Positions 1 through 64,000 of a DNA stretch of 64,000 nt are shown piece by piece (the first letter of the stretch is position 1; every line of letters begins with the position of its first letter). Source of the stretch: Sphingomonas sp. 67-36 (lineage in GTDB: Bacteria > Pseudomonadota > Alphaproteobacteria > Sphingomonadales > Sphingomonadaceae); contig MKSU01000005.1 of NCBI GenBank assembly GCA_001897375.1, positions 1-64,000 of the forward strand, read 5' to 3'. Made by a program: the position numbers and the translations under genes. The notes below the pieces were generated by a model, which searched no databases, was not told the origin of the DNA, and saw only the letters and a program-made list of their open reading frames with translations.

Positions 1-91
1 CGTCAGCTTCCGTCTGCTCAAGGCTCGTCTCCTTCGGCAACCTTGAATCAGACCTCAACTCAAAACGGAATCCACTGAATGCAGACAACGC

Positions 92-586
92 CTAGAACCC
101 CGGCTCAGCCTCCGGATCGCCCAGCGCGATCAGGCGGCGGGCGGCGCGGCGGGCGAAGGCGAGGGTGCAACGCTTGCGGACATGCGCCGCGAGCGGCTCG
201 CTGCGCGCCTCGCGCAGCACCGCCGCGTCATAGCGATCGGCAACGATCAGCCCCGTCCGCTCCGGCATGAATGCCTCGCCGTGGATCGGCGACGCATCGA
301 ATCCGGCCGGAACCGCCCAGAAGAAGCGGTCGCAATGATCGAGATAGTCGCGCCACTTGGCATCGCCGAGCAGGTCGGCACGCGACACCTTGATCTCGAC
401 GATCGTGATCCGTCCGCGCGAATCGAGCGCCATCAGGTCGGCGCGACGCCCGCCCTCCAGCGGCACCTCGGCGATCGCCGTCAGCTCGTGCCGCAGCAGC
501 ATCCGCGTCACGCCGCGCGCGACATCGGCGGCGATCATCGGCGCGAGCGATTCGTCCAGAACCGAAAGGGGCGAGGTGATCGTCAC
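92..586 (-). CDS. mmcB: MmcB-family DNA repair protein
   Basis: A 164-residue protein resembling the alphaproteobacterial MmcB family, a small nuclease-fold protein linked to the ImuB/DnaE2 mutagenesis pathway. The core is visible at about residues 45-75: an Arg-Arg-Ala-Asp-Leu-Met segment followed by a Val-Glu-Ile-Lys-Val strand, the D...ExK pattern of PD-(D/E)xK nuclease folds. Translation starts at GTG, preceded by a GAGGGG ribosome-binding site. The family call is from memory of the pattern; whether it has nuclease activity is not established by sequence. It is monocistronic here, near the left edge. Confidence 0.8.
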   Translation of the reverse strand: MTITSPLSVLDESLAPMIAADVARGVTRMLLRHELTAIAEVPLEGGRRADLMALDSRGRITIVEIKVSRADLLGDAKWRDYLDHCDRFFWAVPAGFDASPIHGEAFMPERTGLIVADRYDAAVLREARSEPLAAHVRKRCTLAFARRAARRLIALGDPEAEPGF

Positions 587-623
587 CCCGCCCCTCTAGA
601 ACATCTCGGGAACGAAAAAAAGA

Positions 624-1265
624 TCAGCGGTAGAAAACGTGGTTGCCGATCGAGGCGACCTTGACCCGGCCCCAGCCCGGCGCGGCGCGGCGGGCGTGGA
701 AGTAAAGCGCATCGCTGGCGTCGCTTTCCCACGCGTCGTCGAGCGCGACCCTGGCGACCGCCAGCGCGGTGCGCCACGCCGGTCGCGACGGATCGACGCT
801 GGGAATGCGGCCGCCGCGCACGAAGGAGAACTGGCCCGGCTGGGTGATGACGCCGCAGATGCTGCTGCCGAACCGGCCGCTGTCGGCGCGGTTGAGGATC
901 ACCTCGGCCACCGCGAGCTGGCCGGCGAGCGGCTCGCCCTTGGATTCATAATAGATCGCGCCGGCGAGGCAGCGCAGATCGTCGTCCATCTCGCCCCTGG
1001 CCTGCTGCGCGGCGACCGCGGCGGCGAGCGTCGGATAGGCGATGGTGTCATCCGGCTGCTGCGTGTCGGCGGCAACGGCCTCGCCCGGCGCGGGGGTGAC
1101 GGTGGGAACGACGGGATTGGGAATCGACGGCACATAGGCCGGCTGGATCGTCGCGAGCGCGGTGGGCGCCACTTCAGCGGCAAGGCCGGCGCTGCTGCCA
1201 GCAGCGAGACCGACGATCGCAAGAGTCATGGTCGCGGCAACCGCGATCCGGGCATGGAACGACAT
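624..1265 (-). CDS. Cell-wall hydrolase, SleB/CwlJ type
   Basis: A 213-residue exported protein. Residues 1-30 form a signal peptide ending near an Ala-x-Ala stretch, followed by a Pro/Ala-rich linker to about residue 90. The C-terminal half is a Hydrolase_2 (SleB/CwlJ) domain: LAGAIYYESKGEP carries the catalytic Glu, followed by a VAEVILNR helix and a GVITQPGQFSF segment typical of the family. Such enzymes act on peptidoglycan, probably as lytic transglycosylases or amidases, in the periplasm. Non-sporulating alphaproteobacteria commonly carry them with unknown physiological role. It is transcribed alone. Confidence 0.85.
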   Translation of the reverse strand: MSFHARIAVAATMTLAIVGLAAGSSAGLAAEVAPTALATIQPAYVPSIPNPVVPTVTPAPGEAVAADTQQPDDTIAYPTLAAAVAAQQARGEMDDDLRCLAGAIYYESKGEPLAGQLAVAEVILNRADSGRFGSSICGVITQPGQFSFVRGGRIPSVDPSRPAWRTALAVARVALDDAWESDASDALYFHARRAAPGWGRVKVASIGNHVFYR

Positions 1266-1426
1266 TCAACAACAGACATGGGCGGTTGGGACGCGGATGC
1301 GCGGTCGTCGCCAAGGACAGGACCGGCCGGGTTCCCCCCCGACTGCGTCACCGAACGGATCGCACCCGCATTCGGCACAACGCTGAAACATGAACGCCGG
1401 GTTACTGATTTTGCGGCGCAGCGGAG

Positions 1427-1756
1427 TCAATCATCGCAGATCGTTTCAGCGGCGAACCGTTTCGCCTGCGGGATATCCAGAGCAACCACCCACAGGTCGG
1501 GATCGCGCTGGCGGCGGCGCTGCCAATAATCGTCGAGCGATTCCCCGCGCCCCGCCGCCGGGCCGGTCTCGATCAGCGCGACGCCCCCGTCGGGGCCGAT
1601 TCCACGCTCCAGCACCACCGCCTCGCGCTCGTCGATGACGAGGATCGCGCCGGCCTGCCGATCGCCCCGCGCGCGCACCACCGCGATGCCGCCGGCATCG
1701 TTCACCCGGCGCAGCAGCGCGTCGACCGTCACGTGCGCGGGCAATCGCCCGCTCAT
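1427..1756 (-). CDS. DUF1491 family protein
   Basis: A 109-residue cytoplasmic protein with the DUF1491 pattern: an N-terminal HVTVDALLRRVNDAGG helix, a central strand pair with GAILV, and a C-terminal D-DYWQRRRQRDPDLWVVALD block. The family is small, alphaproteobacterial and of unknown function. Its ATG overlaps the stop of the upstream thioesterase gene (ATGA), so the two are translationally coupled downstream of ptsN. No catalytic motif is evident. Confidence 0.75.
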   Translation of the reverse strand: MSGRLPAHVTVDALLRRVNDAGGIAVVRARGDRQAGAILVIDEREAVVLERGIGPDGGVALIETGPAAGRGESLDDYWQRRRQRDPDLWVVALDIPQAKRFAAETICDD

Positions 1757-2208
1757 TCCGCGCGATAACCCGGCAGGCCGGCGAGCGGGATGCGGCTGCG
1801 CATGAAGGTGCCGGTGCCGCGCGCCACTTCCTCGCCCCCGGCGTCGATCAGGCGCGCGTCGCCGACGAACACGCGGCGGTGGCCGCTGATCCAGCGCCCT
1901 TCGGCCACCACCGGCCCGGCGGGCAGCGGCCGCGTGAACAGCAGGCTGAACTGCGTGGTGAGCAGGAAGCGGTCGGTCACCAGGCTGTTGCAGGCATAGA
2001 AGGCCGCGTCGTCCAGCATCTTGAAATAGGCGGTGCCGTGGGTCGCACCACCGGCGTGGAAATGCCGCTCGTCCACCGTGAAGCGGATCCGGGCGACCCC
2101 GGCCTCCGGTATCTCCAGCGCCGAATCGAAGAAGCGGTTGATCGGCGCCGCCGCATAGAGCGATTCGAGCGCGCGGAAATGCGCCGCCGCGCCCTCAGGA
2201 TGCTTCAC
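1753..2208 (-). CDS. PaaI-family hotdog thioesterase
   Basis: A 151-residue single hotdog-fold protein. The helix and following strands around residues 50-75, containing HAGGATHGTAYFKMLDDAAF, match the PaaI/YiiD-type acyl-CoA thioesterase signature (HGG...D/E), although the catalytic acidic position is shifted to the Asp-Asp pair. It likely hydrolyses acyl-CoA thioesters; substrate unknown. A GTG start lies inside the 3' end of ptsN (14-base overlap), and its stop overlaps the DUF1491 start, placing it in a hpf-ptsN-thioesterase-DUF1491 unit. Confidence 0.75.
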   Translation of the reverse strand: MKHPEGAAAHFRALESLYAAAPINRFFDSALEIPEAGVARIRFTVDERHFHAGGATHGTAYFKMLDDAAFYACNSLVTDRFLLTTQFSLLFTRPLPAGPVVAEGRWISGHRRVFVGDARLIDAGGEEVARGTGTFMRSRIPLAGLPGYRAE

Positions 2209-2665
2209 GCGCCTCGTCCGCTGTCAGCAGCGCATAGAAGGCGTCGCGCGAGCCGGCGCCGCGCAGCTTGTCGACGAAGGCGCGGTCGCGGAACCGCCGC
2301 GAGACACGCGCCAGCGCCTTCAGATGCTCTGCCCCCGCATCGAGCGGCGAGAGCATCGCGACGACGATATCGACCGGCGCATCGTCCACCGCGGCGAAGT
2401 CGATCGGCTTGGCGAGCCGCGCGACCAGCACCGCGATGCGCGGGACGCCGGCGATCCGCGCGTGCGGGATCGCCACGCCCCCGCCGAAGCCGGTCGAGCC
2501 GAGCCGCTCGCGCTCCGCCAGCGCGGCGGCGATCGTCGCGGGATCGAGCGCGAGCGCCCCGCCGCAGATCGCCGCGATATGCTGGAACAACGCCTTCTTG
2601 CTCGACGCGACGACGTCGACGAGGATGAGGTCATGCGACAACAGGTCGCTCAAATCGCTGATCAT
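2195..2665 (-). CDS. ptsN: PTS IIA-like nitrogen regulatory protein PtsN
   Basis: A 156-residue EIIA(Ntr) domain. The phosphoacceptor His is in the conserved GGGVAIPHARI motif near residue 66. Ends of the domain match the family: DLLSHDLILVDV at the N-terminus and LKALARVSRRFRD in the C-terminal half. In proteobacteria PtsN receives phosphate from NPr and modulates potassium and nitrogen or carbon physiology. It follows hpf by only 17 bases. In many proteobacteria this pair lies downstream of rpoN; here the gene upstream of hpf is dnaQ and no rpoN is present in the window. Confidence 0.9.
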   Translation of the reverse strand: MISDLSDLLSHDLILVDVVASSKKALFQHIAAICGGALALDPATIAAALAERERLGSTGFGGGVAIPHARIAGVPRIAVLVARLAKPIDFAAVDDAPVDIVVAMLSPLDAGAEHLKALARVSRRFRDRAFVDKLRGAGSRDAFYALLTADEAREAS

Positions 2666-2682
2666 GTCGATAATCGGCTTCC

Positions 2683-3267
2683 TCAGCGCGCCCGCTGCGG
2701 CTCGACCCAGCCGATCGTCCCGTCGCCGCGGCGATAGACCATGTTATAGGCGCCGGTGCCGGAATTGCGGAACAGCAGTGCCTGCGTGTTGCGCAGGTCC
2801 AGCATCATCACCGCATCGGACACGCTGGCGTCGGGCACGTCGACGCGCGTCTCGGCGACGATCAGCGGCGCGTCCCCGGCGTCCTCCTCGGCGGTGCTTT
2901 CGGCGAACAGCGTATAGCCGGCATTGTCGTAGCCGTTGGCCTCGGCGATCTCGAGCGCCTTGTCGGCCTGGCGGTCCTTCAGCCGGCGCATGTAGCGGCG
3001 GAGCTGCGTCTCGATCCGGCCGGCGGCGCCGTCCAGCGCGAGATGCGCGTCCTGCGCCTCATGCCGCCCCTTCAGCACCAGCCCTTTCATCACGTGCGCG
3101 ACGATATCGCATTTGAAGCCGATGTCGCGCGGGCCCTTGCCGAACGTCACCTCGGCGGAAAGGGCGCGGGAGAAATATTTGTCCGCGATACTCTGGAGAC
3201 GCTCCTCGACATGGGTCTTGAGCGCACCGCCCGTTGCGACCTGATGACCAGAAACGCGGATATCCAT
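2683..3267 (-). CDS. hpf: Long-form ribosome hibernation promoting factor
   Basis: A 194-residue long-form HPF. Residues 1-105 are the S30AE/YfiA ribosome-binding domain (start MDIRVSGHQVATGG) and about residues 135-190 are the dimerisation domain with NSGTGAYNMVYRRGDGTIGW. Long HPF dimerises 70S ribosomes into 100S particles in stationary phase. I chose the internal ATG because GGAGAG precedes it at the right spacing and it gives the canonical N-terminus; an upstream in-frame start would add 23 non-homologous residues. It is probably co-transcribed with ptsN. Confidence 0.9.
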   Translation of the reverse strand: MDIRVSGHQVATGGALKTHVEERLQSIADKYFSRALSAEVTFGKGPRDIGFKCDIVAHVMKGLVLKGRHEAQDAHLALDGAAGRIETQLRRYMRRLKDRQADKALEIAEANGYDNAGYTLFAESTAEEDAGDAPLIVAETRVDVPDASVSDAVMMLDLRNTQALLFRNSGTGAYNMVYRRGDGTIGWVEPQRAR

Positions 3268-3322
3268 CGTCTTCTCTCCACTTGCTTCGGCGGCGGGCCT
3301 GACCCCGCGCGCCGGATTCGCG

Positions 3323-4015
3323 TCACGCGGACGCATCGCTCCCCCAAATCGGGTTCTTCACTCTCCCCATGAACGCGGCATGGGCGGTGAGTTCCGCCTC
3401 GCTCGCCGAAAAAATTCGGGCGGGGCGCACCACCGAGGGCGTCCGCGCCTGCATCGACTGCGCCGCGGCGACCGCCACGTCGCTGACCAGCCCCAGCCCG
3501 ATCTGTCGCCCGCCGAGCAACTCGACATAGACCTGCGCCAGCAATTGCGCGTCGAGCAAGGCACCGTGCAGCACGCGATGCGACCGGTCGATCCCGTAGC
3601 GCGAGCAGAGCGCGTCGAGCGTGTGCTTCGCGCCGGGATGTTTCGATCGCGCGATGGTCAGCGTGTCGACCATCCGCGTCGTGCAAACCAGCGGGCGGCC
3701 GCATTGCTTCAACTCGCCGTTGAGGAAGCCGAAGTCGAATCCGGCATTGTGCGCGACGAGCGGCGCGTCGCCGATGAATTCCAGCATCGCCTCGACCAGC
3801 TCGGGGAAGCGCGGCTTGTCGGAAAGGAAGGCGTCGGACAGGCCGTGCACCGCGAACGCCTCGGCCGGCATCGCGCGATCCGGGTTGAAATAGGCGTGGA
3901 AGGTGCGGCCCGTCTCCACCCGGTTGAAGATCTCGACGCAGCCGATCTCCACCAGCCTGTCCCCGCCCGAGAAGCTGAGGCCAGTCGTTTCGGTATCGAA
4001 CACGATCTCCCGCAT
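3323..4015 (-). CDS. dnaQ: DNA polymerase III epsilon subunit (3'-5' exonuclease)
   Basis: A 230-residue DEDDh exonuclease, the proofreading subunit of Pol III. ExoI is FDTETTGLSF at residues 5-14, ExoII is LVAHNAGFDFGFL near residue 90, and ExoIII is HRVLHGALLDAQLL near residue 150. The start at MREIVFDTETTGL is canonical; an upstream in-frame start would run back into coaE. It lies 7 bases downstream of coaE. The order ppsR-maf-aroE-coaE-dnaQ beside the origin is a recognised conserved block in alphaproteobacteria such as Caulobacter. Confidence 0.95.
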   Translation of the reverse strand: MREIVFDTETTGLSFSGGDRLVEIGCVEIFNRVETGRTFHAYFNPDRAMPAEAFAVHGLSDAFLSDKPRFPELVEAMLEFIGDAPLVAHNAGFDFGFLNGELKQCGRPLVCTTRMVDTLTIARSKHPGAKHTLDALCSRYGIDRSHRVLHGALLDAQLLAQVYVELLGGRQIGLGLVSDVAVAAAQSMQARTPSVVRPARIFSASEAELTAHAAFMGRVKNPIWGSDASA

Positions 4016-4022
4016 GAGCCTG

Positions 4023-4616
4023 TTATCGGCCTGTCGGACGCGACAGGCAAGCGATGACCGCACGCACCGCCGCGCGGGTTTCCTCGAGCGGGACATCGGT
4101 GGGGATGACGAAATCGGCGCGCGCGCGCTTTTCCGCGTCGGGCGTCTGGCGAGCGAGGATCGCGTCGAACTTCTCCGGCGTCATGCCGGGGCGCTCCAGC
4201 GTGCGGGCTCGCTGCACCTGGGGCGCGGCGGAGACCACCGCCACCTTGTCCACCGCGCGATCGCCGCCGGTCTCGAACAGCAGCGGGATATCGAACAGCA
4301 CGATCGGCGCGTCGGCATTGTCGTGGAGGAAGCGCGCGCGCTCCGCGCCGACGGCGGGATGGACGATCGCCTCCAGCGCCTTCATCGCCGCGTCGTCGCC
4401 GAGCACCGCCGCGCCGAGCTTCTGCCGGTCGACACCCTCCGGGCCGGTCGTGCCGGGGAAGCGCGTCTCGATTGCGGCGACCACCGCGCCGCCCGGCCCC
4501 TGCAAGCGGTGAACGGCGGCGTCGGCGTCGAACACCGGCACGCCCTCCCCGGCGAACAGCTTCGCCACGGTCGATTTGCCCATGCCGATCGAGCCGGTGA
4601 GGCCGAGCCGGATCAT
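4023..4616 (-). CDS. coaE: Dephospho-CoA kinase
   Basis: A 197-residue P-loop kinase that phosphorylates dephospho-CoA at the ribose 3'-OH, the last step of CoA synthesis. The N-terminus carries the Walker A motif [10 protein letters not shown] (residues 8-17), followed by FDADAAVH, and the lid and CoA-binding segments are intact. Its ATG overlaps the stop of aroE (ATGA), indicating translational coupling within the origin-flanking minus-strand operon. Confidence 0.95.
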
Positions 4617-5425
4617 CGCGTCAGCAGCTCGCGCAGCTCGGCGTCATGGACGCGCGGGGCGGGGCGGCCGAAGAACAGTTCGAACGCCATCGCCGCCTGC
4701 CCGATCAGCATCTCCAGCCCGTCGATCGTCTCCAGCCCGCGTGCCTCAGCCTGGCGCAGCAGGCCGGTCTCCAGCGGGGCATAGACGATATCATAGACGA
4801 TCGCCCCCTCCGGCAGCGGCGACAGGTCCAGCTCCAGCGGCGGCTGGCCCGTCATGCCGAGCGCGCTGGTGTTGACCAGCAAGGCAGCGGGCGGGAGCGT
4901 GGCGGACAGCGGCAGCGCATCGCCCTTCAGCCCGAAGCGCGCGAGCAGCGCCGCGCCTTTCAGCGGGCTGCGGTTGAGGATCGTGACCGGGCCGACCCCC
5001 GCCCGCGCCAGCGCGAACAGCACCGCGCGCGCCGCGCCGCCCGCGCCGATCACCGCCACCGGCGCGCCGGCGAGGTCCACCTCGGCGAGCGGCGCATAGA
5101 AGCCGGCGGCGTCGGTATTGGTGCCGAACACCCGCCCGTCCGAATCGCGCACGATCGTGTTCATCGCGCCGATCGAATCGCGCACCTCGCCCGGATCGTC
5201 GACCAGATCGAGCATCGCGATCTTGTGCGGGATCGTCACGTTGCAGCCGTGCCACGTCGGATCGTCACGCCGCCCGGCGATGTAGCGCGGCAGGTCGTCG
5301 GGGGTGACGCGGGTCGCGCGATAATCCGCCTCAATCCCCAATTTCTCCAGCCAGAAGCCGTGGATCAGCGGCGATTTCGAATGGGCGATCGGGTCGCCGA
5401 TCACCTCGGCATAGGGACGGGTCAC
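4613..5425 (-). CDS. aroE: Shikimate dehydrogenase
   Basis: A 270-residue NADPH-dependent shikimate dehydrogenase of the aromatic amino acid pathway. It has the substrate site [11 protein letters not shown] near residue 15, the catalytic Lys in NVTIPHK near residue 68, the dinucleotide loop [12 protein letters not shown] near residue 130, and the C-terminal [17 protein letters not shown]. The start is GTG, chosen because it gives the canonical N-terminus [12 protein letters not shown] and overlaps the maf stop as GTGA. Upstream in-frame codons only read through maf. Confidence 0.95.
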
Positions 5426-6012
5426 GCCAGCAGCACTCCACGTTCGCGCAAGAAAGAGAGGAGCGGCAGCAACGGCATCCCCAGCACGGTGAACTGGCTG
5501 CCCTCGATCCGGCTGAACAATTGCACCCCCGGCCCCTCGATCCGGAAACAGCCGACGCAGCCGGCGATCGCCGGCCATTCGGCGTCGAGATAGGCCTCGA
5601 TGAAGGCGGACGAGAGCGGCCGCACAAGCAGCTTCGCGCGATCGACATGCCGCCACACCGCCCGGCCGCCCTCCGCGATCACCGCCGCGCTGACGATATC
5701 GTGCCTTCCGCCCGACATACGGGCGAGATGTGCGGCGGCCTGCTCGCGACTCTCCGGCTTGTCGAGGATCGTGCCGTCCTCCAGCGCGACGAGCGAATCC
5801 GATCCCAGCACCAGCGCCTGCGGCTCGCGCTGCGACACCTTGAGCGCCTTCAGCTCGGCGAGCGCGTCGGCGAGGTCGCGCGGGGCAAGACCGGCGAGCG
5901 TCGCCTTGGCCGCCGCCTCGTCGACATGCGCCGGCTGCGCCGCGAACGGCACGCCCGCCGCCTCCAGCATCGCGCGGCGCGAGGCGGATTGCGAGGCGAG
6001 GATCAGCTTCAT
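5422..6012 (-). CDS. maf: Maf-family nucleotide pyrophosphatase
   Basis: A 196-residue Maf/Ham1-like house-cleaning nucleotide pyrophosphatase, which hydrolyses modified or non-canonical NTPs. Visible motifs are the N-terminal LILASQSASRRAML (residues 3-16), GSDSLVALEDGTILDKP in the middle with the conserved acidic residue, and SGGRHDIVSAAV. The start overlaps the ppsR stop by four bases (ATGA). It is part of the conserved ppsR-maf-aroE-coaE-dnaQ block. Which nucleotide it prefers (dTTP/UTP or m7GTP type) is not settled from sequence. Confidence 0.9.
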   Translation of the reverse strand: MKLILASQSASRRAMLEAAGVPFAAQPAHVDEAAAKATLAGLAPRDLADALAELKALKVSQREPQALVLGSDSLVALEDGTILDKPESREQAAAHLARMSGGRHDIVSAAVIAEGGRAVWRHVDRAKLLVRPLSSAFIEAYLDAEWPAIAGCVGCFRIEGPGVQLFSRIEGSQFTVLGMPLLPLLSFLRERGVLLA

Positions 6013-6839
6013 TCGCCCGCGCCCTCCCGCTCGCCGCGCCGTTCGTTGCACAGCGAGATGATCGCCGCCGCCGTCTCCTCGATCGAGCGGCGCGTCACGT
6101 CGATCACCGGCCAGCCATTGTCGGTGAACATGCGCCGCGCGAAGGCAATCTCCTTCGAGACAGATTCCTGATCGACATAGGCGGTCTCCGGCGCCTGATT
6201 GAGCGACAGCAGCCGGTTGCGCCGCACCTGGATCAACCGGTCCGCGCTGGTGGTGAGGCCGACGACCAGCGGCTTTTCCAACGCATAGAGCGTCGCCGGC
6301 GGCGGGCTTTCCACCACGATCGGGATGTTGGCGACCTTGTAGCCGCGATTGGCGAGATAGATCGAGGTCGGTGTCTTGGACGAGCGGCTGACCCCGGCGA
6401 GGACGATATCCGCCTGCTCCCAATCCTCCGAGCCGATGCCGTCGTCATGCGCGATGGTGAACTGGATCGCGTCGACCCGCTCGAAATAGGCCGCGTCGAG
6501 CGCGTGCTGGCGGCCCGGCCGCCCCTTGGCCTGCTGCCCGAGCAGGTCCGACAGCGCATCGGTCACCCGATCGAGCGGGGCGACCATCGGCAGGCCGAGC
6601 GCCTGGCAACGCTGCTCGAGCGCGCCGCGCGTCGCGGGATTGACCAATGTATAGATCACCAGCCCCGGATTTTGCGCGATCTCCTGCAGGATGCGATCGA
6701 GATGCGCCTCGGTGCGCACCATCGGCCAGAAATGGCGCACCGTCTCGACATCGTCGAACTGGGCAAGCGCGGCCTTGGCGATATTCTCCAGCGTCTCGCC
6801 GGTCGAATCCGAGAGGAGATGGAGGTGAAGCCTCATCAT
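6009..6839 (-). CDS. ppsR: Pyruvate phosphate dikinase / PEP synthetase regulatory protein (DUF299)
   Basis: A 276-residue DUF299 bifunctional kinase/pyrophosphorylase, which inactivates and reactivates pyruvate, phosphate dikinase or PEP synthetase by reversible phosphorylation of a Thr. The N-terminus HLHLLSDSTGETLENIAKAAL is canonical and the P-loop-like GVSRSSKTPTSIYLANRGYK lies near residue 155. I chose the ATG at the canonical N-terminus; a longer in-frame extension would run through the putative origin. It is the first gene on the left side of that origin, as in Caulobacter and Rickettsia. Confidence 0.9.
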   Translation of the reverse strand: MMRLHLHLLSDSTGETLENIAKAALAQFDDVETVRHFWPMVRTEAHLDRILQEIAQNPGLVIYTLVNPATRGALEQRCQALGLPMVAPLDRVTDALSDLLGQQAKGRPGRQHALDAAYFERVDAIQFTIAHDDGIGSEDWEQADIVLAGVSRSSKTPTSIYLANRGYKVANIPIVVESPPPATLYALEKPLVVGLTTSADRLIQVRRNRLLSLNQAPETAYVDQESVSKEIAFARRMFTDNGWPVIDVTRRSIEETAAAIISLCNERRGEREGAGE

Positions 6840-7143
6840 CGCCGGAACAAGCCTGTGGAAAACATGCGGACAAGCGCTAGCGCAACCATGCCGGCCCGCC
6901 AAGGCGCAACCGGCGGCGTGGAAAAGCGGCGATTCGTCCACAAACCGGTCCACGGCGGCGGTGTTCCTCAACAGCCTGTGGATCATGGGGACGGCGAATC
7001 CCGAATCCGGGTGAATCCGCGGACTCGTCTGCGGTCAAGCTGTTGGCATTTCCGGCAGCGGCGCATAAGCCCCGCAACCCACGCGCCTACTGCATCAACA
7101 ACCTATCTGAATCTCTTATATTGGAAGAAGGAAACGCATCGCG
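6840..7143. other. Putative chromosomal replication origin (oriC)
   Basis: A 304-base gene-free stretch between divergent ppsR and hemE. DnaA-box-like 9-mers (consensus TTATCCACA) are TTTTCCACA on the minus strand at 6854-6862 (8/9), TCGTCCACA at 6934-6942 (7/9) and TGATCCACA on the minus strand at 6977-6985 (8/9); a TTTTCCACG (7/9) lies on the minus strand near 6918-6926. TGATCCACA is, to my recollection, the Caulobacter origin G-box form. Toward hemE, 7090-7130 is A+T-rich (ATCTCTTATATT) and could be the unwinding element. The hemE/DUF299 context matches the Caulobacter and Rickettsia origins. Function is inferred. Confidence 0.7.
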
Positions 7144-8160
7144 GTGACCAAGGCCCTGCTGACCGTCCTCAAGGGGGAGAGGCTGACGACCCCGCCGATA
7201 TGGCTGATGCGGCAGGCCGGGCGCTATCTTCCCGAATATCGCGCGCTGCGGGCGGAGAAGGGCGGATTCCTCGCGCTCGCCACCGATCCGGAGGCCGCCG
7301 CCGAGGTGACGGTGCAGCCGATCCGGCGTTTCGGCTTCGACGGCGCGATCCTGTTCTCCGATATCCTGATGGTGCCGTGGGCGCTGGGGCAGGAACTGAG
7401 CTTCGGCGCGGGCGAGGGACCGCGGCTCGCCCCGCCGCTGGCCGGGCATCCGCTCGCCGCGCTCGAGCGGGCGGTGGAGCGGCTCGATCCGGTCTATGCG
7501 ACGGTGCGGCGCGTCAAGGCGATGCTGCCGGCGGAAACCACCTTCCTCGGCTTCGCCGGCAGCCCGTGGACCGTCGCCACCTATATGGTCGCCGGGCAGG
7601 GCAGCCGCGACCAGGGCGAGACGCGGATGTTCGCCTATCGCGATTCCGTCGCGTTCGACGCGATCGTGGAGGCGATCGTGGCGATGACGGTCGATTATCT
7701 TTCCGCCCAGATCGCGGCCGGGGTGGAGGCGGTGCAATTGTTCGACAGCTGGGCCGGCAGCCTTTCGCCCGCGCAGTTCGAGCGCTGGGTGATCGCCCCC
7801 AATGCCGCGATCGTGCGGGCGCTGAAGGCACGCCATCCGCAGGTGCCGGTGATCGGTTTCCCCAAGGGCGCGGGCGGCAAGCTCGCGGCCTATGCCGCCG
7901 GCACCGGGGTCGATGCGATCGGGCTGGACGAGACGGTCGATCCGGTCTGGGCGAATGCGGTGCTGCCTGCCGGGCTGCCGGTGCAGGGCAATCTCGATCC
8001 GCTCGCGCTGGAGGCCGGCGGGGAAGCGCTTGATCGCGGTATCGACCGGGTGCTTGAAGCATTCCGCGATCGGCCGCACATCTTCAACCTCGGCCACGGC
8101 ATCGGCCAGCACACGCCGATTGCCCATGTCGAGCAACTGGTGGCGCGGGTGCGTTCGTAG
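7144..8160 (+). CDS. hemE: Uroporphyrinogen decarboxylase
   Basis: A 338-residue enzyme that decarboxylates uroporphyrinogen III to coproporphyrinogen III in heme synthesis. The signature PPIWLMRQAGRYLPEYR is at residues 17-33, the catalytic Asp is in FSDILMVPWALG near residue 75, and the C-terminal FNLGHGIGQHTPI (about residues 315-327) is conserved. The start is GTG, with GGAAGAAGGAA upstream. It is the first gene to the right of the putative origin and is followed closely by hemJ, a later enzyme of the same pathway. Confidence 0.95.
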   Translation: MTKALLTVLKGERLTTPPIWLMRQAGRYLPEYRALRAEKGGFLALATDPEAAAEVTVQPIRRFGFDGAILFSDILMVPWALGQELSFGAGEGPRLAPPLAGHPLAALERAVERLDPVYATVRRVKAMLPAETTFLGFAGSPWTVATYMVAGQGSRDQGETRMFAYRDSVAFDAIVEAIVAMTVDYLSAQIAAGVEAVQLFDSWAGSLSPAQFERWVIAPNAAIVRALKARHPQVPVIGFPKGAGGKLAAYAAGTGVDAIGLDETVDPVWANAVLPAGLPVQGNLDPLALEAGGEALDRGIDRVLEAFRDRPHIFNLGHGIGQHTPIAHVEQLVARVRS

Positions 8161-8184
8161 CGGGACTGGAACAGGAGATTCAGG

Positions 8185-8643
8185 ATGGAGCCGGGCTTCC
8201 TCGGCGTGGCCTATGACTGGGTGAAGGCCGGGCACGTGATCTTCGTCATCTTCTGGATGGCGGGAATGTTCATGCTGCCGCGCTATCTGGTCTATCATCA
8301 GGAAGGGCTGGCCGACCCGGCCGACGCCGCGCGCTGGACGGAGCGCGAGCGGCGGCTGCGCAACATCATCCTCACCCCGTCGATGATCCTCGTCTGGGTG
8401 TTCGGCGCGATGCTGGCGATCAACATCGGCCTGCTCGCCGGCGCGCCCGGCCTCGGCTGGCTGCACGCCAAGATCGCGATCGTGCTGCTGCTGTCCGCCT
8501 ATCACGGCTGGGCGGTGGGCTATTCGAAGAAGCTCGCCAAGGGCAAGGCGACGGTCGGCAACCGCACCTTGCGGATGATGAACGAGATTCCCGCCATCGC
8601 CGCGATGCTGGCCGTGATCCTGGTGATCGTGCGGCCCTTCTGA
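8185..8643 (+). CDS. hemJ: HemJ-type protoporphyrinogen oxidase
   Basis: A 152-residue membrane protein with four predicted transmembrane helices (about residues 14-33, 62-82, 88-108 and 130-150). It fits the HemJ/UPF0093 family: a conserved His in the first helix region (KAGHVIFVIFWMAGMFMLPRYLVYH) and LRNIILTPSMILVW. HemJ oxidises protoporphyrinogen IX to protoporphyrin IX. It starts 24 bases after hemE with an AGGAG-like site, so the pair is probably one transcript. Confidence 0.9.
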   Translation: MEPGFLGVAYDWVKAGHVIFVIFWMAGMFMLPRYLVYHQEGLADPADAARWTERERRLRNIILTPSMILVWVFGAMLAINIGLLAGAPGLGWLHAKIAIVLLLSAYHGWAVGYSKKLAKGKATVGNRTLRMMNEIPAIAAMLAVILVIVRPF

Positions 8644-8665
8644 CGCGAAGGCCCCCGCATCGCCG

Positions 8666-8694
8666 CTTGACTTGACGCTCCGCCCTTCCTAGGT
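8666..8694 (+). promoter_or_regulatory. Possible housekeeping promoter ahead of rho
   Basis: CTTGAC at 8666-8671 and CTAGGT at 8689-8694 are separated by 17 bases, resembling the alphaproteobacterial CTTGAC-N17-CTATAT promoter (6/6 and 4/6 matches). It would leave a leader of roughly 100 bases before the rho ATG at 8807. Based on pattern only; a weak -10 match keeps confidence low. Confidence 0.35.
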
Positions 8695-8806
8695 CGGCGC
8701 GACGGTGGGGCTGTCCTGTCCCGCCGCCTCCCTACAGCATCGTTCGCGAGCGTTATCCGCCGTCCGAGCTACCTCCCCCTGTTGATCCCATCGGGACATA
8801 CCACAC

Positions 8807-10063
8807 ATGCACTTGAAAGATTTGAAGAAGAAAGCTCCGGCGGAACTGGTCCAGCTGGCCGAGGAGCTTGGCGTCGAGGGTGCCTCCACCCTCCGCAAGC
8901 AGGACCTGATGTTCGCCATCCTCAAGGTCCAGGCCGAGAACGGCGACCAGATCATGGGCGAAGGCACGATCGAGGTGCTGCCCGACGGCTTCGGCTTCCT
9001 GCGCAGCGCGCAGGCGAATTACCTCGCCGGGCCGGACGACATCTATGTCTCGCCAAACCAGGTCCGCAAGTTCGGCCTGCGCACCGGCGACACGGTGGAA
9101 GGCGAGATTCGCGCGCCGAAGGACGGCGAGCGCTATTTCGCGCTGACCAAGCTCTCCACCGTCAATTACGAGGACCCCGACCGGGTCCGCCATCGCGTCA
9201 ACTTCGACAACCTCACGCCCCTCTACCCGGACGAGCGGCTGAAGATGGAAATCGAGGACCCGACGATCAAGGACAAGTCGGGCCGCGTGCTCGACGTGGT
9301 CGCGCCGATCGGCAAGGGCCAGCGCTGCCTGATCGTCGCCCCGCCGCGCGTCGGCAAGACGATCATGATGCAGAACATCGCGCGGGCGATCTCGATCAAC
9401 CACCCGGAAGTGTTCCTGATCGTGCTGCTGATCGACGAGCGGCCCGAGGAAGTGACCGACATGCAGCGCACGGTGAACGGCGAGGTGGTCTCCTCCACCT
9501 TCGACGAGCCGGCGACGCGCCACGTCCAGGTCGCCGAGATGGTGATCGAGAAGGCCAAGCGCCTCGTCGAGCACAAGAAGGACGTGGTGATCCTGCTCGA
9601 CAACATCACCCGCCTCGGCCGCGCCTACAACACCGTCGTCCCCTCGTCGGGCAAGGTGCTGACGGGCGGCGTCGACGCCAATGCGCTCCAGCGGCCGAAG
9701 CGCTTCTTCGGCGCGGCGCGCAACATCGAGGAGGGCGGCAGCCTCACCATCATCTCGACCTCGCTGATCGACACCGGCAGCCGCATGGACGAGGTGATCT
9801 TCGAGGAGTTCAAGGGCACCGGCAACGCCGAGATCGTGCTGGACCGCAAGGTGGCCGACAAGCGCATCTTCCCGGCGATCGACGTGGGCAAATCCGGCAC
9901 CCGCAAGGAGGAGCTGCTGGTCGAGAAGGGCACGCTCAGCAAGATGTGGGTGCTGCGCCGCATCCTGATGCAGATGGGCACCGTCGACGCAATGGAGTTC
10001 CTGCTCGGCAAGATGAAGGATTCGAAGACCAACGAGGATTTCTTCGAGAGCATGAATCAGTAA
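8807..10063 (+). CDS. rho: Transcription termination factor Rho
   Basis: A 418-residue RecA-type hexameric RNA helicase that terminates transcription. The N-terminal Rho_N helices ([20 protein letters not shown]) lead into the cold-shock-like RNA-binding domain with GFGFLRS near residue 62. The Walker A motif is [11 protein letters not shown] near residue 180, and [11 protein letters not shown] and [11 protein letters not shown] follow. Length matches E. coli Rho (419). The position hemE-hemJ-rho next to the origin is common in alphaproteobacteria. The leader of about 160 bases could support autoregulation, as known in other bacteria. Confidence 0.97.
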
Positions 10064-10073
10064 CCGAGCGCGG

Positions 10074-10094
10074 CCTGCCGCGTGCCGCGGCAGG
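10074..10094 (+). terminator. Hairpin downstream of rho
   Basis: CCTGCCGCG at 10074-10082 pairs perfectly with CGCGGCAGG at 10086-10094 across a 3-base loop. It begins 11 bases after the rho stop. There is no T-tract, so it is at best a Rho-dependent stop or a 3'-end-protecting hairpin. Confidence 0.35.
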
Positions 10095-10108
10095 ACTCGC
10101 GCCGGTTC

Positions 10109-10160
10109 GGCCGGCGGGTCGCGCAGCGAACCCGTCCGACGGCGCGGCTTAGCCGCGCCG
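10109..10160 (+). repeat. GC-rich palindromic intergenic repeat, copy 1
   Basis: A copy of a family with layout GGCCGGCGGGTC - about 6 variable bases - GAACCCGTCCGACG - (A/G)CGCGGCTT(A/C)GCCGCG. The GGGTC and GACCC-like parts and the terminal GCGGC/GCCGC parts are inverted repeats. Three further copies lie at 42218-42270, 43333-43386 and 43412-43460 (inverted). It is in the rho-terC gap. The 10064-10294 gap otherwise holds only the rho hairpin and the terC start region. Confidence 0.75.
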
Positions 10161-10294
10161 CCACCCGGCGCAAGGCCGAGGACCTCCCCAAGCAAATCCC
10201 ATGGCGCCCGTTCCCGCGCCCCTGTAACACGGCGGCGCAACCGAAGCGCCGGCTCCGCCGTTCGTGCCGGTGACGCAATCCGGGAGCTTTCGCG

Positions 10295-11014
10295 TTGATC
10301 CTCACTTTCCTCGCCGCCGCGGCCGCCGTGCAGGGGCCGGGTTCGCTCGCCGATATCTGGCAGCATATCATCGCCGATTTCTCGAACCTCTCCGATCCGG
10401 CGGCGCTGGCCGCGTTCGGGCAGGTGCTGATGATCGACCTCGTGCTGGCCGGTGACAATGCGATCGTCGTCGGCGCGCTCGCTGCCGGGCTGCCGGCGGA
10501 GCAGCGCCGCAAGGTCATCATGATCGGCATCGGCGCGGCGCTGGTGTTGCGCATCCTGTTCGCGCTGATCGTCACCTGGTTGATGGGCATCGTCGGGCTG
10601 ATCTTCGCCGGCGGGCTGCTGCTCCTGTGGGTGAGCTGGAAGTTCTGGCGCGAAATCAGGAGCGGCGGGCACGCGGCCGATGTCGCCGACGACAGCCAGC
10701 AGTCCGGCCTCGCCCCCGCGCGCAGCTTCGCCGGGGCCGCCTGGGCGGTCGCTGTGGCGGACGTGTCGATGAGCCTCGACAACGTGCTGGCGGTGGCCGG
10801 CGCGGCGCGGGCGCATCCGGGCATCCTCGTCGTCGGCCTGCTGCTGTCGGTGGCGCTGATGGGGCTGGCGGCGAACCTGATCGCGCGGATCATCGATCGC
10901 TATCGCTGGATCGCCTATTTCGGGCTTGCCGTGATCCTCTTCGTCGCGCTCAAGATGATCTACGAGGGCTGGATCGGCACCCACGGCACGCAGGGGCTGG
11001 CGTCGCTGTTCTGA
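10295..11014 (+). CDS. TerC family integral membrane protein
   Basis: A 239-residue protein with about seven hydrophobic segments. It carries the TerC/YjbE signature twice: LMIDLVLAGDNAIVVGALAAGL near residue 45 and VADVSMSLDNVLAVAGAARAH near residue 150, each with a conserved membrane Asp-Asn pair. TerC/YjbE proteins are implicated in metal ion (notably manganese) efflux and metalation of exported proteins. The start is TTG with GGGAG upstream at suitable spacing; an internal GTG is an alternative. The substrate is not determined. Confidence 0.85.
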   Translation: MILTFLAAAAAVQGPGSLADIWQHIIADFSNLSDPAALAAFGQVLMIDLVLAGDNAIVVGALAAGLPAEQRRKVIMIGIGAALVLRILFALIVTWLMGIVGLIFAGGLLLLWVSWKFWREIRSGGHAADVADDSQQSGLAPARSFAGAAWAVAVADVSMSLDNVLAVAGAARAHPGILVVGLLLSVALMGLAANLIARIIDRYRWIAYFGLAVILFVALKMIYEGWIGTHGTQGLASLF

Positions 11015-11044
11015 ACGCCGGGTTCACGGTGCATTCAACGCGCG

Positions 11045-11671
11045 ATGAGGATAATGCGGCTTATGGATATGAGAATGTTCCTGCCCGTCGCGGCGATCGT
11101 CATGGCTGCCCCCGCCGCCGCGCAGACCGGCGATCTCGCACAGGTGCAGCGCCATCTCGCGGCGGTGTCGAGCATGACCGCGAGCTTCACCCAGACCGAT
11201 CGCAACGGCAAGGTGCTGACCGGCACGCTGACGCTCAAGAAGCCCGGCAAGATTCGCTTCCAATATGAGAAGGGCGTGCCGATCCTGATCGTCGGCGACG
11301 GCAAGGCGCTGACCTTCATCGATTATTCGGTGAAGCAGGTGCAGCGCTGGCCGATCGGCAACACGCCGCTGGGCGTGCTGATCAATCCGAACAAGGATAT
11401 CAGCGGCTATGCCAAGGTGGTGCCCTCGGCCGATCCGCGCGTGCTTTCGGTCGAGGGCTATGACGCGAAACACCCCGAATATGGTCGCATCACGCTCGTC
11501 TTCGCGCGCGACGAGGGCGCACCGGGCGGGCTGATGCTGCAGGGCTGGGTGATGCTCGACAGCCAGGGCAACCGCACCACGATCCGCCTGTCGGACCAGC
11601 GCTTCAACACCCCGGTTGACGACGGGACGTTCCGCTGGAGCGACCCGCGGAGGAATTCGGCGCGCAGCTAG
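11045..11671 (+). CDS. lolA: Outer-membrane lipoprotein carrier protein LolA
   Basis: A 208-residue periplasmic protein. Residues 1-27 are a signal peptide ending AAPAAAQ. The mature part has the LolA pattern: HLAAVSSMTASFTQTDRNGKVLTGTLTLKKPGKIRFQYE, then a half-barrel of beta strands with TFIDYSVKQVQRWPI. LolA ferries lipoproteins from LolCDE to LolB at the outer membrane. Several in-frame ATG codons (11045, 11054, 11063, 11069, 11075) could begin translation; the signal peptide is complete from any of them. It is 30 bases from terC. Confidence 0.9.
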   Translation: MRIMRLMDMRMFLPVAAIVMAAPAAAQTGDLAQVQRHLAAVSSMTASFTQTDRNGKVLTGTLTLKKPGKIRFQYEKGVPILIVGDGKALTFIDYSVKQVQRWPIGNTPLGVLINPNKDISGYAKVVPSADPRVLSVEGYDAKHPEYGRITLVFARDEGAPGGLMLQGWVMLDSQGNRTTIRLSDQRFNTPVDDGTFRWSDPRRNSARS

Positions 11672-11819
11672 CGGTCTTTTCTTACAATCGTTCACCGCAG
11701 CGACAGGTTTTTTGGCCTAGAAAGGCGAGGTGGATGCGGGGCTCCGGGATTTTCCCCCTGTTGCCTGGATTTCCCCGCTTCCCCCTGCGTGACGAACGTC
11801 AGGCTGGCCCTCGCTCCAA

Positions 11820-11836
11820 GCCCCCGGAGCGGGGGC
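11820..11836 (+). terminator. Possible terminator hairpin between lolA and ribA
   Basis: GCCCCCG at 11820-11826 pairs with CGGGGGC at 11830-11836 around a 3-base loop, followed on the plus strand by CTTAGCGTTTT. It lies between the converging lolA and ribA genes. The T-run is short and displaced, so intrinsic termination is only possible. Confidence 0.35.
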
Positions 11837-11851
11837 CTTAGCGTTTTGGCG

Positions 11852-12901
11852 CTATAATTGATGGCCGGTGCGGTCGCGCTTCGTCGCGAGATAGCGTTCG
11901 TTGTGTCGGTTGGGCGGCAACGCGTGCGCCACGCGCTCGGCGACGCGAATTCCGGCTTGCTCGAGTCCCGCCACCTTTGCCGGATTGTTGGTGAGCAGCC
12001 GCACCTCGTCCTGCCCGAGCAGCTTGAGCATCCGCGCCGCGACGCCGAAATCGCGCGCGTCGATCGCGAAACCCAGCCGCGTATTGGCGTCGACCGTGTC
12101 GAATCCCTGATCCTGCAGCGCATAGGCGCGCAGCTTGTTGACCAGCCCGATGCCGCGCCCTTCCTGCCGCAGATAGAGCAATATGCCCCAGCCGCTCGCC
12201 TCGATCGCCTTGATCGCGGCGTCGAGCTGCGGTCCGCAGTCGCATTTCAGGCTGCCGAGCGCGTCGCCGGTGAGGCATTCGCTGTGCAGCCGGACGAGCG
12301 GCGCCTGGCCGTTCGGCTCGCCGATCAGCAGCGCGATATGCTCGCCGGGCGATTCCGGCGTGCGGAAGGCGACGATCTCCGCATCCTCGGCATGGGCGAC
12401 CGGCAGCCGCGCGCGCGCCGCGATGGTGAGGCGCACCGCCTCCTCGTGCGCGTCGATGTCGGCCGGGTCGATCGAAACGTCGCCCGCGCCGCCCGGCAGC
12501 GCGAAGTAGGCAGGGAGCAATCCGGCGATCCGCGCGAGCCGGAGCGCGGCGGCGGCATCCTCGGGATGGTCGACGTGGATCGCGCGGAACGGCCCCTTGA
12601 GCGGGGTCGCGAGATCAAGCTGCGGATCGGCCAGCGCGGTCGCCGCCGCGAAATCGATCCACGGCGCGCGATCGACTAGCACCGGCGCGTCGGGCGCGGC
12701 CGCCTCGCGCTGGTTGGCGAGCTTCAGCGTCGCCGCGCGGCCGGCGGAGAGCAGCACCGACGCGATCCCGCCCGCATCGAACGCCGCGAGCCGCACCGCA
12801 TCCGCCGTCTCGATCGGCAGCAGCGCCAGCGCGCCGATGCGGATCGGCCAGCCGCGCCGCAGCGCGTCGATCGCGCGCGCGGTCTGGCGCGGGTCGGTCA
12901 A
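11852..12901 (-). CDS. ribA: GTP cyclohydrolase II with N-terminal extension
   Basis: A 349-residue protein. Residues about 155-345 are a complete GTP cyclohydrolase II: HSECLTGDALGSLKCDCGPQL supplies the three zinc-binding Cys, YLRQEGRGIGLVNK the phosphate-binding Arg region, and LLTNNPAKVAGLEQAGI the C-terminal signature. It opens the GTP imidazole ring in riboflavin synthesis. The roughly 150-residue N-terminal extension (AIDALRRGWPIRIG...) vaguely recalls the start of RibB (DHBP synthase) but lacks its acidic catalytic motif. A four-base overlap with the xth stop suggests coupling. Confidence 0.92.
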   Translation of the reverse strand: MTDPRQTARAIDALRRGWPIRIGALALLPIETADAVRLAAFDAGGIASVLLSAGRAATLKLANQREAAAPDAPVLVDRAPWIDFAAATALADPQLDLATPLKGPFRAIHVDHPEDAAAALRLARIAGLLPAYFALPGGAGDVSIDPADIDAHEEAVRLTIAARARLPVAHAEDAEIVAFRTPESPGEHIALLIGEPNGQAPLVRLHSECLTGDALGSLKCDCGPQLDAAIKAIEASGWGILLYLRQEGRGIGLVNKLRAYALQDQGFDTVDANTRLGFAIDARDFGVAARMLKLLGQDEVRLLTNNPAKVAGLEQAGIRVAERVAHALPPNRHNERYLATKRDRTGHQL

Positions 12902-13680
12902 AAATCGAACTCGGTCATGATCGGCACATGGTCCGAAGGCTTGATCCAGCTACGGCATTCCTCGAACACATGGTGGGCGCGCGCCGCTTTCGCCACCTCG
13001 CCCGTCGCCCACATGTGATCGAGCCGCCGGCCGCGATCGTTCTTCGTCCAGTCGGGCGAGCGATAGCTCCACCAGGTATGCAGCCGCGCCGGGGCGGGGT
13101 GGAAATGCCGCCCGAGATCGACCCAGTCGTTCGACCCCTTCAGCCGGTCGAGCGCCTCCACCTCGACCGGCGTGTGGCTGACCACCTTGAGCAGCGCCTT
13201 GTGGCTCCACACGTCGCTGGGGAGGGGGGCGATGTTGAAATCGCCGGTGAGGATCGTCGGGCGGTCGAGTCGCTGGGACCAGTCGGTCATGCGCTGGACG
13301 AAATCGAGCTTCTGCCCGAACTTCGGATTCACTTCCCGATCCGGCACGTCGCCGCCGGCCGGGACATAGACGTTCTCCAGCCGCACCCCGTTGGCGAGCC
13401 GCACGCCGATGTGCCGCGCCTCGCGATTGGCCTGCCAGTCCAGCCGGTCGTCCTCCAGCAGCGGCACGCGGCTGATGATCGCGACGCCGTGGTGCATCCG
13501 CTGGCCGTGGATCAGGATGTGAGGATAGCCGATCCTGCGGAACGTCTCCGCCGGGAAGTCGGCGTCGATCACCTTGGTTTCCTGGAGGCACAATATATCG
13601 GGTGCGGCCTCGCGCAGGAATTGCTCGACGATCTCGATGCGGAAGCGCACCGAATTGATGTTCCAGCTTACGATCTTCAC
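12898..13680 (-). CDS. xth: Exodeoxyribonuclease III
   Basis: A 260-residue AP endonuclease / 3'-5' exonuclease of base-excision repair. Family motifs: MKIVSWNINSVR at the start, LCLQETKVID near residue 32, VYVPAGGDVPDREVNPKF with the catalytic Tyr, TGDFNIAP near residue 150, RRLDHMWAT and the C-terminal SDHVPIM. Length matches the family. It lies immediately upstream of ribA. Confidence 0.95.
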   Translation of the reverse strand: MKIVSWNINSVRFRIEIVEQFLREAAPDILCLQETKVIDADFPAETFRRIGYPHILIHGQRMHHGVAIISRVPLLEDDRLDWQANREARHIGVRLANGVRLENVYVPAGGDVPDREVNPKFGQKLDFVQRMTDWSQRLDRPTILTGDFNIAPLPSDVWSHKALLKVVSHTPVEVEALDRLKGSNDWVDLGRHFHPAPARLHTWWSYRSPDWTKNDRGRRLDHMWATGEVAKAARAHHVFEECRSWIKPSDHVPIMTEFDF

Positions 13681-13719
13681 ACCATTGCCTGTAACCGCAG
13701 CGGGCAGCGTAAGGAAGCG

Positions 13720-14382
13720 TCAGCCGAGCAGGCGCGCGACATCGCCGAAATCGTGCGCGATGACGTGGACGCCGAGCGCGCGGAGCTTCCGGTCGTGATC
13801 GGGCGCGCAATGGCTGCCGGCGCACAGCCCGATGACGTGACCGCCCGACGCGACTGCGCCCGTCGCGCCGACCGGCGAATCCTCGATGATCGCGGCGTCG
13901 CCGATCGAAATGCCGAGCTGGTGCGCCGCGTAAAGGTAGAGATCGGGCGCCGGCTTGCCGCGCGTCACATGCTCGCGGCCGGAATAGATATGGTCGCCGA
14001 ACGCGGGGCCCAGCCCGATATGCTCGAGGTGGCGGCGAATCCAGCGGGTCGAGCTGGAGGAGACGATCGCGCGCGGCAGGCTCTCGGGCAAGGATTCGAC
14101 GAAGGCGACCGCGCCGGCCACCGCCTCGATCCCCTCGGCCATGACGCGCGCGTCCTCGGCCTTGCGCGCTTCATGGAAGTCGTCCGGGATCGGGCGGCCG
14201 ATCCATTGCTCGATCCGGCGAAGGAAGTCCGCGCCGGAAAGGCCCATGAAATTGGCCATCGATTCCTCCGGCGTGGTCGGATGGCCGATGCCGGTGAGAT
14301 AATCGGCGATCTGACGGTTGCCGATCGCCTCGCTCTCGATCAGCACGCCGTCGAAATCGAACAGGATCGCCCGGAACCTCAT
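13720..14382 (-). CDS. HAD-superfamily phosphatase (beta-phosphoglucomutase/YniC-like)
   Basis: A 220-residue HAD hydrolase. Motif I is LFDFDGVLIESE at residues 7-18 with both catalytic Asp, motif II is IVSSSSTRW near residue 107, and the Lys/Asp motifs are GKPAPDLYL and AAIIEDSPVGATGAVASG. The DGVLIESE and ASG features resemble the phosphoglucomutase-like/2-deoxyglucose-6-phosphatase branch; the substrate is unknown. Its start overlaps the yggS stop (ATGA), so the two are coupled. Confidence 0.85.
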   Translation of the reverse strand: MRFRAILFDFDGVLIESEAIGNRQIADYLTGIGHPTTPEESMANFMGLSGADFLRRIEQWIGRPIPDDFHEARKAEDARVMAEGIEAVAGAVAFVESLPESLPRAIVSSSSTRWIRRHLEHIGLGPAFGDHIYSGREHVTRGKPAPDLYLYAAHQLGISIGDAAIIEDSPVGATGAVASGGHVIGLCAGSHCAPDHDRKLRALGVHVIAHDFGDVARLLG

Positions 14383-15053
14383 GCCCGCGCCCCGAACAGC
14401 GCGCTGCCGACGCGGACATGCGTCGCGCCGAGCATCACCGCCGTCTCGAAATCGTCCGACATGCCCATGCTCAGCCCGGCGAGACCGTTGTCGCGCGCCA
14501 GCTTGGCGAGCAGCGCGAAATAGGGCGCCGCCTCCACGCCGGCGGGCGGCAGGCACATCAGCCCGGCGAGCGGCAGGTCGGCCGCGCGCGCCTCCGCCAG
14601 CAGCGCCGGGAGGTCGTCGATCGCGCAGCCGCCCTTTTGCGGTTCCGCGCCGATATTGACCTGGACGAAGCAGGCCGGCCGCCTGCCCTGCGCGTCCATC
14701 GCCTTCGCCAGCGCCGCCACCAGCGAGGGGCGGTCGACCGCGTGGATCGCGTCGGCGAGCGCCACCGCCTCGGCCGCCTTGTTCGACTGGAGCTGGCCGA
14801 TCAGGTGCAGCCGCGCGTCGGGCCATGCCTCGCGCAGCGCGGGCCATTTCGCCTGCGCCTCCTGCACACGATTCTCGCCGAAATCGCGCTGGCCGGCGGC
14901 GAGCAGCGGCGTGATCGCCTCGGCGGGGTGCGTCTTGGAGACGGCGATCAGGGTGATATCGGCGGGCGAGCGGCGCGCCGGCCTGGCGGCGCGGGCGATC
15001 CGCTCGTTGATCGAGGCGAGGCGCGCGGCGGGAGACATCTCGGCGGAAGGCAT
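14379..15053 (-). CDS. yggS: PLP homeostasis protein, YggS/PLPBP family
   Basis: A 224-residue PLP-binding protein of the YggS/PROSC family, which has no known catalytic activity but buffers vitamin B6. It contains ITLIAVSKTHPAEAI with the PLP-binding Lys, DFGENRVQEAQAKW, LHLIGQLQSNKAA, and the C-terminal LSMGMSDDFETAVMLGATHVRVGSALFG. I chose the ATG at 15053; one at 15038 is also possible. It diverges from the thiE-like gene, with only 22 bases between the starts. Confidence 0.92.
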   Translation of the reverse strand: MPSAEMSPAARLASINERIARAARPARRSPADITLIAVSKTHPAEAITPLLAAGQRDFGENRVQEAQAKWPALREAWPDARLHLIGQLQSNKAAEAVALADAIHAVDRPSLVAALAKAMDAQGRRPACFVQVNIGAEPQKGGCAIDDLPALLAEARAADLPLAGLMCLPPAGVEAAPYFALLAKLARDNGLAGLSMGMSDDFETAVMLGATHVRVGSALFGARA

Positions 15054-15075
15054 GGTCGGCGCTATAGGAAGCGCG

Positions 15076-15585
15076 ATGCCCCGCCGCCACCCCGTCCCGC
15101 GCCTTTGGCTGATGACCGACGAGCGGATGGGCGAGGGGTTGTGGCGCGCGGCACGCCGCCTGCCGCGCGGATCGGGCATCGTCTTCCGCCACTACGACAC
15201 GCCGGCCGCCGAACGCCGCCGATTGTTCGCGCGGCTGTTGCGGATCGCGCGCGCGCGCGGGCTGGTGCTGGTGCGCGCGGGCGCGGCGCGTTTGCCCGGC
15301 GAGATGGGGACGCATGGCCGCAACGGGCCGGGAATCACGACATGGCCGGCGCATTCGCGGCGCGGGGCGGTGGCGGGGGTGCGACGCGGCGCCGACGTGC
15401 TGTTCGTCTCGCCCGTCTTCGTCACCCGCTCGCATCCCGATGCACCGGCGCTTGGCGCGCGGCGCGCGGCGGCGATCGCGCGCGGCCTGCCGGCGCGGCG
15501 GATCGCGCTCGGCGGCATGGATGCGCGGCGTTACGTGCGACTCACCGGATTCGATGGCTGGGCGGCAATCGATGCGTGGCTGTGA
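15076..15585 (+). CDS. Thiamine phosphate synthase/TenI-like protein (short)
   Basis: A 169-residue TMP-synthase/TenI-fold protein, shorter than canonical ThiE (about 210). It keeps LWLMTDERM near residue 10 (family LYLITD), VLFVSPVFVTRSHPDAPALG with the SPVF-T-S-P loop, and a late phosphate-binding IALGGMDARRY (family GGI). The usual early pyrimidine/Mg site with an Asp-rich loop is not obvious. AGGAA precedes the ATG. It may be a divergent thiamine phosphate synthase or a TenI-like paralogue; I do not assign thiE firmly. Confidence 0.65.
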   Translation: MPRRHPVPRLWLMTDERMGEGLWRAARRLPRGSGIVFRHYDTPAAERRRLFARLLRIARARGLVLVRAGAARLPGEMGTHGRNGPGITTWPAHSRRGAVAGVRRGADVLFVSPVFVTRSHPDAPALGARRAAAIARGLPARRIALGGMDARRYVRLTGFDGWAAIDAWL

Positions 15586-15600
15586 ACGACGCCGGCGGCG

Positions 15601-16329
15601 TCAGAAGCGGAAGGCGGTGCCCACATAGACCGCCTGGCTGTCGCGGCGGTCATCGGCGACCTGCGTCAGCCGCTCGCGCTCGCTCTTATAACGCAGGCCG
15701 GCGGTGAGATCGATGTTGCGGGTCAGCGAATAGGAGCCGCCCACGTCGATCGCATAGCTCGAATTGTTATCCACGGCGTTCGGCGCGCCGGCCAGCGGGC
15801 GTTCGGCGGAAGCCTTCACGCGGCCTGTGAAGCGATTGAGCGAGTAGCTGACCGCCACGTCGGTCGATTCGCGGCTGCCCGGCTGCGGACCGACATCGAC
15901 GCGCGAGATATCGCCCGACACCGCAAAGCGTTGCCAGCCGATCGCGGCGCCCAGATTATAGGCGATCGGTGCGATTCCCACGGTCGGCGCATTTGCGGCG
16001 AAGCGAGTCGTTCCGTCGCCGACTCGATTCGAGCGTGCGCGCACCGCCACGGTGACGGCGCGATTGCCCTGCCGCGTTTCGGCCGGGGTGAAGCGGAACT
16101 CGCCGACATCGCCGCCGTCCAGCCCCCCGCGCGCGAACACGGCGGCGAGCCGCGGATCGGCGGCCGACGGCGTGAAACCACTGGAAAAGCGGGCCGATAC
16201 CGCGTTGGCCGGCGCCTTCTTGGCGGGACGCTGGCCCAGTTCGGTGGCCCCGATCGCGGGCGCGACGGCGGCCGCCGCGGCGACGAGCGCCACGACCATT
16301 CCACCAGCAATCGCGCGAACAGCGACCAC
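15601..16329 (-). CDS. Small outer-membrane beta-barrel-like protein
   Basis: A 242-residue exported protein of uncertain function. It has a signal peptide of about 28 residues (AAAAAVAPAIGA), then alternating polar/hydrophobic strands such as AVTVAVRARS, FAVSGDISRVDVG and IDLTAGLRYKSERERL, and ends in Phe (VGTAFRF), the usual C-terminal residue for outer-membrane barrels. No pore or enzyme family is recognised. The start is GTG. It converges with the thiE-like gene 15 bases away. Confidence 0.65.
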   Translation of the reverse strand: MVAVRAIAGGMVVALVAAAAAVAPAIGATELGQRPAKKAPANAVSARFSSGFTPSAADPRLAAVFARGGLDGGDVGEFRFTPAETRQGNRAVTVAVRARSNRVGDGTTRFAANAPTVGIAPIAYNLGAAIGWQRFAVSGDISRVDVGPQPGSRESTDVAVSYSLNRFTGRVKASAERPLAGAPNAVDNNSSYAIDVGGSYSLTRNIDLTAGLRYKSERERLTQVADDRRDSQAVYVGTAFRF

Positions 16330-16528
16330 GAGTCACCCCCAACTGAACTTGGATCGAAATCCGCCTAACACGATTCGATCCCCGCGCACCATCACAAGAG
16401 TCGCTTTATTACTAAGTGTTGCATGACTCCCACATTAGCGGCGCGATCGCCGCGCGAATCCGCCCCGCTTGCGGGGAACGGGGCGCGTCTATAGAGGTTG
16501 CCGCTGCTGTTTCCTCGCTTTCAGGACG

Positions 16529-16969
16529 ATGCCGATGTTCCGCCCGTTGCGTCTCGCGCTAGCCGTTGGCGCTGCCCTTGCTCTCACCGCATGCGGGCAC
16601 CATCGCGCCCGGCCCGAGGCCGACCTCGCCGCGTCGAAGATCACCACGATCGGCGTCAATTCCTATCTGTGGCGCGCGACGCTGGACACGCTGTCGTTCA
16701 TGCCGCTGCTCCAGACGGATTCGAACGGCGGCGTCGTCGTCACCGACTGGTACGTCAACCCGCAGGTGCCGAACGAGCGGATGAAGGTGACCGTCTCGAT
16801 CCTCGATCAGGATCTGCGGGCCGACGCGCTGCGCGTCGCGGCGCTGCGTGAGGTGAATCGGAACGGCCAGTGGGTCTCCGCGCCGGTGGCCGCGTCCACC
16901 ACGCAGAAGCTGGAGGATATCATCCTCACCCGCGCCCGCGACCTGCGCCGCGCCTCGATCACCGGCTGA
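16529..16969 (+). CDS. DUF3576 lipoprotein
   Basis: A 146-residue lipoprotein. The signal peptide ends in a lipobox LALTAC with Cys near residue 22. The mature domain has the alphaproteobacterial DUF3576 features IGVNSYLWRATLDTLSFMPL, VTDWY, and LEDIILTRARDLRRASI. Function is unknown; position upstream of leuS and lptE suggests envelope association at most. AGGACG precedes the chosen ATG. The 16330-16528 gap upstream has no confident promoter, though CTATAG at 16489-16494 could be a -10. Confidence 0.8.
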   Translation: MPMFRPLRLALAVGAALALTACGHHRARPEADLAASKITTIGVNSYLWRATLDTLSFMPLLQTDSNGGVVVTDWYVNPQVPNERMKVTVSILDQDLRADALRVAALREVNRNGQWVSAPVAASTTQKLEDIILTRARDLRRASITG

Positions 16970-17011
16970 CGCGGGGGTGAACCCCTGCGCGCGCCTCAAC
17001 GACAAGAGATA

Positions 17012-19530
<2,519 letters not shown>

Positions 19531-19534
<4 letters not shown>

Positions 19535-20034
19535 AGCGGCTCGCCGCCCTGCTCGCGCTGGCGCTGCCGCTCGGCGGATGCGGGCTTCAGCCGCTCTATA
19601 CGGCGGGCGGCTCCGGCCCGGTGGCGAACATGCTCGGGCAGGTCGAGGTCGCGCCGATCGAGGGCAAATCGGGCTGGCTCGTCGCCAATGCGCTGCGCGA
19701 CCGTTTCGACGCGGGCGGCACGGCACAGACGGCGCATTACCGGCTCGACGTGAAGCTGGACGACAAGATCGTCGGCCTCGCGGTGCGCAGCGACAACAGC
19801 GTCACGCGCGAACGCCGCACGCTGCGCGCGCGCTACCAGCTCGTCGCGCTCGATACCGGCACGGTGGTGCTCGACGCGACCGCCGGCTCCGATGCCGGCA
19901 TCGATGTCGTCACCTCCGAATATGCCACGATCGCGGCGGAAAGCACCGCGCTGGAGCGGCTGAGCGAGATCGTCGCCGACCAGATCGTCGCCCGCGTCGC
20001 GCTCTATGCGAGGAACGAGACGCCCCGGAAATGA
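19531..20034 (+). CDS. lptE: LPS-assembly lipoprotein LptE
   Basis: A 167-residue lipoprotein with signal peptide and lipobox LPLGGC near residue 16 followed by GLQPLYT, the conserved LptE start. It is the plug and partner of the LptD translocon that inserts LPS in the outer leaflet. The leuS-lptE-holA order is widely conserved in proteobacteria. Its ATG overlaps the leuS stop (ATGA) and its stop overlaps the holA start, so the three genes are coupled. Confidence 0.9.
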
Positions 20035-21053
20035 AGGCCAGCGAGACGCGGATCAAGACGGCGCTCGATCGGCCTCCGGCGGATATCCGGCTCTATCTGC
20101 TCTACGGACCCGACGAATCCGGCGCGATGGCGCTGGCGGAGCGGCTCGGCCGCGCGATGGGGCCGGAGGCGGAACGGGTCGATCTCGACGGTGCGGCGCT
20201 GAAATCGGACACGGCGCGGCTGGCGGATGAGGCGGCCTCGCTCTCGCTGTTCGGCGACGCGCGCTATATCCGCGTGACGGGGGCAGGGGACGAATCGACC
20301 ACCGCGGTCGAGGCGCTGCTCGCGGCGGAACGCGCCGGCAATCCCGTGGTGATGATCGCGCCGTCCGCGAAGGCGACCAGCCGGCTCGTCAAGCGCGCGC
20401 TGGAGGCGGATTCGGCGCTCGCCACCGCGTGTTACGTCCCGGTCGGCGAGGGGGCGGAGGCGCTGGCGGCGCAGCTCGCGCGCGAGCATGGCCTGCGCGC
20501 GATGGGCGGCGCGGCGCGGCGGCTGGTGCAGGCGACCGGCGGCGATCGCGCGGTGATGGCGCGGGAGCTGGAGAAGCTGGCGCTTTATCTCGACGCCGCG
20601 CCCGATCGGCCGCAGCAACTGGACGACGATGCGCTCGACGCGGTCGGCGCCGATCTCGGCGAGGCGGAGATGTCCGAGATCGTCGAGGCGGTGATCGCCG
20701 GGCGCAGCGCCGAGCTTGGCGCCGCGCTACGCCGGATGAGCGAGGCGGGCGGCTCGCCGATCCCGTGGCTCCGCCAGCTCGCCCGTCGGCTGGGGGCACT
20801 GGCCGAGATGCGCGCCGACGTCGCGGCGGGGGGCGACGTGGCTTCGGTCGTCAAGCGCCACCGCGTGTTCTTCCGCGAGGAAGCCGCCACCGCCGCCGCG
20901 TTGCGCCGGTGGACACCGGAGGCGCTGGTCGAGGCGCAGCGCCGCGTGCGTCAGGTCGAGCGGTCGTTGGTGGCGAGCGGGACGGCCGGCAACGTGCTGG
21001 CCGATCAGGCGATGCTCGGCATGGCGGAGCGCGCCCGGCGGCTGGGGCGCTGA
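20031..21053 (+). CDS. holA: DNA polymerase III delta subunit
   Basis: A 340-residue delta subunit of the clamp loader that opens the beta clamp. It has the DNA_pol3_delta pattern: YLLYGPDESGAMALAERL near residue 22, LFGDARYIRVTGAG, then a helical collar with VFFREEAATAAALRRW and the C-terminal DQAMLGMAERAR. The ATG overlaps the lptE stop. It converges with parB, whose stop is 4 bases away. Confidence 0.9.
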   Translation: MKASETRIKTALDRPPADIRLYLLYGPDESGAMALAERLGRAMGPEAERVDLDGAALKSDTARLADEAASLSLFGDARYIRVTGAGDESTTAVEALLAAERAGNPVVMIAPSAKATSRLVKRALEADSALATACYVPVGEGAEALAAQLAREHGLRAMGGAARRLVQATGGDRAVMARELEKLALYLDAAPDRPQQLDDDALDAVGADLGEAEMSEIVEAVIAGRSAELGAALRRMSEAGGSPIPWLRQLARRLGALAEMRADVAAGGDVASVVKRHRVFFREEAATAAALRRWTPEALVEAQRRVRQVERSLVASGTAGNVLADQAMLGMAERARRLGR

Positions 21054-21057
21054 CCGC

Positions 21058-21945
21058 TCAGATCCGCTCGCCGCTCAGCCGCTGGCACACCATGTCGAGT
21101 TGGTCGAGCGTCGAATAATCGAGCGTGATCGATCCGCCGCGCTCGCCATGGGCGATCCGCACGTTCAACCCGAGCAGGTCGGACAATTGGCGTTGCAGCG
21201 CCGCGATGTCGGCATCATGGGCGTAGTTTCCGCCGCCTTTGCCGCCGCGCGACTGGGTGGGCTTGGCCGAGCTTGCGAGCTTTTCGGTCTGGCGGACCGA
21301 CAGGCCCTTCTCGATCACCTCCTGCGCCAGCGCGGCCGGATCGGGTGCGCCGATCAGCGCGCGGGCATGGCCCATCGACAGCTTGCCATCGACCACCAGG
21401 GCCTGAACGTCACCCGGAAGATCAAGCAATCTCAACAGGTTGGCGATATGACTGCGCGATTTGTGGACGATCCGCGCGAGCGCTTCCTGGGTATGGCCGA
21501 ATTCTTCCGCCAGCCGGTGATAGGCTTCCGCTTCCTCGATCGCGTTGAGGTCCTGGCGCTGGATATTCTCCAGCAGCGCGATCTGGAGCGTGTCGCTGTC
21601 GCTATAGTCGCGGACGACGACCGGCACCTCGTGCAGCCGCGCGCGCTGCGCCGCACGCCAGCGCCGCTCGCCCGCGACGATCTGATAATCGTGGCCGTGT
21701 GGGCGGACGATGATCGGCTGGATCACGCCGCGCTCGGCGATCGATGCGGCCAATTCGGCCAACGCGGCTTCATCGAATTGCCGGCGCGGCTGACCGGGAT
21801 GCGGCGCGATCGAGCTGACCGGGATCATCCGCACGCCGGTCGCGCTATGTCCCTCGGCTGCGGTTTCCGCCTCGTCGCGGGCGAAATCGCCCAGCAGCGC
21901 GTTGAGTCCGCGACCAAGGCCGGGGCGGGGGCGGCGGTCGGTCAT
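21058..21945 (-). CDS. parB: Chromosome-partitioning protein ParB
   Basis: A 295-residue ParB CTPase/DNA-binding protein that loads at parS and spreads. The N-terminal domain has IAPHPGQPRRQFDEAALAEL and the CTP-binding GERRWRA box near residue 95. The central HTH is in HTQEALARIVHKSRSHIANLLRLL near residue 160, and the C-terminus is a dimerisation helix. Its start overlaps the parA stop (ATGA). Two parS-like sites occur in the same gene cluster, at 22779 and 25037. Confidence 0.96.
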   Translation of the reverse strand: MTDRRPRPGLGRGLNALLGDFARDEAETAAEGHSATGVRMIPVSSIAPHPGQPRRQFDEAALAELAASIAERGVIQPIIVRPHGHDYQIVAGERRWRAAQRARLHEVPVVVRDYSDSDTLQIALLENIQRQDLNAIEEAEAYHRLAEEFGHTQEALARIVHKSRSHIANLLRLLDLPGDVQALVVDGKLSMGHARALIGAPDPAALAQEVIEKGLSVRQTEKLASSAKPTQSRGGKGGGNYAHDADIAALQRQLSDLLGLNVRIAHGERGGSITLDYSTLDQLDMVCQRLSGERI

Positions 21946-22724
21946 GCGGCGGCCTCTTTCATGCGCGGAAGCCGCGCGATCAATTCCCGGGCGAGGGCGA
22001 TATAGGCTTCCGATCCGCTGCAGCGATGGTCGTAGATCAGCGCGGGCAGGCCGTGGCTTGGTGCTTCCGACAGGCGGACGTTGCGCGGGATCACCGTGTC
22101 GAACACCACGCGGCCCAGTACCGCGCGAACGTCGGTCGCGACCTGCTCGGTCAGCCGGTTGCGGCGATCGTACATCGTCAGCGCAACGCCCATGATCGAC
22201 AGCGAGGGATTGAAGCGCGCGCGAATCCGCTCGACCGTGCTGAGCAACTGGCTAAGCCCCTCCAGCGCGAAGAATTCGCATTGCAGCGGCACGAGCAATG
22301 AATCCGCCGCGACCATCGCATTGATCGTCAGCAGGCCGAGCGACGGCGGGCAGTCGATCAGCACGATATCCCAACGCGGCGCGCACGCCTCGATCGCGCG
22401 GAGCAGGCGGTGGGTACGTGCCTCAAGCTCGACCAGCTCGATCTCGGCGCCGGAAAGATCGACCGTCGCTGGCAAAATCTCCAGCCTCGGGATGCCGGAG
22501 GCGACCACGCCATCATCGATCGGCGTTCCGTCCACCAGCACATGATAACTCGATACGCTCCGCGCGGCTTGCCCGATACCAAGCCCGGTCGAGGCGTTGC
22601 CCTGTGGATCCAGGTCGATCAGCAACACGCGCTTGCCAGTGGCGGCGAGCGCCGTGGCGAGGTTGATCGCGCTGGTCGTCTTGCCGACGCCGCCTTTCTG
22701 GTTGGCGACCGCGATACAGATCAT
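21942..22724 (-). CDS. parA: Chromosome-partitioning ATPase ParA
   Basis: A 260-residue ParA/Soj ATPase with the deviant Walker A KGGVGKTTSAINLATALA (residues about 10-27), IDLDPQGNASTGLG, and IDCPPSLGLLTINAM. It forms ATP-dependent gradients on the nucleoid to pull ParB-parS. No N-terminal HTH is present, so it is chromosomal type. The gene overlaps rsmG upstream and parB downstream by four bases each, giving a coupled rsmG-parA-parB unit. Confidence 0.97.
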   Translation of the reverse strand: MICIAVANQKGGVGKTTSAINLATALAATGKRVLLIDLDPQGNASTGLGIGQAARSVSSYHVLVDGTPIDDGVVASGIPRLEILPATVDLSGAEIELVELEARTHRLLRAIEACAPRWDIVLIDCPPSLGLLTINAMVAADSLLVPLQCEFFALEGLSQLLSTVERIRARFNPSLSIMGVALTMYDRRNRLTEQVATDVRAVLGRVVFDTVIPRNVRLSEAPSHGLPALIYDHRCSGSEAYIALARELIARLPRMKEAAA

Positions 22725-23335
22725 CGGATGCGAACCTTTTCTGCGATGAGAATCCCCGATTCCGCGTCGGTGATGCTTGGTTCCACGTGGAACAATCCGT
22801 GCCAGCCCCGGGGCGTGCTTTCAAGCTCGGCGTGCGCGGAACGGCCACGCGGCAGGATATAACGTGTGGATATGTCGGCGACATGGCGGGTCGCGCGCAA
22901 TAGCTCGTCCACCGGGGCGACGGCGCGGGCGCTGATAATGCGCTGCGGCTCGATCGAAATCGTTTCGACCTTGGCCAGCAGCACGGTAGCTTTGGGGGAG
23001 TCGGCAAGCGCCTCGCGAAGGAAGTCGACGCGGCGGCGACGCGGCTCGACCAATGTGACCTGTGCGGTCGTGAGCAGCGCAACCACCACGCCGGGGAACC
23101 CCGCGCCCGATCCGATATCGAGCCAGCGCGTCGCCGCGTCGACTGTTCCGGCGAGTGGAATGAGTTGGGCGGAATCGAGGATGTGCCGCGACCAGATCGA
23201 GTCGAGCGTCGAGCGCGCGACGAGATTCTGGTGCTCGCTCTCTCGCCCCACCTGATCCGCGAAGCGCGCGACACGGGTCGTGGCGTCCGGGCCGAAGCGT
23301 CGTTCGATCCACGCTCTTGCCTCCGCTTCGGTCAT
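22721..23335 (-). CDS. rsmG: 16S rRNA (guanine-N7) methyltransferase RsmG
   Basis: A 204-residue SAM-dependent methyltransferase (GidB) modifying G527 of 16S rRNA, loss of which causes low-level streptomycin resistance in other bacteria. The SAM loop is [17 protein letters not shown] near residue 68, and [20 protein letters not shown] precedes it. The ATG overlapping the mnmG stop was chosen; an in-frame start 24 bases upstream is possible. The segment encoding FHVEP near its 3' end contains a parS-like palindrome. Confidence 0.94.
22779..22794. promoter_or_regulatory. parS: parS-like site inside rsmG
   Basis: GGTTCCACGTGGAACA matches the general parS consensus TGTTTCACGTGAAACA at 13 of 16 positions, and its inner 14 bases GTTCCACGTGGAAC are a perfect palindrome. 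It encodes part of Phe-His-Val-Glu in rsmG, directly upstream of parA. A protein-coding constraint does not explain the palindrome. ParB binding is inferred. Confidence 0.8.
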
Positions 23336-25053
23336 CCGCCCGCCCTCGCATGGAGCCACAGCGCGGTAAGAGCGGCCGGGGTAACCCCCCGCACCCGCGA
23401 GGCCTCGTCCAGCGTCAGGGGATTAGCGAGGCGGAGCCGCTCGCGCATCTCGTTCGACAGTCCGTTGACCGTCGCGAGCGCCTCGCCGCCAGGCACGGCG
23501 ATCGTCGCATCGCGACGCATCCGGGCGATCTCGTCCGATTGTCGTTCGAGATAGGGAGCGTAACGCGCATCCTCCTCGGCCTCCCGCAACAGATCTGGAT
23601 CGATGCCGTCCAGCGCCCCGCGCGCGATCGCCTCGCGTTGCGCATTCCGCTGCGCCACATGGCTCCGCCGCGCTTCGCTCATCAATCCATGCGCCTCGGC
23701 GATCGCCGACAGCCGCGTCTCGGCGTTGTCGGCGCGCAGGGCAAGGCGATATTCCGCGCGCGCGGTGAGCATCCGATAGGGTTCGGTGACACCTTGAAGC
23801 ACCAGATCGTCGATCATCACCGCGAGATAGCTCGTCGCCCGATCAAGCGTCAGCGATGCGAGATCGAGCGCATGGGCCGCCGCATTGGCGCCGGCGACTA
23901 GGCCCTGCGCGGCTGCTTCCTCATAACCGGTCGTGCCGTTGATCTGTCCGGCAAGGAACAGGCCCGGTAACGCGCCAAGCGCCAACCGATGATCGAGCGC
24001 ACGCGGATCGACATGGTCATATTCCACCGCATAGCCGGGAGTGACGATCGTCACATCGGCAAGGCCGGGGATTGATCGCACCATTGCCGCCTGCGCATCC
24101 GCCGGCAGCGAGGTCGAGATGCCATTCGGATAGACGAGCGGGTCATCCAGCCCCTCGGGCTCGAGGAAGATCTGGTGGCCGTCGCGATCGCCGAAGCGGC
24201 GGATCTTGTCCTCGATCGACGGGCAATAGCGCGGCCCGCCTGCCTCGATCGCGCCGGTGTGGAGTGGCGAGCGGTGGAGGTTGTCGCGGATGATCGCATG
24301 CGTTTCCGCAGTCGTCCGCGAAATCGCGCAAGCCAGTTGCGGCAGCGCGCGCGCGCGCGTCATCGGCGACATGGTCCATTCGTCCGCGTCGGATGGTTGC
24401 GGCGCGAGCATCGCCCAGTCGATCGTGCGCCCGTCGAGCCGGGGTGGCGTGCCGGTCTTGAGTCGTCGGATCGGCAGGTCGAGCGCGCGCAACTGCACGG
24501 CAAGCTCGATCGCGCCAGCTTCGCCGATCCGGCCGCCTTCGTGCTGTTCCTCGCCGCGGAAGATGCGGCCGCCGAGAAATGTGCCGGTTGCCAGTACCAC
24601 CGCCCGGCCATTGATCTCGCTGCCGTCGTAGAGCCTGATCCCAGCCACCTTGCCAGAGCGCAAGACGAGCGCGTTGACCTCGCCCTCGATGATCGACAGC
24701 CGCTCGTACGCTGCGAGCTGCGACTGGATCGACCGGGCGTAAAGGACGCGATCTGCCTGGATGCGTGGACCTTGGACCGCCAGCCCCTTGCTACGGTTGA
24801 GCATTCGATGGTGGATCGCGGCAGCGTCAGCGGCGCGCCCCATCAATCCATCAAGCGCATCAATCTCGCGGACCAGATGCCCCTTGCCCAGCCCGCCGAT
24901 CGAGGGGTTGCACGACATCGCCCCGATCCGGTCGCGGCGATGCGACAGCAGCGCGGTGCGCGCGCCCCGACGGGCCGCCGCTGCGGCAGCCTCGGTGCCG
25001 GCATGGCCGCCGCCAACCACGATTACGTCAAAGTCTTGTTCCACGTGAAACAT
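23332..25053 (-). CDS. mnmG: tRNA uridine-5-carboxymethylaminomethyl modification enzyme MnmG
   Basis: A 573-residue FAD-dependent enzyme that, with MnmE, modifies U34 of certain tRNAs. The FAD motif is [14 protein letters not shown] near residue 10, and [23 protein letters not shown] and ATGTFLGG follow. The family is usually about 620 residues; the missing stretch appears to lie in the C-terminal region between RNAQREA and [12 protein letters not shown]. The ATG at 25053 or an adjoining GTG at 25056 may start it; the GTG overlaps the mnmE stop. The first codons coincide with a parS site. Confidence 0.94.
25037..25052. promoter_or_regulatory. parS: parS-like site at the 5' end of mnmG
   Basis: TGTTCCACGTGAAACA matches the parS consensus TGTTTCACGTGAAACA at 15 of 16 positions. 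It encodes Phe-His-Val-Glu-Gln at the mnmG N-terminus, the same peptide context as the other site in rsmG. It lies about 3 kb from parAB and 18 kb from the putative oriC. ParB binding is inferred. Confidence 0.88.
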
Positions 25054-26330
25054 CACTTCCCGATGCAGAAACGCGCGAACAGCGCGTCGAGCATCGTCTC
25101 GGTCGCATCCGCGCCGACGATGCCCGCTAATTGTTGCATCGCATAGCGCACTCCCTCGGCGCGCACTAACAGGTCGTCAGCCATTCCGTCTATTGCCACG
25201 AATGCGCGGGCGGCGATGACGGCGCTGCGTTGCTGTTCGCGCAGCGCGGCCCCGTCACTTGCCAAAAGCGGCGCAGCGCGTTGCTCGATGGCTTCCCACA
25301 AAAGGTCGATGCTGTGCAGATCATCACGAGATACCGGCAGGCGGCCGTTGGGTGCGGTGAGCCGTTCCGCGATATCGCAACGCGAATGCAGCGCCAGCAC
25401 CGGCCATTCGACGGGCGGCACTCCATCGTCGAGCCATAACACGATGTCGGCGGTATCGGCCGCCCGCCGCGCACGTTCGATGCCGATCCGCTCGACCGGA
25501 TCGTCGGTGTCGCTGGCGAGGCCGGCGGTATCAACCAGCGTGAAGAGGTGTCCGTTCCGCACGACGCGCGTTTCGAGCAGGTCGCGTGTCGTGCCGGCGA
25601 TCGGCGTCACGATCGCGGCGTCGCGCTCGATCATCGCGTTGAAAAGAGATGACTTACCGGCGTTGGGTGATCCGGCGAGAACGATCCGGCATCCCTCGCG
25701 CAAGCGCTCGACCGTCGGGCGCGCCAGGATGGCGTCGAGATCGTCCAGCCATGCGCGCGTCGCGGCGTCGAGCGCGGCCGCATCCGCCGGTTCGACATCA
25801 TCCTCATCGCTGAAGTCGATCATCGCCTCGATGCGCGCGGCGATCCCGGCCAACGTCGCGAGCCAGCGCGCGACGGCGCGGCTGACCTCGCCGTCGACGC
25901 TGGCGATCGCCGCGCGGCGCTGCGCCTCGGTTTCGGCCTCGAGCAGATCTGCCAGCCCTTGCGCTTGCGCGAGATCGATCCGCCCGTTCTCCAGCGCGCG
26001 CCGGGTGAACTCGCCCCCGCGCGCGCGGCGCAGGCCGGGTTGCGTCGCGAGTGTCTGTTCCACCGCCGCCACCGTCGCGATGCCGCCATGCAGATGGAAC
26101 TCGGCGAGATCCTCGCCGGTCGCGCTGTTCGGACCGGGGAACCACAATAGCAAGGCGTCGTCGAGCAAGGCGCCGTCAGCATCGCGCAGCCGGCGCAGTA
26201 CCGCGCGGCGCGGCTCGGGAAGCGCCCCCGCGAGCGCCTCGACCGCGCCGCGCGCGCGAGGGCCGCTCACCCGCAATACCGCGATCGCGGCGGGTGGCTG
26301 GCCGCTCGAAACGGCGAAGATCGTGTCCAT
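25053..26330 (-). CDS. mnmE: tRNA modification GTPase MnmE
   Basis: A 425-residue GTPase that acts with MnmG on tRNA wobble U34. The N-terminal folate-binding domain starts [23 protein letters not shown]. The G domain has [14 protein letters not shown] near residue 222, PIAGTTRD, and DTAG. The C-terminal FCIGK provides the conserved Cys. The chosen ATG follows the small upstream gene with a TGATG overlap. It is co-directional with mnmG. Confidence 0.96.
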
Positions 26331-26563
26331 CAGCCGCCGGGTTTGGTTCCCGCCTCGAACAGGCGCTGCCAGAAGGAAAGGCCGGCCTCGCCCATCGGCG
26401 CCCAGTTCTTGATCATGCTCTCGAACATCTCGGGCCGCAGCCCGCCGCTGATCGTCTCGCGCATCTTGGCGATATATGCTTCGTGAATCGGGCTGAGATC
26501 GGGCAGGCCCATCAGGCGCCGCGCTTCCTCCGGCGTGCAATCCACTTCGACATTCACTTTCAT
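26330..26563 (-). CDS. DUF6489-like small protein
   Basis: A 77-residue protein of unknown function, similar in pattern to small sphingomonad proteins of the DUF6489 type: MKVNVEVDCTPEEARRLMGLPD followed by a helix with HEAYIAKMRETI and a C-terminal amphipathic NWAPMGEAGLSFWQRLFEAG. No enzyme motif or membrane segment is visible. GGAG lies upstream of the ATG, and its TGA overlaps the mnmE ATG, so it is first in the coupled mnmE-mnmG-rsmG-parA-parB series. The family label is from memory. Confidence 0.72.
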   Translation of the reverse strand: MKVNVEVDCTPEEARRLMGLPDLSPIHEAYIAKMRETISGGLRPEMFESMIKNWAPMGEAGLSFWQRLFEAGTKPGG

Positions 26564-26613
26564 CCAGAGCACTCCTTGAGCCGCGCGGCCGGGCGGGATA
26601 GCCTTTGATCGAG

Positions 26614-27081
26614 ATGTATGCCCGCGATTCCGCCATCCTAGCAACGCCCATCGGCCGCATCCTGATCGAAGGAGGCGAGACCGTGACCAGAATCATGATC
26701 GGCGGCGTCGATGAAGCGGCGCGGCGCGGGGGCGGCGAGGCTGTCCGTGCGGCGTTGGAGCAACTGGAAGCCTATTTCGCCGGCGAACGCCGCGATTTCG
26801 ATCTGCCGCTCGCGCCCTCCACCACGCCGCGCGGGGAGGTGCTGCGCGCCGCGATAGTGTCGGTTGGCTATGGCGACACCGCTAGCTACGGCGAGGTCGC
26901 GCGGACGATCGGGTCGAGTCCGCGCGCGCTCGGCCAGGCGTGCCGGCGCAATCCGTTTCCGATCGTCATTCCCTGTCACCGCGTCACCGGCGGCACGGGC
27001 CATTATTCGGCCGGGGAGGGACTACCGACCAAGAATTGGCTGCTGAACCACGAACGACATTGGAGCATGAGTGATGGGTGA
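26614..27081 (+). CDS. ogt: Methylated-DNA-protein cysteine methyltransferase
   Basis: A 155-residue O6-alkylguanine-DNA alkyltransferase. The acceptor Cys is in PFPIVIPCHRVTGG near residue 123; ASYGEVARTIGSSPRALGQACRRNP gives the DNA-binding helix and Arg finger. It lacks the Ada N-terminal zinc domain, so it is Ogt-type. A separate full-length Ada lies at 54294-55334. Its 3' end overlaps the next gene by 8 bases. I took the ATG at 26614 over an upstream TTG. Confidence 0.9.
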   Translation: MYARDSAILATPIGRILIEGGETVTRIMIGGVDEAARRGGGEAVRAALEQLEAYFAGERRDFDLPLAPSTTPRGEVLRAAIVSVGYGDTASYGEVARTIGSSPRALGQACRRNPFPIVIPCHRVTGGTGHYSAGEGLPTKNWLLNHERHWSMSDG

Positions 27082-27775
27082 AATGATCGACGTCGAAACG
27101 CTGGATCACGACGGGCATTTCGGCGCCTATGTCGCGCGGCCGGCGGGAACGCCGACCGCCGCGATCGTGGTGATCCAGGAAGTGTTCGGCGTGAACAAGG
27201 GCATCCGCCGCAAATGTGACCGGTTGGCCGAGCAGGGCTATCTCGCGATTGCGCCGGACCTGTTCTGGCGGCTGGAGCCGAGGATCGAGCTTGATCCGGA
27301 CGTTCCAGCCGAGATGCAGCGCGGGCTCGACCTGTTCGGGCAGTTCGATCAGGATGCCGGAATCAAGGATATTGAGGCATCGATCCGCAAGGCGCGCGCG
27401 CTGCTCGGCAATGGCGGGAAAGTGGGCTGCGTCGGCTATTGCCTCGGCGGCCGGCTGGCGTTCATGACCGCATGCCGCACCGATATCGACGCCTCGGTCG
27501 GTTATTATGGCGTGGGGATCGACGGGCTGCTCGGCGAGAAACATGCGATCGCCCGCCCGGTGATGCTCCACGTCGCCGGCGAGGATGGTTTCGTCGACAA
27601 GGCAACGCAGCGGCGGATGCACGAGGGGCTGGACGATCATCCGCGCGTGACGATCCACGATTATCCGGGCGAGGACCACGGCTTCGCCACCGAGATGGGC
27701 AATCGCCGTTCCGAGAAGGCCGCCGATCTCGCGGATGAGCGGACGGCGGCCTTCTTCAAGGAAAATCTGGCTTAA
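27074..27775 (+). CDS. Dienelactone hydrolase family protein (paralogue 1)
   Basis: A 233-residue alpha/beta hydrolase. The nucleophile is a Cys in the elbow GCVGYCLGGRLAF near residue 118, with Asp in AGEDGFVDK and His in GEDHGFATEM, the Cys-His-Asp triad of dienelactone hydrolases. PTAAIVVIQEVFGVN and YLAIAPDLF are typical of the family. Substrate is unknown; many such enzymes are general esterases. It overlaps the alkyltransferase gene. A second paralogue is at 52770-53444. Confidence 0.88.
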   Translation: MGEMIDVETLDHDGHFGAYVARPAGTPTAAIVVIQEVFGVNKGIRRKCDRLAEQGYLAIAPDLFWRLEPRIELDPDVPAEMQRGLDLFGQFDQDAGIKDIEASIRKARALLGNGGKVGCVGYCLGGRLAFMTACRTDIDASVGYYGVGIDGLLGEKHAIARPVMLHVAGEDGFVDKATQRRMHEGLDDHPRVTIHDYPGEDHGFATEMGNRRSEKAADLADERTAAFFKENLA

Positions 27776-27784
27776 TACAATCGC

Positions 27785-30067
<2,283 letters not shown>

Positions 30068-30185
30068 TGCCCTGAATCCCCCGACGATTTGTTGAAATTT
30101 GCCCGGTGGAATCATCTGCCTCGTCGAGTCCCGCGTCAAGACGGCGCGATTGTCGGCGCGCCGGATCGGGGATAGAGCGTGGCGG

Positions 30186-31400
30186 ATGGATCACGCTGAT
30201 GTTCTCATCCTCGGCGGCGGGCTGGTCGGCGCGACGCTGGCGCTCGCGCTGGATCGCCACGGCCTGCGCACGATCGTCGTCGATCCCGCCGACCCCGCGA
30301 TCATCCTTTCCGCCGGCTTCGACGGCCGCGCCTCGGCGATCGCCAGCGCCAGCCACCGGATGCTGGAGGCGATCGGCGTGGGGGAGGGGCTGGCCGGGCA
30401 TGGCTGCGAGATCCGCCATATCCGCGTGAGCGACGGCCTCGCGCCCGGGAAGCTCGATTTCATTCCCGATCCCGACGACGGCGCGCTGGGGACGATGTAC
30501 GAGAACCGGCGCATGCGGCTGGCGCTGGGCGAGGCGCTGAAGACCTCCGGCGTCGATCTCAGGATGAAGACCCGCGCGATCGAGGTGGAGCGCGGCCCGC
30601 GCGGCGTCACCGCGACGCTCTCCTCGGGGGAGACGGTGGGCGCTTCGTTGCTGGTCGCGGCGGAAGGGCGCAATTCGCCGACCCGCATGGCGGCGGGAAT
30701 CGACGTGGCGCAATGGCGTTACGATCACACCGCGATCATCTCGGCGTTCCACCACGCGCGGTCGCACGAGGATACCGCCTACGAGATATTCTATCCCGCC
30801 GGCCCGTTCGCGCTGCTGCCGCTGGTCGATGACGAGATCGGGCATCGCTCGGCGATCGTCTGGACGGTGAAGGGGGCGGATGCGCCCGCCATGCTCAAGC
30901 TCGGCGACCGCGCCTTCCTGGCGGAGGCGGACAAGCGCATGGGCGGCTTCCTCGGGGCGCTGTCGGACGCGAGCGCGCGATCGAGCTATCCGCTCGGCTT
31001 CCACCATGCCGCGACGATCACGGCGGAGCGGCTGGCGCTGGTCGGCGACGCGGCGCACGGCATCCATCCGATCGCCGGGCAGGGGCTGAACCTCGGCTTC
31101 CGCGATGTCGCGGCGCTGGTCGAGGTGCTGGTCGAGGGACGGCGGCTGGGGCTGGAGGCGGGCGATGCGCAATTGCTCGACCGCTACCAGCGCTGGCGCA
31201 GCCTCGACACGCTGATGGTGGCGGGCGCGACCGACGCGTTGACCCGGCTGTTCGGCATCCCCGGACGCGCGGCGAGCGCGGTGCGGCGCTTCGGCATCTC
31301 GGCGGTCGATCGCATCGCGCCGCTGAAGGCGCGCTTCATGGCCGAGGCGCGGGGCGAAAGCGGGGCGCTGCCCAAGCTGTTGCAGGGACTGACGGTCTAG
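30186..31400 (+). CDS. UbiH/UbiF-family FAD-dependent hydroxylase
   Basis: A 404-residue flavoprotein monooxygenase of the UbiH/UbiF/VisC/COQ6 family of ubiquinone biosynthesis. The dinucleotide-binding fold is DVLILGGGLVGATLALAL (residues 5-22), the second motif is LVAAEGRNSPTR, and the C-terminal GDAAHGIHPIAGQGLNLGFRD contacts FAD. Which ring position it hydroxylates is not decided by sequence. It diverges from ftsK over about 120 bases. Confidence 0.88.
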   Translation: MDHADVLILGGGLVGATLALALDRHGLRTIVVDPADPAIILSAGFDGRASAIASASHRMLEAIGVGEGLAGHGCEIRHIRVSDGLAPGKLDFIPDPDDGALGTMYENRRMRLALGEALKTSGVDLRMKTRAIEVERGPRGVTATLSSGETVGASLLVAAEGRNSPTRMAAGIDVAQWRYDHTAIISAFHHARSHEDTAYEIFYPAGPFALLPLVDDEIGHRSAIVWTVKGADAPAMLKLGDRAFLAEADKRMGGFLGALSDASARSSYPLGFHHAATITAERLALVGDAAHGIHPIAGQGLNLGFRDVAALVEVLVEGRRLGLEAGDAQLLDRYQRWRSLDTLMVAGATDALTRLFGIPGRAASAVRRFGISAVDRIAPLKARFMAEARGESGALPKLLQGLTV

Positions 31401-31410
31401 GAGAGGAGCC

Positions 31411-32073
31411 TCACGCCGCCAGCGGGAAGCGCAACAAGCGGTTCTCCACCGGCACCAGCGCCTCCGCCGCCTCGCCGATGGCGCGCGCGATCTCCTTGTG
31501 CGCCGCGTCCAGCCCGCCGGTCAGCGCGCCGAACGCCGGCAGCAGCAGCTTGCGGCCGCTCGCCACGAAACAGCGCCGCGACACTAGCCGCCCGCGCACC
31601 CGGACGCGCAGCCGGGGATGGAAATGGCCCGACAATTCGGGGCGCGGATCGGCGGGGTCGGCCTCGTGGCGCAGGACGAGGCCATCGATCTGCGCCTCCT
31701 CCATCACCTCGCCGCCGCAGCGATCGGCGTAGAAGCGATCGTGATTGCCGGTGATCCACGTCCAGCGCGCGCGCGCCGTCAATGCCCCGAGCATGTCGCG
31801 CGCCGCATCCGACAGGCGTTCGCTGCCGGTGACGTCATGGAAGCTGTCGCCCAGGCACCAGATTTCGCGCGCATCCGTGGCGGCGGCGAGCCGGGAGAGG
31901 TCCGCCAGCGTCGCGATCGAATCATAAGGTGGCAGCATCTGCCCGGCGCCGGCGAAGAAGCTCGCCTTTTCCAGATGCAGGTCGGCGACGAGGAGCGCCG
32001 CGCGCGCCGGCCAGAACAGCGCGCCTTCGGGCAGCGCGATCAGCTCATGGCCGGCGAACGAAAAGGGAACCAT
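31411..32073 (-). CDS. pdeM: Ligase-associated metallophosphoesterase PdeM
   Basis: A 220-residue calcineurin-like phosphoesterase. Metal-binding motifs are ADLHLEKASFF, LGDSFHD, ITGNHD and SGHFHPRL, in the usual order. It fits the PdeM endonuclease family that travels with a DEXH helicase, an exonuclease and ATP-dependent ligase. The helicase is nearby at 34574, but two unrelated genes separate them. I chose the ATG giving MVPFSFAGHELIALPEG; a TTG 18 bases upstream is possible. Confidence 0.88.
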   Translation of the reverse strand: MVPFSFAGHELIALPEGALFWPARAALLVADLHLEKASFFAGAGQMLPPYDSIATLADLSRLAAATDAREIWCLGDSFHDVTGSERLSDAARDMLGALTARARWTWITGNHDRFYADRCGGEVMEEAQIDGLVLRHEADPADPRPELSGHFHPRLRVRVRGRLVSRRCFVASGRKLLLPAFGALTGGLDAAHKEIARAIGEAAEALVPVENRLLRFPLAA

Positions 32074-32117
32074 CACGCCGCCATGCCGCAAGCCGGCGGC
32101 GCGATCAACCTCGACGG

Positions 32118-33515
32118 TCAGCCGCCATAGGCCTTGACCAGATCGAACAGATAATCGCGCCCCCGATAGAGCGCGGAAACGCGGATCCGCTCGTCGAGGC
32201 CGTGGACGCCGTTCAGGTCCTGCTCCACCAGAATGCCAGGCACGCCATAGACCGGCATCCCGATCTTGCCGAAGAACACCGCGTCGGTCGCGCCGGTCAG
32301 CAGCATCGGCACCATCGGCACGCCGGGGAAATATTTCGCCGCGACCGTCTTCATCGGCCCGATGATCTTCGGATCGAGTTGCGGCGGCACCGCGATCGGC
32401 CGGATCGGCTGATTGGCGGTGACCGTCACCTTCGGCCCGGCCAGTTCCCTCAGCTTCGCGAGCGTGCCGTCCACCGTCTCGCCGGGGAAGATGCGGCAGT
32501 TGACGTTGGCGGTGGCGCGCTGCGGCAGCGCATTCTCGGCGTGGCCGGCGTTGACCAGCGTCGCGACGCAGGTGGTGCGCAACATCGAGTGCAGCACCTT
32601 GTCGCGGCCGATGATCGCATTCGCCGCCTTGTCCTGCGGATCGGCGAGCAGGCGGTTGATCGCATCGGCCACCGGCGCGGGCGCCGCTCGGGCGGTGGCG
32701 GCGAAGAAGGCGCGGGAGGTGTCGGTGAACTTCGCCGGGAACTCATAACCCTGCACCGCGCGCAGCGCGTCATCCAGTTCGTAGATCGCATTGTCCGGCG
32801 TCGGCGCAGAGCTGTGGCCGCCGGGATTGGTGGCGAGGAAGGTGAAATTCTGCGCCGCCTTCTCGCCGACCTGCACCGCCAGCGCTTCCGGCTTGCCGTT
32901 GGCGTCGAAGCGGCCGCCGCCCCCCTCGTTCAGCCCGAATTCGCCGCTCACCAGATCCGGGCGGTTGTTGGTCAGCCATTGCGCGCCGTTGAAGGCGTAG
33001 GTGGTTTCCTCGCCGCAGGTCAGCGCCATCTTGATCGTGCGCTTCGGGTGATAGCCCTGCTGCTTGAAGCGGATCATCGCATCCGCCCACACCGAGGCCA
33101 TCGCCTTGTCGTCCACGGTGCCGCGCGCATAATAGAAGCCGTTCTCCTCGACGAGCTTGAACGGATCGCGCTTCCAGTCCTCGCGCTTGGCGGCGACGAC
33201 GTCGATATGCGCGAGCAGCAGCATCGGCTTGGCGTTCGCGTCCGAGCCTTTCAGGATCGCGACCACGCCGCCGTCTTCGGGATGCTCCGGAACCGAGAAT
33301 TGGGTGATGTCCGAATCGGCATAACCCGCCGCCTTCAGGCGCGCGGTGATCTGCGCGGCGGCTCTGGTGCAGCTTCCCACGCCGACCACGGTGTTGGTCT
33401 CGACCAGTTCCTTGTAGAGCGAGAAGAATGCTTTCTGGTCGGGTCGGTCCTGCGCCTCGGCGATGGCCGGGGCGAGCCCCAAAGCGGCGATTCCAGCCAG
33501 CAACACAGCACGCAT
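32118..33515 (-). CDS. Exported M20-family metallopeptidase
   Basis: A 465-residue secreted or periplasmic M20 peptidase. A signal peptide ends near AIAEAQ (residue about 21). Metal and catalytic motifs are MLLLAHIDVVAAKREDW, RGTVDDKAMAS, TCGEETTY, and a late GIPGI/NGVHGLDERI segment carrying the final His. The central dimerisation domain has GGHSSAPTPDNAIY. The substrate is unknown. GGGGAGA precedes the chosen ATG. Confidence 0.88.
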   Translation of the reverse strand: MRAVLLAGIAALGLAPAIAEAQDRPDQKAFFSLYKELVETNTVVGVGSCTRAAAQITARLKAAGYADSDITQFSVPEHPEDGGVVAILKGSDANAKPMLLLAHIDVVAAKREDWKRDPFKLVEENGFYYARGTVDDKAMASVWADAMIRFKQQGYHPKRTIKMALTCGEETTYAFNGAQWLTNNRPDLVSGEFGLNEGGGGRFDANGKPEALAVQVGEKAAQNFTFLATNPGGHSSAPTPDNAIYELDDALRAVQGYEFPAKFTDTSRAFFAATARAAPAPVADAINRLLADPQDKAANAIIGRDKVLHSMLRTTCVATLVNAGHAENALPQRATANVNCRIFPGETVDGTLAKLRELAGPKVTVTANQPIRPIAVPPQLDPKIIGPMKTVAAKYFPGVPMVPMLLTGATDAVFFGKIGMPVYGVPGILVEQDLNGVHGLDERIRVSALYRGRDYLFDLVKAYGG

Positions 33516-33580
33516 CCACTTTCTCCCCTGCAACGGTCAGATGAGGATCGTCGCAGCGAAAGTTGCGTGGCGCAACTGTT

Positions 33581-34531
33581 TCAGCCGATCAGCGCGTTGC
33601 GCCGCATGATGAAGCGCACCTCGCGATTGGCGAAATCGATATCGATCCGCCGGAACAGCTTGAGCGCGTCCATCCCGAGCATCAGCGCGGGGCGGTTCTC
33701 CAGCCCGAACGCCTTGAACGGCGGCGCGTCATTCTCGGCATAGGCGATCGGCATGTCGTTGATCGTCATCGATCCGAGCTTGATCGTGTTGAGCAGGGTA
33801 TAGCTTGCCGTCACCGATTCCCCGGTCACACCGGTTAGCGTAATGGGTATGCCTTGCTTGCCGCGCCGCGTCACCGCGCGCTGCAATGCGTGATTGCCCA
33901 TCGTCACCGCCGATCCGGTATCGAGGATCACGCGCACCTTCTGGCGCCCGACGAAGGCTTCGGTGACGACGAGCTGGCCGAACAGGTTGCGCGCCTTGAC
34001 CACGACCTCGTCGGGATCGTTGCGCTCGAACGAAGGGCGGCGGTGTGACGGCGCCACGACCATCGAGCCTTTCTCGAAATCGATCGCCAGCGCGTGGCCC
34101 TGCAGCGAATCGATGCCGAGCATCCCCGGCGCGCCGAGATAGCGCCCCTCCAGCGCTGGCGCCTCGATCCGCTGGCCGCCGAGCGTCCCGACCGAGATCG
34201 AGGGGATGAGCACGGTGCCGACCTCGCTCACCCCGGTCATCGCGGTGACGCGCACGGTCGGTCCGGCCGCCAGCCGCAGCAGCCCGGCCAACTCGCGGCT
34301 GACCACGGTGCGCTGTGCGCCGGTATCGATGATGAAGCGGTACGGGCCGGCGCCGGCGATATGGACGGGAACGGTCATCCGCTCCCCGTTCGCGCCGAAA
34401 TTGAGCAGGTCGCCCAGCGGCATCGCCGCGTCCGATGGCGGCGGCGCGGGGGGCGTGGCGGGGGCCGGCTGCTGCACCGGGGATTGCGCCGCGAGAAGCA
34501 GCAGCAACGGCATGGCGAGCATGCGTTTCAT
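33581..34531 (-). CDS. Retropepsin-like aspartic protease, exported
   Basis: A 316-residue exported protein with signal-like N-terminus and a Pro/Ala-rich linker (residues about 20-45). Two retropepsin-type lobes are present in one chain: YRFIIDTGAQRTVVSREL near residue 80 and VRVILDTGSAVTMG near residue 210, each with the DTG signature, and MLGIDSLQGH / MLGMDALKLF after each. Pepsin-like pairing of two DTG lobes in one chain suggests an intact active site. The target is unknown. The ribosome-binding site is not obvious. Confidence 0.82.
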   Translation of the reverse strand: MKRMLAMPLLLLLAAQSPVQQPAPATPPAPPPSDAAMPLGDLLNFGANGERMTVPVHIAGAGPYRFIIDTGAQRTVVSRELAGLLRLAAGPTVRVTAMTGVSEVGTVLIPSISVGTLGGQRIEAPALEGRYLGAPGMLGIDSLQGHALAIDFEKGSMVVAPSHRRPSFERNDPDEVVVKARNLFGQLVVTEAFVGRQKVRVILDTGSAVTMGNHALQRAVTRRGKQGIPITLTGVTGESVTASYTLLNTIKLGSMTINDMPIAYAENDAPPFKAFGLENRPALMLGMDALKLFRRIDIDFANREVRFIMRRNALIG

Positions 34532-34573
34532 GAAATGGAGGGTGCGCCCGAATCGGGCCTTTCGCAAGCGAAA

Positions 34574-36991
34574 TCAATCGCTCTGCATCGCCTCGCGCGC
34601 GAGCGATTCTGCCTCCAGCAGCAGGGCGTCGTCGGCCAGCCCCGTCGCCACCCGCTCACGCCCGATCAGCACCAGCACGGGCACGGCCAGCGGGGAGACG
34701 CGCGGCAGGTCGACGTGCAGCATCGTGCCCGCCGCGCGGTCGAGCAGATCGGCGAGCCGGCCGACATCGGTCATTCGCGCGCGGGCATCGGCCCAGGCCG
34801 CTTCCAGCAGGACATGCCCCGGCTCGTAGCGGCGCAGCACGTCGTAGATCAGGTCGGTGGAGAAGGTGACCTGCTTCCCGGTCTTCCGCTTGCCGGGATG
34901 CTGGCGCTCGACCAGCCCGCCGATCACCGCCACTTCGCGGAAGGCGCGCTTCAGCAGGTGCGACTGCTGCACCCATTCGACGAACTCATGCTCCAGGATA
35001 TCGGGCGAGAACAGTGCCGCGGGATCGGTCACCGGATCGAGCGAATAGCAGCCCAGCGCATAATCCGACGCGACGAAGCCGAGCGGTTTCAGCCCCTTGC
35101 TCTCCATCCGCCGGGTGATGAGCATCCCGAGCGACTGGTGCGCGTTCCACCCCTCGAAACTATAGGCGACCATGTAATGCCGCCCCTCGCGCGGAAACGT
35201 CTCGACCAGAAGCTGGTCGGGGCGGGGGAGGGTCGAGCGGCGGCGCTGCATCTCCAGCCATGTCCGCACGTCCTCGGGGAAGCGGTGCCACTCGTCGCGC
35301 GTGGCGAGGAACGCGCGGACGCGATCGGCGAGGTTGGTGGAAATCGGCATCCGCGCGCCGCCGTAAGTGGGGATTCGCGCCGGCCGGGCGGTGGCGCGGA
35401 CGATGAGATCCTCGCCGTCGATCTTCTCCACCTCCAGGCTCATGCCGGCGAAGAAGAAGGTGTCGCCGGCGGAGAGCGTCGCGGCGAACGCTTCCTCCAC
35501 CTTGCCCAAGGCGCGGCCGTTCCTGAAGCGAACGCGCAGCATCGTCGCCTCGACGATGATCCCCGCGTTGAGGCGATGCTGCACGACGAACTTCGGATGG
35601 CTCACCCGCCAGCGCCCGTCCGCGTCCTTCGCCAGGCGGCGGAAACGGTCATACGCGCGCAGCGCATAGCCGCCGTCGCTGATGAAGCCGAGCACGCGCG
35701 CGAAGGTCGCCGCGTCGAGCGTCGCATAGGGCAGCGCCGAGCGCACCTCGTCGAGCAGTTCCGCCTCGTCGAACGGCGCGGCGCAGGCGCAGGCCATGAC
35801 GTGCTGCGCCAGCACGTCGAGCGCGCCGGGGCGAAACGGCTCGCCGTCAAGCTCACCCGCCTCCACCGCGTCGAGCGCCGCGCGCGCCTCGAGATATTCG
35901 AAGCGGTTGCCGGGGACGAGGATCGCCTCGCTCGGCTCGTCGAGCCGGTGGTTGCTGCGCCCGATGCGCTGGAGCAGCCGCGACGAGCCCTTCGGCGCAC
36001 CCATCTGGATCACGCAATCGACATCGCCCCAATCCACCCCGAGATCGAGGCTGGCGGTGGCGACCAGCGCGCGCAGCCGACCGGCGGCCATCGCCCCCTC
36101 CACCTTCGCCCGCGCCTCCTTCTCCAGGCTGCCGTGATGGATGCCGATCGGGAGCTGGAGCAGGTTCTCCTTCCACAGATCCTGGAAGATCAGCTCGGCG
36201 AGGCTGCGCGTGTTGCAGAAGACGATCGTCGTCTTGTGCGTCTCGATCTCCGCCATCACCTGCCGCGCGGCATAGCGGCCGGAATGGCCCGCCCACGGCA
36301 CCTGATCCTCCGGCAGCAGGATGGTGATGTCGGGATCGACGCCGGGATCGCCCTCGACGAGGCTCACCGCGTCGCGGTCACCGCCGGGGGCGAGCCATGC
36401 GCGATAATCGTCCGGGTCGGCCACCGTTGCGGATAGCGCGACGCGGCGGCAGCCCGGCGCGATGCGCTGCAGCCGCGCCATCGCCAGCGCGAGCAGGTCG
36501 CCGCGCTTGCCGGAGGCGAAGGCGTGCACCTCGTCCACCACGATCGTTCGGAGGCCGGCGAACATCAGGAAGCTGTCCGGATAGGACAGCAGCAGCGAGA
36601 GCGATTCGGGCGTGGTCAGCAGGATCTGCGGCGGCCGGACACGCTGCCGCGCCTTGCGCTCCGATGAGGTGTCGCCGGTGCGCGTCTCGACGCGGATATC
36701 GAGGCCCATCTCGTCGATTGGCGTCATGAGGTTGCGCTCGATATCGACCGCCAGCGCCTTGAGCGGCGAGACGTAGAGCGTGTGCAGCCCCTCCGCCGGC
36801 CGTTCGATCAGTTCGGCGAGGGTGGGGAGGAAACCGGCTAGCGTCTTGCCAGCGCCGGTCGCTGCGACGAGCAGGGCATGGCGGCCGGCGCGCGCCTCGG
36901 CCAGCATCTCGCGCTGATGGCGGCGCGGCTGCCAGCCGCGAAGGGCGAACCAGTCGGCGAGCGGGGCGGGGAGTGCGAGGTCGTCGGCCAC
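34574..36991 (-). CDS. Ligase-associated DEXH-box DNA helicase (Lhr-like)
   Basis: An 805-residue superfamily 2 helicase. Walker A is VAATGAGKTLAGF near residue 47, the DEVH box is TIVVDEVHAFASGKRG near residue 160, and ALSATVADPDDY, STSR-like RLLQRIGRSNHR complete the motifs. The C-terminal region is the Lhr-like domain of the ligase-associated DNA damage response set (helicase, PdeM, exonuclease, ligase). A GTG start gives the canonical length; TTG at 37000 is an alternative. Ligase and exonuclease partners are not in the window. Confidence 0.88.
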   Translation of the reverse strand: MADDLALPAPLADWFALRGWQPRRHQREMLAEARAGRHALLVAATGAGKTLAGFLPTLAELIERPAEGLHTLYVSPLKALAVDIERNLMTPIDEMGLDIRVETRTGDTSSERKARQRVRPPQILLTTPESLSLLLSYPDSFLMFAGLRTIVVDEVHAFASGKRGDLLALAMARLQRIAPGCRRVALSATVADPDDYRAWLAPGGDRDAVSLVEGDPGVDPDITILLPEDQVPWAGHSGRYAARQVMAEIETHKTTIVFCNTRSLAELIFQDLWKENLLQLPIGIHHGSLEKEARAKVEGAMAAGRLRALVATASLDLGVDWGDVDCVIQMGAPKGSSRLLQRIGRSNHRLDEPSEAILVPGNRFEYLEARAALDAVEAGELDGEPFRPGALDVLAQHVMACACAAPFDEAELLDEVRSALPYATLDAATFARVLGFISDGGYALRAYDRFRRLAKDADGRWRVSHPKFVVQHRLNAGIIVEATMLRVRFRNGRALGKVEEAFAATLSAGDTFFFAGMSLEVEKIDGEDLIVRATARPARIPTYGGARMPISTNLADRVRAFLATRDEWHRFPEDVRTWLEMQRRRSTLPRPDQLLVETFPREGRHYMVAYSFEGWNAHQSLGMLITRRMESKGLKPLGFVASDYALGCYSLDPVTDPAALFSPDILEHEFVEWVQQSHLLKRAFREVAVIGGLVERQHPGKRKTGKQVTFSTDLIYDVLRRYEPGHVLLEAAWADARARMTDVGRLADLLDRAAGTMLHVDLPRVSPLAVPVLVLIGRERVATGLADDALLLEAESLAREAMQSD

Positions 36992-37037
36992 TGCGCGCAA
37001 TATGGGGGCGGGGCGGCCGGTTGCGCCAGAGGCGTGG

Positions 37038-37961
37038 CTATTCCGCCGCGCGGGGGATGCCGGGCGGACTCCATGCCAGCGCCTGCCCGTCCGCCGCCGC
37101 CTCGGCGAGCTTGCGCTGCTCGCGCACCTCCAGCCCCGGCGTGAACAGCAGCGTGGGGGTGTTGCGGAAGCGGTTGGGGGGCATGTCGAGGAACAGCCGA
37201 AATTCGCGGTTGAGGTGCGAGGCGTCGTAGAAGCGCAGCGCCGCCTGCTCTCCGTCGCCGGCCGCGGAGAGGCCGCGCAGCACGGCGGCCATGTCGAGGA
37301 AGCGGCTGCGGCGAAGCACCGTCTTGGGCGGGTGGCCGAAATGCGCGCGGACGTGCCGGTCGAGCCGGCGCGGGATCATCCCCAGCGCGCGCGCGATATC
37401 GGCGACGGGCCGGGTGGGATCGAGACGGCTGATCGCCTCGAACCGCTCCAGCGCCGGATCGATCGTCACGCGGCGCTCGGCGATCCGCTCTCGCACCACC
37501 TGCTCCAGCCGGTCGAACGTGCGCTCGATCTGGTAGATGTCCTCGCACGCCCAGCGCAGCGCCTCGCCCCACGCGCCGTCGATCGGATCGAGCCGGTCGG
37601 CGACCTGATGCGCGGGCACGTCGGAAAAGGCGAACCACGCCGCCGGACGCAGCATGAAGCCCGCCGCGACGATCGGCCCGGTGCAGCGCACTGGAAAGCG
37701 CCGCCGCTGCGCCCCGAAGACCATCGGCCCCTCATAGGGGGTCCAGCGCCCGGCGACCTGCGTTTCCCAGCGGCCGATCACCGGTACGCGGATGTAGGCC
37801 GCCTCATGGAGCAGGAAGCTCTCGATCAGCGAATCGTCCGGCCGTTCGATGATGAGCAGGAAGAAGCGCGCGACGAATCGGGCGAGGTCGCCGGGGGGCG
37901 TCCGGCTGAGCGACAGGGGATGCCCGTCGCGCGAAGTGCCGGTGCGCGGGTTGAGGCCCAT
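37038..37961 (-). CDS. AraC-family transcriptional regulator
   Basis: A 307-residue regulator. The N-terminal half (about residues 25-150) is a cupin-like sensor segment with VFGAQRRRFPVRCTGPIVAAGFMLRPAAW, similar to the DUF6597-type domain of some AraC proteins. The C-terminal half has the AraC helix-turn-helix: PVADIARALGMIPRRLDRHVRAHFG and a second helix near RFYDASHLNREFRLFLDMPPNRFRN. No target is indicated by neighbours; a palindrome at 38001-38015 upstream could be its operator. Confidence 0.8.
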   Translation of the reverse strand: MGLNPRTGTSRDGHPLSLSRTPPGDLARFVARFFLLIIERPDDSLIESFLLHEAAYIRVPVIGRWETQVAGRWTPYEGPMVFGAQRRRFPVRCTGPIVAAGFMLRPAAWFAFSDVPAHQVADRLDPIDGAWGEALRWACEDIYQIERTFDRLEQVVRERIAERRVTIDPALERFEAISRLDPTRPVADIARALGMIPRRLDRHVRAHFGHPPKTVLRRSRFLDMAAVLRGLSAAGDGEQAALRFYDASHLNREFRLFLDMPPNRFRNTPTLLFTPGLEVREQRKLAEAAADGQALAWSPPGIPRAAE

Positions 37962-38000
37962 GCGGCCAGCCTAAGTTTATTTCCCTCATTGGGCAATCAT

Positions 38001-38015
38001 GATCCGAATCGGATC
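38001..38015. promoter_or_regulatory. Perfect palindrome upstream of the AraC-type gene
   Basis: GATCCGA-A-TCGGATC is a perfect 7-base inverted repeat with one central base, 40 bases upstream of the araC-type start in an A+T-rich gap (37962-38045). It may be an operator for the regulator or for the convergent-facing CAP gene end. No direct evidence of binding. Confidence 0.35.
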
Positions 38016-38045
38016 GATTCACAGCAAGATCGTAACAAATATGAC

Positions 38046-38615
38046 TTAATAGGCGGTCTGCCCCACCACATTGCCCGGCGGCAGATAGCGGCAGGCGAGG
38101 AAGTCGTTGCCGCGGTTCGACACCATCGCGCAGCCGACGCGCTGCGTCGCGCGCCACACGATCTGGCTGTAGTGCGAGGCGTCCTGCCAGCGCCCGGTGG
38201 TGCTGAAGCCGGGAGTGGGAAGATCGACGTAGAAGCGGCGCTCGGCGAGCCAGTGGCCGAGCATCTCGTCGTAGCGATAGGCGGCGCGGGTGCCGGTCCA
38301 CAGATTCTCGCCCTGCCGGCCCGGTCCCTGCGGCTGCTCGGCATGTGCGAAGCGGCCGGTCCGCGCCATTTCCCCGGCATAGCCGCGCGCGGCGGTGGCG
38401 AGATCCTCGTCCCACGCCAGCGGCGGCAGGCCGAGCCGGGCGCGCTCCGCATTCTGCCCGTCGAGCATCGTGTGCCGCAGCAGCGCCGCCCCGCGCGGGG
38501 CCGGCGCGTCGGTCAGGCGCGGCTCGACGATGCGCGGCGGCCCGCCATGGTCGCAGGCGGCGAGCGCGAGGGCGAGGAGGAAGGGATATGCGACCCTATG
38601 GCCTTTGGCTGGCAT
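38046..38615 (-). CDS. CAP (SCP/PR1)-domain lipoprotein
   Basis: A 189-residue lipoprotein. The signal peptide ends in lipobox LALAAC near residue 20. The CAP domain follows with LDGQNAERARLGLPPLAWDEDL, GENLW, and HYSQIVWRATQRVGCAMV, the CAP signatures. Bacterial CAP proteins of this kind have no established function; some are cell-wall associated. The start lies 22 bases from the divergent hemW start, and alternative starts of the two genes would overlap. I chose the ATG at 38615; 38624 is possible. Confidence 0.82.
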   Translation of the reverse strand: MPAKGHRVAYPFLLALALAACDHGGPPRIVEPRLTDAPAPRGAALLRHTMLDGQNAERARLGLPPLAWDEDLATAARGYAGEMARTGRFAHAEQPQGPGRQGENLWTGTRAAYRYDEMLGHWLAERRFYVDLPTPGFSTTGRWQDASHYSQIVWRATQRVGCAMVSNRGNDFLACRYLPPGNVVGQTAY

Positions 38616-38636
38616 CGCCGCCATATCGGCGCGCGC

Positions 38637-39782
38637 ATGGCCGACGACAACTCCCTTGCGCTCTACGTCCACTGGCCGTTCTGCGTTTCCAAATGCCCCT
38701 ATTGCGATTTCAACAGCCATGTCCGCGAAGGGGTGGATCAGGCGCAATGGCGCGCGGCGCTGCTTGCCGACCTCGCGCATGAGGCGCGCGCGCTGCCGGG
38801 GCGGCGCGTCTCCTCGATCTTCTTCGGCGGCGGCACGCCCTCGCTGATGCCGCCCGGAACGGTCGCGGCGGTGATCGGCGCGGCGGAGGCGGCCTGGGGC
38901 TTCGCCGATGGCGTTGAGATCACGCTGGAGGCCAATCCCTCGTCGGTCGAGGCGGCGCGCTTCGGGGACATCGCCGCCGCCGGCGTGAACCGCGTCTCGC
39001 TCGGCTTGCAGGCGCTGGACGATGCCGCGCTACGCTTCCTCGGACGGGCGCATGACGTGGACGAGGGGTTGCGTGCGCTGGAGACCGCGCAGGCGGCGTT
39101 CGCGCGGGTGAGCTTCGACCTGATCTATGCCCGGCCGGGGCAGGCGGTCGCGGAATGGGAGCGGGAACTGGCGCGCGCGCTGGCGTTCGGAACCGAGCAT
39201 CTGTCGCTCTACCAGCTCACCATCGAGCCGGGAACGCGCTTCGCCACCGAGGCGGCGGCGGGGCGGCTGACGATCCCGGACGGCGACGCGGCGGCCGATC
39301 TCTACGAGGCGACGCAGGCGATGACGGCGGCGGCGGGGCTGCCGCCCTATGAGATTTCCAATCACGCGCGGCGCGGCGCGGAGAGCCGGCACAATCTCGC
39401 TTACTGGCGCTATCGCGATTACGCCGGGATCGGGCCGGGCGCGCACGGGCGGCGGCTGGGCCATGCGACGCGGCGGCGGCGCAAGCCGGAGAACTGGCTT
39501 GCCGCGATCGACCGCAACGGCCACGGCATCGAGGCTGAGGAGGCCCTGCCCCCCGCGATGCAGGCCGAGGAGGCGCTGCTGATGGGCCTCAGGCTCGCGG
39601 AAGGAGTGGACCTTGCCCGCATCGCGCGGCTCGGGCAGCGGCCGGCCGGCGAGCTGGTCGATCTCGGCGCGGTGGCGCGGCTGCCGGAGATGGTGCGGCT
39701 GGCGGGAGACCGGCTCACCGTGCTCCCAGCCGGGATGCTGCTGCTCGACGCGATCCTGCCCGCGATCGTGCGGGCGGGGTAG
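38637..39782 (+). CDS. hemW: HemW-type radical SAM heme chaperone
   Basis: A 381-residue radical SAM protein. The iron-sulfur motif is VHWPFCVSKCPYCDFNSH (CxxxCxxC) near residues 11-28, SIFFGGGTPSLMPP follows, and the C-terminal HemN-like domain includes YEISNHARRGAESRHNLAYW. HemW proteins bind and deliver heme rather than act as the coproporphyrinogen oxidase. The ATG at 38637 gives the canonical N-terminus; an in-frame ATG at 38598 would overlap the CAP gene. Confidence 0.9.
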   Translation: MADDNSLALYVHWPFCVSKCPYCDFNSHVREGVDQAQWRAALLADLAHEARALPGRRVSSIFFGGGTPSLMPPGTVAAVIGAAEAAWGFADGVEITLEANPSSVEAARFGDIAAAGVNRVSLGLQALDDAALRFLGRAHDVDEGLRALETAQAAFARVSFDLIYARPGQAVAEWERELARALAFGTEHLSLYQLTIEPGTRFATEAAAGRLTIPDGDAAADLYEATQAMTAAAGLPPYEISNHARRGAESRHNLAYWRYRDYAGIGPGAHGRRLGHATRRRRKPENWLAAIDRNGHGIEAEEALPPAMQAEEALLMGLRLAEGVDLARIARLGQRPAGELVDLGAVARLPEMVRLAGDRLTVLPAGMLLLDAILPAIVRAG

Positions 39783-39785
39783 CCG

Positions 39786-40976
39786 CTACTTGTCGAACCC
39801 CGCCGGCGCGGGGGAGACCACCGTTGTCGCGCCGTCCCTGATCTCCTGCACCTCCAGCGCGCGCTCGGCGACGCCGTCGCGGCCGAAACGGAAGGCGCCG
39901 TCTATTCCGGCATAGCCCTCGCCCGAGCGCAGCCGCGCCTCCGGGAACGGCGCGCCGATCTTCCAGTCGCGCGCGATGCGCACCGTCAGCAGCACCGCGT
40001 CATAGCCCAGGCTCGACAGGCGATAGGGCGCGGTGCCGAAGCGCGCGCGGTATTTGGTGGCGTATTGCCGATAGAAGCCGTTCGAGACGCTGGCGAACCA
40101 TGCGCCCTCCAACCCGGCGCGCGCCGAGACGCCGCTGTCGGAATTCCACAATTCGGTGCCAAGGATGCGCACCTGTGGGCTGGCCTTGCGCACCAAGGGC
40201 GCGCCCGCCGCCGCCGCCGCGCCGCTGTCCGCGATCAGCACGCCATCAAACGGCGCGTCCTTCGCCATTCGCGCCACCGCCGCCGCCATCGCGCCGGCCG
40301 ACCGGTCATAGGTCTGGAGCGAGACGACCTTGCCGCCGTCCGCCTCCACCGCCCGCAGGAAGGTGGTGGAGGCGCGGGTGCCGTAGAGCGAATTGGGGAT
40401 GAGGCCGCCGAAATTGGTCACGCCCCGGCTGCGCGCATAGGAAACGACGCGCTCGATCGACTGGCTCGGCGCATAGCCCATCAGATAGACGCCGTCGCCC
40501 GCCACCGACGCATCGTTGGAGAAGGACAGCACCGGCACATGGGCGGCGCGCGCGATCGGGGCGATCGCCCGCACGTCCTCCGCCAGCAGCGGGCCGAGGA
40601 TGAGTTGCGCGCCTTCCGCGATCGCGCGGCGCGCGGCGGCGCCGGCGCCGATCGCGGTGTCGTAATTGGTGATGCGCACCTTTTCGGCGCGTGAATCGAG
40701 CAGCGCGAGCTGGGTGGCGTTGGCGAGGCTCTTGCCCACGCCCGCATTGGCGCCGGAAAGCGGGACGAGCAGGGCGACGCGGTTGCGCGCGGTGTCGCGC
40801 GGCAGCCCGGTCTGCACCTCCGTCTCGGAAACCGGCGGCGCCTTGGTCACGGGCGGCGGCGGCGCGGGCGCGCGGGGCACCATCGTCTGGCACGCGCCGA
40901 GCAGCAGCGTGCCGGCCAATGCTGCCAGCCGGAACAGTCCGCGCGCCCGTTGCGGCATGGTCATCGCTTCTGCCAT
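39786..40976 (-). CDS. LpoA-like penicillin-binding protein activator
   Basis: A 396-residue lipoprotein with lipobox LLLGAC near residue 29 and a Pro-rich linker. The rest is a periplasmic binding protein-like fold: VALLVPLSGANAGVGKSLANATQLAL, LILGPLLAEDV, and PVLSFSND. It matches LpoA C-terminal domains (YraM). The divergent neighbour is rsmI followed by yraN, the same order as in E. coli lpoA-rsmI-yraN. GAGGGG lies 5 bases upstream of the ATG at 40976. LpoA activates PBP1A in E. coli; here that role is inferred. Confidence 0.82.
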   Translation of the reverse strand: MAEAMTMPQRARGLFRLAALAGTLLLGACQTMVPRAPAPPPPVTKAPPVSETEVQTGLPRDTARNRVALLVPLSGANAGVGKSLANATQLALLDSRAEKVRITNYDTAIGAGAAARRAIAEGAQLILGPLLAEDVRAIAPIARAAHVPVLSFSNDASVAGDGVYLMGYAPSQSIERVVSYARSRGVTNFGGLIPNSLYGTRASTTFLRAVEADGGKVVSLQTYDRSAGAMAAAVARMAKDAPFDGVLIADSGAAAAAGAPLVRKASPQVRILGTELWNSDSGVSARAGLEGAWFASVSNGFYRQYATKYRARFGTAPYRLSSLGYDAVLLTVRIARDWKIGAPFPEARLRSGEGYAGIDGAFRFGRDGVAERALEVQEIRDGATTVVSPAPAGFDK

Positions 40977-40986
40977 GTAACCCCTC

Positions 40987-41817
40987 GTGACTTCACTATC
41001 CCCCGGCCTCTACATCGTCGCGACCCCGATCGGCAATCTCGGCGACCTTTCGCCCCGCGCCGCGCAGGTGCTGGCGCACGCCGATCTGATCGCGGCGGAG
41101 GACACGCGCGTCACCGCCACGCTACTCCGCCACATCGGGACGAAGCGGCCGATGCAGCCCTATCACGACCATAATGCCGATGCCGTCCGTCCGGCGCTGG
41201 TCGCGCGGCTGGGGCGCGAGGCGATAGCGCTGGTGTCCGACGCGGGGACGCCGCTGATCTCCGATCCCGGCTACAAGCTGGTGCGCGACGCGCGCGCGGC
41301 GGGGCATCCGGTGGTGACGATTCCCGGCCCGTGCGCCGCGATCGCCGCGCTGACGCTTGCCGGCCTGCCGACGGACCGCTTCCTGTTCATGGGCTTCCTC
41401 CCCGCGAAGCAGGGCGCGAAGGCGGCGGCGATCGCGGAGGTGGCGGCGATCCGCGCGACCCTGGTGTTCTACGAAAGCGGCCCGCGCCTCGCCGCGACGC
41501 TCAGCGCGCTGGCCGAGGGGCTGGGCGACCGCGAGGCGGCGGTGACGCGCGAGATCACCAAGAAGTTCGAGGAGGCGGTGACGGGCACGCTCTCCATGCT
41601 CGCCGCGCGCTATGCCGATGCGCCGCCCAAGGGCGAGATCGTCGTGGTGGTCGGCCCACCCGGCGAGGCCCCGCCCGCCAGCGCCGAGGATGCCGACGCC
41701 GCGCTGGCCGAGGCGCTGACCCGGCTCCCCGCGTCAAAGGCTGCGGGGGAAGTGGCGAAGAGGCTCGGGCTGGATCGCAAGGCGCTCTATGCGCGGGCGC
41801 TGGAGATGAAGCGGTGA
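40987..41817 (+). CDS. rsmI: 16S rRNA (cytidine-2'-O) methyltransferase RsmI
   Basis: A 276-residue tetrapyrrole-methylase-fold enzyme methylating C1402 of 16S rRNA. Signatures: LYIVATPIGNLGDLSPRA at residues 8-25, AEDTRVTATLLRH, ALVSDAGTPLISDPGY and VTIPGPCAAIAAL. The start is GTG. It overlaps yraN by GTGA. The starts of rsmI and the LpoA-like gene are only 10 bases apart, divergent. Confidence 0.95.
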   Translation: MTSLSPGLYIVATPIGNLGDLSPRAAQVLAHADLIAAEDTRVTATLLRHIGTKRPMQPYHDHNADAVRPALVARLGREAIALVSDAGTPLISDPGYKLVRDARAAGHPVVTIPGPCAAIAALTLAGLPTDRFLFMGFLPAKQGAKAAAIAEVAAIRATLVFYESGPRLAATLSALAEGLGDREAAVTREITKKFEEAVTGTLSMLAARYADAPPKGEIVVVVGPPGEAPPASAEDADAALAEALTRLPASKAAGEVAKRLGLDRKALYARALEMKR

Positions 41818-42167
41818 CGGACCGGCGCGCCGCCGAGGCAGCGGGCCGACGCGGGGAGCGGCTGGCGGCGTGGTGGCTCAGGCTCAAGGGCTGGCGAGTG
41901 GTGGCGCAGCGCGTGCGGACGCCGGCGGGCGAGGTCGATCTGGTGGCGAAGCGCGCCGGGCTGGTCGCCTTCGTCGAGGTCAAGACCCGCGCCTCCGCCG
42001 CCGATCTCGATTTCGCGATCGACCAGCGGCGGCTGGCGCGTGTCGCGGCGGCGGCGGAGGTGCTGATGCCGGTCTATGCCACCGACGGCGAGGATATCCG
42101 GGTGGACGTGATCCTGCTCGCGCCGGGCGTGCGGCCACGCCATATCGAGAATGCGTGGATCGGCTAG
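41814..42167 (+). CDS. yraN: UPF0102 (YraN) nuclease-fold protein
   Basis: A 117-residue PD-(D/E)xK-fold protein of the UPF0102 family. The core is EVDLVAKRAGLVAFVEVKTR near residues 40-60, with the D...ExK residues. The N-terminal helix with AAWWLRLKGWRVVAQRVR is typical. Function in other bacteria is unsettled. It starts at GTG inside the rsmI stop. Confidence 0.88.
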   Translation: MTDRRAAEAAGRRGERLAAWWLRLKGWRVVAQRVRTPAGEVDLVAKRAGLVAFVEVKTRASAADLDFAIDQRRLARVAAAAEVLMPVYATDGEDIRVDVILLAPGVRPRHIENAWIG

Positions 42168-42217
42168 GGCGCGGGCGGCACGCGGATATCCATGCTGTCC
42201 GCGAGACCGCCAAGCCC

Positions 42218-42270
42218 GGCCGGCGGGTCGCGCCGGCGAACCCGTCCGACGACGCGGCTTCGCCGCGTCG
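42218..42270 (+). repeat. GC-rich palindromic intergenic repeat, copy 2
   Basis: The same layout as copy 1: GGCCGGCGGGTC, variable bases, GAACCCGTCCGACGACG then CGGCTTCGCCGCG hairpin. It lies between yraN and gshB in the gap 42168-42345, in the same orientation as copies 1 and 3. Confidence 0.78.
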
Positions 42271-42345
42271 GGCGTTCCTCTCGGGGTGACGTGGGGAGCG
42301 GGACCGCCTACATCACCGCTCGCCCGCACCTATTGGGATAACCGC

Positions 42346-43296
42346 ATGACCCTCACCGTCGCCGTCCAGATGGACCCGCTCGAATCGATCAACATCGCCG
42401 GCGATTCGAGCTTCGCGCTGATGCTCGCGGCGCAGGCACGCGGGCATCGTGTGTTCCATTATGCGGCGGAGGACCTCAACTGGTCCGACGGGCATCTGTG
42501 GACGCAGGCGCACCCGGTGACGGTGCAGCGCGTCGTCGGCGATCATTTCCGGTTCGGCGAGCCGGTGCGGCTCGATCTCGGCGACGATGCGGACGTGGTG
42601 CTGATGCGGCAGGACCCGCCGTTCGACCTCGGCTATATCACCGCCACCCACTTGCTCGAGCGGATCGCGGACCGCACGCTGGTGGTCAACGATCCCGCCA
42701 GCGTGCGCAACGCGCCGGAGAAGGTGTTCGTGCTCGATTACGCGCGCTTCATGCCGCCGACGCTGGTGACGCGCTCGCTGGACGAGGCGCGCGCGTTTCT
42801 GAAGCGGCACGGCGCGATCGTGGTGAAGCCGCTCCACGGCAACGGCGGCAAGGCGATCTTCCGCGTCGGGCCGGAGGGGGAGAATCTCTCCGCGCTGATC
42901 GAGGTGTTCAACACCGCGTGGCGCGAGCCGCACATGATCCAGGCGTTCCTTCCCTCCGTCGCGGCGGGCGACAAGCGCATCGTGCTGGTCGACGGCGAGG
43001 TGGCCGGCGCGATCAACCGCCTGCCGAGCGAGGGCGAGTTCCGGAGCAACCTCGCGGTCGGCGGCTCGGCGGAGAAGACCGGGCTGACGGCACGCGAGCG
43101 CGAGATCTGCGAGGCGCTCGGGCCGGAGCTGAAGCGGCGCGGGCTGATTTTCGTCGGGATCGACGTGATCGGCGGGGAGTGGCTGACCGAGATCAACGTC
43201 ACCTCGCCGACCGGGATCGTGGCGATCGAGCGGTTTGACGGGACCGATGTGGCGGGGATGATCTGGGACGCGATCGAGCGCAGGCTCGGTCGTTAA
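42346..43296 (+). CDS. gshB: Glutathione synthetase
   Basis: A 316-residue ATP-grasp enzyme joining gamma-glutamylcysteine and glycine. N-terminus VAVQMDPLESINIAGDSSFALMLAAQ is canonical; ATP-grasp motifs are VVKPLHGNGGKAIFRV near residue 160 and FVGIDVIGGEWLTEINVTSPTG near the end. Length matches the family (about 316). It lies downstream of rsmI-yraN and the palindromic repeat. Confidence 0.96.
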   Translation: MTLTVAVQMDPLESINIAGDSSFALMLAAQARGHRVFHYAAEDLNWSDGHLWTQAHPVTVQRVVGDHFRFGEPVRLDLGDDADVVLMRQDPPFDLGYITATHLLERIADRTLVVNDPASVRNAPEKVFVLDYARFMPPTLVTRSLDEARAFLKRHGAIVVKPLHGNGGKAIFRVGPEGENLSALIEVFNTAWREPHMIQAFLPSVAAGDKRIVLVDGEVAGAINRLPSEGEFRSNLAVGGSAEKTGLTAREREICEALGPELKRRGLIFVGIDVIGGEWLTEINVTSPTGIVAIERFDGTDVAGMIWDAIERRLGR

Positions 43297-43332
43297 CGAC
43301 CGAGCCGGTGCGCGCCAGCGCAGCGCTCGATC

Positions 43333-43386
43333 CGGCCGGCGGGTCGGCAAGGCCGAACCCGTCCGACGACGCGGCTTCGCCGCGGC
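43333..43386 (+). repeat. GC-rich palindromic intergenic repeat, copy 3
   Basis: GGCCGGCGGGTC, then GGCAAGGCC, GAACCCGTCCGACGACG and CGGCTTCGCCGCG, following the family layout. It begins 37 bases after gshB. Copy 4 lies 26 bases beyond in opposite orientation, so the pair could form a large cruciform. Confidence 0.78.
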
Positions 43387-43411
43387 GCTGTACCGCGCTT
43401 TCGGAGGCCCG

Positions 43412-43460
43412 CCGCGGCAAAGCCGCGTCGTCGGACGGGCGCGTGACGCCCGCCGGCCGA
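43412..43460 (-). repeat. GC-rich palindromic intergenic repeat, copy 4 (inverted)
   Basis: On the minus strand it reads GGCCGGCGGG, then a variable GCGTCACGC, CCCGTCCGACGACG and CGGCTTTGCCGCG. It is inverted relative to copies 1-3. The gap 43297-43576 holds copies 3 and 4 plus most of a TA-bounded element, and no gene. Confidence 0.75.
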
Positions 43461-43474
43461 GGCGGACGCTGCGC

Positions 43475-43579
43475 TAGAGCGGTTGTCGATCCGATTGCAT
43501 CGGATCACCGCTCTATTTTCCTTTGTTTGCTGCGATTTCCGAGCCGGCAGGTGATTCCACCTGCTTCGAAATCGCTCTA
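43475..43579 (+). repeat. TA-bounded palindromic element, copy 1
   Basis: A 105-base element from TAGAGCGGTTGTCGA to TCGAAATCGCTCTA. Its ends are imperfect inverted repeats (TAGAGCGGTTGTCGA versus TAGAGCGATTTCGA read from the other end). Inside, one hairpin pairs GATCCGAT with ATCGGATC around TGC, and a second pairs GCAGGTG with CACCTGC inside GCGATTTC/GAAATCGC. The terminal TAG on the minus strand is the xerC stop codon. It looks like a MITE or REP-type element with TA ends; no transposase is nearby. A second copy is at 47650. Confidence 0.85.
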
Positions 43580-44500
43580 GCGCGCCCCGGCCCGGTTGGG
43601 GGCAACCGGGCTTGCGTCCGCTCTCGGATGCGCCGCCCGATAGACATCCAGCAGGTGCGCGGCATCCACCGCCGTATAGACCTGCGTCGAACTGAGGCTC
43701 GCGTGCCCCAGCAACTCCTGCAGCGCGCGCAGATCCGCCCCGCGTCCCAGCAGGTGTGTCGCGAAGCTGTGGCGTAATGCGTGCGGTGTCGTGCGCTCCG
43801 ATAGCCCAAGCCGCCGCCGCGCTGCGCGCACCCCGACACGCACCACGCCGGGCGATAGCGGACCGCCGCGCACGCCCCGGAACAGCGGCGTCTCGCGCGG
43901 GATCGGCCATGGGCATTGCGCGACATAAGCCTCGATCGCCTCGCGCACCTGCGGCAGCAGCGGCACGATCCGCGTCTTGTCGCGCTTGCCGGTGACGACG
44001 AGCGTCTCGCCGAGCGGCAGCGCCGCGCCGGTCAGCGCGATCGCCTCGCCGATGCGCAGGCCGGCGCCGTAGAGCAGCAGCAGCACCGCCCAGTCGCGCG
44101 TGCCGACCCATTCGTGCCGGGCGCTCTCCGCTACTTCCTCCGCCAGCGAGACGGCCTCGTCGGGGGAGATCGGGCGCGGCAGCCCCTTTCTCACGCGCGG
44201 CCCCTTGAGGCGCGGCGCCGCGTCCTCGCCGTTCGCCCACGTGAGGAAGCCGCGCACCGCCGACAATTCGCGCGCGGCGGAGGCGTTCGACAGGCCGTCG
44301 GCGCGGCGGTGGGCAAGGTAGGCGCGCAGGTCGGTAGCGTTCACCCGCGCGAGGCCGGCGCGATCGACCGGCCCGCCCCAGTGAAGCGCGAGGAACGCGA
44401 GCAGGCGGTTGGCGGTCGCCTCATAGGCGCGCACCGTATGCGCCGAGCGGCGGCGATCGCGGCGCAGGTGCGCGCCGTAAGCGGGGGCGAGGGCCGTCAT
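43577..44500 (-). CDS. xerC: Tyrosine recombinase XerC
   Basis: A 307-residue site-specific tyrosine recombinase for chromosome dimer resolution. N-terminal core-binding domain: HTVRAYEATANRLLAFLALHWG. Catalytic residues: Arg in GAGLRIGEAIAL, Lys in TGKRDKTRIVPLLP, HxxR in HALRHSFATHLL, His in LGHASL and Tyr in STQVYTAVDA. The C-terminal tail ends RAGAR and the stop TAG belongs to the adjacent palindromic element. XerC vs XerD is not fully certain; it diverges from priA. FtsK in the window is a functional partner. Confidence 0.92.
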   Translation of the reverse strand: MTALAPAYGAHLRRDRRRSAHTVRAYEATANRLLAFLALHWGGPVDRAGLARVNATDLRAYLAHRRADGLSNASAARELSAVRGFLTWANGEDAAPRLKGPRVRKGLPRPISPDEAVSLAEEVAESARHEWVGTRDWAVLLLLYGAGLRIGEAIALTGAALPLGETLVVTGKRDKTRIVPLLPQVREAIEAYVAQCPWPIPRETPLFRGVRGGPLSPGVVRVGVRAARRRLGLSERTTPHALRHSFATHLLGRGADLRALQELLGHASLSSTQVYTAVDAAHLLDVYRAAHPRADASPVAPNRAGAR

Positions 44501-44580
44501 CCGGTTACTTTAACAAGTCCTGCCCCTTCACGGGAAGGGAGGAGCCTCCCGCCTTTGCGCCCGCCACGCCGACGCGCCAT

Positions 44581-46761
44581 ATGGCGGGCATGTCCGCCCG
44601 TGCCCGCGTCCTGGTGCTCAATTCCGCGCTCGGCCCGCTCGATTATCGCGTCCCGCGCGGGATGGCGGTCGAGCCGGGGTCGATCGTCGTCGCGCCGCTC
44701 GGGCCGCGCCAGCTCGTCGGTGTGGTGTGGGAGCCGGAGCGGATGCCGTCCGATGCGGAGGTCGGCGACAACCGCCTGCGCAACCTGATCGCGGTGGCCG
44801 ACGCCCCGCCGCTGCGCGCGCCATTGCGCCGGCTGGTCGAGTGGACAGCGGATTACTACCTCGCCCCGCCCGCTTCGGTCGTGCGCATGGCCTTGTCCTC
44901 CTCCGCCGCGCTGGAGGGGCAGAAGCTCGTCATCGAATATCGCGCCACCGGCCACATTCCTGATCGCCTCACCCCGCAGCGCGCGCAGGCGCTGGAGCGA
45001 ATCGGCGATCGGCAGGGCCTGATCCGCGAGCTGGCGACGATCGCCGATGTCTCGGACGGCGTGATTCGCGGGCTGGTGAAGGCCGGCGCGATCGAGGGGG
45101 TGGAGGTTGATATCGACAGCCCCTATCCGCTGCCCGATCCGGATCACGCCCCGCCCGCGCTGTCAGCGGAGCAGCAGGCGGCGGCGGATGCGCTGGTGGC
45201 GGATGTGCGGGCGCATGATTTCCACCCGACTTTGCTCGATGGCGTCACCGGATCGGGCAAGACCGAGGTCTATTTCGAGGCGGTGGCGGAGGCGATCCGA
45301 CAGGGGCGGCAATGCCTCGTCCTGCTCCCCGAGATCGCGCTGACCGAGCCGTTCCTGAAACGCTTCCACGATCGCTTCGGCTGCGAGCCGGTGGCATGGC
45401 ATTCCGGGCTGCGCTCCTCCCAGCGCCGCCGCGCGTGGCGGGCGATCGCCTCCGGGCAGGCGGCGGTGACGGTCGGCGCGCGCTCGGCGCTGTTCCTGCC
45501 CTATGCGAACCTCGGCCTGATCGTGGTGGACGAGGCGCACGAGACCAGCTTCAAGCAGGAGGACGGGGTGCATTACCACGCGCGCGACGTGGCGGTGATG
45601 CGCGGCAAGTTCGAAAGCTGCCCGGTGATCCTTGCCTCCGCCACCCCGGCGATCGAGACGCGCCAGCAGGTGACGCTCGGCAATTACGCCGAACTTCGCC
45701 TTCCCGGCCGCTATGGCGCGGCGGAACTGCCGACGATCGAGGCGCTGGATCTGCTCGAACACAAGCCCGATCGCGGCCGCTGGCTCGCCCCGCCGCTGGT
45801 GAAGGCGCTGGGCGAGGTGCTGGAGCGGGGCGAGCAGTCCCTCCTGTTCCTCAATCGTCGCGGCTATGCCCCGCTTACCTTGTGCCGGACGTGCGGCCAC
45901 CGCTTCCAATGCCCCAATTGCACCGCATGGATGGTCGAGCACCGCCTGACGCGGCGGCTCGCCTGCCACCATTGCGGCCATGTCGAGCCGGTGCCGCGTG
46001 TCTGCCCGGAATGCCAGAACGAGGATACGCTGGTCGCCTGCGGCCCCGGCGTGGAGCGGATCGCCGACGAGGTGGCGGCGCTGTTCCCGGAAGCGCGGGT
46101 GGCGGTCGTTACGTCCGACACGATCTGGTCGCCCGCCAAGGCGGCGGAGTTCGTCAACCGGATGGAGGCGGGCGAGATCGACATCGTCGTCGGCACCCAG
46201 CTCGTCACCAAGGGCTATCACTTCCCGAACCTGACGCTCGTCGGCGTGGTGGACGCTGACCTCGGGCTGGAGGGCGGCGATCTGCGCGCGGCGGAGCGCA
46301 CCTTCCAGCAGATCCGGCAGGTTTCGGGGCGTGCCGGGCGCGGGGAGAAGCCGGGCCATGTCTATATCCAGACGCACAGCCCGAAGGCGCAGGTGATGCA
46401 GGCGCTGGTGACGGGCGATGCGGACGCCTTCTATGCCGCCGAGACGGAAGCGAGGCGCGAGGCGGGCGCCCCCCCGTTCGGCCGCTACGCCGCGATCGTC
46501 ATCTCCAGCGAGGATCAGCAGGCGGCGCACGAGATCGCCCGCCTGATCGGCCGCTCTGCCCCGGAGGTGGAGGGGATGCACGTCTACGGCCCCGCGCCCG
46601 CCCCGCTCGCGATGCTGCGCGGGCGGCACCGCTATCGCTTGCTGGTCCACGCGCGGCGGACACTGGATGTGCAGGATGTGATCCGCGGCTGGCTTGGCGC
46701 GCTCGACTGGCCGGCGAAGGTCAGGGTCGCCGTGGACGTGGACCCGTACAGTTTCTTGTGA
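44581..46761 (+). CDS. priA: Primosomal helicase PriA
   Basis: A 726-residue replication-restart helicase. Walker A is LLDGVTGSGKTEVYFE near residue 222, the DEAH box is IVVDEAHETSFKQEDG near residue 315, and the zinc-binding Cys cluster lies near residues 437-475 (CRTCGHRFQCPNC...ACHHCGHV...CPEC). VGTQLVTKGYHFPNLTLVGVVDAD and LIQVSGRAGRG-like QIRQVSGRAGRGEKPG follow. Starts at 44581 or 44590 (ATG). It diverges from xerC. Confidence 0.96.
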   Translation: MAGMSARARVLVLNSALGPLDYRVPRGMAVEPGSIVVAPLGPRQLVGVVWEPERMPSDAEVGDNRLRNLIAVADAPPLRAPLRRLVEWTADYYLAPPASVVRMALSSSAALEGQKLVIEYRATGHIPDRLTPQRAQALERIGDRQGLIRELATIADVSDGVIRGLVKAGAIEGVEVDIDSPYPLPDPDHAPPALSAEQQAAADALVADVRAHDFHPTLLDGVTGSGKTEVYFEAVAEAIRQGRQCLVLLPEIALTEPFLKRFHDRFGCEPVAWHSGLRSSQRRRAWRAIASGQAAVTVGARSALFLPYANLGLIVVDEAHETSFKQEDGVHYHARDVAVMRGKFESCPVILASATPAIETRQQVTLGNYAELRLPGRYGAAELPTIEALDLLEHKPDRGRWLAPPLVKALGEVLERGEQSLLFLNRRGYAPLTLCRTCGHRFQCPNCTAWMVEHRLTRRLACHHCGHVEPVPRVCPECQNEDTLVACGPGVERIADEVAALFPEARVAVVTSDTIWSPAKAAEFVNRMEAGEIDIVVGTQLVTKGYHFPNLTLVGVVDADLGLEGGDLRAAERTFQQIRQVSGRAGRGEKPGHVYIQTHSPKAQVMQALVTGDADAFYAAETEARREAGAPPFGRYAAIVISSEDQQAAHEIARLIGRSAPEVEGMHVYGPAPAPLAMLRGRHRYRLLVHARRTLDVQDVIRGWLGALDWPAKVRVAVDVDPYSFL

Positions 46762-46985
46762 GCGAAGTCTTCTGTTGCGGCTTGGATCGTAATCCCGAGC
46801 CTTTCAGGTTCATGGAAAATTGAATGAAAAGCGTGAACGATTTGGCGTTGGTCATGAGGCAAGTCCTCCGAAATGCCATACGGCCTTTCCACGCTAGCCT
46901 GCGAACGCACAGTTGGAAGCAGAGTATGATCCAAAACGGTTCTTTAAATTTCAGGAACCGGCACGGAACATGTTAAGAACTAGGG

Positions 46986-47549
46986 GTGAACAAAGAAACG
47001 ACCATCAACCTGCTTGTCAGCGGTAGAGCCGCCTGCTTCCGCAGGCCGGAGTTTTCCGACGATCTGGTCAGCTACGATGTGATGCCTCCCACGATCGCGC
47101 GACGCTTGGTGGAAACGGCGCTTCCGCAAAATTCGGGGCAAATTGCGATTCGAAAGATTTACGTAATCAATCCAATACGCTTGCGCTGGCAGAATATCGA
47201 AACGGTGCGCCGATCATGCCGGGCGTTGGTGTTATTGGATGTATGCTATGTAATTGAGGTTGTTGTTTTGACTTCACGGGATTGCGAGGGCTGCGATTGG
47301 CTGTCGGAGATAACGCATAGATTTGCCGCTCCCGTCAGCGCGCATCTTGGCCTTGTGGATTTTCCCGCGACGGTATCGCTTGTCCGAGGGAAAATTCCCC
47401 GATCCGCCCTGTCGGGAACCGGAACGATTGATCTCGGCTGGATGGTGTCCGATCTGGGCCGCGGCAAGCGCGGGCAATTCCGCCGGCTCAGCATGCGGGA
47501 AGGCCTGATTGATTTATCCGATCAGGACCAATCAATGCATGCCAGTTGA
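46986..47549 (+). CDS. cas5: Isolated Cas5 (type I-C, Cas5d-like) RAMP protein
   Basis: A 187-residue protein whose pattern follows Cas5d of type I-C CRISPR systems. Residues 11-22 VSGRAACFRRPE and 29-32 SYDV match the Cas5d start; residues 58-67 IYVINPIRLR and 84-91 LDVCYVIE match the middle; residues 121-127 LGLVDFP and 148-156 IDLGWMVSD plus 171-178 REGLIDLS match the end. No Lys-His pair, used for crRNA cleavage in characterised Cas5d, occurs in it. It has a GTG start just after AGGG and no other cas gene or repeat array nearby. Composition is distinctly less GC-rich than its neighbours (26 G+C in 47221-47280), suggesting transfer. It could be a remnant or repurposed. Confidence 0.78.
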   Translation: MNKETTINLLVSGRAACFRRPEFSDDLVSYDVMPPTIARRLVETALPQNSGQIAIRKIYVINPIRLRWQNIETVRRSCRALVLLDVCYVIEVVVLTSRDCEGCDWLSEITHRFAAPVSAHLGLVDFPATVSLVRGKIPRSALSGTGTIDLGWMVSDLGRGKRGQFRRLSMREGLIDLSDQDQSMHAS

Positions 47550-47649
47550 AAGACGCGTCACGATAAAACGCAGCCCACAATCGAACATGTATCCCGAAAG
47601 AAGCGCGCCGCTCGCATGTTCCGCCGGATTGCGCGCGTCCTAGGTTGAT

Positions 47650-47774
47650 TAGAGCGGTTGTCGATCCGATTGCATCGGATCACCGCTCTATTTTCCTTTG
47701 TTTGCCGCGATTTCCGAGCCGGCAGGTGATTAGCTGCACTGAACTGCGTTTCCACCTGCCTCGAAATCGCTCTA
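47650..47774 (+). repeat. TA-bounded palindromic element, copy 2
   Basis: A 125-base copy of the element at 43475, in the same orientation. It is nearly identical for the first 80 bases but carries an extra 20 bases (AGCTGCACTGAACTGCGTTT) between GGTGATT and CCACCTGC, inside the second hairpin loop. Its last bases CTCTA supply the TAG stop codon of atpC on the minus strand. The gap 47550-47771 holds this element and no gene I can support. Confidence 0.85.
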
Positions 47775-48023
47775 AGACGCGTGTTCCGCCAGTACCGTCA
47801 GCCCCTTGGCGTTGACCTCGGCGAAGCCACCGCGGATCGCGATCGTCTCCGGCGCGCCGCCGGCGGTGCGCTGGACGAGCAGGTCGCCGTCGCGGATCGT
47901 CGACATCAGGGGCGCATGGCCCTCCAGCACCGCGAAATCACCCTCCGAGCCGGGCACGGTGACCATATGCACGTCCTCGGATCGGATCAGGCGCTCGGGC
48001 GTGACGAGTTCGAAATGCAGCAT
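47772..48023 (-). CDS. atpC: ATP synthase epsilon subunit (short form)
   Basis: An 83-residue F1 epsilon subunit consisting only of the N-terminal beta-sandwich: [39 protein letters not shown] and [20 protein letters not shown]. The C-terminal helical hairpin, which in E. coli epsilon inhibits ATP hydrolysis, is absent; it is about 50 residues shorter than full-length forms. The stop codon is provided by the adjoining palindromic element. AGGAAG precedes the ATG; a hairpin lies just upstream, 48037-48063. Confidence 0.93.
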
Positions 48024-48036
48024 CTCTTCTTCCTTT

Positions 48037-48063
48037 GCCCCTCCCTTGCGGAAAGGAAGGGGC
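48037..48063 (-). promoter_or_regulatory. Intercistronic hairpin between atpD and atpC
   Basis: GCCCCTCCCTT pairs with AAGGAAGGGGC around a 5-base loop; in the minus-strand transcript the one mismatch becomes a G-U pair, giving an 11-base stem. It sits between the atpD stop and the atpC ribosome-binding site. It may tune atpC expression or be a processing/stability element. It lacks a U-tract, so is not a clear terminator. Confidence 0.5.
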
Positions 48064-48075
48064 TGAAACGCGTCT

Positions 48076-49569
<1,494 letters not shown>

Positions 49570-50448
49570 TTAGAGCGCTTCCGCGCCGGAGATGATTTCC
49601 ACCAGCTCGGTCGTGATCGCGGCCTGGCGGGTGCGGTTGTACTGAATGGTGAGACGGTTGATCATGTCGCCGGCGTTGCGCGTCGCATTGTCCATCGCGG
49701 TCATGCGGCTGCCCTGCTCCGACGCGGCGTTTTCCAGCAGCGCGCGGAAGATCTGCACCGCGACATTGCGCGGCAGCAGATCGGCGAGGATCGCTTCCTC
49801 GTCCGGCTCGTAGGTGACGGCGGCGGAGCCGTTGTTGGCGGTCTCCATGCTCGACGGCACCGCGACCGGGATGAGCTGCATCCCCGTCGGCTCCTGCACC
49901 AGCGCCGACTGGAACTTGGCGAAGAACAGGTGCGCCACGTCGAACTCGCCCGCCTCGAAACGGCGGATCACGTCCTCGGCGATGACATGGGCATCGTCGA
50001 AGCCGACCGATTTGATCGCGCTCATGTCATGATCTGCGGCGATGCCGTTCGGGTAGAAGCGGCGGAGCACGCGGCCCTTCTTGCCGGCGAGATAGAAGCG
50101 CACGGTCTTGCCGGCGGCCTCCAGCTCGGCCGCCTTGCGGCGCGCGGCGCGGACGATGTTGGTGTTGAACGCGCCGGCGAGGCCGCGCTCGGAGGTCGCG
50201 ACGACGATCAGGTGGACCTGGTCCTTGCCGGTGCCGACAAGCAGCTTCGGCGAGGATTCGCTCACCGTCACCTTATGGGCGAGGCTCGCCATCACCGCCT
50301 CCAGCCGCTCGGCATAGGGGCGGCCCTGGATGGCGGCCTCCTGCGCACGGCGCAGCTTGGCGGCGGCGACCATCTTCATCGCCTTGGTGATCTTCTGCGT
50401 CGACTTCACCGAGCCGATGCGGATCTTGAGGGCCTTGAGACTAGCCAT
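49570..50448 (-). CDS. atpG: ATP synthase gamma subunit
   Basis: A 292-residue rotor subunit of F1. N-terminal coiled coil with [36 protein letters not shown] and C-terminal [15 protein letters not shown] are typical of the family, including the conserved [11 protein letters not shown]. The central Rossmann-like domain is complete. It lies between atpA and atpD. Confidence 0.97.
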
Positions 50449-50500
50449 CGTCTTCCTTCATGCGCTCCCGTGCACGCACGGGAGCCCAGAGCACATCGGG

Positions 50501-52604
<2,104 letters not shown>

Positions 52605-52769
52605 GCGATTCGCTTTCCTCGTCGTCGACACGGGTTGGCCCCGAGCGAACGGATGGCGCGCTGGACGCACCTACGCTTGGGTTGCCGCGGCGCGTAGCAA
52701 AGGGGTCGCGGCGATGCAATGCTTGCGTCATATCCTTTCTGGCGAGGCAAATGGAGAAGGGCAGGCGCG

Positions 52770-53444
52770 ATGGGCGAATTCATCCGCATGACGATGAGCG
52801 ACGGCGCGGATATCGCGGTTTATCATGCGCTTGCCGAGGGCGAGCGGCGCGGCGGCGTGGTGCTGGTGCAGGAGATATTCGGCGTGACCGACCATATCCG
52901 CGATCTGGCGGAGGAATATGCCGGCGACGGTTACGAGGTGCTCGCCCCCGCATTGTTCGACCGCGAGCACCCCGGATTCGAGGCGGGATATGACGCGGAG
53001 GGGCTGGCGGAGGGCGTGCGGCTGGCGCGCGAGGCGCATCCGTTCGATCTGTCGCTGGCCGATGTGCAGACCTGCGTCGACGCGCTGGCGGCGAAGGGGC
53101 CGGTGTTCGTGGTCGGCTATTGCTACGGCGGCTCGATCGCGTGGTTCGCGGCGACGCGGATGCGCGGGGTGGCGGCGGCCTCCGCTTATTACGGCAGCCT
53201 GATTCCCGGCGCGGCGGACGAGGAGCCGAAGGTGCCGGTGGTGGCGCATTTCGGCCGCTACGATTCGGGCATTCCGATGGAAGGCGTGGAGCGGCTGGCG
53301 GCGAAGGCGTGGCCGAAGGCGGAGGTGCATGTCTATGAGGCCGGACACGGCTTCAACTCCGACCGGCGCAAGGATTATCACGAACCGTCCGCCGATCTGG
53401 CGAAGGATCGCACGCTCACCCTGTTCCGTGCCAACGGCGGGTGA
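52770..53444 (+). CDS. Dienelactone hydrolase family protein (paralogue 2)
   Basis: A 224-residue alpha/beta hydrolase with nucleophile Cys in VVGYCYGGSIAW near residue 115. Asp lies in FGRYDSGIP and His in EAGHGFNSDRR. VVLVQEIFGVTDHIRDL and YEVLAPALFDRE are typical dienelactone hydrolase segments. It resembles paralogue 1 at 27074 but is not closely similar. Substrate unknown. It sits divergent to the atp operon. Confidence 0.87.
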   Translation: MGEFIRMTMSDGADIAVYHALAEGERRGGVVLVQEIFGVTDHIRDLAEEYAGDGYEVLAPALFDREHPGFEAGYDAEGLAEGVRLAREAHPFDLSLADVQTCVDALAAKGPVFVVGYCYGGSIAWFAATRMRGVAAASAYYGSLIPGAADEEPKVPVVAHFGRYDSGIPMEGVERLAAKAWPKAEVHVYEAGHGFNSDRRKDYHEPSADLAKDRTLTLFRANGG

Positions 53445-53451
53445 GGAGGCG

Positions 53452-54225
53452 TTACTGCGCCCGGCCGCGCGCCTGCACCGCCGCGCGGCGCGCCTCGACC
53501 GCCTCCGGCGTTACCTGCGCGTTCGCGGCGGAGGAGATGCGATGCTCCAGCGCCATCGCCTCGCCGAACGGAAGCGCATAGCCATCGTCGATCAGCTTCT
53601 TGTAGCCGGCGATGAAATCCACCTCGGCGGAGGCGATGTCGGCGGCGAGCTTGCGCGCGGCGGGGAGCAGTTCCGCCGCCGGCACGACGCGGTTGACCAG
53701 CCCCCATCGCTCCGCCGTCGCCGCGTCGAGGAAATTGCCGCTCAGCGACAGTTCCTTGGCGCGCGAGATGCCGATCAGCCGCGACAGCTTCTGGCTCAGT
53801 CCCCAGCCGGGCATCACCCCGACCCGCGCATGGGTATCGGCGAATCGCGCGTTCTCGCTGGCGATCATTATGTCGCAGGCCAGCGCCACCTCGAACCCGC
53901 CGGTGATGGCGACGCCGTTGATCGCGCCGATCACCGGCTTGCGGCACGATTCGATCGCCTTGGCCGGATTGTCGGAAGGGTCGGTGGCGTTGGCCGCGCC
54001 GAGGCCCCGCGTGCCGAGTTCCTTGAGGTCCAGCCCGGCGGTGAAGGCCCGCGTCCCCGCGCCGGTCAGCACCACCGCGCGCACCGAATTGTCGGCGTCC
54101 ACCCGGTGCATCGCGTCGTGAAGCGCGCGGCGCAGCGCCTGCGACAGCGCGTTCATCGCCTCCGGCCGGTTCAGCGTGACGGTGGCGACGCCCTCGGCGA
54201 TCTCGACTAGCACCAGTTCGCTCAT
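53452..54225 (-). CDS. Enoyl-CoA hydratase
   Basis: A 257-residue crotonase. The oxyanion-hole region is GAGTRAFTAGLDLKELG near residue 65 and PVIGAINGVAITGGFEVALACD near residue 100, with the catalytic Glu; a second acid is expected at ARFADTHARVGVMPGWGLSQKL. The closest general role is beta-oxidation hydration, but related crotonases are not excluded. It converges with the dienelactone hydrolase, 7 bases away. Confidence 0.88.
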   Translation of the reverse strand: MSELVLVEIAEGVATVTLNRPEAMNALSQALRRALHDAMHRVDADNSVRAVVLTGAGTRAFTAGLDLKELGTRGLGAANATDPSDNPAKAIESCRKPVIGAINGVAITGGFEVALACDIMIASENARFADTHARVGVMPGWGLSQKLSRLIGISRAKELSLSGNFLDAATAERWGLVNRVVPAAELLPAARKLAADIASAEVDFIAGYKKLIDDGYALPFGEAMALEHRISSAANAQVTPEAVEARRAAVQARGRAQ

Positions 54226-54293
54226 CTTCCTCTCCCGCTTTTGATCGCAAGCGCCGGGATGCCGGCCGTCGCCCGAGCGCCTACATCAGGCAC

Positions 54294-55334
54294 ATGACCG
54301 ACGCCATCGACACCGCCGCCGCCTGGGCCGCCTTTTCAGGCCGGGACCGCAATGCCGACGGGCGCTTCGTCGTCGCGGTCAGGACCACCGGCATCTATTG
54401 CAAGCCGAGCTGCCCCGCGCGCCACCCGAAGCGCGAGAACGTCAGCTTCTTCGCGGACGGCGCGGCGGCGGCGCAGGCCGGCTATCGCCCGTGCCTGCGC
54501 TGCAAGCCGGACGAGGTGGGGCGGGACCGCATCGCCGTGGCGCGGGCGGTGGCGGCGATCGAGGCGAGCGAGGAGGCGATCCCGCTCGAAGATATCGCCG
54601 CGCGGGTCGGCTATGCGCCGCATCATTTCCACCGCTTGTTCAAACGCGCGACGGGCGTGACCCCGGCGGCCTATGCGCGCGGCCTCAAGGCGCGCCGCGC
54701 GGCCGAGGCGCTGAGCGGCGAGGAGCGCGTGACCCCGGCGATCTATGAGGCGGGTTATTCCGCGCCGAGCCGTTTCTATGAACATGGCGCGAAGCGGCTC
54801 GGCATGTCGCCGGGGGCATGGGTGCGCGGCGGCGCCGGAGTGACGATCCGCTGGACGATCGTGCCGACCAGCCTCGGCCCGCTGCTTGTCGCGGCGACCG
54901 ACAGGGGGCTGTGCCGCGTGTCGTTCGAGGAGGATGCGCTGGCGCTCGCCGCCCGCTTCCCGCGCGCCACGATCGAGCCAGGCGGCGCTGCGCTGGCGGC
55001 GCTGGCGGCGAAGGTCGTCGCGGCGGTCGAATCGCCCGAGCGCGACCAGAACCTGCCGCTCGACGTGCGCGGCACCGCGTTCCAGGAGGCGATCTGGCAG
55101 GCGCTGCGCGCGATTCCCGCCGGGGAGACCCGCAGCTATGCCGAGCTCGCCGCGATCGCCGGCAGTCCCGGCGCGGTCCGCGCGGCCGGATCGGCATGCG
55201 GCGCGAATCCGGTGGCGGTCGTCATCCCCTGCCATCGGGCGCAGCGCAGCGACGGGGGCGAAGGCGGCTATGCCTATGGCCTTGAACGCAAACGTATCCT
55301 GCGCGCGCGGGAAAGCGCGGAACAAAGTGGTTAG
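54294..55334 (+). CDS. ada: Ada: adaptive-response regulator and O6-methylguanine-DNA methyltransferase
   Basis: A 346-residue three-domain Ada. The N-terminal zinc/methyl-phosphotriester domain has Cys in TTGIYCKPSCPARHPKRENV and YRPCLRCKPDEVG. A central AraC-type HTH follows (LEDIAARVGYAPHHFHRLFKRATGVTPAAY). The C-terminal methyltransferase has VIPCHRAQRSDG. Methylated Ada should activate its regulon. A stand-alone Ogt exists at 26614. It diverges from the enoyl-CoA hydratase gene. Confidence 0.93.
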   Translation: MTDAIDTAAAWAAFSGRDRNADGRFVVAVRTTGIYCKPSCPARHPKRENVSFFADGAAAAQAGYRPCLRCKPDEVGRDRIAVARAVAAIEASEEAIPLEDIAARVGYAPHHFHRLFKRATGVTPAAYARGLKARRAAEALSGEERVTPAIYEAGYSAPSRFYEHGAKRLGMSPGAWVRGGAGVTIRWTIVPTSLGPLLVAATDRGLCRVSFEEDALALAARFPRATIEPGGAALAALAAKVVAAVESPERDQNLPLDVRGTAFQEAIWQALRAIPAGETRSYAELAAIAGSPGAVRAAGSACGANPVAVVIPCHRAQRSDGGEGGYAYGLERKRILRARESAEQSG

Positions 55335-55391
55335 GCAAATATAAAGCCTTCGCGCCTAACCCGACACCCGGACTTTTGGGACAGGCAGGTT

Positions 55392-56906
55392 ATGAGCGCG
55401 TTCGGGCGTCGCAACGGTATCGGCACGGCGGGGGGGCGGCCCGGCTTCGGCGTGGCGCGCCCGATGCAGGGCGGCGGCGCGCAACCGCGCCCCGACGGCG
55501 GCGAGCAATTTCCGCCGATCGAGACCCTGCCGCTCGCCGCCGAGCCGGAGCCGGGCATCCCCGCCTCCCAGATGGATGCGATGCAGCGGCTCGCCGACCG
55601 CCAGAACGCCAGCGGCGAGGCCGGATCGAGCAAGGTCGACGGCTTCGAGGCGTCGATCCACAAGATCAAGGAGCAGGTGCTGCCCCGCCTGCTGGAGCGT
55701 GTCGATCCGGAAGCGGCGGCGACGCTGGGCAAGGACGAACTGGCGGAGGAATTTCGCCCGATCATCGGCGAGGTGCTCGCCGAGCTGAAGCTCACCCTCA
55801 ACCGCCGCGAGCAGTTCGCGCTGGAGAAGGTGCTGGTCGACGAACTGCTCGGCCTCGGCCCGCTGGAGGAATTGCTCGCCGACCCGGAAGTGTCGGACAT
55901 CATGGTCAACGGCCCGGAGCAGACCTTCGTCGAGCGCAAGGGCAAGCTGGAGCTGGCGAAGATCCAGTTCCGCGACGAGGAGCATCTGTTCCAGATCGCG
56001 CAGCGCATCTGCAACTCGGTCGGCCGCCGCGTCGATCAGACCACGCCGCTGGCCGACGCGCGCCTGAAGGACGGCAGCCGCGTCAACGTGATCGTGCCGC
56101 CGCTCAGCTTGCGCGGCACCGCCATCTCGATCCGTAAATTCTCCGCCAAGCCGATCACGCTGGACATGATGGCCGGCTTCGGATCGATGAGCCCGAAGAT
56201 GGCGACTGCGCTGAAGATCGCGGGCGCGTGCCGGTTCAACGTCGTCATCTCGGGCGGCACCGGCTCGGGCAAGACGACGATGCTCAACGCCCTCTCCAAG
56301 ATGATCGACCCCGGCGAGCGCGTGCTGACGATCGAGGACGCGGCGGAACTCCGGCTCCAGCAGCCGCACTGGCTGCCGCTGGAAACGCGGCCGGCGAACC
56401 TCGAGGGGCAGGGCGAAATCTCGATCCGCGATCTCGTGAAGAACGCGCTGCGTATGCGCCCGGATCGCATCATCCTCGGCGAAATCCGTGGCGCCGAGTG
56501 TTTCGACATGCTCGCCGCCATGAACACCGGCCACGACGGATCGATGTGCACGCTCCATAGCAACAGCCCGCGCGAGGCGCTGGCGCGTATGGAGAACATG
56601 GTGATGATGTCCGACATCAAGGTGCCGAAGGAGGCGATCAGTCGCCAGATCGCCGATTCGGTGGACATGATCATCCAGGTGAAGCGCCTGCGGGACGGCT
56701 CGCGCCGCGTCACCAACGTCACCGAGGTGATCGGGATGGAAGGCCCGGTGATCGTGACGCAGGAATTGTTCAAGTTCGAGTATCTCGACGAGACCGCCGA
56801 CGGGAAGATCCTCGGCGAATATCGCGCGATGGGCCTGCGCCCCTATACGATCGACAAGGCCAAGCAGTTCGGTTTCGATCAGGCGTTCCTGGAGGCGTGC
56901 CTCTAG
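55392..56906 (+). CDS. cpaF: CpaF-type secretion/Tad-pilus ATPase
   Basis: A 504-residue GspE/VirB11-family ATPase. An N-terminal Pro/Gly-rich unstructured region (residues 1-60) precedes helical N1 domain. Walker A is VVISGGTGSGKTTMLNAL near residue 285, and RPDRIILGEIRGAECFDMLAAMNTGHDGSMCTLHSNS gives Walker B and the His box. CpaF powers the Tad pilus; no other tad/cpa gene is in the window, so it is isolated here. Confidence 0.9.
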   Translation: MSAFGRRNGIGTAGGRPGFGVARPMQGGGAQPRPDGGEQFPPIETLPLAAEPEPGIPASQMDAMQRLADRQNASGEAGSSKVDGFEASIHKIKEQVLPRLLERVDPEAAATLGKDELAEEFRPIIGEVLAELKLTLNRREQFALEKVLVDELLGLGPLEELLADPEVSDIMVNGPEQTFVERKGKLELAKIQFRDEEHLFQIAQRICNSVGRRVDQTTPLADARLKDGSRVNVIVPPLSLRGTAISIRKFSAKPITLDMMAGFGSMSPKMATALKIAGACRFNVVISGGTGSGKTTMLNALSKMIDPGERVLTIEDAAELRLQQPHWLPLETRPANLEGQGEISIRDLVKNALRMRPDRIILGEIRGAECFDMLAAMNTGHDGSMCTLHSNSPREALARMENMVMMSDIKVPKEAISRQIADSVDMIIQVKRLRDGSRRVTNVTEVIGMEGPVIVTQELFKFEYLDETADGKILGEYRAMGLRPYTIDKAKQFGFDQAFLEACL

Positions 56907-56990
56907 TCCCCTGAAACTCCTCCCTTGAAGGCGAGGGGCCGATGGCGACGAACGGTGGCGTTTCGTCGCCCGGACGTGCATGGCGTGGCG

Positions 56991-58193
56991 ATGGCGCTCG
57001 CCCCGATCCTCTTGCTGTTGCTCGCCGGTGCCCCGGCCGCGCTTGCCGCGCCGCCAGCGCTGCCCCCGGCGTCACGCGCACCGGGCGTCATGCGTCTCGC
57101 GCCCGAAGCGGAAGCGCGCTGGGTGCCGTTCGATCTCACGCCGGGCAACCAGATCCGCTTCGAGATGACGGTCGATGGCCGCACGCTGACCGCGATCCTC
57201 GATACCGGCGTCAGCTATTCGGTGCTGGCGAAACGTTATGCCGAGGCGGCGAAGCTGCCGATCGCCGCCGGGGGCAGTGCCGCCGCGATCGGCGGGGCGG
57301 TCGATATCGGCTGGGTCGCGACGCGCGAGGTGGCGCTGGGCGGCCTCGTCCGCACCGGCGGCGGGCTGAGCGTCGCGGACCTGCCGGCGATCGCCACCGG
57401 TAGCGCGAAGCCGGTCGACCTGCTCGTCGGGCGCGACATGACCGGCAATTATGCGCTCGACATCGACTATGCCGCGCGGCGCTTCCGCCTGCTTCCGTCC
57501 GGCCGGCTGCCGTTTCGCGGGGAATCCGCCCCACTCGCCATCTCGCGCGATAAGCACGTCTATATCGGCGAGGTGACGCTCGGCGCGGCGCGGCTGAAGC
57601 CGATGGTGGTCGACACCGGCGACGGCTCCGCGATCACCGTGACGAGCGAGGGTTGGCGCGCGGCACGGCTCAGCGGCGTGCGCACCACCACCGCCATCTC
57701 GTTCGGGCTGGCCGGGTCGGTGGTCAGCACGATCGGCATCGTGCCGGCGCTGTCGGTCGGCCAGCTCGTCGCGCGCAATGTCGAGGTGCGGGTCGAGCCG
57801 GTCGGCGGCTTCTCGGACGCGATCGGCGCGGCGGGGCGGATCGGATCGGGCTTCCTGCAGAATTATCGCGTGCTGCTCGATCCAGCCGCGGGGCGGATGG
57901 TGCTCGCGCCGGAGGCGGGGGCGGACGAACCGCCGCTGCGCTCGACCAGCGGCCTGCTCGTCGGGGTCGAGCCGGCTCGGCTGCGCGTGCTGCATGTGAT
58001 GCGTGGCGGCCCGGCGGCGGCGGCCGGCTGGCGCGAGGGCGACCTGATCTGCACGATCGACGGCGCGCCGATCACGCGCGACTACGCCACCACTCCGCTC
58101 GCCACCTGGTCCGCCGGGGAGCCGGGACGGACAGTGACGCTCGGCATGTGCGACGGATCGACCCGCAGGCTGACATTGGCCGAATTCTACTGA
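56991..58193 (+). CDS. PDZ-domain aspartic (retropepsin-like) protease, exported
   Basis: A 400-residue exported protein with signal peptide about residues 1-20. Two aspartic protease-like lobes: LTAILDTGVSYSVLAKRY (DTG) near residue 70 and KPMVVDTGDGSAITV (DTG) near residue 205. A PDZ domain occupies about residues 320-400: VMRGGPAAAAGWREGDLICTIDGAPI. It is a paralogue of the protease at 33581 by architecture, with an added PDZ domain. The start is uncertain; GTG at 56985 is near. No enzyme assay known. Confidence 0.78.
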   Translation: MALAPILLLLLAGAPAALAAPPALPPASRAPGVMRLAPEAEARWVPFDLTPGNQIRFEMTVDGRTLTAILDTGVSYSVLAKRYAEAAKLPIAAGGSAAAIGGAVDIGWVATREVALGGLVRTGGGLSVADLPAIATGSAKPVDLLVGRDMTGNYALDIDYAARRFRLLPSGRLPFRGESAPLAISRDKHVYIGEVTLGAARLKPMVVDTGDGSAITVTSEGWRAARLSGVRTTTAISFGLAGSVVSTIGIVPALSVGQLVARNVEVRVEPVGGFSDAIGAAGRIGSGFLQNYRVLLDPAAGRMVLAPEAGADEPPLRSTSGLLVGVEPARLRVLHVMRGGPAAAAGWREGDLICTIDGAPITRDYATTPLATWSAGEPGRTVTLGMCDGSTRRLTLAEFY

Positions 58194-58197
58194 AGGC

Positions 58198-58752
58198 TCA
58201 ACGCCCCAGCTTCTCCACCTTGTCCTGCAGGCGCGCCAGCTCCGCCTTCAGCGCGGCGATCTCGTCGTCCTTGCTGGCGGCGGCGGGGGCGGCGGCCGAC
58301 TCGCCCTTGGCGGGCTTGAAGGCACTGGCGGCGGCCTCGAACATCGCCATGTTGCGCTTCGCCATCTCGGCGAAGGGGGAGTTGGCGAAGGCGCCCTCCA
58401 CCGCCGTCTTGAATTGCGCCTGATTGCGGCGGAAACTTTCCATCGACGCTTCCAGATAGGCCGGCACCATCGCCTGCATCGAATCGCCGTACATCGCGAT
58501 GAGCTGGCGCAGGAAGCTCACCGGCAGCATCGTCTGCCCGCGGCTTTCCTCCTCCATGATGATCTGCGTCAGCACATTATGGGTGATGTCCTCGTCCGTC
58601 TTGGCGTCGACGACGCGGAACTCGCGGCCTTCGCGCGTCATTTGCGCAAGATGATCGAGCGTGATGTACGACGAGCTTTCGGTATTATAGAGGCGGCGGT
58701 TCGCATATTTCTTGATAATCACCGCGCCGTCGCCGGAATGCTGCTTCTTCAT
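58198..58752 (-). CDS. phaR: Polyhydroxyalkanoate synthesis repressor PhaR
   Basis: A 184-residue PhaR. N-terminal DNA/PHA-binding domain: IIKKYANRRLYNTESSSYITLDHLAQM near residues 12-38, then VVDAKTDEDITHNVLTQIIMEEE. The C-terminal half is Ala/Lys-rich with a coiled-coil tail. It represses phasin and PHA genes until polymer accumulates. GGGAG precedes the ATG. It diverges from a PHA-synthase-like hydrolase; starts are 14 bases apart. Confidence 0.9.
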   Translation of the reverse strand: MKKQHSGDGAVIIKKYANRRLYNTESSSYITLDHLAQMTREGREFRVVDAKTDEDITHNVLTQIIMEEESRGQTMLPVSFLRQLIAMYGDSMQAMVPAYLEASMESFRRNQAQFKTAVEGAFANSPFAEMAKRNMAMFEAAASAFKPAKGESAAAPAAASKDDEIAALKAELARLQDKVEKLGR

Positions 58753-58766
58753 CGAAAGCTCCCGCA

Positions 58767-59828
58767 ATGAGAATTTACGGCGGTACAGCACAATCTTCCG
58801 CGCTGCAACACGGGCCGCGCCCGCTGCCGCTGTTCCTGGACATGCTGCGCAGCGAAACCGCAGCATCGCCGGAACGCACCGCCGCCGTGTTGAAAGGCCT
58901 GCGCCGCTATCAGGAGGCGGATCGCGGCAGACCGCGCCGGCTGCCGCCCGCGCGCTTCCGCAAGCGCCGCGCGCGGCTGCGCGACTATGGCGGGGATGGG
59001 CGGCCGGTGGTGTTCGTGCCGTCGCTGATCAACCCGCCATTCGTGCTCGACCTGACACCGGAGACGTCGCTGGTGCGCTGGATCGCCGATGCAGGCTTCC
59101 ATGCGTGGCTGGTCGACTGGGGCACGACCGACCCGCGCGACCGCGAGATGGACGTGGCGGCGCATGTCGGGCGCGTGCTCGAGCCGCTGCTGGCGAAGCT
59201 GCCCGAGCCGCCGCTGCTGGTCGGCTATTGCCTCGGCGGCACGATGGCGCTGGCTGCGGCGAGCCGGATGAAGGTGGCGGCGCTCGCGACGATCGCCGCG
59301 CCGTGGCGCTTCGCCGGCTATGGCGCGGCTGCGGCCGATATCGGGGCATTGTGGAAGGCGGCCGAGCCGGGCTGCCATCAGCTCGGGTTGGTGCCGATGG
59401 AGGTGCTGCAAACCGGCTTCTGGCGGCTCGATCCCCGCCGCACGATCGCCAAGTTCGAGGCGTTCGCCGGGATGGAGGCGGAGCGTGCGGCGATGTTCGT
59501 CGCGCTGGAGGACTGGGCCAATGCCGGCGAGCCGCTGACCTATGCCGCCGGCGCCGAGCTGTTCGAGCAGATGGTGGGCGAGGACCGGCCGGGGCGCGGC
59601 GAATGGCGCGTCGGCGGCGCGCGCGTCGGGCCTGGGATGATCGATTGCCCTTCGATCGAATATGTCTCGCTCACCGACCGCATCGTCCCGGCCGCCACCG
59701 CCGCCGGGCTGGCCGAGCGGCGCGATCTGGGCGCGGGGCATGTCGGCATGATCGTCGGCGGCGGCGCGCGGCGGCAGCTCTGGGAGCCGTTGAGGGACTG
59801 GCTTCGCGCGGTTCCGGGCAGTAGGTAG
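58767..59828 (+). CDS. PHA-synthase-like alpha/beta hydrolase
   Basis: A 353-residue alpha/beta hydrolase related to PHA synthase: [40 protein letters not shown] is strongly PhaC-like. The nucleophile elbow is [15 protein letters not shown] with Cys near residue 154, the Asp is in LTDRIVPA and the His in [11 protein letters not shown]. It is shorter than typical PhaC (about 560-600), lacking most of the N-terminal domain, so it may be a short PhaC-like protein or a depolymerase-like hydrolase. Neighbours are phaR and a thiolase. Confidence 0.72.
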
Positions 59829-59859
59829 TCGGCAAACCTCAGGCAGGAGCCATTTGCCC

Positions 59860-61032
59860 ATGACCGAAGTCGTCATCACCGCCGCCAAGCGCACCCCGGT
59901 CGGGAGCTTCCTCGGCGCCTTCGCCGCCACCCCCGCGCACGAGCTTGGCCGCGTCGCGATCGAGGCCGCGCTGGCGCAGGCCGGCGTTTCCGGCGACGAG
60001 GTGAGCGAGGTGATTCTGGGGCAGGTGCTCACCGCCGCGCAGGGGCAGAATCCGGCGCGGCAGGCGGCGATGGCGGCGGGCGTGCCGAAGGAAGTGCCGG
60101 CATGGGGCGTCAACCAGGTGTGCGGCTCCGGCCTGCGCGCCGTCGCGCTCGCGGCGCAGGCGGTGCAGACTGGCGACGCGACGATCGTCGTCGCGGGCGG
60201 GCAGGAGAGCATGTCGCTCTCCACCCATGCGCAGGCGCTGCGGGCCGGGCAGAAGATGGGCGCGCTCGAACTGATCGACACGATGATCAAGGACGGGCTG
60301 ACCGACGCCTTCAACGGCTATCACATGGGGATCACCGCCGAGAATCTGGCGAGCGAATATCAGGTGACGCGCGAGGCGCAGGACGAATTCGCCGTCGCCA
60401 GCCAGAACAAGGCGGAGGCCGCGCGCGCGGCCGGCCGCTTCGCCGACGAGATCGCCCCGGTCACGATCAAGGGCCGCAAGGGCGACACGTTGGTGGACGC
60501 CGACGAATATATCCGCGCCGGCGTGACGCTGGACAGCGTCTCCGGCGTGCGCCCGGCCTTCAAGAAGGACGGCACCGTCACCGCCGCTAACGCCAGCGGC
60601 CTCAACGACGGCGCGGCGGCGCTGGTGGTGATGAGCCGCGCCGAGGCCGAAAAGCGCGGCGCGCCGATCCTCGCGACGATCCGCTCGTGGGCGTCGGCCG
60701 GGGTTGATCCGTCGGTGATGGGCATCGGCCCGGTCCCGGCGACGAAGCGCGCGCTGGCCAAGGCCGGCTGGACGATCGCCGATCTCGACCTGATCGAGGC
60801 GAACGAGGCGTTCGCGGCGCAGGCGCTGTCGGTTGGCAAGGAGCTGGGCTGGGATGCGGCGAAGGTCAACGTCAACGGCGGCGCGATCGCCATCGGCCAT
60901 CCGATCGGCGCGAGCGGCGCGCGCGTGCTGACGACGCTGCTTTACGAGATGCAGCGCCGTGACGCGAAGAAGGGGCTGGCGACGCTGTGCATCGGCGGGG
61001 GCATGGGCATCGCCATGTGCGTGGAGCGGTGA
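59860..61032 (+). CDS. phaA: Acetyl-CoA C-acetyltransferase (thiolase)
   Basis: A 390-residue thiolase. The nucleophilic Cys is in [18 protein letters not shown] near residue 89, the His is in [18 protein letters not shown] near residue 345, and the second Cys is in [14 protein letters not shown] near residue 379. It condenses two acetyl-CoA to acetoacetyl-CoA or acts in the reverse direction. AGGAG precedes the ATG. Location beside phaR and a PhaC-like hydrolase suggests PHA synthesis, though phaB is not in the window. The VOC gene overlaps its stop. Confidence 0.9.
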
Positions 61033-61415
61033 TCGACCATATCGGCATCGGCGCGGCGGATTATGCGGCGGCGCGGCGTTTCTACGACGCGGCGCTCGCC
61101 CCGCTCGGCATCGCGGTGGTGATGGAGGTGACTGCCGAGGAAAGCGGCGGTTATCAGGGCGTCGGCTATGGCCGGGACGGCAAGCCGTTCTTCTGGGTGT
61201 CGAGCGGCGGCACGCGCGGCGCGGGCATCCATGTCGCCTTCACGGCGGCGACCCGTGCGGCGGTCGATGCGTTCCACGCGGCGGCGATGGCGCATGGCGG
61301 ACGCGACAATGGCGCGCCGGGCCTCAGGCCGCATTATCATCCCGATTATTACGGCGCGTTCGTGTTCGATCTCGACGGGATCAACGTAGAAGCGGTGTGT
61401 CACGCGCCGGCGTGA
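61029..61415 (+). CDS. VOC-family (glyoxalase-fold) protein
   Basis: A 128-residue vicinal-oxygen-chelate protein. His in [12 protein letters not shown], Tyr/Phe-rich [24 protein letters not shown] near the end with the C-terminal Glu, and GIHVAF with a middle His are the usual metal ligands. Substrate unknown; related to small glyoxalase/bleomycin-resistance-type proteins. GTG start overlaps the thiolase stop (GTGA), so it is coupled. It converges with alr. Confidence 0.83.
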
Positions 61416-61422
61416 CGGCCGG

Positions 61423-62448
61423 TCAGCGCCAGATACGGTCGAACCGGCTGCCCAGCCCGGTCAACAGTTCATATTGCGACATGCCGCTTGCCGCCGCCGC
61501 TTGCGGCAGCGCGTAATCGAGCGCGAGCCAATCGCCCTCCGCCACGTCGAACGCGCCGCAATCGACCGCGATCAGATCCATCGAGACGCGTCCCAGCACC
61601 GGCAGCCGCGCCTCGCCGATCAGCGCGTGACCCGTGCCGGAGAAGCCGCGCCAATAGCCGTCGGCATAGCCGATGTTGAGGATCGCCACCTCGGTATCGG
61701 CGGGCGCGGTCCAGGTCGCGTTATAGCCGACCGTCTCGCCCACGCCTACGCGGCGGCGTTGCAGCACCTGCGCCTCGGGCCGCGCGACCTGCCGGATATC
61801 GCGCAGCTCCGCACGAGGAATCCCGCCATATAGCGCGAGGCCGGGGCGGACGAGATCGAGATGATAGCCCGCGCCAAGCGCGATGCCGGCGGAATTGGCC
61901 ATGCTCATGCGCCGCGCCTGCGTCTTGCCGGCGAGGGCGGTGAAGCGTTCGCGCTGTTTCTCGTTCAACGGCACGTCCTCGTCGGCGCTGGCGAGGTGGG
62001 TCATCAACGTGTCGATAGCGAGGCCGTCGAGCAGCCCGGCGGCGATGTCGCCGGCCGACACGCCGAGCCGGTTCATGCCCGTATCCACCATGACGTCGCA
62101 CAGCCCGCCGCCGGCCTCCTTCCAGCGATTCACCTGGATCGGGGTGCTGAGCACCGGCCGGGCGTTGCGTAGCCCGGCGAGCGCCATGTCCTCCGCGCGC
62201 AGCCCGTGGAATACCGAGACGGTGACGCCGGTATCGACCAGCGCGCGCGCCTCCGCCCAGGTCGCGACGAAGAAATCGCGGCACCCTGCGTCCGCCAGCC
62301 GCCGCGCCACCTCGCGCGCGCCGAGGCCGTAGCCGTCCGCCTTCACCGCCGCGCCGCACGCCGCCGCGCCGCTCATCCGGTCGAGCAGGCGCCAGTTGTG
62401 GACGAGAGCGGCGGCGTCGAGCGACAGCCGGCAGGGGGAGCGGTTCAT
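61423..62448 (-). CDS. alr: Alanine racemase
   Basis: A 341-residue PLP enzyme producing D-alanine for peptidoglycan. PLP Lys is in CGAAVKADGYGLGAREVARRL near residue 37, catalytic Tyr is in VGYNATWTAP near residue 240, and LMTHLASADE follows the barrel. Length is a bit short of E. coli Alr (359). It converges with the VOC gene and lies downstream of the MFS transporter gene on the same strand. Confidence 0.93.
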   Translation of the reverse strand: MNRSPCRLSLDAAALVHNWRLLDRMSGAAACGAAVKADGYGLGAREVARRLADAGCRDFFVATWAEARALVDTGVTVSVFHGLRAEDMALAGLRNARPVLSTPIQVNRWKEAGGGLCDVMVDTGMNRLGVSAGDIAAGLLDGLAIDTLMTHLASADEDVPLNEKQRERFTALAGKTQARRMSMANSAGIALGAGYHLDLVRPGLALYGGIPRAELRDIRQVARPEAQVLQRRRVGVGETVGYNATWTAPADTEVAILNIGYADGYWRGFSGTGHALIGEARLPVLGRVSMDLIAVDCGAFDVAEGDWLALDYALPQAAAASGMSQYELLTGLGSRFDRIWR

Positions 62449-62479
62449 GCTCTCCGGTTAGCGGGCCGACACCGCGCCG

Positions 62480-64000
62480 TCACGCCACCACATGGCCGTG
62501 GCGGTCCTCCTTCAGCCACAGCACGGTGATGATCAGCGATATCAGCGTGATCCCCCATGTATACCACAGCCCGGCGAAGGGATCGCCGGTGCGCGCGACG
62601 ATATACTGGCTGATGAACGGCAGGAATCCGCCGAAATAGCCGGTGCCGAGGTGATAGGGGATCGACAGCGAGCTATAGCGGATCGCCGGCGGGAACATCT
62701 CGGACAGCAGCGCCGCCACGGGGCCGTAGGTGATGCCGGAGAGCGCGGTGATGGCGAGGATCGCGATCAGGATCAGCGCGATATTGCCCGCGCCGGGTGT
62801 GACGCGGGCGAGGTCGTAGCCCGCCGCCGCCAGCGCCTTGTCGAGCGCCTCGGGCGAGTGATCCGCGATCGGCTCGCCGCCGATCGACACGCTTGTCACC
62901 GGCGTCGCCTGCTGGGAATAGGCGATGCCTTTCCGCGAGAAATATTCCATCAGCCGGGCGCATTCGTCCGCCTGCTTCGCGGCGAAGGGCGAATAGGCGC
63001 AGGCCGGGCCGGAGACGATCACCGGTGCGCGCTCCGCCGCACGCGACAGATGCGGGTTCGCCGCCGCCGCCATGACGTGGAAGATCGGGAACAGCAGGAT
63101 CAGCGTCATCACATAGCCGATGACGATCGGCTTCTTGCGCCCGACCAGATCGGAAAGCCGCCCGAACAGCACGAACCAGCCGACCCCCATCAGCGCCCCC
63201 GCGCCGGTGACGAGCTGCGCCGTCGTCTCCTCCACCCGCATCGTCGTCTGGAGGAAGGAGAGGACGGAGAACATCGCGGTGTACCAGATCACCGTCAGCC
63301 CGGCGGCGATGCCGAACAGCGCGACCAGCATCCGCTTGAGGTTGCCGGGATAGGTGAAGCTCTCCACCAGCGGGTTGCGCGAGCGTTCGCCGGCGGCCCG
63401 CATCGCCTTGAACACCGGGCTTTCCGACAGCTTCAGCCGCATCCACAGCGACACCGCGAGGAGGGCGATCGAGAAGAGGAACGGGCCGCGCCAGCCCCAG
63501 CCGTCCCACGCCGCGTCCGCCAGCACCGACTTGAACGCCAGGATCACCCCGATGCTGAGGATGAAGCCGCCCGCGACGCCGGCCTGGATGAAGCTGGTGT
63601 AGAAGCCCGATTTCCCGCGCGGCGAATGTTCCGCGACATAGATCGCCGCCCCGCCATATTCGCCGCCCAGCGCCAGCCCCTGCGCGATGCGCAGCAGCAG
63701 CACGAGGATCGGCGCGGCCATGCCGATCGCCTCATAGGACGGGATCAGCCCGACCCCGGCGGTGGCGACGCCCATCAGCGTGATGGTGACGAGGAAGGTG
63801 TATTTGCGCCCCAGCCGGTCGCCGAGATAGCCGAACAGCGCCGCGCCGATCGGGCGGAAGCCGAAGCCGACCGCGAAGCCCGCCCAGGCGAGCAGGGTCT
63901 GGAGCATCTCGTTCCCCGCCGGGAAGAAGGTGCGCCCGATGATCCCCGACGCGGCGAGCGTGCCGTAGATGAAGAAATCATACCATTCGAACACGGTGCC
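62480..64000 (-). CDS. MFS transporter, MHS family (5' end beyond window)
   Basis: The visible 507 codons encode a 12-helix MFS metabolite:proton symporter whose start lies beyond the right edge; the reading frame is open to position 64000 and begins GTVFEWYDFFIYGTLAAS, the first helix of the MHS family. Further signatures are GYLGDRLGRKYTF and RIAQGLALGGEYGGAAIYVAEHSPRGKSGFYTS. An extramembrane insertion of about 100 residues near residue 330 contains two Cys. The substrate is unknown; relatives move alpha-ketoglutarate, proline or shikimate. Confidence 0.85.
   Translation of the reverse strand, partial: GTVFEWYDFFIYGTLAASGIIGRTFFPAGNEMLQTLLAWAGFAVGFGFRPIGAALFGYLGDRLGRKYTFLVTITLMGVATAGVGLIPSYEAIGMAAPILVLLLRIAQGLALGGEYGGAAIYVAEHSPRGKSGFYTSFIQAGVAGGFILSIGVILAFKSVLADAAWDGWGWRGPFLFSIALLAVSLWMRLKLSESPVFKAMRAAGERSRNPLVESFTYPGNLKRMLVALFGIAAGLTVIWYTAMFSVLSFLQTTMRVEETTAQLVTGAGALMGVGWFVLFGRLSDLVGRKKPIVIGYVMTLILLFPIFHVMAAAANPHLSRAAERAPVIVSGPACAYSPFAAKQADECARLMEYFSRKGIAYSQQATPVTSVSIGGEPIADHSPEALDKALAAAGYDLARVTPGAGNIALILIAILAITALSGITYGPVAALLSEMFPPAIRYSSLSIPYHLGTGYFGGFLPFISQYIVARTGDPFAGLWYTWGITLISLIITVLWLKEDRHGHVVA

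Follow-up and report, generated by a model that had tools for sequence, protein, structure and literature searches.

The closest described relatives of the protein reported here are the Cas5 subunits of type I-C CRISPR-Cas systems (structures 3kg4, 3vzi, 4f3m, 8dej, and 7kha), and for Cas5d a putative Tyr46-Lys116-His117 triad has been reported (PMC3652601). Cas5 relatives are also described outside complete systems. AcrIB3, as presented in PMC13131331 together with other virus-borne Cas homologues, is a lone Cas5 relative that is missing a segment and belongs to the I-B setting. HRAMP and other array-less CRISPR derivatives contain a diverged Cas5 without a CRISPR array, HRAMP combining Cas5 with Cas7 and nucleases (PMC8730458). 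Isolated or orphan cas loci likewise consist of cas genes without an array; the survey in PMC5294841 counts loci with at least three cas genes, so that single genes fall outside it. The gene analyzed here lies in the window, i.e., the whole 64,000-nt stretch of Sphingomonas sp. 67-36 DNA under study, and is an intact member of a Sphingomonas-centered family of solitary ("solo") Cas5 proteins that stands out of CRISPR altogether. Solo Cas5 resembles type I-C Cas5 in fold and sequence over nearly its whole length, the two having in common the motifs ACFxRPEF, SYDV, FPA, and DLGWM, but it lacks I-C partners and repeats, nearly always the processing lysine, and most of the C-terminal region. Unlike virus-borne AcrIB3, it is chromosomal, of I-C descent, and associated with a micro-ORF, with no phage or viral copies found in our searches, and in contrast to HRAMP its loci hold a single RAMP gene plus the micro-ORF. 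In the open-licence papers that we searched, no family of solitary Cas5 proteins had been described from Sphingomonas.

The window gene descends from type I-C Cas5 (Cas5d/Cas5c). Its frame is uninterrupted, with no internal stop codon, and the PADLOC Cas5c profile PDLC01264 aligned to residues 7 to 176 of the protein over profile positions 1 to 176 of 178 (E-value, 7.8e-18). Sequence searches of the PDB returned 3kg4 (E-value, 4.5e-14), 8dex (6.2e-12), and 7kha (8.1e-12). The protein misses the curated thresholds of Pfam (21.7 versus 23 bits) and NCBIfam TIGR01876 (33.1 versus 85 bits), as fits a diverged member of the Cas5 family. An AlphaFold2 model computed from an alignment of four rows (pLDDT, 74.6; pTM, 0.77) was compared with the PDB by Foldseek, whose top 11 matches (E-values of 1.3e-13 to 1.1e-8) included 8dej, 3kg4, 3vzi, 4f3m, 3vzh, 4r0j, 7kha, 8g9s, and 8g9t, all 11 chains being either type I-C Cas5 or also found by the family profile. 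The model thus has the RAMP/RRM fold, with an E-value of 1.3e-13 to 8dej_A and a query TM score of 0.80 to 4f3m_A. The original prediction had described the protein as Cas5d-like along its length; the PADLOC profile, the PDB sequences, and the modeled structure all agree with this, the best structural matches being type I-C Cas5 or chains also found by the family profile, and the PADLOC, PDB-sequence, and Foldseek matches also rule out a chance ORF. By profile and fold, the protein is a member of the Cas5c/d family, but it lacks the processing site and every system-level feature for which we searched. The features of the locus are collected in Table 1.

Table 1. Positions of the features of the solo cas5 locus and of a repeated element in the window
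Feature	Position	Strand	Remarks
Solitary cas5 (type I-C descent)	46986..47549	+	GTG start; 187 aa; stop included
Start-region stretch TTAAGAAC-N5-GTG	46974..46988	+	Alike in S. jeddahensis and at loci L052/L061
Divergent micro-ORF	46721..46855	-	44 codons plus stop; peptide the most atypical among the 23 candidates
Micro-ORF leader GGAGGACTTGCCTCATGAC (ribosome-binding site and start)	46851..46869	-	Identical in S. jeddahensis
82-nt element, copy after solo cas5	47650..47731		
82-nt element, copy after xerC-like gene	43475..43556		

A scan for sigma-70 promoters and terminators between positions 46600 and 47900 returned no site; TTAAGAAC-N5-GTG is possibly a promoter element for a leaderless mRNA. 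The two copies of the 82-nt element are 98.8% identical and have inverted-repeat character; the element looks like a dispersed intergenic repeat. A known RNA in the vicinity was ruled out: the sole Rfam match, 5 kb away, scored below the threshold (22.7 versus 70 bits) and is due to chance.

No CRISPR partners accompany the gene. The window contains no array-like repeats, and a hidden array was ruled out, the sole candidate being one pair of 30-nt copies, 80% alike, at positions 54646 to 54747. The genome of the strain yielded a single Cas5 match and none of the other type I-C components for which it was searched, namely Cas7, Cas1, Cas8c, and an I-C-type repeat pattern. The original prediction that the gene has no other cas gene and no array around it therefore holds for the window and extends to the genome-wide searches for Cas5, Cas7, Cas1, Cas8c, and repeats. 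This pattern was common to the family described below. Cas7 (PF05107) was detected in 0 of 29 solo genomes versus 5 of 6 I-C genomes, a profile that a very diverged Cas7 would escape, and so by PF05107 no Cas7 homologue accompanies the Cas5 homologue as it would in an HRAMP-like system. The I-C repeat pattern was likewise confined to I-C genomes (0/29 versus 5/6), as was Cas8c (0 of the 21 solo genomes searched versus 3/3). Cas1 was matched in 5 of 6 I-C genomes and in 3 of 29 solo genomes (G440, G564, and G513), where the matches were weak or, by score, of another type. These three lie at a distance from the solo gene (G440:C10:338767, G564:C41:38916, and G513:C15:610-1260), the match in G513 consisting of two pieces in one frame. 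In the 12-kb neighborhoods, clusters of cas3, cas8c, cas7, and cas1 occurred only at I-C loci, and solo neighborhoods contained no other cas remnant. One of the I-C loci, L085 in G280, is shortened and comprises cas3, cas5, and cas8c, with no match to Cas7, to Cas1, or to the repeat pattern.

Among named genomes, our scan uncovered one full I-C locus and two relatives of the window gene: a copy in S. jeddahensis (49% identity), a species with two copies, at a different chromosomal place and a copy in S. gellani (40% identity) at the same priA-atpC place, the latter with a stop codon immediately ahead of the conserved ACFRR. Profile A1, built from three sequences and run on 295 Sphingomonas genomes, matched in 34 of them, 6 of which (G398, G280, G530, G664, G672, and G493) encode a longer Cas5 in an I-C setting. 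The short solitary Cas5 was found at 33 loci in 28 of the 295 genomes and at 2 further loci in G266, which belongs to one other genus of the same family; the solo set is thus made up of 35 loci in 29 genomes. A 30-row profile matched in 11 of 397 genomes of the family and 15 of 385 of the class, and the matches inspected beyond Sphingomonas and G266 were longer (at least 220 aa), I-C-like Cas5 proteins. A very diverged 216-aa Cas5-like protein is encoded on the minus strand at L114 (G1024), in another family of the class (E-value, 6.9e-12). The I-C rows are set apart in the tree by a branch with a support of 79.7, which is not starred, and the solo family may therefore have arisen once.

The solo genes occupy conserved chromosomal places. 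The window copy is flanked on one side by a gene that we take to be priA (ending at 46761) and on the other by presumed ATP-synthase genes, named from their translations: atpC (47772-48023), followed by atpD, atpG, and atpA, all on the minus strand. priA and/or ATP-synthase genes were present in 8 of the 35 neighborhoods, and proS in 17, always on the same strand and downstream, within ~80 nt except at L071 (788 nt); negative cas5-proS gaps are an artefact of over-long start calls. A third place is common to L074, L076, and L079, and three genomes (G455, G576, and G539) have two copies, one of them at proS. Distances between ProS proteins correlated with those between solo Cas5 proteins (r = 0.66; n = 15; permutation p = 0.0002), and the nearest taxon was the same by both proteins in 9 of 15 cases and different in 6. 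In G432, the EamA-proS spacer contains ~1.0 kb with cas5 and the micro-ORF, versus 38 to 49 nt in four relatives with 99% identical ProS, indicating that both genes were gained or lost jointly as a cassette. Thirty loci were read at the proS place, and L145 and L146 were excluded because of wrong orientation; the 28 usable loci had either both cas5 and the micro-ORF (5) or neither (23), the 5 micro-ORFs being among the rows of the profile itself. We found no relative in phages, and 0 of 16 pattern matches in viral contigs were confirmed, so that these searches did not identify the family as phage or mobile-element encoded. Among the matches listed in two plasmid searches, 17 of 20 and 18 of 20 were annotated as type I-C Cas5 and the remainder were unannotated. 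No mobile genes adjoin the window copy and, together with the lack of phage or viral matches, this rules out prophage or plasmid cargo. Transposase-like pieces adjoin the solo copy at L057, and the surroundings of L077, L078, and L080 are less conserved.

Close intact solo pairs are under purifying selection. The eight intact pairs with a dS of <1.2 had dN/dS values of 0.07, 0.13, 0.22, 0.25, 0.28, 0.31, 0.35, and 0.43, compared with 0.26 to 0.39 for three pairs of I-C cas5 genes of the same genus and mostly 0.01 to 0.3 for neighbor genes. The window copy is without a close relative, and its dN/dS of 0.29 against S. jeddahensis was obtained at a dS of 1.8, near saturation. Protein divergence of the solo copies was 3 to 9 times that of their neighbors, with dS also higher in some pairs. 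Window cas5 has a GC content of 0.55 and a GC3 of 0.62 versus 0.69 and 0.87 for the 47 other window genes, and solo GC3 was below the neighbor mean at all 35 loci; fast divergence and low GC3 would also fit transfer or weak constraint. The frame is uninterrupted at 29 of the 35 loci and broken at 6 (L018, L058, L061, L066, L082, and L086), and the S. gellani copy, at the window's own priA-atpC place, is among the broken ones. A decaying fragment was one of the options put forward in the original prediction, which also proposed comparing orthologues between priA and atpC and their dN/dS. The broken copies, that of S. gellani included, speak for decay in part, but across the family the option is unsupported given the intact frames, the dN/dS values, and the fixed chromosomal places.

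The processing lysine has been lost from almost the whole family. In the alignment, the lysine column is occupied by Lys in 8 of 8 I-C rows versus 1 of 30 solo rows and the histidine column by His in 8 of 8 versus 21 of 30. Both residues are gone from the window protein, where these columns read Asp-Trp, bearing out the earlier observation that it has no Lys-His pair, and the histidine is also gone from its nearest relatives. The tyrosine column is of little information because it contains His in 7 of the 8 I-C rows. The number of residues that follow IRLR is 34 to 39 in the 8 I-C rows and 1 to 22 in the 30 solo rows. G266, the genome outside Sphingomonas, encodes two solitary Cas5 proteins, one broken (L082) and one intact (L081) that is the sole solo row with Lys-His kept; this pair may possibly represent an early stage of the solo family.

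A small ORF on the opposite strand, which the original prediction did not include, lies upstream of solo cas5 at 23 of the 35 loci, 121 to 247 nt from the cas5 start, and would be the second gene of a minimal system. Candidates were chosen by eye, and 12 of the 35 loci show none. The encoded peptides (29 to 61 aa) begin with a stretch of alternating hydrophobic residues, which a turn separates from another stretch of this kind, and end in a basic proline-rich tail. The micro-ORF is constrained as a protein: across five pairs aligned without gaps, the three codon positions had 40/24/63 differences, and the pooled pN/pS was 0.40 in frame versus 0.98 and 1.52 when the frame was shifted; a sixth pair gave 10/2/19. 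Two of these pairs involve a genome whose cas5 is broken. A leave-clade-out profile recovered 12 of the 23 micro-ORFs, with weak E-values, and 3 more as the same ORF but displaced. An obvious ribosome-binding site was lacking in 6 of the 23 in the scan used, and Pfam searches with five micro-peptides returned no family match at an E-value of 0.1 or better. The window micro-ORF was missed by the leave-clade-out profile and, its peptide also being atypical, its assignment relies on leader and position. Exact matches to the leader GGAGGRCTNGCCTCATGAY occurred five times in the 295 genomes, all at solo loci and the window's included. Sites with one mismatch include L062, L052, and G475, the last with a micro-ORF and a cas5 remnant, as well as the unrelated G524; we relied on sites with no more than one mismatch, since with two mismatches the pattern mostly matches by chance (67 of 295 genomes, the reversed control also matching many). 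In the window, GAGG and CCTC could pair across the ribosome-binding site of the leader, and a short hairpin able to cover this site was found in ~10 slot-A-like leaders and is absent from the others. The two genes are not strictly interdependent, as is evident from mismatched states: the micro-ORF is intact beside a broken or deleted cas5 in G539 and G475, and apparently frameshifted beside an intact cas5 at L074. The G475 locus (L117, ~3580-4000) comes from a close relative of G534, and most of its solo cas5 is deleted.

We give an even chance to the reading that the gene is a domesticated, non-processing Cas5 that would bind RNA as part of a two-gene divergent cassette. A family kept free of CRISPR, and frequently accompanied by a very small gene encoded on the other strand, probably has a different, RNA-related job, and retention of the RRM-type fold together with loss of Lys (or Lys-His) and of most of the segment after IRLR makes it most likely that solo Cas5 binds structured RNA but does not process it as I-C Cas5 does. 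The ligand would be a hairpin in cellular or foreign RNA. One candidate is the hairpin that may form over the micro-ORF's ribosome-binding site, where binding would control the micro-ORF; autoregulation through the leader hairpin is thus our proposal. The micro-peptide, in which two stretches resemble strands and the tail is basic, would form the other half of the cassette, as the partner of Cas5 or as its regulated product.

The strongest rival, although an unlikely one, comes from analogy with AcrIB3, a Cas5 homologue without an 18-residue hook that displaces Cas5 (PMC13131331). By this account, the solo stub would be a dominant-negative blocker that replaces true Cas5 in an incoming type I-C Cascade, borne by a plasmid or another element, and poisons it. 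The solo proteins do keep the Cas5 core while having lost one segment and the processing lysine, and I-C systems are present within this bacterial family, including on Zymomonas plasmids, with 6 of the 295 Sphingomonas genomes among their carriers. However, I-C is rare in Sphingomonas, AcrIB3 is of the I-B type, and the lost segment is only a putative counterpart of its hook; moreover, the solo genes sit at stable chromosomal places, with no copies found in phages or viral contigs, and the blocker leaves the micro-ORF unexplained. That explanation is closely followed, at a slightly lower probability, by a phage-defense or toxin-antitoxin-like unit, suggested by gene content, in which the micro-peptide would be toxic or active and Cas5 would control it by RNA binding, or the reverse. 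Such a unit would account for a compact divergent two-gene cassette that is gained and lost as a whole, patchy (28/295), fast evolving, and AT-richer than its neighbors. It fits less well with the persistence of either gene after damage to the other (G539 and G475 for the micro-ORF; L074 for cas5), with locations mostly beside housekeeping genes rather than in defense islands, and with the five micro-peptides that have no Pfam family match at the threshold given above.

Slow decay of a former I-C locus is more doubtful again. The window copy's low GC3 and unusual codon usage, the rapid divergence, and the 6 broken copies out of 35 would be expected of a remnant, but 29 frames have been kept, dN/dS is 0.07 to 0.43 in the eight intact pairs, no other cas remnant lies nearby, and distant species have the gene at the same places. 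We consider it very improbable that the protein is an RNase whose active site has been rearranged so that the conserved histidine and another group would cut a new RNA: His is retained in 21 of 30 solo rows despite the loss of Lys, but it too has disappeared from the window protein and from those closest to it, and the substrate is purely hypothetical. The domesticated, non-processing RNA-binding Cas5 that we prefer merges two options of the original prediction, a domesticated RNA-binding protein and a divergent minimal system.

For the family, a more specific view, tentative and somewhat short of an even chance, is that a solitary Cas5 incapable of processing and a divergently encoded micro-protein make up a new CRISPR-derived two-gene system of ~1 kb on Sphingomonas chromosomes that works without crRNA, as a stand-alone reader of RNA hairpins in regulation or defense. 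The annotation "Cas5" is by itself no proof of CRISPR, and the 35 loci are a ready comparative set for finding what solo Cas5 binds. If the proposal is true, this would be the smallest RAMP derivative known to us, the known array-less derivatives retaining several effector subunits, and Cas5 alone could be recruited as an RNA-binding protein.
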